Positions 1-64,000 of a stretch of 64,000 bases of DNA are shown here, piece by piece; the stretch's first letter is position 1; each line of letters starts with the position of its first letter. The notes under the pieces were generated by a model, which saw only the letters and a program-made list of their open reading frames with translations, ran no database searches and had not been told where the DNA came from. Where the stretch lies: positions 1 to 64,000 of the forward strand of contig JAFGOE010000030.1 in the NCBI GenBank assembly GCA_016926625.1, written 5' to 3'. Made by a program: the position numbers and the translations under genes. Origin of the DNA: Candidatus Zhuqueibacterota bacterium. GTDB taxonomy: Bacteria; Zhuqueibacterota; Zhuqueibacteria; Thermofontimicrobiales; Thiofontviventaceae.

Positions 1-78
1 CACGAATCAAGATCAAAAAGATTCAGACAAAAAAATAGCCGTAATATCATCATTTTTAAGATGATTACGGCTTGTTTA

Positions 79-153
79 TGGCGTCCCCAGGGGGAGTCGA
101 ACCCCCGTTGCAGGATTGAAAATCCTGAGTCCTTACCACTAGACGATGGGGAC
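79..153 (-). tRNA. tRNA-Glu (anticodon TTC), CCA encoded
   Basis: Reverse complement gives GTCCCCATCGTCTAGTGGTAAGGACTCAGGATTTTCAATCCTGCAACGGGGGTTCGACTCCCCCTGGGGACG-CCA. Acceptor stem GTCCCCA/TGGGGAC; anticodon loop TTTTCAA. Confidence 0.95.
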
Positions 154-222
154 GGGTAGAAAAATTTAATCGCTAAATATAATAGTTTTATTTTTAAAAA
201 GCAAGAAAAAAATAAATAACCA

Positions 223-861
223 TCACGACTGCCTTAAATTTATGAGCACCAGGTAAACGCCCATCACGATGATGCTCGCCGGGAATAGTATCACTGCAAT
301 CATCGTGTCCCATGTCCTGGACAATATGAAAAATGAACCGATCGTCACGATCGCTGCGGGATAAATAGCCCAGCGTAAGCGACGCCTCTCATGTCGCATG
401 AAATATAAATACCAAAAAATACAACCAATACCGAACACGAACACAAACCATAAACTGCTACCCTGTAATAACCGAAATATGTCCAATATGTACATCGTCG
501 CGAAGATGAAGAACAAACCGCCAGGAAATACTGGCCAGAGCGGGGCCGACTTCCTGAAATGGATGCGGAAGAAATAGACGCTGATTAAAAGTAGTACGAG
601 CGCAATGAATATTTCGTTCGCGATCGGATAAATGGAATCTATAATGAAAATTATCCCAAATATCAAAAATAAAATGGATGCATAATCGCTTAATCTCTTG
701 TTATTATAATGCTTGCGGCGTAACAATATGATCAACGACATGAAAATAAACAACGATCCTATAATCGTCTTGATCGTAACGTCAACGATCCCATGCTGCT
801 CCAATAGCAATATCCCACCAAAAAAGATTAAAAATAAACCGATTATCCTGGACCTGGTCAT
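223..861 (-). CDS. multi-pass membrane protein, LiaF/LiaI-type transmembrane region-like
   Basis: 212 aa with many hydrophobic helices; N-terminus 'RIIGLFLIFFGGILLLEQHGIVD' resembles LiaI/LiaF TM repeats. Confidence 0.6.
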   Translation of the reverse strand: MTRSRIIGLFLIFFGGILLLEQHGIVDVTIKTIIGSLFIFMSLIILLRRKHYNNKRLSDYASILFLIFGIIFIIDSIYPIANEIFIALVLLLISVYFFRIHFRKSAPLWPVFPGGLFFIFATMYILDIFRLLQGSSLWFVFVFGIGCIFWYLYFMRHERRRLRWAIYPAAIVTIGSFFILSRTWDTMIAVILFPASIIVMGVYLVLINLRQS

Positions 862-986
862 GTAATACGCTCCTTTCCGTGCGAATTAATTGAATTACCA
901 CCCTATAAAATAAACGATTTACCAGAAAAACGGTTTCAACAAATAATTTTACTTGTACTTCCATAATTATTTTTATATATTTTTAT

Positions 987-1517
987 ATGAGAACTCGGTT
1001 AAAAAAAGGTTATACACAAATCTATACCGGTGATGGTAAGGGTAAAACGACCGCTGCGTTCGGTCTGGCGTTAAGAGCATCCGGACACGGACTCAAAACC
1101 TATATCGGCCAGTTCATGAAAGGCCAGCACTACGGTGAACATGATGCGTTTAGTTCGATACCTCTGGTGACGATCGAACTCTACGGCAAGGATACCTTTA
1201 TCCATATCGATCGTAAAAGCGATGAGGACGTCGCCATGGCGAACCGTGGTTTGGTGAAAGCCAGAACCGCCATGCTCAGCGATGAATACGATATCATCAT
1301 CCTCGATGAAGTTCTGGTCGCCATCCATTTCGGTCTGCTCTCCCTCAAGCAAATCATCGGGTTCATCGACGAGAAACCGGACACTGTCGAGCTGATTTTA
1401 ACCGGTCGACGTGCTCCTGCTCAGCTCATCGAGAAGGCCGACCTGGTAACCGAAATGAAGGAGATAAAACATTACTATCAGACCGGTGTGCAAGCCCGCG
1501 ATGGGATTGAGAGATGA
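987..1517 (+). CDS. cobO: cob(I)yrinic acid a,c-diamide adenosyltransferase (CobO/BtuR/CobA family)
   Basis: P-loop 'YTQIYTGDGKGKTTAAFGLALRASGHG', 'DIIILDEV', 'LILTGRRAPAQLIEKADLVTEMKEIKH'. Confidence 0.92.
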   Translation: MRTRLKKGYTQIYTGDGKGKTTAAFGLALRASGHGLKTYIGQFMKGQHYGEHDAFSSIPLVTIELYGKDTFIHIDRKSDEDVAMANRGLVKARTAMLSDEYDIIILDEVLVAIHFGLLSLKQIIGFIDEKPDTVELILTGRRAPAQLIEKADLVTEMKEIKHYYQTGVQARDGIER

Positions 1518-1672
1518 TCATCCATGTTGTCTCTGATGACGCTCAACTGCTCCGGATCTCATCTCTGATAAAAAAGCGGAATGAGGCGGAGTTTTATGAT
1601 GAGTCAGCCTCAACCGTAATCATCACGTGTCTTAGAACAGATGAAAATCCCAAATCGAGGGAACTCATGTGA
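1514..1672 (+). CDS. small ORF (52 aa), overlaps cobO stop by ATGA
   Basis: atgatcatccat...ctcatgtga, translating to MIIHVVSDDAQLLRISSLIKKRNEAEFYDESASTVIITCLRTDENPKSRELM; not in the ORF track. Confidence 0.3.
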   Translation: MIIHVVSDDAQLLRISSLIKKRNEAEFYDESASTVIITCLRTDENPKSRELM

Positions 1673-1745
1673 TGGAGCTTCCTCCTTACCTACGATGTTC
1701 GGAGACGCTCATCTGAAGCTTTACTATAAAAAGTGAGTCGTGCTG

Positions 1746-4700
1746 ATGAAACGTAGCTATTTCATTGTATTTATTATTTTTCTTACCTCCTTTATCTACT
1801 GTGCATCTGCCGCAAGCTCTATTCAACCCTATATTCAGGTGACGAGCGTACAAATTCAGATGAGAGATAAACCATCCGCCTCAGCAGATATTATCGCATC
1901 GATCCCCAGCAATACGATCCTGCAGTATCTGGGAAAGAACAACAATTGGCTGCATGTGCAAATACCAAAGAGACAAGATGGTTATATCGACCTCAACACC
2001 ACCAAGTTCGTTCATTACAAAAATATCGAACTGTTGACCACTTCACTTATTTTAGAGGGACCTGACGCAAGTTATCGCGCTATAGGTCAGGCCAATAGAG
2101 GTGCTGATCTGAAAGTGATAGGGGAGGAGTCGCAATATTACCTCGTGGTGGTCAGAGACAATCAACTGGGATGGATCGATATCCGGGATACCCAGGAGAC
2201 AAGCACACTGGATTTCGTGCAAATCGATTCCGATACGAAAACGAATGTCGCCCCATACGACGCTGCCCCCCAATTCAGCACCATGAAAGCAGGTACAAAA
2301 GCTCTCAAACTCGATGAGATCGAAGGTTGGATACTCGTTGGCGACAGCAAGGGTATCAGCGGATGGATAAAAAGGAATCAGATGGCGGAGATCGACTATA
2401 CATTGAGCACGGTCACTTCCGCTAATCTAAGGGACGGTCCCAGCGCAAATTACAACGTGATCGGAATGCTGGAACCGCGTACTCCCTTGATTGTGATCCA
2501 GAAACAGAACGACTGGTACGATGTACAGACCCGGGAAGGATTGCGCGGATGGATCGCGGCATCCGCTGTCGGTCCCTACAGTCCGCCACAGGATACACCC
2601 GGCAGCGAAGCGCCTCCAGCCGATCAGCCGACACAACCGACCAAGCCGGGAGGCAGTTGGGGTGAATCAAATACCAACGCTCGCTATATGATACTGAATC
2701 AGAAGTCGGAGATCCGTCAGGGGTTCAGCACGGATTTCTATGTCCACACGACAGCACCAGAGGGCAGTATCGTTTTGGTGATCGGGTCCAGGGATGGATG
2801 GGCTCGTATTCGATATCAACCCCAAGGCAGGATCGGATGGATTCAGCAAGATCGACTCAAGGAGGTGCCGATTTATTTCACTAATTGTGAATGCAATATA
2901 AGACGGGGCTATAGCACCGATTTCGAAATCCTGCGCAGCGTACCGCCAGGAACTCCACTTGCAAAGCTTGATAGAGTCGTAGACGACTGGTATCGAATTT
3001 ACATGCCCGACGGCGTGATCGGATGGATACGAAACGATTTGATTACAGAAGAGAAGAATTTTTACATCACCAATCAGTTCGCAAACGTAAGAGACGGTGC
3101 CGGAATAGATAATACGAAAATCGCCACTCTGGAAGCCGCGAACGTCGTATCGGTCGTTAACAGACGCGGGGAATGGTATCAGATCAAATTTGCAGGCAAT
3201 TACGATGGCTGGATCATGAACGAACTGGTCTCCTATGTATACGATTATGGTGAAACCAATCAGGAGGTCACACTTTATAACGATCCCAACAAAAAGTCGA
3301 AATTATCGACCACTCTGCCCCAGGGTGCCGGCGTTTTTATTATCGGTCGCAATAACACCACGGTCCTCGTCCGCAACGCACAGCAAAAGGGCTGGATCGA
3401 TCTGGAATCGTTGGATCCTGCTTACATGAATACGCTGGGCAATTTTATCTCAAAAGCGAATATACTCGCGTCACCGTCACCAACACCATCACAACCCACT
3501 CCATCACAGCCGCAGCAACCGGATGTCACCACCCTGTACACCTATCAGGAAACGAACATAAGATTTGGGCCGGGACTCCAATACGCCGTACTCATCCGAT
3601 TAAAACCAGGCGCCGTGTTGAGTGTTATCTCGAAACAGGGCGACTGGTATAATGTGTCGATACTTCCTGGTGGGCAAACGGGTTACGTATTAGGCGATGT
3701 GGTCAGTAAGGAACGGGTGGAGGCAACCTCCGTTGCAGGCAGACCCTTTTATGTATCCCAAAATTTCGAACTGCTCGCCGAGCCAAATCATCAGTCGGCT
3801 AAAGTCGAGCGTCTGCAACGCAATAGCCAAGTCACCAGGATAACCGTCGATGGAGATTGGGCCCGCGTGACCACAGCGAATAATAAGGACGGATGGATAC
3901 CTAATTCACTATTGAAGGAGGAACCAGTCAAAGCTGTCGATTACGATTTGATTGATACTACGATCGATTACGGTATGGTGGAGACAACGGGCGAGGTTAA
4001 TCTGAGAGAAGGTGCCAGCGAATTGACAAAACGGATCGGGCGGATCCCGCGCGGTACAAGACTCAAAAAGTTAGGCTTTAAAGGCGCTTGGTATGATGTC
4101 GAAACCGATCAGGGGAGAGGTTATATCTCAAAAAATTACGCCAAAGATGTCACGTCCCGACCCGTCATCACACTCACGGAAGTAGAGATCAAGGAGACTC
4201 GAAGTCCCAATGCAGCGACGATCGGTAAATGGTACGCAGGCCGTGTCCTGGTACCAACGGATAAAGTGGGCAGTTGGTACGCTGTTCCCTCGAATGTGGG
4301 TGAAAAGGGATGGGTCAATGAGAAGGACGTCGCTGATTTAAAATTTCCTGAATTGTATGCGAAGAGTAACGTACCTGTACTCCGCGAACCACAGGCTGAT
4401 GGTACGGTAAATTTCACGCTAAGCGAAGGCGATATTGTGAGACCCGTCTATGAGATCACAAACTGGTATTTTATCAAATTAAGCGTTGATAAAGCCGGTT
4501 GGCTGCCTAAGGCATCGGTTGGTAATATGGCATTTCCAAAGATAAAAATCAGGTCCGATGCGAACGCGTATCGATACACGAGACAGGACGGAAATGTTGC
4601 CGGAAGCGTAAGAAAAAATGATGTGCTCCAGCCCGTGGCTAAAAGTGGTGCATGGTACAAGATTCCGCTAGGTCCGAACCAATACGGTTGGGTGTATGCT

Positions 4701-5294
4701 AATGTTTATGATGAAGTGCTGGAAGAAAATGTTGTGGTGGAACAGAACGCCTCTATTCATGAAGGACCCGGCCGAGAATACAAATTGAGCGGATTCGCCA
4801 ACACCGGGGAGGTCTATAAGAGCGTGGTGTCGAAGGGAGGATGGACACAAATCATCAAGGTAGATGGCGATATCGGCTGGATCGAGACGAAGACGACTAA
4901 ACGATTCGAATTTGATCCCACGACGATAAGCGAGACGATCGATGTGTACAGCGGGCCGGGAGAGCAGTTCAATGTAATAAAAACCGTACCCGCGAATACA
5001 AAATTGACTCGCGTGGATGAAACCGAAGGCTGGTTGAAGATTAAACTAAGCGACATCGATTACGGTTGGATTAAAAAAGAGGCTGATACGAGTGAGAGAG
5101 TCAAGATACGCGTCGTATTTACTATGGATATAACCGATATCAAAAGCGAAGCATCGGAAAACGCCACCAACGTAAAACGTGTGGAACCAGCAACCGACCT
5201 CTTGATTATCGGAGAAAGTGGGGATTGGTACAAGGTGCGGCTTACCAGGGATAATCTGGAAGGCTGGGTGCGCAAAGAGATGGTTTTCGAATAA
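1746..5294 (+). CDS. secreted protein made of about 17 tandem bacterial SH3 (SH3b)-like repeats
   Basis: Signal peptide 'MKRSYFIVFIIFLTSFIYCASA'; repeating unit of about 65-70 aa with 'NLRDGPSANYNVIGMLEPRTPLIVIQKQNDWYDVQTREGLRGWI'-type motif. Confidence 0.85.
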   Translation: MKRSYFIVFIIFLTSFIYCASAASSIQPYIQVTSVQIQMRDKPSASADIIASIPSNTILQYLGKNNNWLHVQIPKRQDGYIDLNTTKFVHYKNIELLTTSLILEGPDASYRAIGQANRGADLKVIGEESQYYLVVVRDNQLGWIDIRDTQETSTLDFVQIDSDTKTNVAPYDAAPQFSTMKAGTKALKLDEIEGWILVGDSKGISGWIKRNQMAEIDYTLSTVTSANLRDGPSANYNVIGMLEPRTPLIVIQKQNDWYDVQTREGLRGWIAASAVGPYSPPQDTPGSEAPPADQPTQPTKPGGSWGESNTNARYMILNQKSEIRQGFSTDFYVHTTAPEGSIVLVIGSRDGWARIRYQPQGRIGWIQQDRLKEVPIYFTNCECNIRRGYSTDFEILRSVPPGTPLAKLDRVVDDWYRIYMPDGVIGWIRNDLITEEKNFYITNQFANVRDGAGIDNTKIATLEAANVVSVVNRRGEWYQIKFAGNYDGWIMNELVSYVYDYGETNQEVTLYNDPNKKSKLSTTLPQGAGVFIIGRNNTTVLVRNAQQKGWIDLESLDPAYMNTLGNFISKANILASPSPTPSQPTPSQPQQPDVTTLYTYQETNIRFGPGLQYAVLIRLKPGAVLSVISKQGDWYNVSILPGGQTGYVLGDVVSKERVEATSVAGRPFYVSQNFELLAEPNHQSAKVERLQRNSQVTRITVDGDWARVTTANNKDGWIPNSLLKEEPVKAVDYDLIDTTIDYGMVETTGEVNLREGASELTKRIGRIPRGTRLKKLGFKGAWYDVETDQGRGYISKNYAKDVTSRPVITLTEVEIKETRSPNAATIGKWYAGRVLVPTDKVGSWYAVPSNVGEKGWVNEKDVADLKFPELYAKSNVPVLREPQADGTVNFTLSEGDIVRPVYEITNWYFIKLSVDKAGWLPKASVGNMAFPKIKIRSDANAYRYTRQDGNVAGSVRKNDVLQPVAKSGAWYKIPLGPNQYGWVYANVYDEVLEENVVVEQNASIHEGPGREYKLSGFANTGEVYKSVVSKGGWTQIIKVDGDIGWIETKTTKRFEFDPTTISETIDVYSGPGEQFNVIKTVPANTKLTRVDETEGWLKIKLSDIDYGWIKKEADTSERVKIRVVFTMDITDIKSEASENATNVKRVEPATDLLIIGESGDWYKVRLTRDNLEGWVRKEMVFE

Positions 5295-5360
5295 TAATTG
5301 TCTCATACCGTTTGACTTTCTGGAAATAACTCCCTTCAAGAAGAACAGGGCATGCTATTC

Positions 5361-5407
5361 ACAACAGATCCCTTGTAAAGTTATATTACAAGGGATCTGT
5401 TGTTTTT
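5361..5407 (+). terminator. Rho-independent terminator after the SH3-repeat gene
   Basis: acaacagatcccttgtaa-agttata-ttacaagggatctgttgt followed by T-run. Confidence 0.8.
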
Positions 5408-5518
5408 GGGTTTGGGGTTGTTGGAGTAGTTTACGTTCTATGCTAACGGACTCTGTTTCGGGCCGCTGCCATGAGTCTTGCAGAGCGAGGTCCGATGCAT
5501 AAATCGGTTTTTAGCCGT

Positions 5519-8086
5519 TTACTTCAGGTACACGATCTTCCTCACCAGGCGCTGTTCGCTTGTTGTTAACAGCATCACATAGGTACCACTGGCGACGGTA
5601 CTGCCTCTGTCATCTTTCCCGTTCCAATGAATTGTATAATTACCATGGCTTAACCTCTGATCGAGAAGCTTTCTGACTGGACGGCCATCGATCGATACGA
5701 TGGTGAGCGTGACTTCCTGCGAGCGGGTTACGGTGAACGCAATCTTAGTCTCGCTGTTGAATGGATTGGGATAGTTCTGGTATAATTCACATTGATCTGG
5801 CGGATTCGTCGCATCCCCAGATCCCGGAACATGGGTAGCAATTAGAACGTCGTCTTCATTGAGAACGGCTCGCTCTATATCGAATATATCGCGTTCAGGG
5901 AACTCGCTGGTCATGAAATGGATCGTCAACAGTTCTCCCCGGTGGCTTTCAGGATGTGCACTGGCCATGGCAATTCGGATCGTGTTATTCGTGATATGAT
6001 GAGCCGTAAGAAAATTGTCCGCATATGAAATCGCTGCAATATCTACCTCGTCGGGATTAAACTTGATATCCAATTCAACCGAGGCTACAGCGCTCTCGGT
6101 ATTGAGAAGGATCGGTATTTTATAGCTTGTTTCCTGATCCCGAGTTATATCACCCCACAACAGTTCGTTCACGGTCGAACTGTTCGCAGCGGCCAGAGCT
6201 TTGGTCAGTGTCGGCGGCAGCCAGTTTTGTGAAATATCCCCGTAGACCATGCCGATGAAATTTTGATTGAACAGATCGGTCGTTAACGGTTCATACATGA
6301 TGGCGTCCGGAGCAGTGTTCCAGTTCGTATCGGTTATGAGAAAGTTAGTCGGAACAAATCGCCATATATCCAGTTCGTCACTGGAAATCGGAAAACGTTC
6401 GATCGATCCCACCGAATACTGAAGAATGGCCGAAGCATCATACGCGCTTAAGGTGGCATCACCGGATACGTTCGCGGCGATCAATTGATACGGCGTTAAG
6501 CGGGTCACTTTCACGATGTGCTGTAAAAGCAGTGCTGCATCGAATGGCGTGATGCAGGTGCCTGCGTTACCCTGCAGGGACGGATGAAGCGAGTAATTCT
6601 CATAATGGATCTCGGTGAAGCTATATTTCCCCTCGTCGTCGGACAGCGTGGTTCTCGTCTGCTCTCCGATCAGATTCAATTGCACCTCCGGGATCGGCGT
6701 CTGCGTCCCCCCATAGGTGATCGTGCCGGTCAACTGCAGGCCATCGACTTCCATTCGCCCGTTTCGGGTCAGGAATGTCGGATCTCCCTCGTTTAACAGC
6801 ACATGGGTAAATTCTATCGCTGTTGTATCTCCTTCGCTGGCTTTCGGATTCACACGATATTGCAGATAGATAAGGATTCCGTCAGTTGTCAAGGGCTCAT
6901 ATCCTGCGATCGCAAAGCGGATCGTCCCTCCATCTACCATGGCTACGGGACTCTGCCAGTTATTGATGATTGTACCACTGGTGTGGACTCCCAACGGTTG
7001 CAAGACATTTGTGTCACAGCTAACATGAAATAATCCTGAGATAATCGAAGACGTTTGAACGTTGGAGATGGTCACCGGAATATCGATACGTTGGTTCAGT
7101 ATCCCGATCGTATCAGGCAAAAATAACCGGGCGGCGGAATTTCGATACAGATTCAGTTCGAGGTCTGACATCGTCTTGATGCTGATTGGGAAGTTGTGAG
7201 CATCGAGCAGTTTACATGTTGCTGCGTCAAACTTGATGCTGGTCATTCCTGAACTGAACGCCTTGAACGTAATGATCGCCGCTTCGCCGCTTCCGTTGAT
7301 GCCATTTGGCGAGAGCCGGACACCGCGCATATGCAACACTCTCCCTGAAGCGTTATCGATGACGGGGGGCGACCAGAATACGCTGCTCGTATTTTGTTCG
7401 CTTAATAATGATCCTTCTGATACCGATTTTACGCGGAGTATGCGTGGATCGTACTGTATCGATATATCAAACGAATGTAAATCGTACACTCTGGATATCT
7501 GTACGACTATGGTGAATTCATCGCCCTCAATAATCTTTGAGCTGGCGGCCATCAGATTCAATGAGGTGGTGATCACTTCATCGATCGGGAGCACGGCATT
7601 GGAGAGCTTGATCGCATCGCCTCCGAATCGCCTGCTATGAATTGTTTCCATCCATACCGTCTCAGGAATGAAATTCAATGATGCACTACCCCGTAATCCC
7701 AGGATGCGGATGTCTAAATTTACTAGTTCCAGATTTCTGCCGGATAACGAGTTTTTCCCGTCGCCCATGATCGAGACGTGAATGAACTGGTGGAATGAAT
7801 TCAGAGGAGGACTTACCTGAATGACCGTATCGATGGATATCGTGAAGCCATCCGGTAAATCCTTGCCGTCATCGTATCCAATAACGGCCAACATAGTGGA
7901 ATCGTAGGTCAGCGTAAATTCAATAGCTGACATGAGTGAGTCGGAAGTAAATATAAGGGGTAAAGAGACGCGCGACCCGGGTGAAACATTCGATTTCGGG
8001 TTGAGAGACAGTTTACTCACTTCCTGACCCATAATGACACCATGTGTCATCAATGCAATGAGGAATACAACGATTGATTTTCTCAT
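5519..8086 (-). CDS. secreted multi-modular protein: cohesin-like modules, dockerin-like segment, T9SS/FlgD-like C-terminal domain
   Basis: Start 'MRKSIVVFLIALMTHGVIMGQ' with upstream GGGAGA. Cohesin-like segments (e.g. 'SAIEFTLTYDSTMLAVIGYDDG'), dockerin-like 'ITPFDAALLLQHIV...NVSGDATLSAYDASAILQYSVG', C-terminus 'LYQNYPNPFNSETKIAFTV...GTYVMLL'. Confidence 0.82.
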   Translation of the reverse strand: MRKSIVVFLIALMTHGVIMGQEVSKLSLNPKSNVSPGSRVSLPLIFTSDSLMSAIEFTLTYDSTMLAVIGYDDGKDLPDGFTISIDTVIQVSPPLNSFHQFIHVSIMGDGKNSLSGRNLELVNLDIRILGLRGSASLNFIPETVWMETIHSRRFGGDAIKLSNAVLPIDEVITTSLNLMAASSKIIEGDEFTIVVQISRVYDLHSFDISIQYDPRILRVKSVSEGSLLSEQNTSSVFWSPPVIDNASGRVLHMRGVRLSPNGINGSGEAAIITFKAFSSGMTSIKFDAATCKLLDAHNFPISIKTMSDLELNLYRNSAARLFLPDTIGILNQRIDIPVTISNVQTSSIISGLFHVSCDTNVLQPLGVHTSGTIINNWQSPVAMVDGGTIRFAIAGYEPLTTDGILIYLQYRVNPKASEGDTTAIEFTHVLLNEGDPTFLTRNGRMEVDGLQLTGTITYGGTQTPIPEVQLNLIGEQTRTTLSDDEGKYSFTEIHYENYSLHPSLQGNAGTCITPFDAALLLQHIVKVTRLTPYQLIAANVSGDATLSAYDASAILQYSVGSIERFPISSDELDIWRFVPTNFLITDTNWNTAPDAIMYEPLTTDLFNQNFIGMVYGDISQNWLPPTLTKALAAANSSTVNELLWGDITRDQETSYKIPILLNTESAVASVELDIKFNPDEVDIAAISYADNFLTAHHITNNTIRIAMASAHPESHRGELLTIHFMTSEFPERDIFDIERAVLNEDDVLIATHVPGSGDATNPPDQCELYQNYPNPFNSETKIAFTVTRSQEVTLTIVSIDGRPVRKLLDQRLSHGNYTIHWNGKDDRGSTVASGTYVMLLTTSEQRLVRKIVYLK

Positions 8087-8702
8087 TTTCTCTCCCTGGA
8101 AAAATATAAATCCGGTCGATTGAGTCAACGCTGCAGAGGGGAGCATCGAACCCTCTTTAAGAACATCCTCAAGCATAGAGGAACCTCAATGCCTCTCCCA
8201 TCGGGGAAAACTGGCTTCTGCAGACACGTTAGGCATTATGGCGACGGACGATGGTCGCGACACCAGCCAGATTCACTGTCATCAATGTATTACCTGAACA
8301 AGCTCGAGCCTTCGTATATCAAATGCACGATGAGGTAATCGACCCAGAATACATATGTATTATTCCATAAATTACAAACTCCATGCCAGCCCACATACCA
8401 TCCATTCATGACCGGTTTGTAAAAAAAATATTAGAAAATATATTAATAAAAAATATAGAATTAATCATATAAAAACTATAATATTAATAATATCAGCTAC
8501 TTAGAATATTTTGATGAAAATTATTGAAAAATAAAGCAAAAAAAAGGGAAATAAACAAATTATGTACGAATTGGAATGAAAAATACTGCAGATCATGTCG
8601 TTAAAAATGGTATCATGGAGAGACAGTGTATCAGAATGAAGCATTATCAAAAACAATAAATTACGATTAATAGTAATAAGATAAATTCAGATTAAAATAA
8701 AA

Positions 8703-8735
8703 AAAGCTGAGATTTAAATTAACCTCAGCTTTTTC
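8703..8735 (-). terminator. Rho-independent terminator downstream of the HIT gene
   Basis: aaaaagctgag...ctcagctttttc stem with A/T flanks. Confidence 0.65.
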
Positions 8736-8763
8736 AAATATTTAATCTAAGAATAAAACAGTA

Positions 8764-9243
8764 CTAACTTTCGTAATATCGTTTCAATTTTTTGCATGTT
8801 TCCTCGAGGGCTTCGGAAATGACCTTTGTATGACCGACGACGGGCATAAAGTTCATGTCGCCGTTCCATCGGGGGACGACATGAAAGTGGAGATGGTCTT
8901 TGACGCCGGCGCCTGCGACCGAACCAAGGTTCATTCCGATGTTGAAGCCATGTGGATTTAATGCTTTATTGATAACCTGAATCGATTTGGATACAAGGTT
9001 CATCATTTCTAAATATTCATCCTGGCTCAGGCTCGTTAAGTCGCTCGTGTGGCGATAGGGGACGACCATGACATGTCCGTTATTATACGGATAGTAGTTC
9101 ATGATAACGTAACATGTTTCTCCTCTGAACGGAATCAGATTCGCCTGATCGTCATGCTCTGCAGGTTTATCACAGAAAATGCAACCATCGCCTTTAGGTT
9201 GGAGAATGTAGTCGATCCTCCATGGAGCCCATAACATATCCAT
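8764..9243 (-). CDS. HIT family hydrolase (AP4A phosphorylase-like)
   Basis: 'MDMLWAPWRIDYI', 'CIFCDKP', HIT motif 'KDHLHFHVVPRWNGD'. Confidence 0.92.
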   Translation of the reverse strand: MDMLWAPWRIDYILQPKGDGCIFCDKPAEHDDQANLIPFRGETCYVIMNYYPYNNGHVMVVPYRHTSDLTSLSQDEYLEMMNLVSKSIQVINKALNPHGFNIGMNLGSVAGAGVKDHLHFHVVPRWNGDMNFMPVVGHTKVISEALEETCKKLKRYYES

Positions 9244-9251
9244 CGTCTGGA

Positions 9252-11330
9252 TTATTCTTCCTCTTTTGCTTCGGCAATGACTTTCTCGGCGACGTCGTGA
9301 GGAACTTCCTCGTAGTGCGAGAATTTACGTCGATGCAGTCCTCTGCCCTGCGTCATCGAGCGCAATGCGGTGGAATATTTATAAAGTTCCGCCAGCGGCA
9401 CTTTCGCACGGATCACTTGAAATCCGCCTTCGGCCTCCATACCCTGGATCTTACCTCGTCGGCTCGACAGATCGCCCATCACATCGCCCATATACTCTTC
9501 AGGAACCTGCACTTCAATGTCGTAGATTGGTTCGAGCAAAATCGGTTTCGCGTCCATGAACACTTTCTTGAAGCACATGGAGCCTGCTATCTTAAAGGCC
9601 ATGTCGGACGAGTCGACGGTATGAAAACTACCAAAAAATAGAGTTACCTTCACATCGACTACCTTATGGCCGGCGAGGATACCATCTTCCAACACTTCTC
9701 TGATGCCTTTTTCGACGGCCGGAATATATTTACCCGGGATGACACCACCCACGATCGCATCGACGAACTCGAAACCACTGCCGCGTTCCAGGGGTTCGAT
9801 ACGGAGATGGACGTGACCGTACTGGCCGCGGCCACCCGACTGTTTTTTGTGTTTGTATTCGCCCTCGGCATTGCCCTTGATGGTCTCGCGATAGGGGATC
9901 TTGGGTTCTTTCAGCTCGACATCCACACCGAATTTATCTTTGAGTCGTTTGATAACGATATCCAGATGCAATTCGCCCTGGCCGGACACGATGATCTGCT
10001 TCAACTCGCTGTCAATATTGACATTGAAGGAAGGGTCCTCGTCGTGAAGTACGGAAAGGCCAGTGGATACCTTTTCTTCATCACCTTTGGTTTTCGGTTT
10101 AACGGCGACCCGGATGACGGGAGAGGGAAAGACGATCTCCGGGAGCAGAATGGGATCGCGCTTATCACAAAGAGTATCACCGGTATGGGTGTTCTTTAAT
10201 TTAACGAACGCACCGATGTCGCCCACGCCCAATTGGCCGACTTCGCTTCTGTCTTTTCCGTTCATAATAAATATTTGGCCGATTTTTTCGGTGTCTTTCT
10301 TGTTGGTGTTCAGCACTTCCATACCCGATTTGATAGTGCCTGAGAAAATGCGGAAAAAGGAGAGCTCACCGACATGTGCTTCTGAAACCGTCTTGAACAC
10401 CAGCGCCGACATGGGTGCATCCGGTTTAATTTCGCGCGTGATGACGTTTGTCGTTCCGGGTTTGACTCCCTCCACCGCTGGTCGCTGCTGGGGTGACGGC
10501 AGAGCCTCAGTGATGAAACTTAGCATCGACTGGACACCGATATTCTGGGTGGCTGAACCGCAGAGAAGCGGGAAGATTGCACCGCGCGCTATCTGTTCTT
10601 GCAGACCCGTAATGATCTGTTCGTGTGTCAATTCTCCGACCTCACAGAAAATATCGAGCAGTGATTCGTCGTTCTCCGAGATGGCCTCCATCAGAGCGGC
10701 ATGGTATTCGTCGGCCTTGTCCTTTACATCGGCCGGGATTTCACTCTCGGTGTATTTGCCACTTCGGTCATCGCTGAACGTTAGCAATTTCATCTTAATG
10801 ACGTCAACGATCTGATTGAAGTTTTCACCCTGGTTTACGGGGAAAGCGACGACGGCTATTGATGTGCCGAATCGCTTTCTTGCCGATTCCAATGTGGTTT
10901 CGAAATTGGCGTGCTCTTTATCGAGGCGGGTGATGTAAAACATCCGTGGCAGCTTATACTCCGCTGCGATTTGAAAGGCGAGCTCTGTGCCGACTTCAAC
11001 ACCGCTTTGAGCACTCAGTAAAATGACTGCGGTATCTACGGCTCGCAACGATCCTTTCACTTCTCCCAGGAAATCTGTGTACCCAGGCAAGTCGATTATG
11101 TTGATTTTATGCGATTTCCACTCACACGTCAGTATCGATGAACTGATCGATATCTTTCTGCTGATTTCGTCCGAATTACAATCGGAAACCGTCGTTCCTT
11201 CCTCGATCGTTCCGATACGATTGATTCGCCCGGCTGAAAAAAGCATTGCTTCCGCCAGTGACGTCTTTCCTACGCTTCCATGCGACACCAATCCAATGTT
11301 TCGTATCTTGTCAACACTATATTCTTTCAA
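9252..11330 (-). CDS. fusA: elongation factor G-like GTPase (EF-G2-type)
   Basis: Divergent P-loop 'SHGSVGKTSLAEAMLF', 'DLPGYTDFLGEV', 'YITRLDKEHANFE'; EF-G domains IV/V 'YEEVPHDVAEKVI'. Confidence 0.88.
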   Translation of the reverse strand: MKEYSVDKIRNIGLVSHGSVGKTSLAEAMLFSAGRINRIGTIEEGTTVSDCNSDEISRKISISSSILTCEWKSHKINIIDLPGYTDFLGEVKGSLRAVDTAVILLSAQSGVEVGTELAFQIAAEYKLPRMFYITRLDKEHANFETTLESARKRFGTSIAVVAFPVNQGENFNQIVDVIKMKLLTFSDDRSGKYTESEIPADVKDKADEYHAALMEAISENDESLLDIFCEVGELTHEQIITGLQEQIARGAIFPLLCGSATQNIGVQSMLSFITEALPSPQQRPAVEGVKPGTTNVITREIKPDAPMSALVFKTVSEAHVGELSFFRIFSGTIKSGMEVLNTNKKDTEKIGQIFIMNGKDRSEVGQLGVGDIGAFVKLKNTHTGDTLCDKRDPILLPEIVFPSPVIRVAVKPKTKGDEEKVSTGLSVLHDEDPSFNVNIDSELKQIIVSGQGELHLDIVIKRLKDKFGVDVELKEPKIPYRETIKGNAEGEYKHKKQSGGRGQYGHVHLRIEPLERGSGFEFVDAIVGGVIPGKYIPAVEKGIREVLEDGILAGHKVVDVKVTLFFGSFHTVDSSDMAFKIAGSMCFKKVFMDAKPILLEPIYDIEVQVPEEYMGDVMGDLSSRRGKIQGMEAEGGFQVIRAKVPLAELYKYSTALRSMTQGRGLHRRKFSHYEEVPHDVAEKVIAEAKEEE

Positions 11331-11370
11331 GAAATGTCTCCTTTCGAGAATTGAATCGTTAATAGTTAAT

Positions 11371-12864
11371 TTATTCTTCTCTTAATTTTTTTCTCATGAT
11401 TTTCCCAAATGAGCTCTTCGGCAGTGAATCATAAAACTGAAACAGCTGTGGACATTGATAAACGGGAATTCGTTCTCTACAGAATTCAAAAAATTCCTCA
11501 GGATTTGCTTTCACACCGTTTTTCAATACGATGCACGCTTTTACTTCCTGTTTAAATGTCGGATGAGGCACACCTACGATACAGATCTCCTCGATTTTAG
11601 GATGCTCTTTGAGTTTATTCTCGATCTCCGTCGGGAATATAGTAAACCCGCTCTTGTTGATGACATCATCTTTTCGTTCGATAAACCATAAATAGCCGTC
11701 TTCATCCAGTTTCCCGATATCATCGGTGTAAAACCAGCCATCGTTTGATGAGCTTTCACTTATCGAGTTTACATAGCCCTTCATCACCGAGTGACCACGG
11801 ATTGCGATCTGCCCGATTTCACCCGGATTCAGTTTATTATCGCTTTCATCGATGATCTTCACTTCCAGTGTGCTCAAAGGTATGCCCACTGTGCCTGATT
11901 TGCGATGGCCTATGATACGATTGAAAGAGACCACTGCAGCGGCTTCGGCTAAACCGTAACCCTCTAAAATGGGTACGTTAAATATCTCTTCGAACTCGTC
12001 CATGTCCTTTTGATCACACGGCGAGCCCAGCGAAAAACAATATTTTAATGCGATAGCCGACGATTTAATTTTATCTTTAAAAGCATCGATCAGGGTTCGA
12101 AATACGCTGCAACCTGCCACCAGGATTGTGATTTGATCTTCAGATAGCGCCTTATCCAGGATCGATCTATCAATTTTTGGATATAACGAAATAGAAGCTC
12201 CGCGCGTTAATGCGATATGCATCACTAAGTTTTGAGCGTAGAGCAGCGACAGTGGTAAAAGTCCGGCGAAATTATCCGAACGCGTCGCTGGTATAACATC
12301 ATAGCAGTCCGTTACCGCGTTCATCAGATTTCCGTGAGTCAACTCCACACACTTGGGAGCGGCAGTCACTCCGGAGGTAAAACAGAAAACCGCACTGTCG
12401 GATATCGCTAATTCGGCATTGTCGACTTCTGAATCGGACGATTCTGCTATAAACGATTGCAAGTTGATGCTATGTTTGTATGATGTTTCACCCAAAATGT
12501 AAATGGCAGGAGTATCTTTAATAAACTGTCTGAATCGGCGTAAAAAACCATCCCATATAAAAACCGCATCCGGTTTGATCTGATCGAACATAAACTTCAA
12601 CTCTTCAGGTCGAGCGAACGGATTGATAGGTACCACAACCGCTCCGATACGCAAAATTGCATAATATGCGAATATAAAATGGGGCGTATTGGGCAAGATC
12701 AGGGCAACCTGACTACCTTTTTTAATATCAACTTTTAAAAGGCCGTTGCATATTTTGTCGATAATTTTTAATAATTCTGAATATGTTATCTGGTGATTCG
12801 AAAAATTTATTGCTACTTGATCGCCGGCATCGCGTGCAGCAGATTGGAGCAAATCAAATATCAT
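11371..12864 (-). CDS. AMP-dependent acyl-CoA synthetase/ligase family protein
   Basis: 'FCFTSGVTAAPKCVELTHGNLMNAV', 'EGYGLAEAAAVVSFNR', 'GWFYTDDIGKLDEDGYLWFIERKDDVINKSG', terminal 'LPKSSFGKIMRKKLRE'. Confidence 0.9.
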   Translation of the reverse strand: MIFDLLQSAARDAGDQVAINFSNHQITYSELLKIIDKICNGLLKVDIKKGSQVALILPNTPHFIFAYYAILRIGAVVVPINPFARPEELKFMFDQIKPDAVFIWDGFLRRFRQFIKDTPAIYILGETSYKHSINLQSFIAESSDSEVDNAELAISDSAVFCFTSGVTAAPKCVELTHGNLMNAVTDCYDVIPATRSDNFAGLLPLSLLYAQNLVMHIALTRGASISLYPKIDRSILDKALSEDQITILVAGCSVFRTLIDAFKDKIKSSAIALKYCFSLGSPCDQKDMDEFEEIFNVPILEGYGLAEAAAVVSFNRIIGHRKSGTVGIPLSTLEVKIIDESDNKLNPGEIGQIAIRGHSVMKGYVNSISESSSNDGWFYTDDIGKLDEDGYLWFIERKDDVINKSGFTIFPTEIENKLKEHPKIEEICIVGVPHPTFKQEVKACIVLKNGVKANPEEFFEFCRERIPVYQCPQLFQFYDSLPKSSFGKIMRKKLREE

Positions 12865-12973
12865 TACGCCTCAATATCCTCCATAAATGAACAATGCCAT
12901 TATAGTAACAAAAAAATTCCTTAAAATCAAGAACTTTTTAAGGGTTTACAACCAATTTTAAATAATTTTTTTA

Positions 12974-13002
12974 TTGACATTTACGTTTTATTTTTTTATA
13001 TT
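12974..13002 (+). promoter_or_regulatory. sigma-70-type promoter of rpsT
   Basis: TTGACA (12974-12979), 17-nt spacer, TATATT (12997-13002), about 32 nt upstream of the rpsT ATG. Confidence 0.65.
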
Positions 13003-13033
13003 TAACCCTGATAAACCAAAACGGAAGGATACT

Positions 13034-13285
13034 ATGCCACATCATAAGTCTACAATGAAACGAGTTAAAACGAACCTGAAGTCGCAACAATATAATCGAC
13101 ACTACAAATCGATGATGAAATCGTCTATTAAAAAGGTGTTAAATACCCAGGAAAAAGATGCGGCCGAGGTATATTTTAAGCAGACGCAATCGTTATTGGA
13201 TAAGCTTGCACGAAAAAATGTGATTCATGCCAATAAAGCTGCAAATCAAAAGAGACAGTTAGCGAATCATTTGAAATCATTATAA
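13034..13285 (+). CDS. rpsT: 30S ribosomal protein S20
   Basis: 'MPHHKSTMKRVKTNLKSQQYNRHYKSMMKSSIKKVL...KNVIHANKAANQKRQLANHLKSL'; start at ATG 13034 after acggaaggat. Confidence 0.9.
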   Translation: MPHHKSTMKRVKTNLKSQQYNRHYKSMMKSSIKKVLNTQEKDAAEVYFKQTQSLLDKLARKNVIHANKAANQKRQLANHLKSL

Positions 13286-13390
13286 GATTTTCAAATTTTA
13301 AAACCGGAGCAGTGTAAAAATGCCGGTAACTCCCCCTAATTCCGGTATGCTCGCTGACTCCGGTTTCTATTCCTACAGGGGTAAAAAAAA

Positions 13391-13416
13391 GCCAACAAGA
13401 AATTGTTGGCTTTTTT
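13391..13416 (+). terminator. Rho-independent terminator (A/T flanked, likely bidirectional)
   Basis: aaaaaaaa-gccaacaa-gaaa-ttgttggc-tttttt. Confidence 0.9.
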
Positions 13417-13563
13417 ATATCCCTGCATCACACGGCTCAAGGCGAACAGACCCGCACACGAGACAAGCAAATTCAGAAAACCTGTCCGGATGAGCGCTGC
13501 GAAGTCGGGATATATATCGTGTATGTAAGGGAATAAATATGGGTCACTGATGTATTTGTCCGA

Positions 13564-15231
13564 TTAATTCAGTTGATCCTTCAGATAGTCCTGATCGATC
13601 AATCGTTCACCGTCGAGGTTGTCATCGCCGGTGCTATGGTTATCGTCCTGATCATTTAAAATTTGAGTGCATTTTGTGACGAACGCCTGGGCATCGGCCA
13701 ATCCGGTCTCGCTGTCCACCACGAGTTTATCGATCAATTGCGGCAGTTCGCGTATGAGCGGGATCAGCTCGAGTTTAAACGGTATGTTCCCCGCTAATAT
13801 ACCTTCCACGATATCGGATACGAAGGTGATAAACTCGTCGATGCGCTCGTACTCAAACAGTTGTGCCGAACTTTGCAGTGATGAACAGGCTTTTTGGATA
13901 TGGCCCAGAATTTTTTTATCGGCTTTGCTGTCGTCGAAATCTTTAACCGCCTCATTCAGGATGTTGATATCACCCCGGATCTCCTCTTCGAAAATTTCAG
14001 TAAACACACGATTACTTTTCGGCGATTTCAAGGATAAATCCTTCATGTCGAACGTGGGCTGAGACACGCTTGACTTGTTCCTGGGAGTATCTTTTTTCTC
14101 TGTCTTTTCGCCATGATCACCGGATTTAGCCGCGACGGGTACGGGATCCTCTTTCTTATTTGATTTACCAGGTTTTTCATCTGCTTTTTCGATTTTAGTC
14201 GCTTTGATCTGTTTCTTCTCCTGTGATAAACCGGTGGCGATGATGAGCACCCTCAATTTACTGTCCATATCATTATCGATTCGGGCACCCCAAATGATAC
14301 GCGCCTTTGGGTCGAGTTTTTGGGCGATGGAGTTCATGACGTTGCGCGCATCCTTGATGGTCATGTTTTCATCGCCGATCACATTGATGAGCGCACTTCT
14401 GGCACCCGTGATCTCTGTATCAAGCAGGGGATTGTTGATCGCTTTCTCGACCGCATCGTCGGCCTTCGTGTCCGTATTACTTTCACCGATACCGATCATC
14501 GCGGTATCTCCGTTCTTCATCACCGATTTGACATCGGAGAAGTCGAGATTGACCAGTCCTTTTTCTGTAACCAGTTCTGTAATGCCTTTCACAGCATCAA
14601 CGAGCAGTTCGTCGGCAATTTTGAACGCAGCGTTCAATGGCAGGTCGGGGACCAGATTGAGCAATCGATCGTTTTTTATGGCGATGACGGTGTCGGAGTT
14701 TTTACGCAGTTTCTCCAAACCCTGAAGAGCATTTTCCTGCCTGATCACGCCCTCTTCTGTGAACGGCAGGGTCACGATGGCGATGGTTAATGCTCCAAGA
14801 TCACGTGCAATTTCAGCGATCACGGACGACGACCCTGTGCCGGTGCCACCGCCCAGTCCACACGTCACAAACACCATGTCGCTGCCCTTCAACATCGCCC
14901 TGATATGTTCTTCATTCTCTCTGGCACTCTGTTCACCGATGGTCGGATCGCCCCCGGCACCCAGTCCATTGGTGATCTCCCTGCCGATGAGTATCTTTGC
15001 ATGGGATTTAGCGGCTAACAAATCCTGGGCATCTGTGTTAATGGCGATCGTCTCGATCCCGTTGACGCCCACTTCCGCCATTCTCGTTAATGTGTTATTT
15101 CCGCCCCCTCCGGTACCAACGACTCGGATGACGGTCCGGTGTGCATTGAGTACCTTTTCAAGTTCTGAATCTTCGATCAAGAAACTGTCTTTTTCAATTT
15201 TTAGATGCTGATCTTTTCCGCTGTGCGCCAT
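13564..15231 (-). CDS. archaeal-type FtsZ fused to a C-terminal CheA-type pseudo-Hpt (His->Ser) domain
   Basis: 'RVVGTGGGGNNTLTRM', 'CGLGGGTGTGSS', T7 loop 'GLVNLDFSDVKSVM', archaeal-like 'LNLVPDLPLNAAFKIADELL' and 'DPKARIIWGARIDNDM'. Tail aa ~409-505 aligns to CheA Hpt; 'KACSSLQSSA' where Hpt has 'RAAHTLKGSA'. SD taaggaggtt. Confidence 0.85.
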   Translation of the reverse strand: MAHSGKDQHLKIEKDSFLIEDSELEKVLNAHRTVIRVVGTGGGGNNTLTRMAEVGVNGIETIAINTDAQDLLAAKSHAKILIGREITNGLGAGGDPTIGEQSARENEEHIRAMLKGSDMVFVTCGLGGGTGTGSSSVIAEIARDLGALTIAIVTLPFTEEGVIRQENALQGLEKLRKNSDTVIAIKNDRLLNLVPDLPLNAAFKIADELLVDAVKGITELVTEKGLVNLDFSDVKSVMKNGDTAMIGIGESNTDTKADDAVEKAINNPLLDTEITGARSALINVIGDENMTIKDARNVMNSIAQKLDPKARIIWGARIDNDMDSKLRVLIIATGLSQEKKQIKATKIEKADEKPGKSNKKEDPVPVAAKSGDHGEKTEKKDTPRNKSSVSQPTFDMKDLSLKSPKSNRVFTEIFEEEIRGDINILNEAVKDFDDSKADKKILGHIQKACSSLQSSAQLFEYERIDEFITFVSDIVEGILAGNIPFKLELIPLIRELPQLIDKLVVDSETGLADAQAFVTKCTQILNDQDDNHSTGDDNLDGERLIDQDYLKDQLN

Positions 15232-15247
15232 TTTAAATTGAACCTCC

Positions 15248-16900
15248 TTAATAGACTTGAGGATAAATCACATCGTGCTCATTCTTCAATCGGTTCAGCT
15301 CATGGAGGTGTAGATTTAGTTTATGAATGATGTGATTACGGTTTAATAAGATTGAATCGTGATCAACTGACTCAAGGAGTTGGATTGCTTCTTGAATTGT
15401 GTTTAGTATCGGGGGGGTTAGTTTAATATTCTGATTGATTGAAAAAGTGACCAGATTTTCAATTTTACGAGGGATATCGCTGATATCTTCGAACCCGAAT
15501 TTAATGGTTTGCGATTTCAGACATGACGCTGCTAACTCTAAATTTTCCAGGGCCGATTCGTTATACCGATCGCGAATAAGCGCAGTCACGGATACTTTAC
15601 CCAACTTAAAGTACGCGCCCGATTCCTCCAGGAAGATCTTGACATCGATATCGTCGGCGACATCATCGTCCAGGGAATGGTCATCGTTGTTTAATATATC
15701 GCTCGAATCAAAAGGTGTGTATGCGACTCCTGAAACATCAGCATCAATATTATTAACTGAAGAACGTATTTCGTCTGAGTTGAGTTCCGTGTCGTCCTTC
15801 GCTTTCCCGTTGCTAATTTCCTGAATCAAGATCAATAGTTCAGGGTCGTCTTCGCCAGGAATCTTAAAATCGCCTGATTTACATTCTTCATCAGGATCAT
15901 CGTCATCTATTTCGGTTGATGCTGGTTCAGCTTCATGCTCTGAATCAGTTGCGCTCTGCGGCAAGTCATCATCGGCATCGCTGATGGTGTTGTTTCTATA
16001 ATTCGTGGTCTGCTGCAACAGAGAGGCCTCGGTCGTTATGATGAACTCATCGAACGATTCGAGTAAAGGTAGTACATTGTCCGCGTCATCATCAACGTTT
16101 ATCATCCTGGCGAGAATACGTCGTCCGTGCTTGAGGATACCCACGATATCGTCAGAGAGAGAAGCTTTGAATGCTAATAAAATATTGGCCAATCGATATA
16201 TTCGATCGGCAATCGCTTCGATCTCCTGTTGTCCGTTCATGATGGCCACGGTTTTTACATCTCTTGACATAGTGAGCCAATCCAGGTAAAATGTCTCATT
16301 ACTGACTGTCTTTAATGCTCCGTTGTCATACGGGTCGACAATGGCGAGCGCGTTGCTTATTTCTTCTTTAAAATAATAATCCAACAGTTCGCTATCTGCG
16401 ATGGAAAAATTATCCGGTTTCATGTCTGAAATTGATTTACCGTTGGTACTATCGGTTACCACATCAGCGTTACCGGGGTAGTTGCATCCATTCAAGTTTA
16501 AGTAGCTATAAAAATGCTCCTTCATTTGTTGGCTTGCTAAGAGCTGGTCCAACTGGTTCAGGAAAAAGCTGCAGATGTCGGCGATAGCTTCTTTCAACTC
16601 GGCCTTCTCTCTGCTGCTCAAATCCAGATGCTTCATGTAATTAACCAATTGGTCATACAGCCGAATCGAATCGTCGAGGCTGGAAAGATGCAACAGCTCG
16701 TCGGCCGTGTTGTTGGCTTCGATTAACTTTAAAATTAAAAAGCGTTTGATGCGACTCGTACCATTTCCCATGGTATCGTCGAACAGTATCTCCCTGTTCA
16801 AATTTTTCGCTACACACAATGAAAAATAACTGTTCGGATGGAAAAAGATATTCAGCAGTCGATCGAAATAGAGATTATTCCTGGTTGCTATATCATTCAT
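15248..16900 (-). CDS. protein with degenerate Hpt-like (Spt-like) domains and an acidic linker
   Basis: aa ~417-511 'DVKIFLEESGAYF...NLELAASCLKSQTIKFGFEDISDIPRKIENLV...LTPPILNTIQEAIQLLESV' aligns with CheA Hpt (H->S459). aa ~172-267 'WLTMSRDVKTVAIMNGQQEIEAIADRIYRL' is a second copy (H->R). Confidence 0.65.
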   Translation of the reverse strand: MNDIATRNNLYFDRLLNIFFHPNSYFSLCVAKNLNREILFDDTMGNGTSRIKRFLILKLIEANNTADELLHLSSLDDSIRLYDQLVNYMKHLDLSSREKAELKEAIADICSFFLNQLDQLLASQQMKEHFYSYLNLNGCNYPGNADVVTDSTNGKSISDMKPDNFSIADSELLDYYFKEEISNALAIVDPYDNGALKTVSNETFYLDWLTMSRDVKTVAIMNGQQEIEAIADRIYRLANILLAFKASLSDDIVGILKHGRRILARMINVDDDADNVLPLLESFDEFIITTEASLLQQTTNYRNNTISDADDDLPQSATDSEHEAEPASTEIDDDDPDEECKSGDFKIPGEDDPELLILIQEISNGKAKDDTELNSDEIRSSVNNIDADVSGVAYTPFDSSDILNNDDHSLDDDVADDIDVKIFLEESGAYFKLGKVSVTALIRDRYNESALENLELAASCLKSQTIKFGFEDISDIPRKIENLVTFSINQNIKLTPPILNTIQEAIQLLESVDHDSILLNRNHIIHKLNLHLHELNRLKNEHDVIYPQVY

Positions 16901-16933
16901 GGTTGACTCTCTATCGATTGTTTATGATCACAT

Positions 16934-17641
16934 TTATAAAATACCACTTTGTTCTCTAAACTTCTTATATAGTTTTAAGACTGCAGGGACGTAACCGCGT
17001 GTTTCTTCCCATAAGATATCATCCTGCCTGTTGCTTCTCAGCCACATGGCTGCGCGTTTCTCGCCTCCGTTGTATGCCGCCAGACCACCATCGACCTCAT
17101 AGGCGTGGATCAGGGACGATAGGTATCGACAACCTAATCGGATATTATAGATCGGATTGAATAGCACATCCTCTGGTGTCGTCCACTGAATGCCTTCGTA
17201 GTCGGATAAGAAGATGCCGGTCGTCGGCATGATTTGCATCAATCCCATCGCTCCTGCATGAGATACCACTTCAGGATCCCAGGATAAGGCGCTCTCATGG
17301 GTGATGGTCGCGCAGATGAGATCAATGTCGAGATTCGTGTATTTCATACTCATCTTGTAAATCTCCTCCGCGATCTCATATTTTAAGCCCGGTTCCATCT
17401 CCTGGTTGTATTTATCCATAATTCCCATGATTTTCTGGATATTTACCAAACGGATGTTATCCATTTTCATGGAAGCTTTAATGTCCCGCATGGTTTGTTC
17501 AATTTGATTCATCTTGAATACAGTTTCGTCAGATGTATAAAACTTGTACGAGAAACTGACGGTTGAAATACTGGCTAGCAAAATGATGAACATTAATAAA
17601 ATTGTTTTCCCCCTACGATCTCGTCTCGCCAAGATGCTCAT
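16934..17641 (-). CDS. membrane-anchored lytic transglycosylase, SLT domain
   Basis: N-terminal TM helix; 'ATITHESALSWDPEVVSHAGAMGLMQIMPTTG', 'NIRLGCRYLSSLI', 'LAAYNGG', 'RGYVPAVLKLYKKF'. SD ggaggt before ATG 17641. Confidence 0.92.
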   Translation of the reverse strand: MSILARRDRRGKTILLMFIILLASISTVSFSYKFYTSDETVFKMNQIEQTMRDIKASMKMDNIRLVNIQKIMGIMDKYNQEMEPGLKYEIAEEIYKMSMKYTNLDIDLICATITHESALSWDPEVVSHAGAMGLMQIMPTTGIFLSDYEGIQWTTPEDVLFNPIYNIRLGCRYLSSLIHAYEVDGGLAAYNGGEKRAAMWLRSNRQDDILWEETRGYVPAVLKLYKKFREQSGIL

Positions 17642-17883
17642 TCTTTGTACCTCCAATTTCTAAAGATCTCAGTAATTAATAAATGCTAATCAACGATGCG
17701 AATGAGATTGTAGAATTAAGCTTAAAGTAACTGTCACATCGAATAAACAATTTTACCTTAATTATATACAAATTTGAAGCCAGAATTTCATAATTCATCT
17801 TTCCTTAGTTTAATGACAAGTAAAACATCTCATAACATTTTGAATAATAGTTAAATAGAAAATGATTAAAAATACAAATAAAA

Positions 17884-18708
17884 TTAATTAGCCATTCTAC
17901 TGACGTCGCTGAGATGCTTATTTGTGGCCAACTTTGATGCAATTGTTCCATTCTGACTCAAAAATTCACGAGCCAAATCGAGATAACTCGTGGACCCTTT
18001 CGCCGATTTGTCGATGTAGTAAGCGGGTTTGCCATAATACGGGACTTCGGCTAAACGGATATTACGAGGTATCATTGTTTCGTACACAAGTTCTTTCAAG
18101 GTTTGCCTGACCTTAGTCACGACTCGCTTTGAAAGGTTATTTCTTAGATCCACCATGGTCAAAAGAAATCCGCGATACGATAAATCAGGGTTGTAGTTCG
18201 TCTTGATAATCTTTATCTCTTTGAGCAGCGAACCCAGCGCCTTTAATGCATAGAATTCGCATTGAATGGGTACGAGCACGGAATCCGAGGCGATCAATGC
18301 GTGAGACGTTATATTATTCAATGTCGGTGGATTATCGATAAAGATAAAATCGTAGTGCGATTTCAATCCGGACAATATTTTTTTAAGTTTCGCCTCATTC
18401 AACGGGGCGATGAAGCAATCATGTTCTCTGTCGCCTATCTCGTTCACATAGGGTATGAAGTCGAAATTATCGATCGGTGTCTTATGAATCAGATCCATGA
18501 TGTCTTTCGATTCGAAGATTGCCTCATCGATACTTCCTTTGATATCGTATTTGGCATATCCAAAACTAGCGCTGATATGACCCTGCGGATCAAGATCGAT
18601 CAATAATATCTTCTGATTTAATAGAGCAAGGCTGGCAGATAAATTAACCGCTGTTGTGGTTTTCCCGACTCCCCCTTTTTGACTCAAGATAGTAACAATT
18701 TCACCCAT
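17884..18708 (-). CDS. ParA/Soj family ATPase
   Basis: 'VTILSQKGGVGKTTTAVNLSASLA', 'LLIDLDPQGHISASFGY', 'YDFIFIDNPPTLNNITSHAL', 'VPIQCEFYALKALGSLL'. Confidence 0.95.
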   Translation of the reverse strand: MGEIVTILSQKGGVGKTTTAVNLSASLALLNQKILLIDLDPQGHISASFGYAKYDIKGSIDEAIFESKDIMDLIHKTPIDNFDFIPYVNEIGDREHDCFIAPLNEAKLKKILSGLKSHYDFIFIDNPPTLNNITSHALIASDSVLVPIQCEFYALKALGSLLKEIKIIKTNYNPDLSYRGFLLTMVDLRNNLSKRVVTKVRQTLKELVYETMIPRNIRLAEVPYYGKPAYYIDKSAKGSTSYLDLAREFLSQNGTIASKLATNKHLSDVSRMAN

Positions 18709-18756
18709 ACTTATTCCTTTCTTCGCAATACATCATCATCAAAACTTCATTTCGTT

Positions 18757-19200
18757 CTACCTGGCATTCGAACATACCGTGTGCGAATGTACAGGTAAGA
18801 TCTCATCCTCATGTGCATCATCATCGTCAAAGACCATACGTTTCAAATCATGGATGTCAAACGGTTTTTCAATATATCGAAGATCTGCTGTTTTACTAAG
18901 TTTATGTTTTAGCTCGCGTTCGATTTCAGGCGTGCCATAGGCGGTCATCAAAATGACCGAGATCTTCAGTTTTTTGCTGATGATCTCATCGAGCAATTCG
19001 AGCCCGCTTATGCCCGGCATGCGGATATCGGAAATAACCAAATCGAATTTGGTCGTTTTCAATAACTGCAACGCTTCATCACCACGATTCACACATTGAA
19101 CTTCGATTAAATCATCGGATCTCTTCAGGCTTTTCGAAATACTCCAGCTTAAGTCTTCTTCATCATCCGCAATCAAAATTTTATTGTAACGAGTCTTCAT
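18757..19200 (-). CDS. single-domain CheY-like response regulator
   Basis: 'KILIADDEEDLSWSISKSLK', 'DLVISDIRMPGISGLELLDEI', 'VILMTAYG', 'YIEKPFDIHDLKRMV'. Confidence 0.9.
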   Translation of the reverse strand: MKTRYNKILIADDEEDLSWSISKSLKRSDDLIEVQCVNRGDEALQLLKTTKFDLVISDIRMPGISGLELLDEIISKKLKISVILMTAYGTPEIERELKHKLSKTADLRYIEKPFDIHDLKRMVFDDDDAHEDEILPVHSHTVCSNAR

Positions 19201-19352
19201 CTGGTTTCATCTCCGGCGTTTCTTAGCCCACTATCCTTTGCTATCAATGATCATTTACAATTTTGTAATCCGTACATAAAAACATAATCTAATTAAAAAC
19301 AATATGATACAAATAAACAAATTTGTACATTGACCGTTTTCATCATTATATT

Positions 19353-19369
19353 AAGCAAAGAATGTGCCA
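19353..19369 (-). promoter_or_regulatory. sigma-54 (-24/-12) promoter upstream of the CheY-like/parA genes
   Basis: Reverse complement TGGCACA-TTCT-TTGCT against consensus TGGCACG-N4-TTGCW, with GG/GC spacing intact. Confidence 0.75.
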
Positions 19370-19417
19370 CAGACTAAATAATATTTTAACTATATTAATT
19401 TATATAGGTTTGTAAAA

Positions 19418-19464
19418 ATTAATCGATTATATTATTTAAAATCAAATAATTATAATCGATTAAT
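19418..19464. promoter_or_regulatory. candidate enhancer-binding site: paired TAATCGATTA palindromes
   Basis: Near-perfect inverted repeat attaatcgattatattattt / aaataattataatcgattaat; the palindromes at 19420-19429 and 19453-19462 are 33 bp apart. Confidence 0.5.
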
Positions 19465-19548
19465 AAGAGGGGGTTCTGAAAATTAACAATTTGTAATATT
19501 AGCAGCTGAACGATTCGGGCTATATCGAATGGTCAATTTTCGATCAAA

Positions 19549-20955
19549 TTATCCTATTTCGTACTGCTTTAATTTCTCTCTGAGAGTGGAGCGCGATATG
19601 TTCAGGATACGCGCCGTTTTGGATTTATTTCCGTTGTATTTCTCTAAAATATTGAGGATATGCTGTTTTTCCATCTCCTGCAACGACTGTTCTTCGGGCA
19701 TCACCTTTGGCAGCGGGGGAGGTGCCGTGGGGGTGTAATCCACCGCGGTTTTCTCTGCAGTCGTGGTGAACGATGCGGGGGATCTCATGCTCAGTTCACC
19801 CGGTAGATGATTTGCCTCGATGATCTCGCCGCGACAGAGAATACAGGCTCGTTCCAGGACATTACGCAGCTCACGAATATTGCCGGGCCAGCTGTAATGG
19901 GTCAATATGTCCATGGCTTCCGGCGAAATATCCTGGATATTCTTGTTAAAATCGGAGTTATTTCTGGATATGAAGTATTTAGCCAGTATGATGATGTCGC
20001 TGGTTCTCTCCCGCAGCGGTGGTACCACGATTTCCATGACATCGAGTCGATAAAAGAGATCTTCCCTGAAGATACCTTTTCTTATGCATTCCTGGATATC
20101 CTGGTTAGTCGCCGCGATTACCCTGACGTCGATCTCGATATCATTTGTACCGCCGACACGGCGGACTGAGTGCGTCTCCAGTACACGCAGCAATTTAGGC
20201 TGCAGGAACATGCTCATGCTGGAAATTTCATCGAGAAAGATCGTTCCGGTGTGTGACAGTTCGAACAATCCCTTTTTCAGGGTTTTGGCGTCGGTAAAGG
20301 CGCCTTTTTCATGTCCGAACAATTCGCTTTCAGCCAAATTTTCGGTAAGGGCTGTGCAATTGATGCTAATAAGCGGCTTATCGGAGCGGTCACTCCAGTT
20401 ATGAATCGCTTTGGCAACCAGTTCTTTGCCAGTTCCCGTTTCCCCCTTGATCAACACCGACGTTCTGGGAGTGGCTGCCACGAGTTTAATATGGTTAATG
20501 ACCTCCATGATCTTGGGGTGATTACCGATAAACGGATCGTCCTTGCGTCGTTCCGATTCGAGCATCTGCAGAGAAGCCTGACGTTTGAGCGTCAGCGTCT
20601 CCAGAGACTTTTTCACGACCATTCTCAGCTCTTCGATCTCAATCGGTTTCATGAGGTAGTCGTACGCACCAGCCTTCATCGCCTGGACAGCCGATTCGAT
20701 GGTACCGTGGGCTGTAATCATGATGACCAGCAGATCGGGATCGATCTCCATGGCTTCTCGCAGAACCTGCATACCGTCCTTGCGCGGCAACCGGTGATCG
20801 AGCAGCATCAGGTCGAAAATTTGTTTTTTTAGCAGCTCGAGCGCCTTTTCACCATCGTAAGCGGTTTCCACCCGATGCCCTACCTTACGCAAATTAATTG
20901 CCAGCGGTTCACAGATGTCCTTTTCGTCATCTACAACTAGTATATTCGCTCCCAT
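19549..20955 (-). CDS. NtrC-family sigma-54-dependent response regulator
   Basis: Receiver 'LMLLDHRLPRKDGMQVL', AAA+ 'GETGTGKELVAKAIH', 'GHEKGAFTDA', Fis-type HTH 'EKYNGNKSKTARILNISRSTLREKLKQY'. Confidence 0.96.
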   Translation of the reverse strand: MGANILVVDDEKDICEPLAINLRKVGHRVETAYDGEKALELLKKQIFDLMLLDHRLPRKDGMQVLREAMEIDPDLLVIMITAHGTIESAVQAMKAGAYDYLMKPIEIEELRMVVKKSLETLTLKRQASLQMLESERRKDDPFIGNHPKIMEVINHIKLVAATPRTSVLIKGETGTGKELVAKAIHNWSDRSDKPLISINCTALTENLAESELFGHEKGAFTDAKTLKKGLFELSHTGTIFLDEISSMSMFLQPKLLRVLETHSVRRVGGTNDIEIDVRVIAATNQDIQECIRKGIFREDLFYRLDVMEIVVPPLRERTSDIIILAKYFISRNNSDFNKNIQDISPEAMDILTHYSWPGNIRELRNVLERACILCRGEIIEANHLPGELSMRSPASFTTTAEKTAVDYTPTAPPPLPKVMPEEQSLQEMEKQHILNILEKYNGNKSKTARILNISRSTLREKLKQYEIG

Positions 20956-20961
20956 ATAGGG

Positions 20962-22998
20962 TTACTCCTCTGTAGGTAATAAGATTGTAAAGGTCGTACC
21001 TTTTCCTGATTCGCTTTCGACACTGATGTCACCCTTATGATCTTCCACGATGCGATAGACGATAGACAGGCCGAGTCCTGTGCCGGTCGCCTTCGTCGTA
21101 AAAAACGGATCGAATATGCGGTTGACTGCCTCCTGGTCAATGCCCTTTCCATTGTCGATCACCTTGACTCGAATATATTCTGATTTTTTGGTGACGGCGA
21201 AGCGGGCGTTCCGTCTGTCCTTAGGCTGAAGTTGTGTCTCTATCGGAGCGGCTTCAACGATCAATTTCCCGCCACTTTCCATGGCTTCGATGGCATTGAT
21301 GAATAGATTGATGAATATCTGTTGAATTTGATGAAAATCCACAAACACCGAAGGCAGCGATTCACTCAGCTTGGTTTCGAACTCGATACCGCTCTTCTTG
21401 ATGCGATCTTCGATCAAAATTAATACTTCCTTTATTATAGTCTCTAATTGATACTTTTTCAGGTTCGGTTCACGCGGTTTTGCATAGGAGAACAATGTCC
21501 GCAGCAGTTCATCCAGCCGGTTAACCTGAGCGATGATTCGACCCAGATATTCTCGTCTGGTATCGTTTACCTCAAAATCTTCCTCTAGCGTTTGGGCGAT
21601 GATCTTGATCCCGGCGATCGGATTTCGCACCTCGTGCGCCAGTCCCGATGCAAGAACGCCCAGCGAGGCGAGTCGGTCCATACGTAACACCTCGGACTGC
21701 ATCTGCTTGATCTGGGAGATGTCACGAAATGAGATGATATGTCCGACTTTCAGCCCATAATTATCGATGCGCGGAGTGAGCGTGTAACCGATGGTGACCT
21801 TGCTCCCGTTTTTGCGCGTGGTCTCTAATTCTCTTCTGATGTTGGAATGATCGGGTGGAATGATTTCTGGTACTAATCGTTTGCTCTCTTCCTTGGGTAT
21901 CACGTCATCGATATTCTTGCCGATCACTTCTTCCGACTTATAACCGAGTACATCTTCGGCACCGCTGTTGAAAGATGTGATCTTCCGATCGAGATCCAGG
22001 GTAATGAGTCCCGCATAAATGCTTTGAATAATGCTTTCGTTGAAATTTTTTAACTCGATGTTCTCCTGTTCCAATTCCTTGCGCTGTGTAATATCCCTGG
22101 CGATGCCCACCAGTCCCACCACCTCAGCTCTTTCGAAAATAGGATTGATATTCATGGATAAAAACAGCGGAAAGCCGTTTTGGCAGATGATACGGCACTC
22201 GAAGATTCGTGCCTTACCCTGAATTGCCTTCTGGAAATTAATACGGGCGTCGACCCTGTCTTCGGGTGCGACCAGATCGAAGAAACTTCGGCCCATCCAG
22301 TCCTCGCGTGAGAAACCGGTCAGCGTCGTCAGCCTGCGATTCAGAATCATGAAATCACCCTTTAAATTTAGGGTGAAAATGATGTCGTTTGCGTTCTCGA
22401 TCAGATCCTGATATTTATACTCGCTTCGCTTGATTTTTTGTTCGAGTTCTTTATTCTTTTTCTTGACCTGATTCAGGATGAACACGTTGTCGATGACATT
22501 AATGAGCTCGCGATGACCGAACGGTTTAATCAGAAACGCTGATAAACCCATTTCAAACAGGGAGCCGCGGTCCAATTCGTAATCGTTCTTCGCTGTGAGC
22601 ATGATCACCGGGGTGTCAGAAAGATGGCGGAAACGCTGGTTCGTCACCAGACGTTGAAACACCTCCACACCATCGATCCCGGGCATCATGTAATCGAGCA
22701 AAATAAGGTCGGGTTTATACTTGAGGATAAAATCGATGCCTTCAAGGCCGTCTTTGGCCGACAGGAAATTATAACCAGCAGAGATAATAATCTTTCGGCC
22801 GACTTCTATCATATCGGGATCGTCATCGATCAGCAGGATCATTTTTTTATTGTCTCTATCCGCTGTCGTACTGTTCAGAGATAACGATCTGCCGCTCTTG
22901 TAGATGTGGTCGAAGATGTAATTTTCTATGTCGTGTAGGCTCTTCTCGTTCTTCTGATGAAACTGTTCCCCCTTCCCTTTGTTATCATCTACATTCAT
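20962..22998 (-). CDS. hybrid sensor histidine kinase (receiver, two PAS, HisKA, HATPase)
   Basis: N-terminal 'PDLILLDYMMPGIDGVEVF'; PAS 'ENANDIIFTLNLKGDFMILNRRLTTLTG'; H-box 'LASGLAHEVRNPIAGI'; 'VIDNGKGIDQEAVNRIFDPFFTTKATGTGLGLSIV'. Confidence 0.95.
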   Translation of the reverse strand: MNVDDNKGKGEQFHQKNEKSLHDIENYIFDHIYKSGRSLSLNSTTADRDNKKMILLIDDDPDMIEVGRKIIISAGYNFLSAKDGLEGIDFILKYKPDLILLDYMMPGIDGVEVFQRLVTNQRFRHLSDTPVIMLTAKNDYELDRGSLFEMGLSAFLIKPFGHRELINVIDNVFILNQVKKKNKELEQKIKRSEYKYQDLIENANDIIFTLNLKGDFMILNRRLTTLTGFSREDWMGRSFFDLVAPEDRVDARINFQKAIQGKARIFECRIICQNGFPLFLSMNINPIFERAEVVGLVGIARDITQRKELEQENIELKNFNESIIQSIYAGLITLDLDRKITSFNSGAEDVLGYKSEEVIGKNIDDVIPKEESKRLVPEIIPPDHSNIRRELETTRKNGSKVTIGYTLTPRIDNYGLKVGHIISFRDISQIKQMQSEVLRMDRLASLGVLASGLAHEVRNPIAGIKIIAQTLEEDFEVNDTRREYLGRIIAQVNRLDELLRTLFSYAKPREPNLKKYQLETIIKEVLILIEDRIKKSGIEFETKLSESLPSVFVDFHQIQQIFINLFINAIEAMESGGKLIVEAAPIETQLQPKDRRNARFAVTKKSEYIRVKVIDNGKGIDQEAVNRIFDPFFTTKATGTGLGLSIVYRIVEDHKGDISVESESGKGTTFTILLPTEE

Positions 22999-23031
22999 AC
23001 TCGCTCAAATTTGTTCATAATATTTCATCTA

Positions 23032-24519
23032 TTACATAGCCAATTCGTTTTCCACTTCGTAAAGATCACTCGGTTGTTCCGAGCCGTCCCAGACCGGGAG
23101 GGAGAAATAAAACGTGGATCCTTTGCCCAGCTCGCTCTCGACCCAGATCGACCCGTAATGCAGTTCCACAATCTCTTTTGCCAGCGATAGCCCCAACCCT
23201 GAACCCTCGATGTCTCTGACTTCCTCATTGTCTGTGACACGATAAAATTTATTGAAAATGTGGGGTAACGCTTCATCTGATATTCCGTAACCCTGGTCTT
23301 TAACCGCAACGATCAGTTCATCTCCCTCTTGCTTGAGTGAGATATCAATCTTTCTCTTTTCGGGACTGTATTTTACGGCGTTTGAAAAGAGATTGAGCAC
23401 GACCTCCTCGATCATGCCCTTATCCACATTGACCAACGGAAGACCGGTTGGTACGTCCAGTTCCACTTTAATCTTTTTCTTATCGGCCTGCGCTTTGTTG
23501 TACTCAAGAATATTGGACACGAGGATTCCCAGATCCAGAGGTATCTTGTTGACCTGGCTCTTGCCCGATTCGATCCGGGAGATGTCCAAAAATTTATTGA
23601 TCAGATTGCTGAGACGGTTCGATTCTTTGAGGATGATCTCAGCGTACTCATTCGATTGTTCTTTGTCAAGGTCCGGATCAAGAAGCAGTTCGCTGAAGCC
23701 GGCGATCGATGTCAACGGCGATCGAAGCTCGTGGGCTACCATGGATACGAGTTCGGTCTTCATGCGGTCGATCTCTTTTTCGCGAGTCACATCTCTGAAC
23801 ACTGTCACGATACCGATCGACGCATCTTCGTTGCTGATGACCAGAGCGGATTTGGCCTGCAAGATCAGTTTCTTACGATGGACGCGGGGGATCACACTGA
23901 TCTCGACCGCATTATCATGGTCGACATTCTCATCCCCGGCCATGGCGATCAGATCCAGTAATTCCTTTCTGTCGATAAACCGATCGATCGGTTGGTTCAT
24001 CGCCTCGTTCTCTTCGATGTCGAATAATTTTTCAGCCACGGAATTGATGATGACGATCTTGTTATCCGGATCAGTCACGATAACGCCATCGGCGATGTTC
24101 TTGATGATCGTCTTTGTCTTGTTCTTTTCGGTAATGATCTCGTTCAGGTTCATCTCGTTGAGCCGGCGCAGCTCCGTGGTCATGTAGTTGAATAACTTGG
24201 CGACCTGGCCGACCTCATCGTCGCTGTTGACGTATATTTTGTGAGAGAAATTACCCCGGGCGATTTCAGTCGCACTCTTTTTCAGCTGTTTCAAAGGATT
24301 ACGTAGTCTCTTGGCCAGATAGTAAGCTGCACCCAGCGATAGACCGACGGTAAGCAGAAAAATGATATAGATAAACAATGCCGAAGCGCGTATTTCATCG
24401 TGATTAAGAAAACGTAAGAAATAGATTCCCCAGATGATGAGAGGCAGCATGGACACAAACAGGAAGATGCCAAAGAGACTGTGAAATAACGTTTTTACCT
24501 TTACTAATTTAAATTTCAT
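23032..24519 (-). CDS. membrane sensor histidine kinase (HAMP, PAS, HisKA, HATPase)
   Basis: Two TM helices, HAMP 'LKQLKKSATEIARGNFSHKI', 'ELVSMVAHELRSPLTSIAGFSELL', 'VKDQGYGISDEALPHIFNKFYRV'. Confidence 0.95.
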   Translation of the reverse strand: MKFKLVKVKTLFHSLFGIFLFVSMLPLIIWGIYFLRFLNHDEIRASALFIYIIFLLTVGLSLGAAYYLAKRLRNPLKQLKKSATEIARGNFSHKIYVNSDDEVGQVAKLFNYMTTELRRLNEMNLNEIITEKNKTKTIIKNIADGVIVTDPDNKIVIINSVAEKLFDIEENEAMNQPIDRFIDRKELLDLIAMAGDENVDHDNAVEISVIPRVHRKKLILQAKSALVISNEDASIGIVTVFRDVTREKEIDRMKTELVSMVAHELRSPLTSIAGFSELLLDPDLDKEQSNEYAEIILKESNRLSNLINKFLDISRIESGKSQVNKIPLDLGILVSNILEYNKAQADKKKIKVELDVPTGLPLVNVDKGMIEEVVLNLFSNAVKYSPEKRKIDISLKQEGDELIVAVKDQGYGISDEALPHIFNKFYRVTDNEEVRDIEGSGLGLSLAKEIVELHYGSIWVESELGKGSTFYFSLPVWDGSEQPSDLYEVENELAM

Positions 24520-24523
24520 GATA

Positions 24524-25474
24524 TTATTCCAATACGACTCGATTTCTTCCTTGTTCTTTTGCTTTATACAACCGGTTATCGGCGATCTTGATCAGCGCAT
24601 CAGGATCGTCGGTATCATCCGGAAACGTAGCGACTCCTGCACTGATCGTCAATTTACCGTTCGGCTGTGTTTCTTGATGGAGGAATGGGTAGTCCTCCAC
24701 TATTTTTTTGATCTTATTTGCGACGATCGATGCGGATTCTTTATTCGTCTCCACGAGGACGATGGCGAACTCCTCGCCGCCATAGCGGGCCGCGATATCG
24801 ATCTTACGGATGTTCGTATATAATAATTTTGCTATCGTCTTCAGCACTTTGTCGCCAGCCGGATGTCCGTGCGTATCATTAAAATTCTTAAAAAAATCGA
24901 TGTCCAGCATGATCACCGACACGCTCAGATTATGCCGTTTGGCGCGGGTCAATTCCCTGTACAACTGTTCGTTGAAGTAACGGTAGTTGTAAAGGTCGGT
25001 CAAACCATCCGTTATGGCAAGCTGATACAGTTTCCTCTGTGTTGCTTCCAGTTCTTTTATTTTTAATTCGAGTTCATCATGCAGATGTTTGATACGCAGC
25101 AGCGACTTGACCCGAGCTAATAGTTCAAGTTTGTTAAATGGCTTGCTGATGAAGTCATCAGCGCCGGCCTCTATACCTTTGATCTTGTTTTCGATCTCGT
25201 TTAGTGCTGTGACGAGGATCACCGGGATAAATCGTGTCTCTTCGTTATTTTTCAACTCGCGACAAACTTCAAAACCGTTCATCTTCGGCATCATTACGTC
25301 GAGCAGAATTAGATCCGGCGATTCGTTCTTTATTTTTTCCAGGGCTTCGACGCCATCTTTTGCCACGATCACATCGTAACCCACGGCATCAAGATAGGCG
25401 TGTTGTAATTTACGATTAAGTGCGATATCGTCGACTATCAGGATCTTTGAATTTTCGACACCATTGTTCATCAT
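24524..25474 (-). CDS. response regulator with GGDEF diguanylate cyclase domain (PleD-like)
   Basis: Receiver 'DLILLDVMMPKMNGFEVC'; GGDEF 'VIMLDIDFFKNFNDTHGHPAGDKVL', 'RYGGEEFAIVL'. Confidence 0.95.
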   Translation of the reverse strand: MMNNGVENSKILIVDDIALNRKLQHAYLDAVGYDVIVAKDGVEALEKIKNESPDLILLDVMMPKMNGFEVCRELKNNEETRFIPVILVTALNEIENKIKGIEAGADDFISKPFNKLELLARVKSLLRIKHLHDELELKIKELEATQRKLYQLAITDGLTDLYNYRYFNEQLYRELTRAKRHNLSVSVIMLDIDFFKNFNDTHGHPAGDKVLKTIAKLLYTNIRKIDIAARYGGEEFAIVLVETNKESASIVANKIKKIVEDYPFLHQETQPNGKLTISAGVATFPDDTDDPDALIKIADNRLYKAKEQGRNRVVLE

Positions 25475-25549
25475 GAGGACTCCCTGAGTTGTAGTTTGGT
25501 AGATGAAGGAATGCTATCGTTTCGTTTTCAGAGAACAATACGATAGCTA

Positions 25550-26998
25550 TCACGCATCAAAGTTGAAACGTACGTTCGGCTGTTTTATGGCTTTCACCTC
25601 GTCCAATCGTCCGACCACGGTGTCATGCGGTGCGCTCTTTACGATGTCAGGATTGGAGGCGACTTCCTCTGCGATCTGCAGCATGGCATCGATGAACCGA
25701 TCCAGAGATTCTTTCGATTCAGTCTCCGTAGGTTCAATCATGATCGCTTCTTTGACGATGAGCGGGAAATAGATCGTCGGTGCATGAAAACCCAAATCCA
25801 ATAATCGCTTGGCAATATCCAATGTCTTGACGCCCTGTTCTCGTTGCCGCTCACCCGAGAGGACGAACTCATGCATGCATTTTTTCCTGTAGGGTAGTTC
25901 AAACGACGATTCGAGTTTCGATCTCAGATAATTCGCATTGATGATCGCATTCTCGCTCACACGCCTCAATCCGGCACTACCCAGTAATCGAATGTAACAG
26001 TAGGCCCGCACCATGACACCAAAATTTCCATAGAACGTACTGATTTTCCCTATGGAATGGGGTCGATCGTATTCGAAGGCGTACTTTCCATTATCCTTGC
26101 GTATTAACGGAACCGGCAAAAAATCGGTTAGCTTCGACGATACGCCTACGGGTCCTGCACCAGGCCCGCCACCCCCATGAGGCGTTGAAAACGTCTTATG
26201 CAGGTTAAAATGCAGTACATCAAAACCAATATCACCCGGTCGAACGATCCCGAGCAGTGCATTTAAATTTGCTCCATCCATGTAGGCCAGCGCACCGGCA
26301 TCATGTATTAATTGGATGATCTCCTTAATCTGTGTCTCGAATAGACCCAGGGTATTGGGATTCGTGATCATGATGGCCGCTGTACCGGCGTTCAACTTTC
26401 TCTTCAGATCCTCCAGGTCGATCGTGCCGTTTTCGTTCGATTTTATTTCAACGGACTTGTATCCGGTGAAGGTCACACTGGCAGGGTTGGTGCCATGAGC
26501 AGAATCGGGTATTAAGATATGCTCACGTGCGTCCCCGAGTCGCTCATGGTATGCGCGAATCATCTTTAATCCGGTCAATTCACCATGAGCTCCCGCCGCA
26601 GGCTGTAATGATACCCCTTTCATACCGGAGATCTCGGCTAAGTCGTGCGTCAGTTCATACATGATCTCTAACGCCGACTGAATCATGCTTTCCGGCTGCA
26701 ACGGATGCAATCCCGCCAAACCCGGAAGTCGAGCCATGGTTTCATTCACCTTCGGATTGTATTTCATGGTGCATGAACCCAGCGGATAGAATCCTTTATC
26801 GATGTGATAATTTAAAATGGAAAGAGCTATATAATGTCTAATAACTTCAGACTCAGTCAATTGCGGAATTCTTAATTTATGTTTTCGTTTGTATGGTGAA
26901 GGGATGTATGATTCTAGTATATGATCTTCAGCTTCCAATGCAGGTGTGTAATGAGTGTTGCACTCGTTTTCCGTCCGCTCAAACAGCAGCTTACGCAT
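25550..26998 (-). CDS. gcvPB: glycine dehydrogenase (decarboxylating) subunit 2
   Basis: '[33 protein letters not shown]', '[15 protein letters not shown]', '[22 protein letters not shown]'. Confidence 0.96.
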
Positions 26999-27425
26999 AT
27001 CCCTATCCTTGTCTAAGTTATAGTAATCTCAATATCTAGATGAATAAAATACAACATAATTCTCAAATTGTCAAGTAATTTTTCCCAGCCACAGGTTAAA
27101 CTTGATTAACATTTAATTGCGTTAAACGAGACGAGACGCGGCTTCTGCCGACTGCTCCACACGATCGCAGCGAACTCTGACCCGCGTGCCCGGGTTTTGC
27201 TTCGTTAGATCATGTACTGCATGATCAGTCAATTGCGTTTTTGAAATTTGATACACCACAATTACGTCTTTGTGTTACACCTTGAAACATGTGCATCATT
27301 TGTGATATAAATAACGCATATTTTATATAGAAAACTGCGAATATAATTTAATAATAAATTTATTTTATTAAAAATAGGCCTTTTATGGTGTTTTACAACT
27401 GGCATAGTTTTTGAATGTATAAATA

Positions 27426-28541
27426 GTGAACGATGGGGGAAGTGTTGGTAACTTATATCAATGGATAAACAAAATGAGCGAGTCACATAGCAAACATATT
27501 CCAATGAGTCACCATATCTTCTCGAATTCTTATCCAATGATCGATCATTTCCCAAAGGAATTGAGACGAAAGTGGTATGAATCGATCGATTACCGTTTTC
27601 TGTTCATCCTGTTAGTGACGTCATTGACGGTAGTGAGCCTGATGTACCGGTTTGGTAATAAGGAAATACTGGATACGCTTTTAGAGTCGCGCATTCACTC
27701 ACAAGAAAACTATACTCGATTTATTTTAGAAGATATGGCTGCGATTTCGGAGCAGTCAGCGAAACCTGTTGCTGATGCGATGTCTGAGGATAGAACTCGA
27801 ATGGAGTTACTATTACCCGATAATGTCAAGGTTGAGTCCGCCGCCGAGCCTGCTGAGCTTCTACAGAAGAACATGCCCGCAAGGGCGGTCGTTACCAATC
27901 GTGCTAAACCGACAACCGGCGTAAGCTCTGGTGCAAGCGACGAATTTCAAACGACGTTGTCGGACGCACCGACGGTGGCCCTTGGGGATCCGGGTGCATA
28001 TGGACGGACACAACGCGTCGCGAGTACGGAGATCAGCGGTCCGAGAACGATAGGCAGTCCCGAAATAGAAGATATGAAGACACAGCGTTATGTAGAATAT
28101 AATAAAAATTCGAATAAATTAATCATCGAAGAGTACACACCCTATTCGAGTGCGCATGAACCGACGACAGGGGATAACGATGCCGCCTGGCGAGACATGA
28201 GGGCTGACCTGGCCAAAGACCTCAATATGCGAGCGTATGATGGTACTGTCAGGTCGCCGGAAGCGATCTCGAGAGTGCTGCTCAATCACAACAAGGCGAT
28301 TCAGGATTGTTATAAACAGGCGTTACGTGAAAATTCCTCATTAAAGGGTAAAATCAGCGTACAATTTGCAGTTGATTTTCGCGGACTCGTGAAACGCGTC
28401 GACATCGTCCATTCGTCCCTGAACGACAAGCGACTGGAGCGTTGTATACTTACGATGATCAGAAGTTGGGATGATTTCGGTCCGAGCGATCCCAACTCAG
28501 GCGATTCGATTTACAAACAGACTTATGTCTTCGGAAAATAG
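27426..28541 (+). CDS. TonB-like protein with AgmX/PglI-type C-terminal domain
   Basis: Single N-terminal TM helix; C-terminus 'NHNKAIQDCYKQALRENSSLKGKISVQFAVDFRGLVKRVDIVHSSLNDKRLERCILTMIRSWDDFG'. An alternative ATG lies at 27474. Confidence 0.75.
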   Translation: MNDGGSVGNLYQWINKMSESHSKHIPMSHHIFSNSYPMIDHFPKELRRKWYESIDYRFLFILLVTSLTVVSLMYRFGNKEILDTLLESRIHSQENYTRFILEDMAAISEQSAKPVADAMSEDRTRMELLLPDNVKVESAAEPAELLQKNMPARAVVTNRAKPTTGVSSGASDEFQTTLSDAPTVALGDPGAYGRTQRVASTEISGPRTIGSPEIEDMKTQRYVEYNKNSNKLIIEEYTPYSSAHEPTTGDNDAAWRDMRADLAKDLNMRAYDGTVRSPEAISRVLLNHNKAIQDCYKQALRENSSLKGKISVQFAVDFRGLVKRVDIVHSSLNDKRLERCILTMIRSWDDFGPSDPNSGDSIYKQTYVFGK

Positions 28542-28614
28542 CCCCCTCCTTGGTCTAAATGTGGCAGAGCGGATTAGTATATTAAGTTATGCTAATCCGC
28601 TTCTTATCGAAATG

Positions 28615-28641
28615 AAAAAGGGATCGTACAGATCCCTTTTT
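28615..28641. terminator. bidirectional Rho-independent terminator between convergent genes
   Basis: aaaaagggatc-gtaca-gatcccttttt. Confidence 0.85.
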
Positions 28642-28670
28642 AGTTATGCTTTGAAATATTTAGACGGCGT

Positions 28671-29228
28671 TTAGATCTCTAATATCTCTGCTTCTTTCTT
28701 CTTGAGAATTTCATCGACTCGTTTAATGTAGTCGTCGGTGATCGTTTGCACCTCATCCATTGTGCGATGTGATTCATCCTCAGATATGTCTTTATCTTTC
28801 TCTGCCTTTTTGATGCTATCGTTTGCATCGCGCCGTGCGTTACGGATGGAGATCTTGGTCTCTTCACCCAATTTTTTCGCCTGTTTCACCAACGCCTGCC
28901 GGCGTTCTTCGGTCAACTGCGGAATCGGGAGACGGATGATGTGTCCATCGTTATTCGGCGTCAAGCCAAGATCGGATTTCTGAATTGCTTTCTCGATTTC
29001 ATTGATCATCGACTTATCCCATGGCTGAATGGTCAGCAATCTGGCTTCCGGGACGCCTATATTCGCTGCTTGTTTCAAAGGAACAATCGATCCGTAATAA
29101 TTCACCTTAATGCTATCGAGAAGACTCGGATTAGCCTTACCCGTTCTGAAATGCGTCAGCTCGTAACGCAGATTCTCGATGCTTTTCTCCATCTTGTCTT
29201 TGGTTGAATCTAGAATTCGATTAATCAT
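28671..29228 (-). CDS. frr: ribosome recycling factor
   Basis: '[70 protein letters not shown]'. Confidence 0.97.
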
Positions 29229-29946
29229 TTTTATCACCAATTACCTTTGTTCCAATATTTTCACCCAAAACGACCTGTTTCAGGGTATTACGTTTGGTTA
29301 TATTAAAGACATAGATCGGAAGGTCGTTTTCCATGCACAGGGTGATTGCGGTTGAATCCATCACTCGCAGGCGTTTCTGCACGACTTCCAGATATGTCAA
29401 TTTATCGTATTTTTTTGCATTCGGATTCTGCACCGGGTCGGAATCGTAAACACCATCGACCTTAGTCCCTTTTAGCACGGCATCGGCTTCTATTTCAATC
29501 GCTCTCAAAGCGGCCGTGGTATCGGTGGTGAAATACGGGCTGCCCGTACCGCCGGCCAGTATGACGATGCGACCTTTTTCCAGATGGCGAAGCGCCCGTC
29601 GTCTGATATAGGGTTCAGCGAGTTGTTCCATGCGTATCGCCGTGAGGGCTCGTGTAACGACTCCGTTGCGCTCCAGCATATCCTGCAGCGCCAGGGCGTT
29701 AATGACGGTTGCCAGCATCCCCATGTAATCGGCGGATACCCGATCCATTCCACGCGTGCTCGCAGACAGGCCTCTGAAAATATTCCCACCCCCGATGACG
29801 ATGCCGATCTCCAGACCGAGTTCCTTTACCTCTTTCAATTCCAGAGCCACATTTTTAACAATAGTAGGATCAATGGCTAATCCCTGCTGTCCCATCAGCG
29901 ATTCACCACTCAGCTTCAACAGTATTCTTTTAAAGGCCAGAGGCAT
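29221..29946 (-). CDS. pyrH: UMP kinase
   Basis: '[13 protein letters not shown]', '[11 protein letters not shown]', '[42 protein letters not shown]'. Confidence 0.97.
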
Positions 29947-29956
29947 GGTCTCGTTA

Positions 29957-30550
29957 TTATCCTCCTAATTCGAACCGGGCAAATCGCCGGATGGAGATAT
30001 TTTCACCGATTATACCGATCAACTCTTTCAATAACTCTTCGATCGTTTTATTTGGATCCTTAATATAACTCTGTTCGAGCAGACAAACCTCCTGGTAGAA
30101 CTTCTCCATCTTGCCGAGTGCTATTTTCTTGGCGATCTCAGCTGGTTTATTCTGCGATTCAGCCTGACTCTGATAAATGCTCATCTCATGATCAATCAAA
30201 TCTTGAGGCAGTTGGTCTCTGCTGATGACGCGCGGATTGGCTGCCGCGATTTGCATGGCGATATTCTTGGTGAATTCCTGAAAATCCGGTGTTTTAGCCA
30301 CGAAATCAGTTTCGCAATTGATTTCTACCATCACACCCAGACGGCTGCCCGGATGAATATAGGTATGAATGAGTCCTTCTTTGGTCTCTCTGCCTGATCG
30401 TTTTTCTGCCGAGGCGATACCCTTTTTCCGCAGATACTCGATCGCAGCTTCAACATCGCCGTTCGTCTCACTCAGCGCTTTTTTGCAATCCATGATGCCG
30501 GCGCTGGTCACCTCTCTCAGTTTTTTTACATCATCTGCTGATATATTCAT
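29957..30550 (-). CDS. tsf: translation elongation factor Ts
   Basis: '[59 protein letters not shown]'. Confidence 0.96.
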
Positions 30551-30569
30551 TATAATTCTCTTTCCTGGT

Positions 30570-31367
30570 TTATTCTTCGTCTACTTCAATATCACGAGCG
30601 AATGCAGCTTCCTTCTCAGCCTCTTCCTCCTTTTCGGCGGCCAATTTATCTTTCATGGCCATTTCCTCGGCTTCATTGATGTCCAGTTGCTTTGTGCCCT
30701 CTATGACTGCGTTAGCTATTGTTCGTGTGATCAAGTTGATCGATTTGAATGCGTCGTCATTGCCTGGTATGGGGTAATCGATGAGATCCGGATCGGAATT
30801 GGTATCGATTAAGGCGACGATCGGTATCTCGAGACGATCTGCTTCCTGTATGGCGATCGATTCTTTCTTGGGATCGACTACGAACATCAGTCCCGGAAGC
30901 CGATTAATATCTTTAATACCACCGAGAACTTTTTCCAATTTTTCTTTTTCACGTTCGATCTGCAGGATTTCCTTTTTAGAGATCTTTTCATACGTGCCGT
31001 CAGTGGACATCTTTTCGAAAGTTTTTAATCTCTTGATGCTCTTCTTAACCGTGGAAAAATTGGTCAGTGTACCGCCCAGCCATCTCTCGTTCACGTAGAA
31101 CATTCCACATCGTAAAGCCTCGGCCTTAATAATATCTTTCGCTTGTTTCTTGGTCCCTACAAATAAGACCTTTTCACCTGATCTTGCCACCCTCATGACC
31201 TCTTCGCAAGCGCGTTGCAGGTGCACTAATGTTTTTTTCAAATCGATAATGTAAATGCCATTCCTCTCCATGAAGATGTATTTCTTCATCTTGGGGTTCC
31301 AGCGTCGTGTCAAATGACCGAAATGTGTACCTGCCAGCAAAAGATCTTGTAATGAGACGTTTTCCAT
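30570..31367 (-). CDS. rpsB: 30S ribosomal protein S2
   Basis: '[38 protein letters not shown]', '[20 protein letters not shown]'. Confidence 0.97.
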
Positions 31368-31400
31368 ATAGATTTCTCCTGTTATGGGGTTATTCCGCCA

Positions 31401-31456
31401 CCCTTAGTTTAATCAAGCATAACACCGATCTTAATCGGCACCCCAGATTATAAGGG
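31401..31456 (-). promoter_or_regulatory. structured leader upstream of rpsB
   Basis: Reverse complement CCCTTATAATC...GCCGATTAAGATCGGT...GATTAAACTAAGGG folds as a long outer stem with an inner tetraloop hairpin. Confidence 0.4.
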
Positions 31457-31476
31457 TGTGTGTGATAGTAAATGAA

Positions 31477-31863
31477 TTAACGTTTTGAAAATTGAAAGCG
31501 TTTTCGAGCGCCAGCCAGACCGTATTTCTTTCTCTCCTTCTCACGGGGATCTCGGGTCAAAAAGCCATTGGCTCGAAGAATCGGTTTTAACTCGGCATCA
31601 TAGGCTAATAATGCACGGGATATACCGAGTCGCATCGCACCAGCCTGTCCTGTTAAACCGCCTCCGTGGACGTTGGCGATGATATCAAATTTTCCCAACA
31701 TCTCGGTTAGTTCAAGCGGCTGCTCGATGATCATCTTCAGCGTCTCTCGTTTGAAGTAATCGATGAGCGTCTGCTTGTTGACGACCACGTTGCCGGAGCC
31801 AGGGTAAATTCTAACTCGAGCGATCGAATTTTTTCTTCTACCTGTTGCACTGAATTGTTTCAT
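31477..31863 (-). CDS. rpsI: 30S ribosomal protein S9
   Basis: '[24 protein letters not shown]', '[19 protein letters not shown]', C-terminal '[16 protein letters not shown]'. Confidence 0.97.
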
Positions 31864-31873
31864 ATAGTATCCT

Positions 31874-32302
31874 CTATATCTCTAATTTTTCAGGTTGTTG
31901 TGCACCATGAGGATGCTCAGAACCGACATAGATATTTAGTTTTTTGAACATTTTGCGACCTAATTTGTTGTGGGGCAACATCCCTCGGATCGCGTGTTCC
32001 ACAACAAAAGCAGCATCTTTGTTTATCAGATCCAAGAACGCGGTTGATCGCAGACCGCCCGGATAGCCGGTATGTCGATGATAGAATTTCTGCTGCGCCT
32101 TTTTTCCGGTCAACCTGATCTTTTCGGCATTGATGATGATGACATGATCACCGACATCCATATGCGGGGCATACTGTGCTTTATGCTTACCCTTCAGGAT
32201 ATGAGCGACTCTCGTTGCTAATCGACCCAATACCATGTCCGTGGCATCGACAAGATACCATTTATGCTGCACATCGTTGAGCTTTGGCGTTAATGTCTTC
32301 AA
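31874..32302 (-). CDS. rplM: 50S ribosomal protein L13
   Basis: '[54 protein letters not shown]'. Confidence 0.97.
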
Positions 32303-32393
32303 TTTTAAATTTTCTCCTTCGACTCTATAAAATTCGCTATAATTTTAAAACTACAAATTTAATAATTTTAATGTTAAATAGCAAGATTTTTTT

Positions 32394-33743
32394 TTATTGT
32401 TGGGCTGAAATTAAATATTTCCCGTTGTTGATGACGCCCCAAGATTTCCCATGTAGCCGCATACCATGAAAGGGAGTATTTCTTGATTGTGATCGAAAGG
32501 CGTGCTTATCCACCATCCATTCGATATCCTGGTCAATGATACTGATCGTTGCTTTCGCGCCGGACCGTATCTCCGGAACGGGGAGTCCTAACACCTGGTA
32601 CGGCTTTGCAGACAGCTTCTCCAGCGCATCGATCAGGTTGAGTTTACCTGCTTTAACGAGTTTGGTGATGGTCAGGCCTACCGCGGTCTCGGAACCGATG
32701 ATCCCGAACGGAGCGGCATCGAACTCCACGTCCTTCTCCTCCGACGAATGTGGTGCATGATCCGTGGCGATCACATCGATCGTCCCGTCTTTCAATCCCT
32801 CAAAAACAGCCTCTACATCGGAGGGTGTTCGCAGCGGCGGGTTCATCTTCAGGTTCGTGTCATATGTTTCCAGATCTTCATCACACAATGAGAAATGATG
32901 AGGGGTCACCTCGCAAGTAACCTGAATCCCTTCGGCTTTGGCGCGGCGCACCAGATCGATAGAGCCTTTGGTAGAAATGTGGGCGATGTGTATCTTGCCG
33001 TTGGTATACCGTGCCAGCATAATGTTCCTGGCGACGATTAACTCTTCCGCGATCGAAGGGATACCCGGCAGACCGAGTTTAGTCGACATAAAACCTTCAT
33101 GCATCGCTCCGTTGGCAGCCAGCGTGGGTTCCTCACAATGTTCGATGATAAGGATATCGAACATGCGTGAATAGTCCAGAGCCCTACGCAGCAGCATGGG
33201 ATTGGCGACGGATGATCCGTCATCGGAGAATGCAATGACGCCGGCATCGACGAGTTCGGCGATCTCAACGAGCTGCTCCCCCTTACGTCCGATCGTGATC
33301 GCCGCGATAGGGTGGACCTCAATCAGGTGATTACTGAGCGAATTCAGAATGTATTCGATGATCTCCCGGTTGTCCGTAGCCGGCTCGGTGTTGGGCATCG
33401 TGCACACACTGGTGAATCCCCCGAACATGGCCGAAGATGCTCCCGAGAGCAGTGTCTCTTCGTCTTCGCGACCCGGTTCCCTGAAATGTACGTGCATGTC
33501 GAACAGTCCTGGCATGATCAGCTTACCCGCGATGTCGAATTGATGTCCATCGAATTCATCGATTTCGAGGTGGCCAATCTCGGCGACGACACCGTTTACG
33601 ATCAACATATCCTGCGGAACGATCTGTCTTTTACTGAAGTCGATCAGGCTTCCGTTCTTAAATAACAATTTATCAGCGCTTCCGACTGCGTCAGAAACAT
33701 GATTTTTCTTTCTTAGGTAGTTACGATTTAGTCTTTTCATCAT
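32394..33743 (-). CDS. pyrC: dihydroorotase
   Basis: '[45 protein letters not shown]', '[14 protein letters not shown]'. Confidence 0.95.
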
Positions 33744-34671
33744 CGGACTTTAATTCTCCGCTCAATAGATAGAGAACCGCCATGCGTACGGCGACCCCGT
33801 TGGTGACCTGGTTTAATATGACCGATTTGTCACTGTCGGCGAGCTCACTTTCGATCTCGACGCCTCTGTTGATGGGGCCAGGATGCATGATGGTGATGTC
33901 TCGGTTCACACGCTTAATCCGGTCGCTCGTTAGGCCGAAATAGTTGTGATATTCCCGCAATGAGGGAAAGAAGTTCGCCTGCTGCCGTTCGAGCTGAATT
34001 CGAAGAACCATCAGAATATCGGCCCATTCGATCGCATCGTCCACATTGTAACTGATCTGCACCGGCCATTTATGCGCCTCATACGGAATCAAGGTTGATG
34101 GGGCACAGAGCATTACCTGCGCACCCATGGTGGTCAGACCGTAGATATTGGATCGGGCGACTCGTGAATGGAGTATATCTCCCACTATGGCGATGCGTAA
34201 ATTTTCTATTCGCTTAAATTTGTCCCTGATCGTCATCATGTCCAGCAGAGCCTGAGTCGGATGCTCGTGTGCACCATCGCCGGCGTTGATGACTGTTCCC
34301 TTGATGCATTTACTTAAAAAGTGAGGGGCGCCGGATGCGGAATGCCTGATCACGACCATATCGACACGCATCGCTTCGATGTTCTGGGCAGTATCGCGGA
34401 GCGTTTCCCCTTTCTTTACCGAAGAAGTCGCTGTTGAGAAACTGATCGTGTCGGCTGAGAGTCTCTTTTCAGCCAATTCAAATGAAATGCGGGTACGAGT
34501 GGAGGCTTCAAAGAATAAATTAACGACCGTGGTCCCACGGAGCGTAGGGACTTTCGGATAAGGCCGGTCCAGAACCTCTCGGAACGAGGCAGCCGTATCC
34601 AAAATTGTCGTAATATCATCTCTTGATACGCCTTCCAGACCTAAGAGATGTTTCAGTGTAAATGATGACAT
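33721..34671 (-). CDS. pyrB: aspartate carbamoyltransferase catalytic subunit
   Basis: '[23 protein letters not shown]', '[21 protein letters not shown]', '[11 protein letters not shown]'. Confidence 0.97.
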
Positions 34672-34714
34672 GTCAGGAACGTTTTCTTCAGGTTATTATC
34701 GGTTTCAGTGACTT

Positions 34715-35269
34715 TTAGGGTGACGTTGGCCTCTCTACCAATAAGACGCCGTCGATATCGTCTACTTCATTCATCTGGACGCTTATCTCTTCACCCGGAG
34801 ATATCGAGATGCGCCTACCCACGTAATCAGGCTGTATCGGCAGCTCCCTTCCTCCGCGATCGACGAGCACCGCCATCCTGATACATTTGGGGCGCCCAAA
34901 TGCCATGATTGCTTCCAGAGCTGCTCTCGTTGTTCTGCCGGTGTAGATGACGTCGTCGATCAATACGATGTTTTTATCATCGATGTTAAACGGAATTTCA
35001 GTCTTCTGCAGTTTAGGCTGCTCCAACATATTTCTGAAATCATCACGATACATGGTGATATCCAGTATCCCCAGGGGAAGATCTCTTCCCTCGATCGATT
35101 TGATCTCGCGACAAATCCTCTGCGCGATGATGGCTCCGCGCGTGCGAATTCCGATGACGGCCAGATTGTCGATCCCCTTGTTCTTCTCGATGATTTCATG
35201 CGATAAGCGGGTGATCGTCCGTGTCAGACCGATCTCATCGAATAACTTTGATTTGATTTTTAGTTCCAT
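34715..35269 (-). CDS. pyrR: bifunctional pyr operon regulator/uracil phosphoribosyltransferase PyrR
   Basis: 'LAVIGIRTRGAIIAQRI', 'NIVLIDDVIYTGRTTRAALEAIMAFGRPKCIRMAVLVDRGGRELPIQPDYVGR'. Confidence 0.96.
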   Translation of the reverse strand: MELKIKSKLFDEIGLTRTITRLSHEIIEKNKGIDNLAVIGIRTRGAIIAQRICREIKSIEGRDLPLGILDITMYRDDFRNMLEQPKLQKTEIPFNIDDKNIVLIDDVIYTGRTTRAALEAIMAFGRPKCIRMAVLVDRGGRELPIQPDYVGRRISISPGEEISVQMNEVDDIDGVLLVERPTSP

Positions 35270-35525
35270 GTTGTGCCGACCAAACTATTCAACCTGATGT
35301 ACTGTGGATGAATCTCTGATTGAGTTGAATTCATTTAATTAGTTAATAAAATTAAATATACTTAGCGCTAATTATACTCATTTTTTTTTTAAGAGTCAAG
35401 GCAAATTTTCACAAAGGACGCGCATCGACATCCGCCGCACGGTCAGGCGGAAAGGCGCCTGAGCTTCGATCAAATTACTAAAATATACAGAATTGTATAT
35501 TTTTTTATGTAACTTAAAAAATATG

Positions 35526-35555
35526 TTGACATTATCTTTTTATTTATTATATTAT
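35526..35555 (+). promoter_or_regulatory. sigma-70-type promoter candidate far upstream of the 78-aa ORF
   Basis: TTGACA (35526-35531), 18-nt spacer, TATTAT (35550-35555). Confidence 0.5.
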
Positions 35556-35827
35556 AGAATAGAATTGTATTGTGTAAGTAATATAAAGCTACCTACATAA
35601 TCAATTTACGGGTTTCTATCTATATTATTTTAGTGACTTAAGCGCTATTGCGGACATGACGAGATAGGAAATGATATCGGGAAATTTCCGCATCTCAAAC
35701 CCATTTATCTAATTTATCCAATTAACATCCAAATCCATTCTGCGATAACCAGGGTCGTTATCGAAGGATTTGTGTTGCTAATTTCGATAAATGTTACAAA
35801 AAATTAATAAAATGGGAAGGGAATGAT

Positions 35828-36064
35828 ATGACTGTCACCCCTGAAGAAAAAGTTGTCATCCAGAAGAAGATCGAACGATTGAAAAAAAGAATATCGACGC
35901 TTAATGATGCGATCTCTCTTCAAGCAAATAAAATTGCGGATACGATGACGCTGCTGGTAATCAGCAGGGACGAGAACGTTTTGCTCGACCGGATCAGAAA
36001 GAAGAAAGAAGCCATCGAAGAACTCGCGGAACTTAGAAACGAGTTAAACGAACTGCTCAAATAA
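35828..36064 (+). CDS. small coiled-coil protein of unknown function (78 aa)
   Basis: Heptad-rich 'EEKVVIQKKIERLKKRISTLNDAISLQANKIA...RIRKKKEAIEELAELRNELNELLK'; upstream gggaaggg. Confidence 0.65.
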   Translation: MTVTPEEKVVIQKKIERLKKRISTLNDAISLQANKIADTMTLLVISRDENVLLDRIRKKKEAIEELAELRNELNELLK

Positions 36065-36319
36065 CGAAGCAGTTCTCCTTAGCGTATGGTCTTGTTGACA
36101 ACTTTTAGTAGGCTACCCCTTGATTTTGGCGTATGTCCTGAACGTTTAATCGCGAATCATGGCAACACCAGATAAGTATAGGCTTTTTACTATCATTTTT
36201 TGAAAGGACCGCTTGCTCAGTGAGTCTTTTCGATGATGCCGACGTGCGGCTAAACGAGGTGAATTACGCCTTAAAGAACATTATTCGGGAAGCTTCGGCG
36301 GGCCTTTTGCAAAACGATT

Positions 36320-37615
36320 TTAAAGCTTGCTTTCGATTTCCTCGATCAGTTCAGTTCGATGGACAGGCTCGGTGAGGTCGATGAAATAGATTTGAAATTT
36401 TCCGTCGCGGTTCGAGTGAAACAGGATCCGTCGACGGTCAGGAGAATATCGCGGAAAAGCGTCTATCCCCTGATGGTTCGTCAGCCGTCTTAACCTGCCG
36501 TTTATCATATTCATTTCAAAAATATCGTAATTATTATCCGCTTTGGCAAAGAACGTCATGCGGTTTCTGTCGAAGGACAGATAAGGCGCACCGCAATGTC
36601 CGTTGAATTTTAGAATCCCACTGATCTCGTTTCGCTCCAAATCCATCTGATAAATCTGATAGAGACTATCCGGATTTGATGTGTAGAGTACATATCTCCC
36701 GTTCCTTGAGACAGAGGGTGAACCATCATCATCATCGTTCTGAGTGAGACGGAGTGTGATATCGTCGGCAGTGTTTACGATGTACAGCTCGCTCAGTTTC
36801 ATATCGAACGATACATCACGGGGATCATCACGCTCTGATACGAAGACGATCTCATGATGTTGATCCGTAAACGATGGAAACCAGTCGTCATAAGGGGATC
36901 GAACGACGGGGATAGTCGTCTTCGTCTGTTTATCGAATATCCAGATATCTCGTTGTTGATCCATACGGTCGGTTTTCGATGAGTCGCAGCGGTTCGACGT
37001 GTAGGCGATGTAGCGTCCGTCATGTGAGAAAACCGCTAATTCTTCGTCGGCTTCATCTGATATTAAAAGAGTATCGTTCGTACCTCTGTCCGACATGGTA
37101 TAAATGTCCCAATTTCCTGAACGATCGGATTGATAGACGATCGTTGCCCCGTCCGGCGAGTAACTTCCGAACGCGTTGTTGTAGTCGGCTGAGGTGAGTC
37201 GATAGATAGAATAAGGTTGACCCAGCAATTCCGCTATTTCAGCAACCAATTTTTCGTCATCGGTCGATCGCAGGACTTCCAGATAGAGGGTGAAAGCATC
37301 GGTCTGCTGATTGCGCGAGGCAAATAGATCGGCCTTATGAATTTTAGCTCTTGTGTGGACAGAATCAATATGGAGCGTCGAATCGAAAAAAGTCAGAGCG
37401 GCATCGAGATCCCCGGCGGATTTACAGGCCATGGCCAGAGAGAATGTGAGCCTTGTATTTACTGGATCCTGTGCGAGCTTGACTCGCAGGTCCTCAATCA
37501 AACGGTTACCCTGATCCGCGTCAGGTTCATGATGCCGGACCAGCGACGAGTGACCGCATCCCCCAATGATAAACGCCATGCACATAGTTAGGAGAACATA
37601 CAACTGTTTCTTCAT
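36320..37615 (-). CDS. lipoprotein with TPR and PD40/TolB-like beta-propeller repeats
   Basis: Lipobox 'IIGGC'; repeats 'AFGSYSPDGATIVYQSDRSGNWDIYTM', 'DAFPRYSPDRRRILFHSNRDGKFQIYFID'. Confidence 0.88.
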   Translation of the reverse strand: MKKQLYVLLTMCMAFIIGGCGHSSLVRHHEPDADQGNRLIEDLRVKLAQDPVNTRLTFSLAMACKSAGDLDAALTFFDSTLHIDSVHTRAKIHKADLFASRNQQTDAFTLYLEVLRSTDDEKLVAEIAELLGQPYSIYRLTSADYNNAFGSYSPDGATIVYQSDRSGNWDIYTMSDRGTNDTLLISDEADEELAVFSHDGRYIAYTSNRCDSSKTDRMDQQRDIWIFDKQTKTTIPVVRSPYDDWFPSFTDQHHEIVFVSERDDPRDVSFDMKLSELYIVNTADDITLRLTQNDDDDGSPSVSRNGRYVLYTSNPDSLYQIYQMDLERNEISGILKFNGHCGAPYLSFDRNRMTFFAKADNNYDIFEMNMINGRLRRLTNHQGIDAFPRYSPDRRRILFHSNRDGKFQIYFIDLTEPVHRTELIEEIESKL

Positions 37616-38043
37616 TCATTGCTCCTGATATCGATCCAATATGATAAAGCAATAATCCATCCGCTCAGGGATAAAATTGCAGTACATCCGGCACGAGCAG
37701 CATTGGCATGATCACTGAAATAATAGTCAAAATATTCGTTATTGTCAAGTCAAAATCAGAATTATACGGAATGTTACACTTTTTTCATCAACTGAACTAA
37801 ATCCTGAGAAAAGATGGATCGGATCGGTCGTCATGAAATTTATATAAAATGATCTTGATTTTAGTGTTAATTTTAGTTATTTTTTCCGATTGTCATATAA
37901 GCGACTATTAAATCAGGCTTAATCAGCGCTGAGTCCTGTATCGTACAGAAACGTAAATATTCAAATTGTGATAGTGAACGATCTTTTTCTAATTATCGAT
38001 CGCCTCGGCATGTACTTATTATTAACAAGGAGTTATTTTTGAT

Positions 38044-39519
38044 ATGAGATTAAATTTGCTTCTCGAAGAACTTGCTCGGAAGGAAATATTCGGGAATACG
38101 GATGCAGTTGATATTCAGGGCATTGTATACGATCCATTAAGAGTGAAGCCCGGTTACCTCTATGTCGCCATCAACATGTACACCCAGTTGGATAAAATTG
38201 AGATACCCGACGGACATGATGTCGTCCATGATGCGGTGCGCAGTGGAGCCGTTGCCGTGGTGCTGGAGAAAGACATGGAGCTTCCGGATTCTGTCATCAA
38301 GATCATCGTACCGAACAGCCGCTTCGCGCTGGCCAGATTAGCCAACAAGTTTTACGATTTCCCGTCCCGCGCAATCCATATGATCGGGATTACCGGTACG
38401 AACGGAAAGACCACCACAACACACATCGTTGAAAGCATCTTTAAACGTCACCATCGAACCGGCCTCATCGGTACGCTTTACTACAAAATTAACGGTCGAA
38501 TTTACCAGTCCAAGGACACCACCCCGGAACCTCCTGATCTACAGGAGATTTTCACGAGGATGAAGAACGAACAGGTCGATTATTGCACCATGGAGGTATC
38601 CTCACATGGGATCGAGCTGTTCCGGGTGGATGGTATTCGCTATCGCGTTGCCGTATTTACCAATCTGACACAGGATCATCTTGATTTTCACAAGACCATG
38701 GAACAATATCGCCAGACAAAAATGAAATTATTTAAATGGTTGTCCAACGATGACTACGCCGTCATCAACATCGATGATCCATCGGCTCACTATTTTATCG
38801 ATGCGACTGAGTCCAGAGTATTGACCTATGGTCTAAAGAACCACGCGGATTTGACGGTTAAGGATATCGAGATGACGATCAAGGGGATGGAGTTCACGCT
38901 GGTAACACCGGCCGGGACCGTTCGCGTGAAACCCAAATTAGTAGGGAAATTTAATATATACAATATACTGGCTGCTGTTGGTGTCGCCGTCTCTCAGGGG
39001 ATCGATCTGGAAACGATCAAGGAAGGACTCGAAGATTCGATCAGGGTATCGGGTCGATTTGAGATAGTGGATAAAGGACAACCCTTCTCGGTGGTGGTCG
39101 ATTACGCCCATACGCCCGATGGGATCGAGAATGTTCTGAATCTGGCCAGAGAATTGAAGCCAAATCGCATTATCACGGTCTTCGGTTGCGGTGGAGACCG
39201 GGATAAGGAAAAACGACCCATCATGGGCAAGATCGTTTCGGAGTTCAGCGATTACTTCGTTATCACGGCGGACAATCCCAGAAATGAAGATCCGGTGGAG
39301 ATCGCTCAGCAGATCAGGGCGGGTGTAACGCATCATCGCTATGCAGAGATCATCGATCGCAGAAAAGCGATCGAGCATGCCATTAAAATGGCTCAGCCCG
39401 GCGACATCATCATGCTGATCGGAAAGGGACACGAAACGACGCAGACGCTGAAGCATGAGACGATCCATTTTAACGACGTCGAGGTAGCACAGGAAATATT
39501 AACGAACGTGATGAGTTAA
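38044..39519 (+). CDS. murE: UDP-N-acetylmuramyl-tripeptide synthetase
   Basis: 'IGITGTNGKTTTTHIVESIF', 'DTTPEPPDLQEIF', 'VVVDYAHTPDGIENVL', 'TADNPRNEDPVEIAQQI'; SD aaggag. Confidence 0.96.
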   Translation: MRLNLLLEELARKEIFGNTDAVDIQGIVYDPLRVKPGYLYVAINMYTQLDKIEIPDGHDVVHDAVRSGAVAVVLEKDMELPDSVIKIIVPNSRFALARLANKFYDFPSRAIHMIGITGTNGKTTTTHIVESIFKRHHRTGLIGTLYYKINGRIYQSKDTTPEPPDLQEIFTRMKNEQVDYCTMEVSSHGIELFRVDGIRYRVAVFTNLTQDHLDFHKTMEQYRQTKMKLFKWLSNDDYAVINIDDPSAHYFIDATESRVLTYGLKNHADLTVKDIEMTIKGMEFTLVTPAGTVRVKPKLVGKFNIYNILAAVGVAVSQGIDLETIKEGLEDSIRVSGRFEIVDKGQPFSVVVDYAHTPDGIENVLNLARELKPNRIITVFGCGGDRDKEKRPIMGKIVSEFSDYFVITADNPRNEDPVEIAQQIRAGVTHHRYAEIIDRRKAIEHAIKMAQPGDIIMLIGKGHETTQTLKHETIHFNDVEVAQEILTNVMS

Positions 39520-39687
39520 TCATCCCCATCTCGCATGATTAAGCGAGATATCGTGTCTGATGCGCTTGATTCCTTTGCAAAAACGTCAGAGAAAAGCGAA
39601 TCGGTCGTTTTTAAATGAACTACGACAGGGGTCGAATTCGCCGCTGCGGATTCGGCGAAAATCTATTTCAAACAGGGTGGACTGAAA

Positions 39688-41514
39688 ATGAAAAAAACTA
39701 GTTTGATAGCATGTATACTGCTGATCCTTTTTTCATGTTCGAAGCCGGACGATACTAACATCGTCGCACGTGTAGGCGATATCGCGATTACGGACGATGA
39801 ATTCAAACAGCGTTATGAATTCACACCGCAGATCCTACAAACCCGCGATACAGAGCGGAATAAACGAAATTTCATGACGTCGTTGATCGGTGAGAAGGTG
39901 TTGGCGCAGATCGGTTACGACAGAGATTACGACGATGTGGCAAAATATAAGGCCTATTCGACACAGCTGGAGAATGAGGCGATTGTGGAAAAATTGATCG
40001 AGACGGAGATCTCGGATAAGATTGAGATCAGCAACGACGACTTGAAAGCAGCCTATCTCAAATCGAAGCAGACGCTGCGGTTGCAGGTACTGAATTTTTC
40101 GCAGCAGGAACAGGCCGTCGAAGCGAAACGATTGCTGGATCAGGGGGTGTCGATACATGAGATAAAACGCACCTTTCAGACTCAAAACTTTATTTCGGCG
40201 GATTCCGTGCTCACCCTGACGATGAAATGGGGAGAAGCTCATCCGGTGCTCGAGGATGTGGCCTATAGCCTCGGGCTGAACGAGATCTCCGAGCCAAAGG
40301 AAGTCGATGGTATTTTCTTCATCATGAAGCTGATCGATAAGAGCCAGGATGTGTTCCTGACCGATGCCGATTTCTACACCCAATCTCCTTCATTGAAAAA
40401 GATCCTACGCGATCGGAAGAGTAAAGACAAACTCGATGAATACATGCAGTCCCTGATGAAGGACAGACGTTTGACGGTGCCTCATGAAATGTTCGAGTTA
40501 GTCTCTGCAGAATTGCTAAAACTGTATAATATCAAGGGTGCTGATGAACAGAGTGATGACCTCATGGTAAAGGATGTAGAGGATCTGGATAAAGAGAGTA
40601 CCTTAGCTGAGCATATGGATGATATGTTTGCCAAATTCGACAGTAAAACCTGGACGGTGCGAGATTTTTTAACGAAGCTATCCGTCGGTCCCTATCCGCT
40701 GAGTAAAACATCTGAGCGCGATTTCATCAACAGTCTCCGCAGGATTATCAGGAGAATGGCGGAGTTAGAGACGCTAGCCGCTGAGGGGAAAAAACTGGGT
40801 TTACATAAATCAGACTTTGTCAAGAATCAATCGGCCATGTGGAACGACGCATTTGTAGCCGATATGGTAAAAAATGGACTACTCGATACGGTGAGCGTTT
40901 CGGATGAAGAAATACGCTATTTTTATGAGAAAAATCCGGATCGTTACAAGCGTCCCCAGATGTTAAAATTACGCGAGATCGTCGTCGACAATGAAGCGTT
41001 AGCAAACGAATTGCTGGCGAGGATTAAGAACGGGGAGGATATGGCCCGGCTGGCGCGGATCTATTCCAGGAAGAAGGCTTCGGGGCGCCGAGGTGGAATC
41101 GACGGGTTTTACACGACACAGGCCTGGGGCAGGGTAGGGACGGCAGCGAGTCGCTTGAAGATCGGACAGTTGGGGGGACCCGTGAGACTGGACAGTGGGG
41201 AATATTCGATATTCCGACTGGTCGAAACGCTGGAAGCCGGTCCGATGCCATTGGATCAGGTATACGATGATGCTCGTCACGATGTGCTCAATGAAAAGAA
41301 GGTCGGTGTACTGGATGCCTATCTGGCCAATGTGCTTGATGATGCGGAGGTGGAGATCAATAGCACGGTTTACGATACGTTACAGGTAGAGGATATCAGT
41401 ATGCTTGTGTTTAAGCGACATTTCCCGAAACGAATGGCCGCCCCGCCGGTGGATCCTTTGATCACGTATCCGCAATGGCAGAACCAGATGGACGCAATGC
41501 TGCCGCGTCCATGA
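39688..41514 (+). CDS. peptidyl-prolyl cis-trans isomerase lipoprotein (PpiC/SurA-like)
   Basis: Lipobox 'LILFSC'; parvulin motif 'RPQMLKLREIVVDNEALANELLARIKNGEDMARLARIYSRKKASGRRGGIDGF'. Confidence 0.88.
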   Translation: MKKTSLIACILLILFSCSKPDDTNIVARVGDIAITDDEFKQRYEFTPQILQTRDTERNKRNFMTSLIGEKVLAQIGYDRDYDDVAKYKAYSTQLENEAIVEKLIETEISDKIEISNDDLKAAYLKSKQTLRLQVLNFSQQEQAVEAKRLLDQGVSIHEIKRTFQTQNFISADSVLTLTMKWGEAHPVLEDVAYSLGLNEISEPKEVDGIFFIMKLIDKSQDVFLTDADFYTQSPSLKKILRDRKSKDKLDEYMQSLMKDRRLTVPHEMFELVSAELLKLYNIKGADEQSDDLMVKDVEDLDKESTLAEHMDDMFAKFDSKTWTVRDFLTKLSVGPYPLSKTSERDFINSLRRIIRRMAELETLAAEGKKLGLHKSDFVKNQSAMWNDAFVADMVKNGLLDTVSVSDEEIRYFYEKNPDRYKRPQMLKLREIVVDNEALANELLARIKNGEDMARLARIYSRKKASGRRGGIDGFYTTQAWGRVGTAASRLKIGQLGGPVRLDSGEYSIFRLVETLEAGPMPLDQVYDDARHDVLNEKKVGVLDAYLANVLDDAEVEINSTVYDTLQVEDISMLVFKRHFPKRMAAPPVDPLITYPQWQNQMDAMLPRP

Positions 41515-41582
41515 GATGATAGAAAGAGGCTGTGCTTTATTCGGCTGTAACCATGGATGCGAACGGTAAATGAAATGAGCTG

Positions 41583-42317
41583 ATGAGATTCAGGTTAAAA
41601 ATCGACTTACATATACATAGTCGCGAAGACGTCGCCGAGCAGGTGTTCGGGTACAGCGACCTCCTGTCCGCCAGAGAGATCATCGATCTGGCCGTCTCTG
41701 CCCGGTACGATGCGATCGCCCTTACGCATCACGGTTTGTTGTATAATGATCCTGCTGTATCGGATTACGCACGTGAGCGGGGACTGATTCTGATCCCGGG
41801 TCTGGAGGCGATTATTGAGCGCAAACACGTGTTGTTGATCAATTACACCAGGCGCAAACATATACTGACTTTCGAAGAATTAAGTCGAAATATATCATCT
41901 GAGATGGCGGTTATTGCCCCGCATCCTTTTTACATGGGGAAAACCTGCTTAAAGGGTAAACTCATCGAACATATAGAGCTCTTCGATGCCATCGAGTACT
42001 GTCATTTTTACTACCGTTTTCTGAACCCGAATAAACCAGCCGTCGACATAGCCCACCGTTACCATCTACCCCTTGTCGGTAATTCTGACATGCATCACCG
42101 CATGCAATTTGGAACGACGTACTCGTATGTCCATGCGCAGGAGCGATCCGTACTCGGTATCGTCGAAGCGATCAAGACGGGGCATGTGACTCATGTGTCG
42201 AATCCGTTGACCAGCATACAATTCATTCGTGAGTCGATGTGGCTCATGAAGCGTATGCAGAAGGAAGCATGCTTTAAGTTTGGATGGCGATTAAGGAAGT
42301 TTATAAGCGGAAGATAG
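41583..42317 (+). CDS. PHP-domain metal-dependent phosphoesterase
   Basis: 'KIDLHIHSREDVAEQ', 'AIALTHHGLLYND', 'GLEAIIERKHVLLI', 'LPLVGNSDMH'. Confidence 0.88.
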   Translation: MRFRLKIDLHIHSREDVAEQVFGYSDLLSAREIIDLAVSARYDAIALTHHGLLYNDPAVSDYARERGLILIPGLEAIIERKHVLLINYTRRKHILTFEELSRNISSEMAVIAPHPFYMGKTCLKGKLIEHIELFDAIEYCHFYYRFLNPNKPAVDIAHRYHLPLVGNSDMHHRMQFGTTYSYVHAQERSVLGIVEAIKTGHVTHVSNPLTSIQFIRESMWLMKRMQKEACFKFGWRLRKFISGR

Positions 42318-42323
42318 TATAAT

Positions 42324-42902
42324 TTATTGATGATGCTGTGCCTTCAACCACTGGAGTGCGATGATCGTTTTTGCATCGATTATCTCGTTTCGGTCGATTA
42401 AATCGAACGCTTCTGAGATGGGTATTTCTACGACTTGAATATCCTCGCTCTCGTCATCTAATCCTCCGCCTGAAGCGATCTTGAGGTCATGAGTGACTTC
42501 CACATAGAAGAGGTAAATTTTTTCAGAATTGCTTCCCGGAGTGGAGTAAAAGGAAAATAGCGGTGCGATGTTATCGACGCGATAACCGACTTCCTCATAA
42601 ATTTCTTTAATGATAGTGTCTGTCGGCTCGTCGCCGTTTTCGATGATACCGGCGACGATCTCGAGCAGCCAGCCATCCTGTAGATCATGGGAATATACGG
42701 CGTATCGAAACTGTCGCGTGAAGATGAGACAGTTCGTATCGCGGTTGATCAATAAGGCAGCCACGGAATCACCACGGTTCATATTGAACCGCACGACATC
42801 ATCCGTCATCGTGCCATCAAACTTCTCGTACTGAATGATGGCACGATCGATTTTCAGAAATTCATCAAAGACGCGTTCTACGTTTTTAATAACGACTTTC
42901 AT
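42324..42902 (-). CDS. NUDIX hydrolase (ADP-ribose pyrophosphatase-like)
   Basis: Nudix box 'GIIENGDEPTDTIIKEIYEEVGYRV'; start ATG 42902 overlaps the upstream stop (ATGA). Confidence 0.92.
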   Translation of the reverse strand: MKVVIKNVERVFDEFLKIDRAIIQYEKFDGTMTDDVVRFNMNRGDSVAALLINRDTNCLIFTRQFRYAVYSHDLQDGWLLEIVAGIIENGDEPTDTIIKEIYEEVGYRVDNIAPLFSFYSTPGSNSEKIYLFYVEVTHDLKIASGGGLDDESEDIQVVEIPISEAFDLIDRNEIIDAKTIIALQWLKAQHHQ

Positions 42903-43735
42903 CTGTCCGTGGTTCTCTCTTTCGAATAATCTAAAAATAGTGAATAGCACATCATCTGAAAGACGAGGTGATATAATCCCAGGAACAGAGAAATAGAGGG
43001 GATTCTTAGTCCGGCTTCATACGGAACGGAGATATAACTGGCGATAACGATAAAGATCGATGATACAAAGCTGATTAACAGAGCCGAATAGTAGAATACG
43101 TTGCTCTTTCTTCCGGCCGCGGGTACGGTTTTTGTATCCCAGAGGAATGCAGAGCGGGCGATATCATCCGGAATGCGGCCGTTTTGGATGTAAAATTCCT
43201 TGATTTGATTCATGGCCAGGGCACTTCCGCGCCATGCCTGACGAAGGCGAATTAGATGTAGAAAATAGATCCATCCGATAAAGTTCAGAATGAATACTGC
43301 GAGTTTAAGGAAATAGCGAATATCGGGATTCTGGAATTTTTCGAACGATAAATTTGAAACCGTGATCGTTACGATACCGCCGGTTATCAGGATGAAATAA
43401 TTAACCATGGTGTGACGATCGTCCATCGCCTGTTTCAGAGTCTCACGGATGTATTTATAATCTTCGATAAGCAATGATGAAAATAAGAACGTGTTTTCCT
43501 GCAACCGTGGGTTTTTAAGCTTTTTTACGGATCGAAGCCGATAGGCATGTGCATCACAAAATACATAAAATGTGATTAATACGAGAGCCTGAACGAGCAG
43601 AAAATAGAGAACCATCGATTGTTGATTTAGTTCAGGTACGTAAAAATATGCAGTGTAAAGGAGTAATACTCCTATTGCGATGGTGATAACGAGAAATATG
43701 ACTCGTTTAAATGTACTGTCCATGCTAAATTTCAT
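42899..43735 (-). CDS. integral membrane protein of unknown function
   Basis: Several hydrophobic helices; SD aaggag upstream of ATG 43735. Confidence 0.65.
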   Translation of the reverse strand: MKFSMDSTFKRVIFLVITIAIGVLLLYTAYFYVPELNQQSMVLYFLLVQALVLITFYVFCDAHAYRLRSVKKLKNPRLQENTFLFSSLLIEDYKYIRETLKQAMDDRHTMVNYFILITGGIVTITVSNLSFEKFQNPDIRYFLKLAVFILNFIGWIYFLHLIRLRQAWRGSALAMNQIKEFYIQNGRIPDDIARSAFLWDTKTVPAAGRKSNVFYYSALLISFVSSIFIVIASYISVPYEAGLRIPSISLFLGLYHLVFQMMCYSLFLDYSKERTTDR

Positions 43736-43895
43736 TTTAATCTCCTTTGACAAGTTAAGAGGACAGGTGTGATTTTGTACAGGGACGTGATCCGTCATCC
43801 GATTCTGCGCACGTGAACGATGTGCGCATGCATCTCATTGATCGAGCAAGAGAATTCATGAGATCGGACGACCTGATAGTGTCATTTCAAAGAGC

Positions 43896-45608
43896 TCATT
43901 GAATGAATTGTTGGGCGAAATATGTGGCAGTTAAGCTTTCGCCGGTTATTTTTTTTACTTGTTCCTCCCATTCGTAACGAGCACCGTGTTTGAAGACACG
44001 CTGCATCAGAAAACGTCCCAGATCAGGTTGGTTATAGTAAGAAAGCCGTCTACCCGTGCTGTTCCTGATAACCGACTTGTTGATATGCGCGGTCAGCTGT
44101 GAAGCGAACAGCTCGCCCAGCACATAATTGTGGTAGTATGCCGGGTAGGTGGCCAGATGAATCTTTGTGGCCCAGTCCGGTTCATTCCGACGAGGTGGTC
44201 TGTTGAGGAGTTGGTACTGTTGCACCAGATCCCACCATAGGTTGTTTAGATCCTGATCAGGGTTGCGATATAATTCCTGCTCAAATCGGAACATCACCTG
44301 AGCCCATCGTGCGAATACCAGTCGCTTCCAGACTATATTCCTCCGGATTTCCTCGGTGATCGTGTCGACTTCGACCTCGTTCAGTTTCAATACATCTCTG
44401 AACCAGGATGGGTGCAGCGACATGCGTTCGAAGAAAATGGCGATACCCTCTGTAATGAAGGAGTGAGCTGGTTGTCGCAAAAGAAAGGGAAGGTCAGGAG
44501 CAAAGTGCGCATCATAGACTGCGTGACCCAGTTCATGGAGCAAGGTTTCCATGGAGTATGAATCATTGCTGAGATTCGCCATGATGCGAACATCGCCGTA
44601 TCGGTCGATGTCCTCACAGTAAGCATGCGGATATTTGCCCTCACGCGCGTAAAGATCGCTTGCATCCAGGATAGAGGTCACATCAAGATCGATGCTGCGG
44701 AAGAAATCGTGAGCAAGTTTGACGATGTCTTGTGAAGAATAATATCCGTTAAGATCAGTGGTCGTTACTTGCGGTGCTTCCTGGAAGAAGAGATCTTGAT
44801 AATGCCATGGCATCAGTGCGTTGGGATTTAGTCGATACGTCTTTGCGAGGAGTGAATCCATCACAGACTTAATTCTTAGGAACGGCTCTCTGGTCAGAGC
44901 ATCGAGGTCATCGAACAGGGCGGTCAACTGTGTGAGATTTTGATCGGATAGAGTAAGCGACATGATATAGTAATTTTCGAAGCCCAGATCTCGTGCGGCC
45001 TCATTTCTCAATTTGACGAGTTCGATAACGTCGTTCGCGATGAAACGTCCCACTTGTTTACCGGCTATCCAGGCGTTTTTACGCAGTTTAGAATCAACCT
45101 CTTGTTGCAAAACGAGCTGGATTTCACTGTTAGAGACGCGCCGGGAACCGATTTTCCCTCGGAAGGTGTTGAATTTATTACGGACCGCGGTGCTTTTATC
45201 AACGATTTTTTTCAGCAGATCTGGTTTGATCTGGTTGCTTTGAAACAGTTGATAGAGAATTGCAGCCTGCCTTTTTAAGAGAGGATCATGTATCTCTTCA
45301 GAGTCATGATAAGATTTAAATAGCCGGAATTTCACGGAATCTGAATAGATGGTGCGAAGTTGCATCTCCAGTTCTGCCTGGCGCGCGTACGCTTCGGGTA
45401 ATCCGGAAGAATCTGCCTGCCAACCCGACAGGGCCTGCTGGCGCATCAGTGGTTGTACTTTAACCACCTGGTCTTCGATCATTACGGCGAGCTGCCGCTC
45501 GCTATCATTATACCCGGTACATGCTGTGATCATCAATCCTGCTACCAGAGTAAGCGAAACAATGTAAGCGATTCGGTGCAAAATCCTCTCCTCATAATAT
45601 AAGAACAT
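43896..45608 (-). CDS. M2-family-like (ACE-type) zinc metallopeptidase lipoprotein
   Basis: Lipobox-like 'GLMITAC'; 'METLLHELGHAVYDAHFAPDLPFLLRQPAHSFITEGIAIFFERMSL' (HELGH plus downstream Glu). Confidence 0.85.
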   Translation of the reverse strand: MFLYYEERILHRIAYIVSLTLVAGLMITACTGYNDSERQLAVMIEDQVVKVQPLMRQQALSGWQADSSGLPEAYARQAELEMQLRTIYSDSVKFRLFKSYHDSEEIHDPLLKRQAAILYQLFQSNQIKPDLLKKIVDKSTAVRNKFNTFRGKIGSRRVSNSEIQLVLQQEVDSKLRKNAWIAGKQVGRFIANDVIELVKLRNEAARDLGFENYYIMSLTLSDQNLTQLTALFDDLDALTREPFLRIKSVMDSLLAKTYRLNPNALMPWHYQDLFFQEAPQVTTTDLNGYYSSQDIVKLAHDFFRSIDLDVTSILDASDLYAREGKYPHAYCEDIDRYGDVRIMANLSNDSYSMETLLHELGHAVYDAHFAPDLPFLLRQPAHSFITEGIAIFFERMSLHPSWFRDVLKLNEVEVDTITEEIRRNIVWKRLVFARWAQVMFRFEQELYRNPDQDLNNLWWDLVQQYQLLNRPPRRNEPDWATKIHLATYPAYYHNYVLGELFASQLTAHINKSVIRNSTGRRLSYYNQPDLGRFLMQRVFKHGARYEWEEQVKKITGESLTATYFAQQFIQ

Positions 45609-45780
45609 AATACAAAAAATATTATATAATTTCAAGTAATTTTTTAAACGGAAGTGAACTATAGAGCGGTGGTAAGTGGGCAGGGAGTGTATCGTAGATT
45701 TTTCGACTGGTTTACGCTGTGATGAATAGGTGAAAACCAGTCGTTTTCTTAAAAATTTAAGGATACACACCCTTGATATG

Positions 45781-46638
45781 TTAACCTAAATATTTGCGCA
45801 GTGGTTCGAGTCTGGATCGATGACGTAAGCGGCGCAGCGCTTTTTCCTTGATTTGTCTTACCCGTTCACGAGTGAGCTGAAAATGTTCGCCGATCTCTTC
45901 GAGGGTAAGCGGACGGTCGCCATCGAGTCCAAAATAAAGCTTAATGATTTCTGCTTCACGCGGCTTGAGCGTGGATAATACTTTGTCAATTTCGACTTGC
46001 AATGATTCTTGCATCAATGTATTATCCGGCGGAGCGTAACGGTCGCTTTCGATCACGTCGAGCAGGTTGTTGCCATCTTCGTCTTTAAACGGTTCATCGA
46101 GCGAGAGATGACGCGCTGATGTCTTGAGAACATCGGCGACTTCAAACGCGGTCATGTCCATTTTACTGGCAACCTCGTTAATGCTCGGTTCCCGGCCATA
46201 GGCTTTCTCGAGCTGTTCCAGGGCACGACCGATTTTATTGATGGCACCGACTCTGTTCAGGGGTAGACGTACAACACGAGATTGTTCGGCTAATGCCTGT
46301 AAAATGGACTGGCGTATCCACCAGACGGCATAGGAAATAAATTTGAATCCTCTTGTCTCATCAAATCGCTGAGCAGCTTTAATTAATCCCAGATTACCTT
46401 CGCTGATTAGATCCTGTAACGGCAGACCCTGTCCCTGATATTCTTTGGCAACACTGATCACGAACCTCAGATTCGCTTTGACCAGTTTATCCAGAGCCAG
46501 GGTGTCGCCTTTTTTTATAAGTCGCGCGAGCCTAATCTCCTCTTCAGGTGGCAGCGGCGAGTAACCACCGATTTCCTCAAGATATTTTTCAATTGATTGT
46601 TTGGAACGATTTTCCGATACTTTTTTCTTCTTTGCCAT
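45781..46638 (-). CDS. rpoD: primary RNA polymerase sigma factor (short RpoD/SigA type)
   Basis: '[73 protein letters not shown]', '[30 protein letters not shown]'. Confidence 0.95.
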
Positions 46639-47208
46639 AAGGCATCCCATACTTTCCCTTAAATACTCTTCTTTCCATTAATTAATCCATTACACGACAT
46701 CGTAACCTTAACTACGCTCCGCTTCCCCCCAGAATACTATGTACAGAATACTTCGTTATCTTCTTCTCAATTTATTAGGCTGGAATTCAGAAGTAGTGAT
46801 GAGGTGATGAACTATTTTTTATCCTGTCGAATTTAAAAATCATAATAACGATTTAAAGCAACAAACAAGACGTGGCGTGTCTTAACCAGTCGCTATAGTA
46901 TTAATTTTTACAACATGGTCTGTCAATTTATCCCATATTATTGATCAGTAAAACATATCTTAAACACGCAACGATCTAAAGGTTTATCAATTCGTTGGAA
47001 AAATCACTTCCTTTCAGGATAAAAAATTAGTTCTATGTTACTTGCTCAAGTTCTCAAAGTTCCCGATTTATCTGACCAAAATTAGAGATCTTGTTTCTTT
47101 GTGCAGGTAAAATTATGTATCGTTTAATATACTAAATAATATGACAGTTGTCAAGCCCTTCATGATGAATTTATCAAAAAAATTTATTTTATGCAATATT
47201 TATGAACT

Positions 47209-47634
47209 TCATGTCAAATACTTTATGATCTCGACTTGCGTTCCCATGTCATTAAATGAATAGGCTACCTTATCCATCAATGTCCGTACAATATAGATGC
47301 CTCTACCGCTCTCTTTGAGCAGATTTTCCGGTGCCACAGGATTATCGACTGCGTTAAGATCGAAACCTCGACCCTCATCTTGAATTAGAATACGAATACC
47401 CTGTTCGCTGATGTAATAGTCAATAATGACCCGCTTGGTTTCGTCGAGCCTGTTGCCGTGCGTGATGGCGTTACCGACTATCTCAGTTATCGAAATCGCC
47501 AGACTATCGCGATCTTCCTCGGTAAAGCCCATTTCCGTCACAATATTTTCGGTTACTTCTTCTACATGCTGAATTTCATTCAAATCACTCTGAACAACCA
47601 AGCGATAATGATCACGCAACTTCTCTTTTCGCAC
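47209..47634 (-). CDS. RsbW-like anti-sigma/serine kinase ATP-binding protein
   Basis: HATPase_c_2 type 'ISITEIVGNAITHGN', 'ILIQDEGRGFDLNAVDNP', 'SGRGIYIVRTLMDKV'. Confidence 0.9.
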   Translation of the reverse strand: MRKEKLRDHYRLVVQSDLNEIQHVEEVTENIVTEMGFTEEDRDSLAISITEIVGNAITHGNRLDETKRVIIDYYISEQGIRILIQDEGRGFDLNAVDNPVAPENLLKESGRGIYIVRTLMDKVAYSFNDMGTQVEIIKYLT

Positions 47635-47649
47635 GTGTCATCTCCTTAA

Positions 47650-49551
47650 TTAGAGATACCATGATAAATTCAAATTAATATTATTTATATGATATCGATC
47701 CTGTCCAACTCGATCTATGAATCGTCTTACCGCCGTTAATGAAAAATTCAATCCCGGATGAGGAGCATAAATCAGTTTGAGGCTCGGTCCGAAGCTGAAA
47801 TATTCATTACGACTAGGAGAACCAGAGCCTGTTGCTGACTCATATAGTTTAAAATCTTCTTTACGCTCGTAGAGAACGAAACCCGTGGAAAAGGTCACAT
47901 AGTGCCATGGTGTGTAGTCGACGCTGGATCGGACGTAATGATTCTGACGAGTGGTTATCACCGTCTCCTTCCACTGATCCCATAGCAATTTACCATTTTC
48001 CTCCAGTTCCAATCTGTAGTTTGCGTTCATCTGTATCGTCCTGCTCAGCTGATATTGAATGGCTTGCTGCATTGAAAATTTACGGAATACATAGCTTCTG
48101 ATATCGGTTGGACTAAACGTCTGCTCGAAATCATATTCTACATAATTGGCCAATACCTCGAGCGATTGGACCCACTGAAAGCTTTTATTAGGAACGAACG
48201 ATAATTCAGGACTCAGCCTGAAGATCCGCATCCAGTTATTATCAGCACTTCGTTCACCGAAGATGAAAACAAGGTGCTTCAGATTAACGCCTAAGTTGGT
48301 ACTAAGTTTCATCATTTCATTGAAATAATGAATTTGAGTAATTCCGGCGTTTATTCTCAGCTCATCATGATCATCGTTATTTTCATCGTCCGGTGTATCG
48401 TATCGGTATCGACTGATCGACACGTTCGTCATCAGCGAGTCACGATTAGAAAAACGGAGATGCAAAACGTTTGCCAAAGAGACGCGTGAGCTCTTAAAGT
48501 CAGGTGATGCATAGCTAAACTGTGGGGAGAAAGGTGAGTACCTCTCCGAATATGGTACGTCATTTTTCTGTGTTTCGGTCAAATAACTAAACTTTAAACT
48601 CTCCCTTATGTTTTTTCGCTCGAATTTGAGATCGAACTCATTGAATGTACTCAGTTCATGTTTGGATCGCGACAGATCAATATCATCGGTATTGAACCGG
48701 CTTACCTGAGTTTCTCGTGTCGTAATATCACTGTGCACATTAAAACGTATCTGATCATTGACGTGATATTTGAGAACGTTGGTGAATTTGCCGAGTTGTT
48801 CGTCGAGGCTTTCGATGGGAAGCGTCAATAGATCAAATTGACCGTAGTTATCACGTCGTTTTTTGGAATAGCTCACGGACAAAGAATCGGATGTGTCCAT
48901 ATAAAATTGTCTGGTGACCTTATAATTTATTTTAAGGTCCCTGTTCTTTCTCTTTTCAAATTCATCGCCATCGATGAAAAATTGAAATGAATTGACGTAC
49001 TCATTGATATCGATATAGGGTATACGTATATCAAATAAATAGGTTGCTCCGTTATCCAGCTCATCAAACCGCTCGTCAAATTTATAACCTAATTGCGAAT
49101 TGATGTTAATCACCCTGGATGGCTGATAGACGAGTCCCAGGCTTCCGGAGTTTGTTTTAATCTCGTTTTTAATGCCCGATAATCTGTCCGAGAAATAGAC
49201 TGAGGACGTCATTATCTTCCCGATGAGGGTGGGTGAAAATTTCCAGGAGTAATCGATCGATAATACGTTGTCGTCCTTCCACTTTTTTTGATTGTCTGTG
49301 AGACGCATTAAGGTGGAATTAAAATTTTCAACGACCTGTATTGATGCTTTTGGGCTGAGTTCAGTTTCAAAAGTGAAACCATAGAGCCATCGATATATAT
49401 TAAAATTTTGCTCAAATCCAAGCTGATTGATGAACGTGGGATGCTGTTCAACGTTATCCGTGTCAGAGAAAGCAGTTACTGCTGTAGAAAAAACGAGGAC
49501 AATAACGACATATATGCTGAGTTTGGTAATGGGCATGGATGCATGAACCAT
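47650..49551 (-). CDS. predicted outer-membrane beta-barrel protein
   Basis: Signal peptide, about 600 aa of alternating aromatic/polar strands, C-terminal 'INLNLSWYL' with terminal hydrophobic residues. Confidence 0.65.
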   Translation of the reverse strand: MVHASMPITKLSIYVVIVLVFSTAVTAFSDTDNVEQHPTFINQLGFEQNFNIYRWLYGFTFETELSPKASIQVVENFNSTLMRLTDNQKKWKDDNVLSIDYSWKFSPTLIGKIMTSSVYFSDRLSGIKNEIKTNSGSLGLVYQPSRVININSQLGYKFDERFDELDNGATYLFDIRIPYIDINEYVNSFQFFIDGDEFEKRKNRDLKINYKVTRQFYMDTSDSLSVSYSKKRRDNYGQFDLLTLPIESLDEQLGKFTNVLKYHVNDQIRFNVHSDITTRETQVSRFNTDDIDLSRSKHELSTFNEFDLKFERKNIRESLKFSYLTETQKNDVPYSERYSPFSPQFSYASPDFKSSRVSLANVLHLRFSNRDSLMTNVSISRYRYDTPDDENNDDHDELRINAGITQIHYFNEMMKLSTNLGVNLKHLVFIFGERSADNNWMRIFRLSPELSFVPNKSFQWVQSLEVLANYVEYDFEQTFSPTDIRSYVFRKFSMQQAIQYQLSRTIQMNANYRLELEENGKLLWDQWKETVITTRQNHYVRSSVDYTPWHYVTFSTGFVLYERKEDFKLYESATGSGSPSRNEYFSFGPSLKLIYAPHPGLNFSLTAVRRFIDRVGQDRYHINNINLNLSWYL

Positions 49552-50267
49552 TATTGTTCTTGAGACTTGGCTGGTATCGGGTTATGGGTATCGTCATCGA
49601 CTCGAACAGGCTGATTCACATTGTCCATATCGATGAATTTGGGATCTTTAGCGACGAACGCCTGCTTCGTATGTTCGGGAATGATGGCTCCGCCAGAGAT
49701 AATCAATTTCATGGCATCTTCGATGGACATCGACAATCTGATCACGTCCTTTTTAGGGACGAATAGCAGGAAACCCGATGTCGGATTAGGCGTGGTGGGA
49801 AGAAAGACGCTGACCACATCATGATCCAGCAATTTCTGAATTTCCCCCTTGGTATCCTGGGTAAAAAAAGCGATCGAATATAATCCCTGTCTCGGATAAG
49901 GTATCAGCACGGCCTCTTTAAATACTTCTCTTTTTTCTGAGAGGAACGCCTGACTTATCTGTTGGATCGCAATGTAGATACGATTGATAAGTGGGATTTT
50001 GGTAACGATCATATCGCCGATCGCAAGCACTTTTTTGCCTACATAGTTTCGGGCAACGATGCCGGTGAAGACGATGATCAGAATCACGGAGATAAATCCT
50101 AATCCGGGAATCGGATCCAGTCCGAAACGAGCTAAGAAGCCGCCAATGAACCCTTTCAACAGGCTATCGATCTTTGTGAACAGCCATGAGATGAGAAACA
50201 TGGTTGCCACGAACGGTCCCAGCACCACTAATCCGGTTAGAAAATAGATCTTTATTTTTTTCCACAT
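49551..50267 (-). CDS. DUF502 family membrane protein
   Basis: 'TGLVVLGPFVATMFLISWLFTKIDSLL', 'IPGLGFISVILIIVFTGIVARNYVGKK', 'VFLPTTPNPTSGFLLFVPKKDVI'. Confidence 0.92.
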   Translation of the reverse strand: MWKKIKIYFLTGLVVLGPFVATMFLISWLFTKIDSLLKGFIGGFLARFGLDPIPGLGFISVILIIVFTGIVARNYVGKKVLAIGDMIVTKIPLINRIYIAIQQISQAFLSEKREVFKEAVLIPYPRQGLYSIAFFTQDTKGEIQKLLDHDVVSVFLPTTPNPTSGFLLFVPKKDVIRLSMSIEDAMKLIISGGAIIPEHTKQAFVAKDPKFIDMDNVNQPVRVDDDTHNPIPAKSQEQ

Positions 50268-50284
50268 AAGATGATCGCCCTCAA

Positions 50285-50626
50285 CTAATCCCCGTTTGAT
50301 TTTTCGGGCGGAGGATTGATGATGTATAATTTTTCATTTTTTTTGGCCATGCGATGTTCTTCGCGCGCTACTTTTTCGATATGTCGATAATTATTCTTCA
50401 ATAATTCAATTTCATCGGTCAGGTCCTTACTTTCGGCTGTCAATTCTTCGATACGTTTCAATATTCTGTTCTTTTCCCTCGCCAGTTGCATGTATTTGAT
50501 AAGACCCTGATCACCCTGGATAAAAATATACACCAGAATTAGGATAAAAACAAGTGCTAACCATCTGATTTTTTTTATCGACAGAGAAGATTGTTTTTCG
50601 GAATGTCGTTTACGTGTTTTTTTCAT
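50285..50626 (-). CDS. FtsB/DivIC family septum formation initiator
   Basis: Single TM followed by coiled coil and 'NNYRHIEKVAREEHRMAKKNEKLYII'. Confidence 0.85.
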   Translation of the reverse strand: MKKTRKRHSEKQSSLSIKKIRWLALVFILILVYIFIQGDQGLIKYMQLAREKNRILKRIEELTAESKDLTDEIELLKNNYRHIEKVAREEHRMAKKNEKLYIINPPPEKSNGD

Positions 50627-50775
50627 TGCAACACATTGGCTGTATAGAATGCAGGTCACAAGCAAAACGGCTGTTACGCGTCGCTCATTATTTTATCAAA
50701 AGAACGACCGTATCACAGAGTTCATCGCCGATAGATTTCCTTGCAACCTGCATCGATTAAAATCAACGAATAGAA

Positions 50776-52062
<1,287 letters not shown>

Positions 52063-52120
52063 TCACTCCTTGTTGTTAACTTACGTACAGGTAATATATA
52101 TATGATGTAACGATGATTAA

Positions 52121-53593
52121 TTATGCACTAAAATATAACAGGAATCCGGCGATTATCGCACCGGAAAATGTACACAACGAATTGACGATATCGTTGTCGA
52201 TCCACTTGATCCCGGAAACTATCCTGGTTCTGAAGGATATACAGTGAATAATCTTCTCAGTTATTTTATGACAGTTCGGACATTGGTATTGAACCTGTAT
52301 CGTGCCTCCGACGATGCTGTCGAATATGCTGCCGAGAAAGCCGGCCAGTGTGATCAGGAGAACGACAGCCAGGTCCTTAATGAAGAAATAGGCAATGAAG
52401 GATATAACTGCACTTCCGGCCAGAGCACCCATTGTTCCTAATAATGAGACCCCGCCCGATGAACCGACGGGCACATGGTCGAAGGTCAGAATGTGTCTGG
52501 GTTTGGATTTTGAGAAGACGCCAATCTCGGTCGCCCACGTATCGGAATTGGCCGCCGCGATGGAGCCGACGAACATGTAGTACAGTATCTCGGCAGGGTA
52601 ATAGTTCCACAGGACAACCAAAATTCCGGCCACCCCGCCGTTGGCCAACACCTGACCCAGATCGCGGCGACTCGATTTCTGGAAGGTGTCGACCAGCTGT
52701 TTCTTTTTCGTTTTGCCCAGTTTAGATATCAGGCTTGATAATAAGAAGAATGATAATATAGGCAATGAAAATTTCCATCCTCCTGTTCCGAAGACCACGA
52801 CGCCTAAGATGAACATGGATACCGTTCCTCCGCCGTCGAGAAACCTGAGCTTATACGAAATAACAGCCAGAAATAGAGCCAGTACAATTCCCAGTAAAAA
52901 TGTCTGATAGTGTGGATGATGAGAAACCAGGTAATGTAGAGTGAAAGCGGTTCCGAGCGGTACCGATAGATTGTCAGAACCCTTGAACGATATCGATTCG
53001 CACACGGTCGCTATGATGGCGGTGAGCACTGCATAAAGGATAGAATAAGATACAGGGATATTGATTCCATCTTTCGAGGCCAGTGTTTGCAGACAACAGA
53101 AAACGATCACCGCGGATAGCAACAACATGGTGGCAGAGCCCTGAACCGATTTCTTCTCGCTACCCAATATGTAGGTAATCGGATTTTTAATGCGATTACC
53201 CACCAAAGCGGCTGACGTATCGGCTATGGCAAGCACCAATGTCGCAGCGATCAAGATGCTGATGTAATGATCCCAAAGCAGGTAGACCAGAATAAAGAAC
53301 GCCAGTGGGTAAAAGACGGTGCCATAGCTTTTCTGTCGTGTGTCGTGCATCGATTTCAATACATTACGCTCAATGGCATAATAATTGATAGGAATAAATA
53401 TAAATGCCACGCTTAATACGGGTAGGTTCGATCGTAATATAAGCGGCGTCATGGCGATGAAAATGCCTGTGATTAAATGCACAAATTTTCGAGTAATTTC
53501 CGCGTTAACATGTAAATGATTGCGTAAATATTCCATTAGAAAAATCAGAAATCCGAGAATCGTAAAGAAAATGAGACCGAGTATCCAATCCAT
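52121..53593 (-). CDS. VTE5/SEC59-like kinase domain fused to a DUF92 (VTE6-like) domain
   Basis: N-half 'NAEITRKFVHLITGIFIAMTPLI...ADTSAALVGNRIKNPITYILGSEKKSVQGSATMLL'; C-half 'LDGGGTVSMFILGVVVFGTGGW', 'AAANSDTWATEIGVFSKSKPRHILTFDHVPVGSSGGVSLLGT'. Confidence 0.82.
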   Translation of the reverse strand: MDWILGLIFFTILGFLIFLMEYLRNHLHVNAEITRKFVHLITGIFIAMTPLILRSNLPVLSVAFIFIPINYYAIERNVLKSMHDTRQKSYGTVFYPLAFFILVYLLWDHYISILIAATLVLAIADTSAALVGNRIKNPITYILGSEKKSVQGSATMLLLSAVIVFCCLQTLASKDGINIPVSYSILYAVLTAIIATVCESISFKGSDNLSVPLGTAFTLHYLVSHHPHYQTFLLGIVLALFLAVISYKLRFLDGGGTVSMFILGVVVFGTGGWKFSLPILSFFLLSSLISKLGKTKKKQLVDTFQKSSRRDLGQVLANGGVAGILVVLWNYYPAEILYYMFVGSIAAANSDTWATEIGVFSKSKPRHILTFDHVPVGSSGGVSLLGTMGALAGSAVISFIAYFFIKDLAVVLLITLAGFLGSIFDSIVGGTIQVQYQCPNCHKITEKIIHCISFRTRIVSGIKWIDNDIVNSLCTFSGAIIAGFLLYFSA

Positions 53594-53693
53594 ACACACC
53601 CAATTTATTGATTTTATCATTGATTTTGGTTTAAATTTTTGCTATAGTATTTACGTATTTTTTTCTTTAAAGTCAATATTTAATATTAAAAAG

Positions 53694-54006
53694 TTATCCA
53701 CACTTTATCCAGAATTTAAAATTTACAGATTTAACGTGAACCGCGTCACTTAAAAAATCGCTAAGTTATTAGTTTGACGTGGGATGATGATGGCCGTAAT
53801 TTGTTATTCCCTGACCGAACCATCTGTGCATATTGATAATATATTATAAATATTAAATTTATGTATTATTACAAAAAAGATACAACTGAAATAAATCATC
53901 ACATTCAATATATAGTGTGTCTGACATTGAAGACACACAATTGGCGAAAAATTGGAAAATCAGGTTGTCTTTAAAAAAGTGAAAAGTTATCCACAATTTA
54001 TCAACA
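53694..54006. other. candidate replication origin or DnaA-regulated intergenic region
   Basis: TTATCCACA 53694-53702 + TTATCCAGA 53705-53713; TTATCCACA 53987-53995 + TTATCAACA 53998-54006; AT-rich DNA and an 8-bp inverted repeat (53915-53938) between. Confidence 0.5.
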
Positions 54007-54045
54007 CCTGATCTATATATAGACATCTATAAAGAACGGGACACT

Positions 54046-54774
54046 ATGAATTCGGAAACGAGCATGACGATACTCATCATCCATGAGGATGAGAGCAAAT
54101 TGACCTTTCTGCGACGTGAGTTATCTAAATATTCATACACTATTTTATCGGAGAAAGACGGTAAAAAAGCGTATGAAATCGCAAAAAATGAAAAACCAGA
54201 TCTGATTTTAGCCTCATCACAGGCGACAGGCATTGATGGTTTCGATCTCTGCTGGATGATTCGTCAAAACGAATCGCTTCAATATACGCCGTACATGTTA
54301 TTGTCGAACACCTCGAACGCAGAAGTCAGGATAAACGCCTATCGCAGTGGTGTCGACGCTTATATTGAACCCGACGCGTCCGTCAGGGAGATACATACGC
54401 TAATCGAATCGTTTACACGTAGAATTCGGCAATCAAAGAGTTTGCCAGAGCGGCCGGTCAGTTCATTGCACGGACAGATTTCTCATATACTGGTCATCGA
54501 AATTCTGCAGCTGTTACATATCTCCAATAAGAGCGGAACGCTCTCCCTGGAAAACGGAACCATGAGGGGCAGTATCGGCTATCTGGACGGTAAATTAGTG
54601 TGGGCCGAGACGGACACGAATAAGGGCGAAGACGCGGTTAAAGAATTGACCTCATGGACTGAGGGTGTGTTTACGTTTCAGAAGGATCAGATACGACCCG
54701 TGATGAATATTCACACTCAGACGATGCAGCTCATACTAAATTGTGCGAAAATGATGGATGAAACCGGACAATGA
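54046..54774 (+). CDS. response-regulator receiver with DUF4388 domain
   Basis: Receiver-like N-terminus; C-terminal 'LHGQISHILVIEILQLLHISNKSGTLSLENGTMRGSIGYLDGKLVWAETDTNKGEDAVKELTSWTEGVFTF'. Confidence 0.85.
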   Translation: MNSETSMTILIIHEDESKLTFLRRELSKYSYTILSEKDGKKAYEIAKNEKPDLILASSQATGIDGFDLCWMIRQNESLQYTPYMLLSNTSNAEVRINAYRSGVDAYIEPDASVREIHTLIESFTRRIRQSKSLPERPVSSLHGQISHILVIEILQLLHISNKSGTLSLENGTMRGSIGYLDGKLVWAETDTNKGEDAVKELTSWTEGVFTFQKDQIRPVMNIHTQTMQLILNCAKMMDETGQ

Positions 54775-54830
54775 TTCAGCGGTCCGGACATGTCTGATGA
54801 ATGATGGAACCTGTTTCATCACTGAACACA

Positions 54831-54853
54831 TTGTATCACATGGTGTGATACAA
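54831..54853. promoter_or_regulatory. 23-bp inverted repeat, candidate activator site
   Basis: TTGTATCACA-TGG-TGTGATACAA with perfect 10-bp arms, about 155 bp upstream of the sigma-54 promoter at 55005. Confidence 0.45.
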
Positions 54854-55004
54854 AATGTGACATAATTGATAACTATATGGTCAACTATTTATTTATATTG
54901 ATTAAATGTAAAATATACCCATTTAATGCTTGTTTTTTTTGATAAAATGTTGTCCCCATCACATCTATTTCCCGCCAAACGATTAGATTATTAGTGTAAA
55001 ATGA

Positions 55005-55021
55005 TTGGCATGTATGTTGCA
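55005..55021 (+). promoter_or_regulatory. sigma-54 (-24/-12) promoter of the pilin-like gene
   Basis: TTGGCATG-TATG-TTGCA; fully matches TGGCAYG-N4-TTGCW; ATG is 32 nt downstream. Confidence 0.8.
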
Positions 55022-55052
55022 TTATCATTAATCAAAACTTGGGAGATAGATC

Positions 55053-55403
55053 ATGCCAGCAATTACGTTAAAAAAAATCATCGTCATTAAGGTTTTCATC
55101 GTCATCATTCTATTAGTCATCTTTGTGGCCGGTGCCACATCGCGGTACATCAACATCAGCAAGCATGCGGAGGCGAGTCAGTGCCGTCGTAACCAGGTCA
55201 TCGTGGAGACAGCTCTGGCCATCGCATATGCCGAGAGTCTGGCTGTTGGCAGTCATCAATTTCCCCGCAGTCTGGAACCATCGATGTTCGAAGATGGCCA
55301 GATTCCCACGTGTCCCATCGATGGCACCCCGATTATCTATGATCGGACGACAGGCACAGCGTTCTGTCCAAATCACATCGAAGAGCACGAACGGATTTAC
55401 TGA
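55053..55403 (+). CDS. type IV pilin-like protein lacking the canonical G/E5 processing motif
   Basis: 'IIVIKVFIVIILLVIFVAGATSRYINISKHAEASQCRRNQVIVETALAIAYAE' aligns ungapped with 'FTLIELLVVIAIIGILAAIAIPRYLN...'; SD gggaga. Confidence 0.65.
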   Translation: MPAITLKKIIVIKVFIVIILLVIFVAGATSRYINISKHAEASQCRRNQVIVETALAIAYAESLAVGSHQFPRSLEPSMFEDGQIPTCPIDGTPIIYDRTTGTAFCPNHIEEHERIY

Positions 55404-55784
55404 TAGCGCGATGTGACGTGGCTAAATCACTCATTATATCGGCTCATATGACCGATATCTTGTGTCTCACGTCATCTTGAAATTGTCGAAGAACAGGCAA
55501 CTAACAAATCAGCTTATTTTTATTTCCTCAGAAACTCCACATTGAATCTCGATCTTGCTGTACACCATCGGAGAAAGATCGAGTTGAAGAATTAAGCCAA
55601 CAATCATCGTTCTAAGTATCGAATAGATTGTCCGGGAACTGAATCAAAAATCCCTCTGCAAAATATAGAGTATAATTTGTAGTAGTAAAATTATTCGCTC
55701 ATACTATAGAATGTATTTGACGAATAAATTCGTCACTACGAGTGTACTTTTGATATAGTCCCGAACGAACCGTTTCGCTTCGTA

Positions 55785-57197
55785 TTATTTATTCGGATCG
55801 AGCCAGCGGGTCCATTCGTTGTCGTATAGTTCGCCGCGGGCGTTGGAGTGGACCAGTTCGTATTCACCCCATCCCCGACGATCGACGAAGATGAAATCCA
55901 CGCCGCCCTGAATCGAGAAGAAGTGCCAGATCCGATAGGCACGGGTTTCGTTACCCGACGGAAAGCGCTCGATCTCATCGGGGATGCCGTACATGAGCAG
56001 GATACGGCCTTCGTCGGATCGCCAGCCTTTCTTGAACCCACGAAACTCTTTCTCCGCCGTATACATTCGCGTGAGGTAGCTTTCCCGATATTCATTTTGC
56101 GGCGTGTTGATCGAATCGTCACGTTTTGCCCAAAATTGCGGCATAAACTGTCGTTTCCCTATCAGATCGAGTGTCTTGTATATTGATTGCTCCTCTTTCG
56201 TCGCGATGTATCCTGCTGCCCCGAATTCATTATCGATCTCAGCTTCTTCCATATTATTGTATATCCCCTGCAACATACGCACCGATCGATCGGCCACCAG
56301 TTCAGGCGAAAGCTCTTGTGTCGGCTGGGGTTCTCCCTCAAAATCACCGGGTCGATAGACGAAGAATTTCGACTTCTGCGAAGCCGTTCTGGAGTTAGTC
56401 GAATCGACGACGTCCAACTGCAGAAAATAGGTGCCTGAAGGGAAGGTGATGATGTTGAATCCACCGACTTCAACTGCCGAGTTGCCCGGCTTATGTTTAG
56501 CTCTCGCCGGGAATTTACGAACGAGTTGATCATCGCTGTTGTAAATGCTGTACGTGATCGAGTAAGGCAATTTATCTGCCTCATCGGCCAGTTTCAGATT
56601 GTAGATTTCAACGTAAAACAACAGCATCGGTAATCCCTGTCCGTAGAATCGATCGGTATTTGGGATGATCTGATAGCCATTTTTATAGTACTGATTGTGA
56701 AGCGTATCCGGTCGAATGGACGATGCGAACTGGATATCGCTCATGATAAGCGTGTCAATTGGAAACGCCGTGAGGTCGACGGTGCTTTCGTATTCTTTTG
56801 ATCGTCCTGAATTTTCATCGAGGATGGTCGTCTTTGCTTTATATGAGCCGGGTTTTAAGAAGAAGTGGTTGGTGCTATACAGTTTCTGATTTCCTGTTAA
56901 TTGCTCCAGGCTATCGACATAGTTCGCATTTCGCCACGACCTCTCCATGACGAGCGAATCTTGATCAAAGAAACTGACCGTCACTGAAAATCCGGCTTTG
57001 AATCGATTATTATCTTCGATATATTGCAAGTGATTGGTAAATATAGACACATACCATTCAAGATACAGATAGCCGTTCTCGCTTTTGAAACAAGCGTAAT
57101 CGTAATTAAAATTCATCTCCTTCTGCTCATTATCCTGCGCCAAAGCTATGTTTGCTGTAACCACGATAAGCAGAACGACAAGTTTAATATATCTCAT
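55785..57197 (-). CDS. GWxTD domain-containing protein
   Basis: Signal peptide; 'FKKGWRSDEGRILLMYGIPDEIERFPSGNETRAYRIWHFFSIQGGVDFIFVDRRGWGEYELVHS'; SD gggagg. Confidence 0.9.
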   Translation of the reverse strand: MRYIKLVVLLIVVTANIALAQDNEQKEMNFNYDYACFKSENGYLYLEWYVSIFTNHLQYIEDNNRFKAGFSVTVSFFDQDSLVMERSWRNANYVDSLEQLTGNQKLYSTNHFFLKPGSYKAKTTILDENSGRSKEYESTVDLTAFPIDTLIMSDIQFASSIRPDTLHNQYYKNGYQIIPNTDRFYGQGLPMLLFYVEIYNLKLADEADKLPYSITYSIYNSDDQLVRKFPARAKHKPGNSAVEVGGFNIITFPSGTYFLQLDVVDSTNSRTASQKSKFFVYRPGDFEGEPQPTQELSPELVADRSVRMLQGIYNNMEEAEIDNEFGAAGYIATKEEQSIYKTLDLIGKRQFMPQFWAKRDDSINTPQNEYRESYLTRMYTAEKEFRGFKKGWRSDEGRILLMYGIPDEIERFPSGNETRAYRIWHFFSIQGGVDFIFVDRRGWGEYELVHSNARGELYDNEWTRWLDPNK

Positions 57198-57389
57198 TTG
57201 TGAACCTCCCAAAAAATATGATAGTAACGAGGAGCGTTACATTAAATATTCGATATCCGTCTTCAGCAAAGATCCAAATCGACTAAAACTATCACAGCAG
57301 ATTGTTTTATAAACAAGCCCCATTCACTCCTCATTGTTTTCTCAGCATACCGGGTACGAGGCTTCAACCATGTATTTGAGACGTCGTGG

Positions 57390-60300
57390 TCAGTCCATTT
57401 TTACGGATACGACTTTCGATATACCCGGTTCCTCCATGGTTATTCCGTAAAGACAATCAGCGGATTTCATTGTCATTTTATTATGGGTAACGATCAGGAA
57501 CTGGGTTTCTTTCGAGAAATTTCGAACCGTTTCGGTGAACCGTTTGATGTTGTTATCGTCCAACGGTGCATCCACTTCATCGAGGATACATATAGGACTC
57601 GGTTTCACCAGATAGATCGCGAACAATAATGAGATGGCCGTCAGCGCCTTCTCACCTCCGGACAGCAGCGTTAATGAGGTGGGCCGTTTCCCCTTGGGAT
57701 TCGCCACGATCTCGATGTCGGCTTCCAGCGGATCCTCTGATGCGGCCAGGATCAACTCCGCCTGGCCATCTGCAAAAAATTGTGTGAACACTTTGTTGAA
57801 ATTATGTCGAATATTTTCGAACACATCCAGAAATTTTTCGTTCGCCGTCTTGTTTATATGCTCGATCGTCTCATTCAGGTTCTGTTTCGCCTTGATCAGA
57901 TCGTCTCGTTGTTTATTGAGAAAATCGAAGCGCTCCTTTTCCGAATCGTACTCTTTTAACGCCAGTAAATTGACTGGTTCCAGCGCCTTGAGACGGCTCT
58001 TCAGTCGTTCGATCTCGACCGAATCCTGATCAAGGTCATACTGGTCATCGATTTCGGTCACCGTCAGATCATGACCATACTCCTCACCGATGCGACGATA
58101 CAGTGTGTCCGCGTTCAGTTTTAATTCAGCAACTCTCAATTCTTTTTCATGAATGAATTCGGAAATAGTTTCTTTATTATTGCGTAATTGTCGAATAAAT
58201 TTTTCTTTTTGTTCGATATTCTCATTCAGCGCCGTTCGCTTCTCCTCGTTGGAGCGAACGAACGATTCCAGTTTCTCCTTTTCGTCGTAATCATCGACAA
58301 GCAGGGTGCTGAGTTCATCGATTCGTTCGGTCAGACTATCGGATTGCGTTTGATTTTCTTGAAATTCCTTTTGTTTACTGGTGATGGAATGTTCGCTGGT
58401 CGCTATGAATTGTGTCGTTCGTTCAAGCTCATGGCGCATATTCTTTTCATCGTTCTGTATCTGAATGAGGGTGAGGTTCAATTCATGCACATGTTGCGCC
58501 AATGTCTCACGTTCTATCTCCATACGGGTGATCTCGGAGGAGAAGCCAGATATTTTCTCCTCGTTGGTTAGCTGTAATTTTTTTTCGTTCTCGATCAGTC
58601 CAGTCAGTTCGACGATATTCACATTCGTGGTTTCGATTTTTTGATCGAACTGAACGATCTCTCGTTCTAATTTTTCGGCCTGCTGCTTGTTCGAGTCGCG
58701 TTTGTACTCATGTTCGGAGATCGATAATCGGATGGCGGACAGGTCTTTATTCAATTCTGCCATCTCTTCTTCCAGTGTTTCCCGGCTCTCGGTGTAATCG
58801 CGCAGCGCGTTATCCAGGTCGTTCTTCGATTTTTCGGACGCGGATAATTGGCTCTCTAAATCGCGCAGATCCTGTCTCAATTTGTGCAATTGGTCTTTAC
58901 GTCCGATAAATCCGGTATCATCGCGCGAATGTTTTCCCCCGCGTATCGTCCCCATCGCCGAGATCATATCGCCGTTGGTGGTCACGATACCGATATGATA
59001 CTTTTCCGAGAGTTCGGTGTAACTTCGATTTAATCCGCCATCATCCACCACCAGGCAGTCGCCCAGCAGAACTCTGATGAGCGGTTTAAAGCGATCATCG
59101 ACCGTGACGAGTTCGTCGGCCCAGCCCACCACGTGCCCGGAGACGGATGAGAGATCGTAATCTGAGTGGGATTGTTCCTGATTGGCGAAATGATTCAAGG
59201 GTAAAAATGTAACGATACCTTTTTTCGTGTCATGCAGGTTTCTAATGCCCACGAACGCCTGTTCATGGTCGGTCGCCAGCAGATAAGTAGCGGCTTCACA
59301 CAGGATCGATTCGATGGCGAGACGGTATCGATCGTCGATGGATATGATATCGGCAACGGTTCCGGGGTACCCCGACTGGTCCACCATGAGGTGTCGCACC
59401 CCTTCAGGGTAATCGGAGTAGGTATCAAGCATTTTCTGAGTGATCGCCGTCTGGTGTCGAATCGATTCGATGCGGCTTTTTGTTTCGATGATTGATTCTT
59501 TCACGTTCTCCAGCTTAGCGGATGTCGAGGTGAGTTCGTTTTTTACGCGTTCCAGTTCGTTGCTTATTTTTTTATGTTCATCTTGCTTTAGCCGACTCTG
59601 CTTATTCATTTTTTGAACCGCGTCGTCCAGAGTATCGTAGCTCTGGTAACAAGCATCCCGTTCCTTATGTATCTCATCGATGCGACTGGCGTAGTGCTCC
59701 AGGGATGCCTTGAGATGTTCTATTTGGCCCTGACGTTGCGAAACTGTATCCAGCAGCCTCAATTTCTCGGTCTCCATCTCCTTTGCCTGCTGACGTTTCG
59801 CCTGCAGCTGTTGCTCCATGGCTGCTAATTTGTCGCGTTCCGAGCTATAGTTTTCATTCTGGTGGCGGACTTTAGTCTCGGCCTCGCTGAGATTCAGCGT
59901 TAATTTTTCGGAGTTATCCTTTTGACTCTTAAGCTGTTCGGTGATGTCGACGATTTCCCGCTGCAGGCGTTCGTTGTTGACCTTGATCGATTTGATGCGT
60001 TCGCGGCTGACAAGGATCTCCTCCTCACGTTTACGGATGATCTCGTTGATTTTGTTCAAGTTGCCCTGAGATTCTCGCAGCGTTTGTTCCAGGTGGATGA
60101 GTTCGGTTTTCAGCGATTCGAGCTCTGCTTCCTTAAATGATGTCTCCGCGGAGCCGCTCTCCCTGTCGCGGCGCATCTCTTCGAGGCTGCTGCGCAGGGG
60201 ATTGAGTTCGTTGTGAATGGTGCTGTAACGAAAGGTGGCGACCCGCAGATCGAGTTCTTTCAGTTGTTCCCTGATCTCCTGATAGCGCTGAGCCCGACGC

Positions 60301-60926
60301 ACCTGGCGTTTGAGTGAATTCACTTTGGAGCCGACTTCGGTGATAATGTCCTCGAGGCGGATCAGGTCGTTTTCCGTGGATTCGAGTTTTCGGAAGGTGA
60401 TGCGTCGCCGTTGTTTATATTTTGTCACGCCTGCTGCCTCCTCGAAAATGCGTCGTCTCTCCTCCGGCTTCCCGCTGAGTATCGATTCGACCATTTTTAA
60501 TTCGATGACCGAATAGGCGTCCGGCGCAATGCCGGTGTCCATCAACAGGTTCGTGATGTCTTTTAATCGCGATACCTGGTTATTGATGAGATACTGACTC
60601 TCGCCGGAGCGGAACAGACGGCGGGTGATAACGACTTCCGAGTATTCAACGGGCAGTATATTGCGGGTGTTCTGTATGGTCAGAGAGACTTCGGCCATTC
60701 CCATGGGTTTGAGCGTCCTGGTGCCGTTGAAGATGACGTTTTCCATCCGATCGCTTCTCAGTATGCCTGCTTTTTGTTCGCCGAGCACCCAGCGAATGGC
60801 ATCAACGACGTTGCTCTTGCCGCATCCATTGGGACCGACGATTGCGATGATACCATCGGAGAAGACGAAATCCGTTTTTTTTGCGAACGACTTGAAGCCG
60901 ACGATTTTGAGTTTATCTAAGTACAT
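57390..60926 (-). CDS. smc: chromosome segregation protein SMC
   Basis: '[51 protein letters not shown]', hinge '[32 protein letters not shown]', '[40 protein letters not shown]'. Confidence 0.97.
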
Positions 60927-61358
60927 GTTCCCTGTTCTAAATGCTGGTGATTAAAAACGAAAGTAGACTATATTTTTTCTATACGCGCGTCTCTTTGCGC
61001 TGTGGCATATCGCGCCCGATAAGCTCCTTTACTGAAAAATTTATTCGGATAAGCTTATAAGATGCAGTATAATACTAATTTTTTTTTAAATAGTCAATCT
61101 TAAAATAGAAACTTTTACTTGCAGTCGTTGTTTAAATGAATTATGTTTAAGGTTAAATATGTCCGCGATTAATTTTTTACGTTATGAGTTGGATAGTAAA
61201 ATTGGCAGATTATTTGAATCTGCAGCGCGGAACAAAACAACAACCCGCTGAAGTGTGACGGTGTCGTGACGGTTTATCAGATCACGCGATGGGTAGAACC
61301 ACGCAACACCGATGGCGGGTGAGACGAGAAGGAAAGACATTCGATTGGAATTGAGTAT

Positions 61359-62186
61359 ATGAAGACGAACATGGCACAGAAGTACAAATATTCGAGCATC
61401 GAAGAGTGGCCGATTCAGATCTATAGAGGCGGAGTTCGGCTGATCGGTATGATGCATCATCCGGATGAATCGCATGGTAATTATCCGGCGGTGATGTTAT
61501 TACACGGGTTCACCGGGCATAAATCTGAGAGCCATTTTTTATTTACGCGATTGGCCAGGGCGTTGGCGAGTTCAGGTGTGTTGGCGTTGCGATTTGATTT
61601 CGCCGGCAGCGGGGACAGTGATGGCAATTTCAGGGACATGACGATCGAATCCGAACTGGATGATGCGAGGGCAGCGTTCGCGTATCTATCCGATCATCAT
61701 TGTATCGACCGTGATCGAATCGGTGTTCTGGGTTTAAGCCTGGGTGGTTGTGTCGCTTCGTTATTGGCAGGGGAGACGGAGACTATTAAATCGCTTGCTC
61801 TGATCTCGGCGATAGCTCATCCGAAACAGATTTTCTCCCGTTATACGGACATGTTTCCGAAAATGGTGGATAAGGACGGCCGCTGGTACATCGATCGCAA
61901 CGGCTTTCCGGTCGGTGACACATTCTTCCATAATTTATCGCGAATGAAGCCTCTGGATAAGATTGCCGGCTACAAGAATCCGGCGCTGATCATTCATGGC
62001 AAGGACGATCTGGTTGTTCCGGTCACTGAAGCCCAGGCCTATGCGGACGTGCTGACTGCCCGGAACGGTGATTCATTGACCGAGGTGGAATTCGTCGATG
62101 GGGCGGACCATGTGTTTGCGAGCATGCGGCTGAGCGCTGAACTCATCGATCGAATTGTCGACTGGTTCTTAGACACGCTATTGTAA
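61359..62186 (+). CDS. alpha/beta hydrolase (dienelactone hydrolase/S9-like)
   Basis: 'AVMLLHGFTGHKSESHFLFTRLARALASSGVLALRFDFAGSGDSDGNF', 'IGVLGLSLGGCVASLLAG', 'ALIIHGKDDLVVPV', 'GADHVF'. Confidence 0.92.
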   Translation: MKTNMAQKYKYSSIEEWPIQIYRGGVRLIGMMHHPDESHGNYPAVMLLHGFTGHKSESHFLFTRLARALASSGVLALRFDFAGSGDSDGNFRDMTIESELDDARAAFAYLSDHHCIDRDRIGVLGLSLGGCVASLLAGETETIKSLALISAIAHPKQIFSRYTDMFPKMVDKDGRWYIDRNGFPVGDTFFHNLSRMKPLDKIAGYKNPALIIHGKDDLVVPVTEAQAYADVLTARNGDSLTEVEFVDGADHVFASMRLSAELIDRIVDWFLDTLL

Positions 62187-62335
62187 ACGATCGTTTCGGT
62201 GAATCCGGAGTGTAAGGGGCCTTGTTTTGAATAGAACAGGGGTAACGTCTGTGTCGATGTTGAAGGCGGATTTGCTACGGTGAGGATCTTTTTAGAAAAA
62301 ATGTCATAATCGACTCATATTTTTTATCTTTTTAC

Positions 62336-62364
62336 TTGACACTGATATAAAATTACTGTAATTT
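62336..62364 (+). promoter_or_regulatory. promoter candidate of the ECF sigma gene
   Basis: TTGACA-17 nt-TAATTT. Confidence 0.4.
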
Positions 62365-62408
62365 TTATGATATGCATATTGTAATTAACGGGCTTCGGAG
62401 AGTCGAGC

Positions 62409-62987
62409 ATGGCGTGTGAGAAAGAAGATAAATCCGAAATTCAGCGGGCGTTGGAAGGCGATCAGCAAGCTTACACGTTGATCCTCAAACGTTATCGTGC
62501 CACGATTTATAATCTGATCTATAAGATGGTACGAAACAGGGAGGAGACGGAAGATCTGGTGCAGGAAGCGTTTATCAAGGCGTTCGCATCGCTCGATTCG
62601 TTTAATGAGGAGTACGCTTTCTCCACCTGGTTATACAAGATAGCGATCAACAATTGTATCGATCATTTTCGTAAACGGCGGTTAAAGACATTTTCGATCG
62701 ACACGCCCATACAGTCGCGTGACGGTGAGATAACGCGGGAGTTTTCAGACTCCACGTTTTCGCCGGACAACAAGATATTATCCAGGGAGAAGAACGAGCT
62801 GATCGCGGAGGCGATCGAAAAGTTGCCGGAGAAGTATCGCACGTCGATACTGCTGAGGCATAAGGAAGAGCGTTCGTACGAAGAGATCAGTCAGATATTG
62901 GGGATTCCGCTCGGTACGGTCAAGGCGAGGATCTTCAGGGCGAGGGAGATGTTGAAGAAGGAATTGAAAGGCACACTGCTCCCGTGA
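62409..62987 (+). CDS. ECF RNA polymerase sigma factor (RpoE-like)
   Basis: 'LILKRYRATIYNLIYKMVRNREETEDLVQEAFIKAFASLDSFNEEYAFSTWLYKIAINNCIDHFRKRRL', 'RSYEEISQILGIPLGTVKARIFRAREMLKKEL'. Confidence 0.95.
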   Translation: MACEKEDKSEIQRALEGDQQAYTLILKRYRATIYNLIYKMVRNREETEDLVQEAFIKAFASLDSFNEEYAFSTWLYKIAINNCIDHFRKRRLKTFSIDTPIQSRDGEITREFSDSTFSPDNKILSREKNELIAEAIEKLPEKYRTSILLRHKEERSYEEISQILGIPLGTVKARIFRAREMLKKELKGTLLP

Positions 62988-63009
62988 GGCGAAGATTTTA
63001 AATTAATAC

Positions 63010-63038
63010 TTGACTATTTAAAATTATTTACGTATATT
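63010..63038 (+). promoter_or_regulatory. promoter candidate upstream of the DUF3098-like gene and tRNAs
   Basis: TTGACT-17 nt-TATATT. Confidence 0.45.
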
Positions 63039-63048
63039 TAGCGCTGTC

Positions 63049-63315
63049 ATGGCAAAAAAAGTAGAGCGAAAAATAAGAGAAAAGAAAGAGCGGGCCAAAA
63101 AGAGCGTATTCCCGCTCACGCGTGAGAACTATTACCTGTTTGGTATCGGCATACTGGTCATCATTCTGGGTAATATCTCGCTAATGCAGGGTCCTGCGGA
63201 CAGTTTCTGGTCGCTAACATTTGCGCCGATACTTTTGGTGCTAGGGTACTGTGTGATCATACCGGTTTCTATACTATACAAGAAAAAGTTAAGTCAAGAG
63301 AAATCGGGCGATTAG
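63049..63315 (+). CDS. DUF3098-like small membrane protein
   Basis: 'FPLTRENYYLFGIGILVIILGNISLMQGPADSFWSLTFAPILLVLGYCVIIPVSIL'. Confidence 0.75.
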   Translation: MAKKVERKIREKKERAKKSVFPLTRENYYLFGIGILVIILGNISLMQGPADSFWSLTFAPILLVLGYCVIIPVSILYKKKLSQEKSGD

Positions 63316-63380
63316 CTCAGTTGGTTTAGAGTGCCTGCCTTACAAGCAGGATGTCACTGGTTCGAGTCCAGTATCGCCCA
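63306..63380 (+). tRNA. tRNA-Val (anticodon TAC)
   Basis: gggcgattagctcagttggtttagagtgcctgccttacaagcaggatgtcactggttcgagtccagtatcgccca; anticodon loop CTTACAA. Confidence 0.95.
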
Positions 63381-63412
63381 CACGATGTTGATAAAACTCG
63401 AAAATTAGATGT

Positions 63413-63486
63413 GGGGTCGTGGTGCAGTTGGTTAGCACATCGGCCTGTCAAGCCGAAGGTCGCGGGTTCGAGCCCCGTCGGCCCCG
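63413..63486 (+). tRNA. tRNA-Asp (anticodon GTC)
   Basis: ggggtcgtggtgcagttggttagcacatcggcctgtcaagccgaaggtcgcgggttcgagccccgtcggccccg; anticodon loop CTGTCAA. Confidence 0.95.
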
Positions 63487-63493
63487 CACTTTA

Positions 63494-63520
63494 AAGGCTA
63501 TCCGTTAGATAGCCTTTTTT
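63494..63520 (+). terminator. Rho-independent terminator after tRNA-Asp
   Basis: aaaggctatc-cgtta-gatagccttttttatt. Confidence 0.85.
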
Positions 63521-63538
63521 ATTCTAAAGGATAGAACC

Positions 63539-64000
63539 ATGTCGGCCGATGACATATTCTATACAGTTGATAACGTTTATGAAGCGGAGATAAAGGTCAA
63601 AGCATCCCGTTTCATCGGGACGATCGCTCCGGCTGTTTCTGTTGAGGAAGCAGAGTCTTTTGTCCATCACATCGCCAAAACGTATTATGATGCCACTCAC
63701 CATTGTTACGCCTTTCGCATCAGAACCGTGACACAGCCCTATGAACGTTTCAGCGATGCCGGAGAGCCGGCAGGAACTGCGGGTCCGCCCATCATGGATG
63801 TATTGCGAGGCAGGGAGTTGATAAACGTCGCGGTTGTGGTGACCCGGTATTTTGGCGGCACGAAACTGGGGAAGGGGGGGCTGGTGCGTGCGTATCGCGA
63901 CTGCACCATTGAGGCGATCGGATCGGCGAGGATAGTACAGCAGGTTGATTATCAACCGGTCAGTCTCAGGTTCGATTACGAATGGACCGGCCAGGTGATG
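63539..64000 (+). CDS. YigZ/IMPACT family protein (truncated by window end)
   Basis: ATG at 63539; 'MSADDIFYTVDNVYEAEIKVKASRFIGTIAPA...ATHHCYAFRI...RFSDAGEPAGTAGPPIMDVL...VVVTRYFGGTKLGKGGLVRAY'. Not in the ORF track because it is open at the edge. Confidence 0.93.
   Translation, partial: MSADDIFYTVDNVYEAEIKVKASRFIGTIAPAVSVEEAESFVHHIAKTYYDATHHCYAFRIRTVTQPYERFSDAGEPAGTAGPPIMDVLRGRELINVAVVVTRYFGGTKLGKGGLVRAYRDCTIEAIGSARIVQQVDYQPVSLRFDYEWTGQVM

Follow-up and report, generated by a model that had tools for sequence, protein, structure and literature searches.

In the enteric NtrC system (glnALG), a response-regulator enhancer-binding protein (EBP) acts from a palindromic upstream activating sequence (UAS) at a distance of over 100 bp from the sigma-54 promoter, and it also serves as repressor of its own operon by way of a site at a sigma-70 promoter. 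In the sigma-54 regulons described for Clostridiales, many palindromes are EBP-specific and the UAS mostly lies 100-250 bp from the promoter, the distance typical for sigma-54 promoters (PMC6615313). A third point of comparison is the DVU2894/FlrA-type motif, yGTCA-N6-TGACr (PMC4641369). Here, we analyze an intergenic region between an NtrC-type regulator gene and a receiver-ParA-FtsZ operon. It is located in a 64-kb stretch of DNA (hereafter the window), which belongs to a genome of 3.6 Mb in 134 contigs that is 85% complete.

A sigma-54 promoter is strongly supported on the minus strand of this region. The predicted -24/-12 element, TGGCACATTCTTTGCT (19354..19369, read 19369-19354), agrees exactly with the consensus and has the canonical GG-N10-GC spacing (GG at -24, GC at -12, 10 bp between). 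It is the only perfect match to TGGCACN5TTGCW in the window and obtains the top score when the window is scanned with a sigma-54 matrix. This pattern occurs six times in the whole genome against zero times for the reversed control pattern, and one RpoN is encoded (Sigma54_DBD match, 210 bits). As the -24 GG and the -12 GC are 10 bp apart, transcription is predicted to start at about 19343, some 143 nt ahead of the ATG of the receiver gene at 19200. A -24/-12 element is found 5' of the orthologous receiver gene in 32 out of 33 genomes of the class (p <= 0.05 versus dinucleotide shuffles), usually 52-80 bp ahead of the start codon. The start codon assigned to the one exception (G031) was too far upstream, and extending the region downstream yields TGGTATACTGATTGCC. 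In G001, the identity of the element is uncertain: spacing was measured from the candidate TGGAATAATATTTGCA, 503 bp ahead of the ATG, while the count of 32 used another element. Fresh genomes from sister classes of the phylum carry the element in 15 out of 15 cases (p <= 0.015 each). An earlier sequence-only reading of this DNA had proposed a minus-strand sigma-54 promoter with correct -24/-12 spacing, and this proposal stands.

Further upstream, 2 bp past the stop codon of the NtrC-type gene, lies a conserved palindromic candidate UAS, TGATCGAAAATTGACCA (19530..19546, minus strand), with 169 bp separating its center from the -24 element downstream. It is the window's version of the palindrome TGRYCRAAAATYRRYCA that is conserved in relatives. 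Scanning the window with a position weight matrix (PWM) gives 21.9 bits for TGATCGAAAATTGACCA and 11.2 bits for the runner-up, and in its own genome it is the sole exact match to its pattern. For the test across genomes, a symmetric matrix was built without the family under test. Since the training sites were seeded by a consensus searched 140-200 bp upstream, the leave-one-family-out and held-out results weigh most. In the former, the best site falls 150-192 bp (median 180) 5' of the -24 element in 29 out of 31 genomes, with p <= 0.01 in 26 and p <= 0.05 in 30 of the 31. Six genomes outside the training set show spacings of 149, 149, 149, 195, 192 and 191 bp. In the sister classes, a UAS with p <= 0.05 occurs in 12 of the 14 genomes with enough sequence, with distances of 115-180 bp for the reported sites. 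The PWM scan upstream of the promoter finds no clear UAS in G037. In three genomes in which the receiver gene and ntrC lie on different contigs (G030, G046 and G052), the UAS is still at its place ahead of the receiver gene. The site at 19530-19546 is dyad-symmetric, lies within 100-250 bp upstream and is conserved together with the regulator, as is expected of the UAS of an EBP. Literature searches for the palindrome motif returned no paper containing it.

Two exact copies of another palindrome, TAATCGATTA, are present between the candidate UAS and the promoter, at 19420-19429 and 19453-19462. They are the only copies in the window (0.2 expected). In 3000 dinucleotide-shuffled versions of the intergenic region, two TAATCGATTA never occur together, and a pair of identical 10-bp palindromes of any sequence occurs in 0.9%. 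Their centers are 33 bp apart, with about 82 and 115 bp between them and the predicted start downstream, in agreement with the sequence-only reading (two perfect palindromes 33 bp apart, about 75-120 bp upstream of the start). The two do not stand independently of each other: they are the ends of one perfect 14-bp inverted repeat (19418-19431 and 19451-19464) that folds as one 21-bp stem. The whole 47-bp repeat (19418..19464, minus strand) has a folding energy of -16.5 kcal/mol (z -8.0; as good in 0 out of 200 shuffles) and is directly followed on its 3' side by a T run (TTTTT; 19413..19418) on the ntrC strand. The interval 19413-19464 hence combines the stable hairpin and the T run of an intrinsic terminator with a stem that is A/T-rich instead of G+C-rich, as each TAATCGATTA holds two C/G bases, and a rule-based G+C scan finds no terminator in it. 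For this reason, we speak of a hairpin or terminator at the 3' end of the NtrC operon and regard this assignment as probable.

The relatives are consistent with such a role. Hairpins of unrelated sequence occupy the equivalent interval in the other two members of the family (G001, -12.6 kcal/mol; G002, -23.8 kcal/mol), textbook terminators immediately follow ntrC in G003 and G009, and in G005 a strong hairpin precedes a T run. A sliding-fold comparison of the intergenic regions of 15 relatives, which is noisy and assigns a z of only -1.6 to the hairpin of the window, detects hairpins in genomes of families f1, f2 and f3, while those of f7, f8 and f10 mostly lack them. Among the intergenic folds compared, those of many more remote relatives show no evident hairpin. 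Position and structure are kept and the letters are not, which fits a transcript hairpin rather than a protein site. The inverted repeat might instead be a DNA operator through which another regulator modulates the promoter. The long perfect arms, their location between enhancer and -24 element and the single TAATCGATTA palindromes elsewhere in the genome would suit an operator. This explanation is nonetheless unlikely, as the sequence is not conserved, the hairpins of G001 and G002 behave as if structure rather than letters matters, and the T run is located 3' of the repeat on the transcript strand. The transcript hairpin is therefore preferred; the sequence-only reading had held a weak terminator in reserve, and for the TAATCGATTA pair this fallback serves better than an enhancer.

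The protein proposed to bind TGATCGAAAATTGACCA is encoded directly next to it (19549..20955, minus strand). It comprises a REC domain (PF00072), a sigma-54 AAA+ domain (PF00158) and a Fis-type HTH (PF02954), all above cut-off. With 407 bits for TIGR01818 (NtrC sensu stricto or NR-I; cut-off 558.6) and 463 bits for the AtoC model (cut-off 714), the regulator is NtrC-like and by curated cut-offs neither NtrC nor AtoC. Its sigma-54 contact loop reads GAFTDA rather than GAFTGA, as in 31 out of 31 orthologues, and belongs to the variants listed as retaining activity (PMC4641369). The recognition helix region of the HTH (NKSKxARxLNISRSTLREKLK) is nearly invariant among the orthologues. The neighboring gene (20962..22998, minus strand) encodes a histidine kinase with a REC-PAS-PAS-HisKA-HATPase architecture, the proposed cognate kinase; at almost every locus, the kinase gene adjoins that of the NtrC orthologue. 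A search of 63 class genomes for orthologues of both response regulators found the NtrC-type protein in 47 and the receiver protein in 34.

When the class was scanned for TGGYCRAAAATYRRCCA with one mismatch allowed, a second recurrent place emerged upstream of the operon that encodes the NtrC orthologue, of which the first gene in relatives is gcvPB or a diguanylate cyclase gene. The motif is present there in 13 genomes from five families (f3, f7, f8, f10 and f11), 75-434 bp before the first gene and outside the coding sequences of these first genes. In 12 of these 13, it begins 2-12 bp after a sigma-70-like TTGA(C/T)(A/T)-N17-TANNTT, as read from the printed sequences. The single sigma-70-like matches are weak (p 0.17-0.86), and it is the recurring position alone that is persuasive. 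In G030 and G046, the promoter of the NtrC operon has two motif copies 73 bp apart (L173, 1538 and 1611; L174, 1507 and 1580), a spacing of seven helical turns, as for cooperative repression. G003, G005 and G009, and probably also G011, have motif matches inside gcvPB itself. These were disregarded, since three of them fall on the same codon, 876 bp from the start of the gene, and are explained by protein conservation.

Because a site at a sigma-70-like promoter would block RNA polymerase, autorepression combined with sigma-54 activation is the economical reading. The evidence points to the adjacent NtrC-type protein as the ligand of the palindrome, acting as autorepressor at its own operon in relatives and as sigma-54 activator at the receiver operon. 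In the window's own genome, autorepression is unsupported, as no recognizable site copy precedes the NtrC operon (best 5.3 bits). That a different NtrC-family protein binds the palindrome is improbable. The genome does offer candidates, as a search with this NtrC gives 19 matches at E <= 1e-60, and G023, which is only 85% complete, has the site and the operon and lacks an NtrC orthologue at E <= 1e-140. Against this stand the two conserved site copies that bracket the operon of the adjacent NtrC, and the orthologue, the kinase and the site travel together across families. The same observations favor the adjacent NtrC-type gene as candidate activator, as the sequence-only reading had suggested.

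Where this activator would bind is the point on which the two analyses part. The sequence-only reading took the TAATCGATTA pair for tandem dimer sites from which the NtrC-type protein activates the promoter. Such an arrangement has some appeal, as the two perfect palindromes lie three helical turns apart, 82-115 bp upstream of the start, and are rarer than chance, yet we consider it very improbable. In 30 relatives that have both the orthologous promoter and the orthologous regulator, the 330 bp preceding the promoter hold no TAATCGATTA with fewer than two mismatches, the pair forms a single inverted repeat, and the conserved spacing belongs to TGATCGAAAATTGACCA. The genome scan that had been advised for TAATCGATTA pairs near -24/-12 elements returned eight other copies, all single and with no sigma-54 element beside them. 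With several of these copies located within genes, TAATCGATTA was also discarded as a genome-wide regulon marker. We propose TGATCGAAAATTGACCA, the predicted NtrC site, and not TAATCGATTA as the conserved enhancer. Finally, a chance -24/-12 match in an operon driven by another promoter is highly unlikely: a sigma-70-like TTTACA-N16-TATAGT (10/12 match) does lie just upstream at 19416-19389, but such matches are no more frequent in the region than in shuffles and two independent genome sets both retain the sigma-54 element ahead of the receiver orthologue.

A few further sites may belong to the same regulon. In the window's genome, a perfect -24/-12 element precedes the gene of an orphan sigma-54 activator (G000:C30:7574-7589; L013:1501-1516). 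TGATCGAATGTTATCCA (12.8 bits) lies 173 bp upstream of it, which makes this locus a possible second target. High-scoring UASs also occur 213 and 220 bp from perfect -24/-12 elements in two other genomes (L177 in G002:C509 and L180 in G036:C242, respectively), and both loci, the former of which precedes an OmpR-type regulator gene, are candidate regulon members. Within the window, the near sigma-54 element TGGCATAGTTTTTGAA is situated at 27400-27415 on the plus strand, just before a TonB-C-like gene at 27426, and the PWM scan detects no UAS of the NtrC-palindrome type near that gene.

All genes of the controlled operon lie on the minus strand. The first encodes the single receiver-domain protein (18757..19200; Response_reg, 77 bits). 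Many of its orthologues carry a DUF4388 (PATAN) tail, which is missing in all three family members. A ParA/MinD-type ATPase (17884..18708; AAA_31, 172 bits) and a membrane-anchored lytic transglycosylase (16934..17656; SLT, 66 bits) follow, both syntenic in relatives. The next gene (15248..16900) encodes an uncharacterized 550-aa protein that matches no Pfam family and has syntenic homologues in G001 and G002 and, by gene order, in G005. To the eye, the C-terminal part of this protein (LELAASCLKSQTIKFGFEDIS) is similar to an HPt bundle that lacks the histidine. The last gene (13564..15231; TIGR00065, 405 bits) encodes a second FtsZ; the canonical ftsZ is located elsewhere in the genome (C74). 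Judging from their order and common strand, we infer that the five genes form one transcript. The second FtsZ is found in 34 class genomes, 30 of which also carry the receiver gene (Fisher p 1.5e-9, with shared ancestry left out of account); in 22 genomes the two lie within 3-7 kb of each other. The combination of second FtsZ and receiver-ParA operon is conserved in about half of the class.

By eye, the GTPase motif (GGGTGTG) and the T7 loop (NLDFSDV) of the second FtsZ are intact. Its C-terminal tail is predicted to form a helical bundle (core pLDDT of about 90), for which the best solved Foldseek matches are CheA P1 domains, with an E-value of only about 2e-3. The phospho-histidine expected of a CheA P1 is missing at the equivalent place. 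CheY docks on the P1 domain of CheA. By analogy, the receiver could dock on the P1-like domain of the second FtsZ, although a CheY-like receiver acting on this tail is speculation. The operon would produce the histidine-less P1-like FtsZ paralogue together with a receiver, a ParA positioning ATPase and a lytic transglycosylase. Tentatively, the sigma-54/NtrC switch might drive a signaling-controlled second FtsZ system, a dedicated and condition-dependent septation or wall-remodeling module of a whole, probably uncultured, phylum. Keyword searches of the literature returned no paper on such an FtsZ operon.

From the features visible in the DNA (promoter, palindrome, spacing, conservation, hairpin and gene order), we infer a succession of binding, phosphorylation, activation, repression and termination events that very likely makes the intergenic region a two-part switch. 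The kinase would phosphorylate the adjacent NtrC-type regulator, which would bind TGATCGAAAATTGACCA as dimers, just past its own stop codon; genome-wide, its expected binding motif is TGGTCRAAAATYGACCA. Through a DNA loop of approximately 170 bp, it would then activate sigma-54 RNA polymerase at TGGCACATTCTTTGCT and switch on the operon of the receiver, ParA, transglycosylase, pseudo-HPt and second FtsZ genes. In many relatives, the orthologue probably also represses its own operon via the site copy at the sigma-70-type promoter. TAATCGATTA, as the stem of the transcript hairpin, would end or protect the NtrC transcript and so separate it from the sigma-54 unit.

The mechanism is of the known NtrC/sigma-54 kind, and the regulon is new. 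The regulator, its site and its target form a set that is conserved across the phylum and is testable. The target of the NtrC-like protein can be read from sequence, and the palindrome to be tested is now TGATCGAAAATTGACCA in place of TAATCGATTA. An unusual second-FtsZ operon under sigma-54 control would connect division or envelope genes to two-component signaling, a link for which the literature searched offers no precedent. With enteric NtrC/glnALG, the locus shares a response-regulator EBP and a UAS more than 100 bp from the sigma-54 promoter and, probably, repression of its own operon. It differs in its palindrome (TGGTCR-AAAAT-YGACCA versus the enteric TGCAC type), in its GAFTDA loop and in its targets, which are receiver, ParA, transglycosylase and FtsZ-like genes instead of nitrogen assimilation genes. 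The DVU2894/FlrA-type system likewise has a GTCA...TGAC inverted repeat that is read by a sigma-54 activator, but the spacer is six there and five here, that regulator is a flagellar, one-component protein, and the target genes are not homologous. The Clostridiales regulons (PMC6615313) rest on a comparable kind of evidence and have a comparable UAS distance, whereas their motifs are mostly TGT-N10-12-ACA or group-specific and both phylum and targets are different. Lastly, the bundle at the C-terminus of the second FtsZ is similar in fold to CheA P1 (HPt) domains such as 1i5n and 3kyi (target TM up to 0.77), from which it is set apart by the absence of the phospho-histidine, the fusion to FtsZ and a sequence identity of 6-15%.
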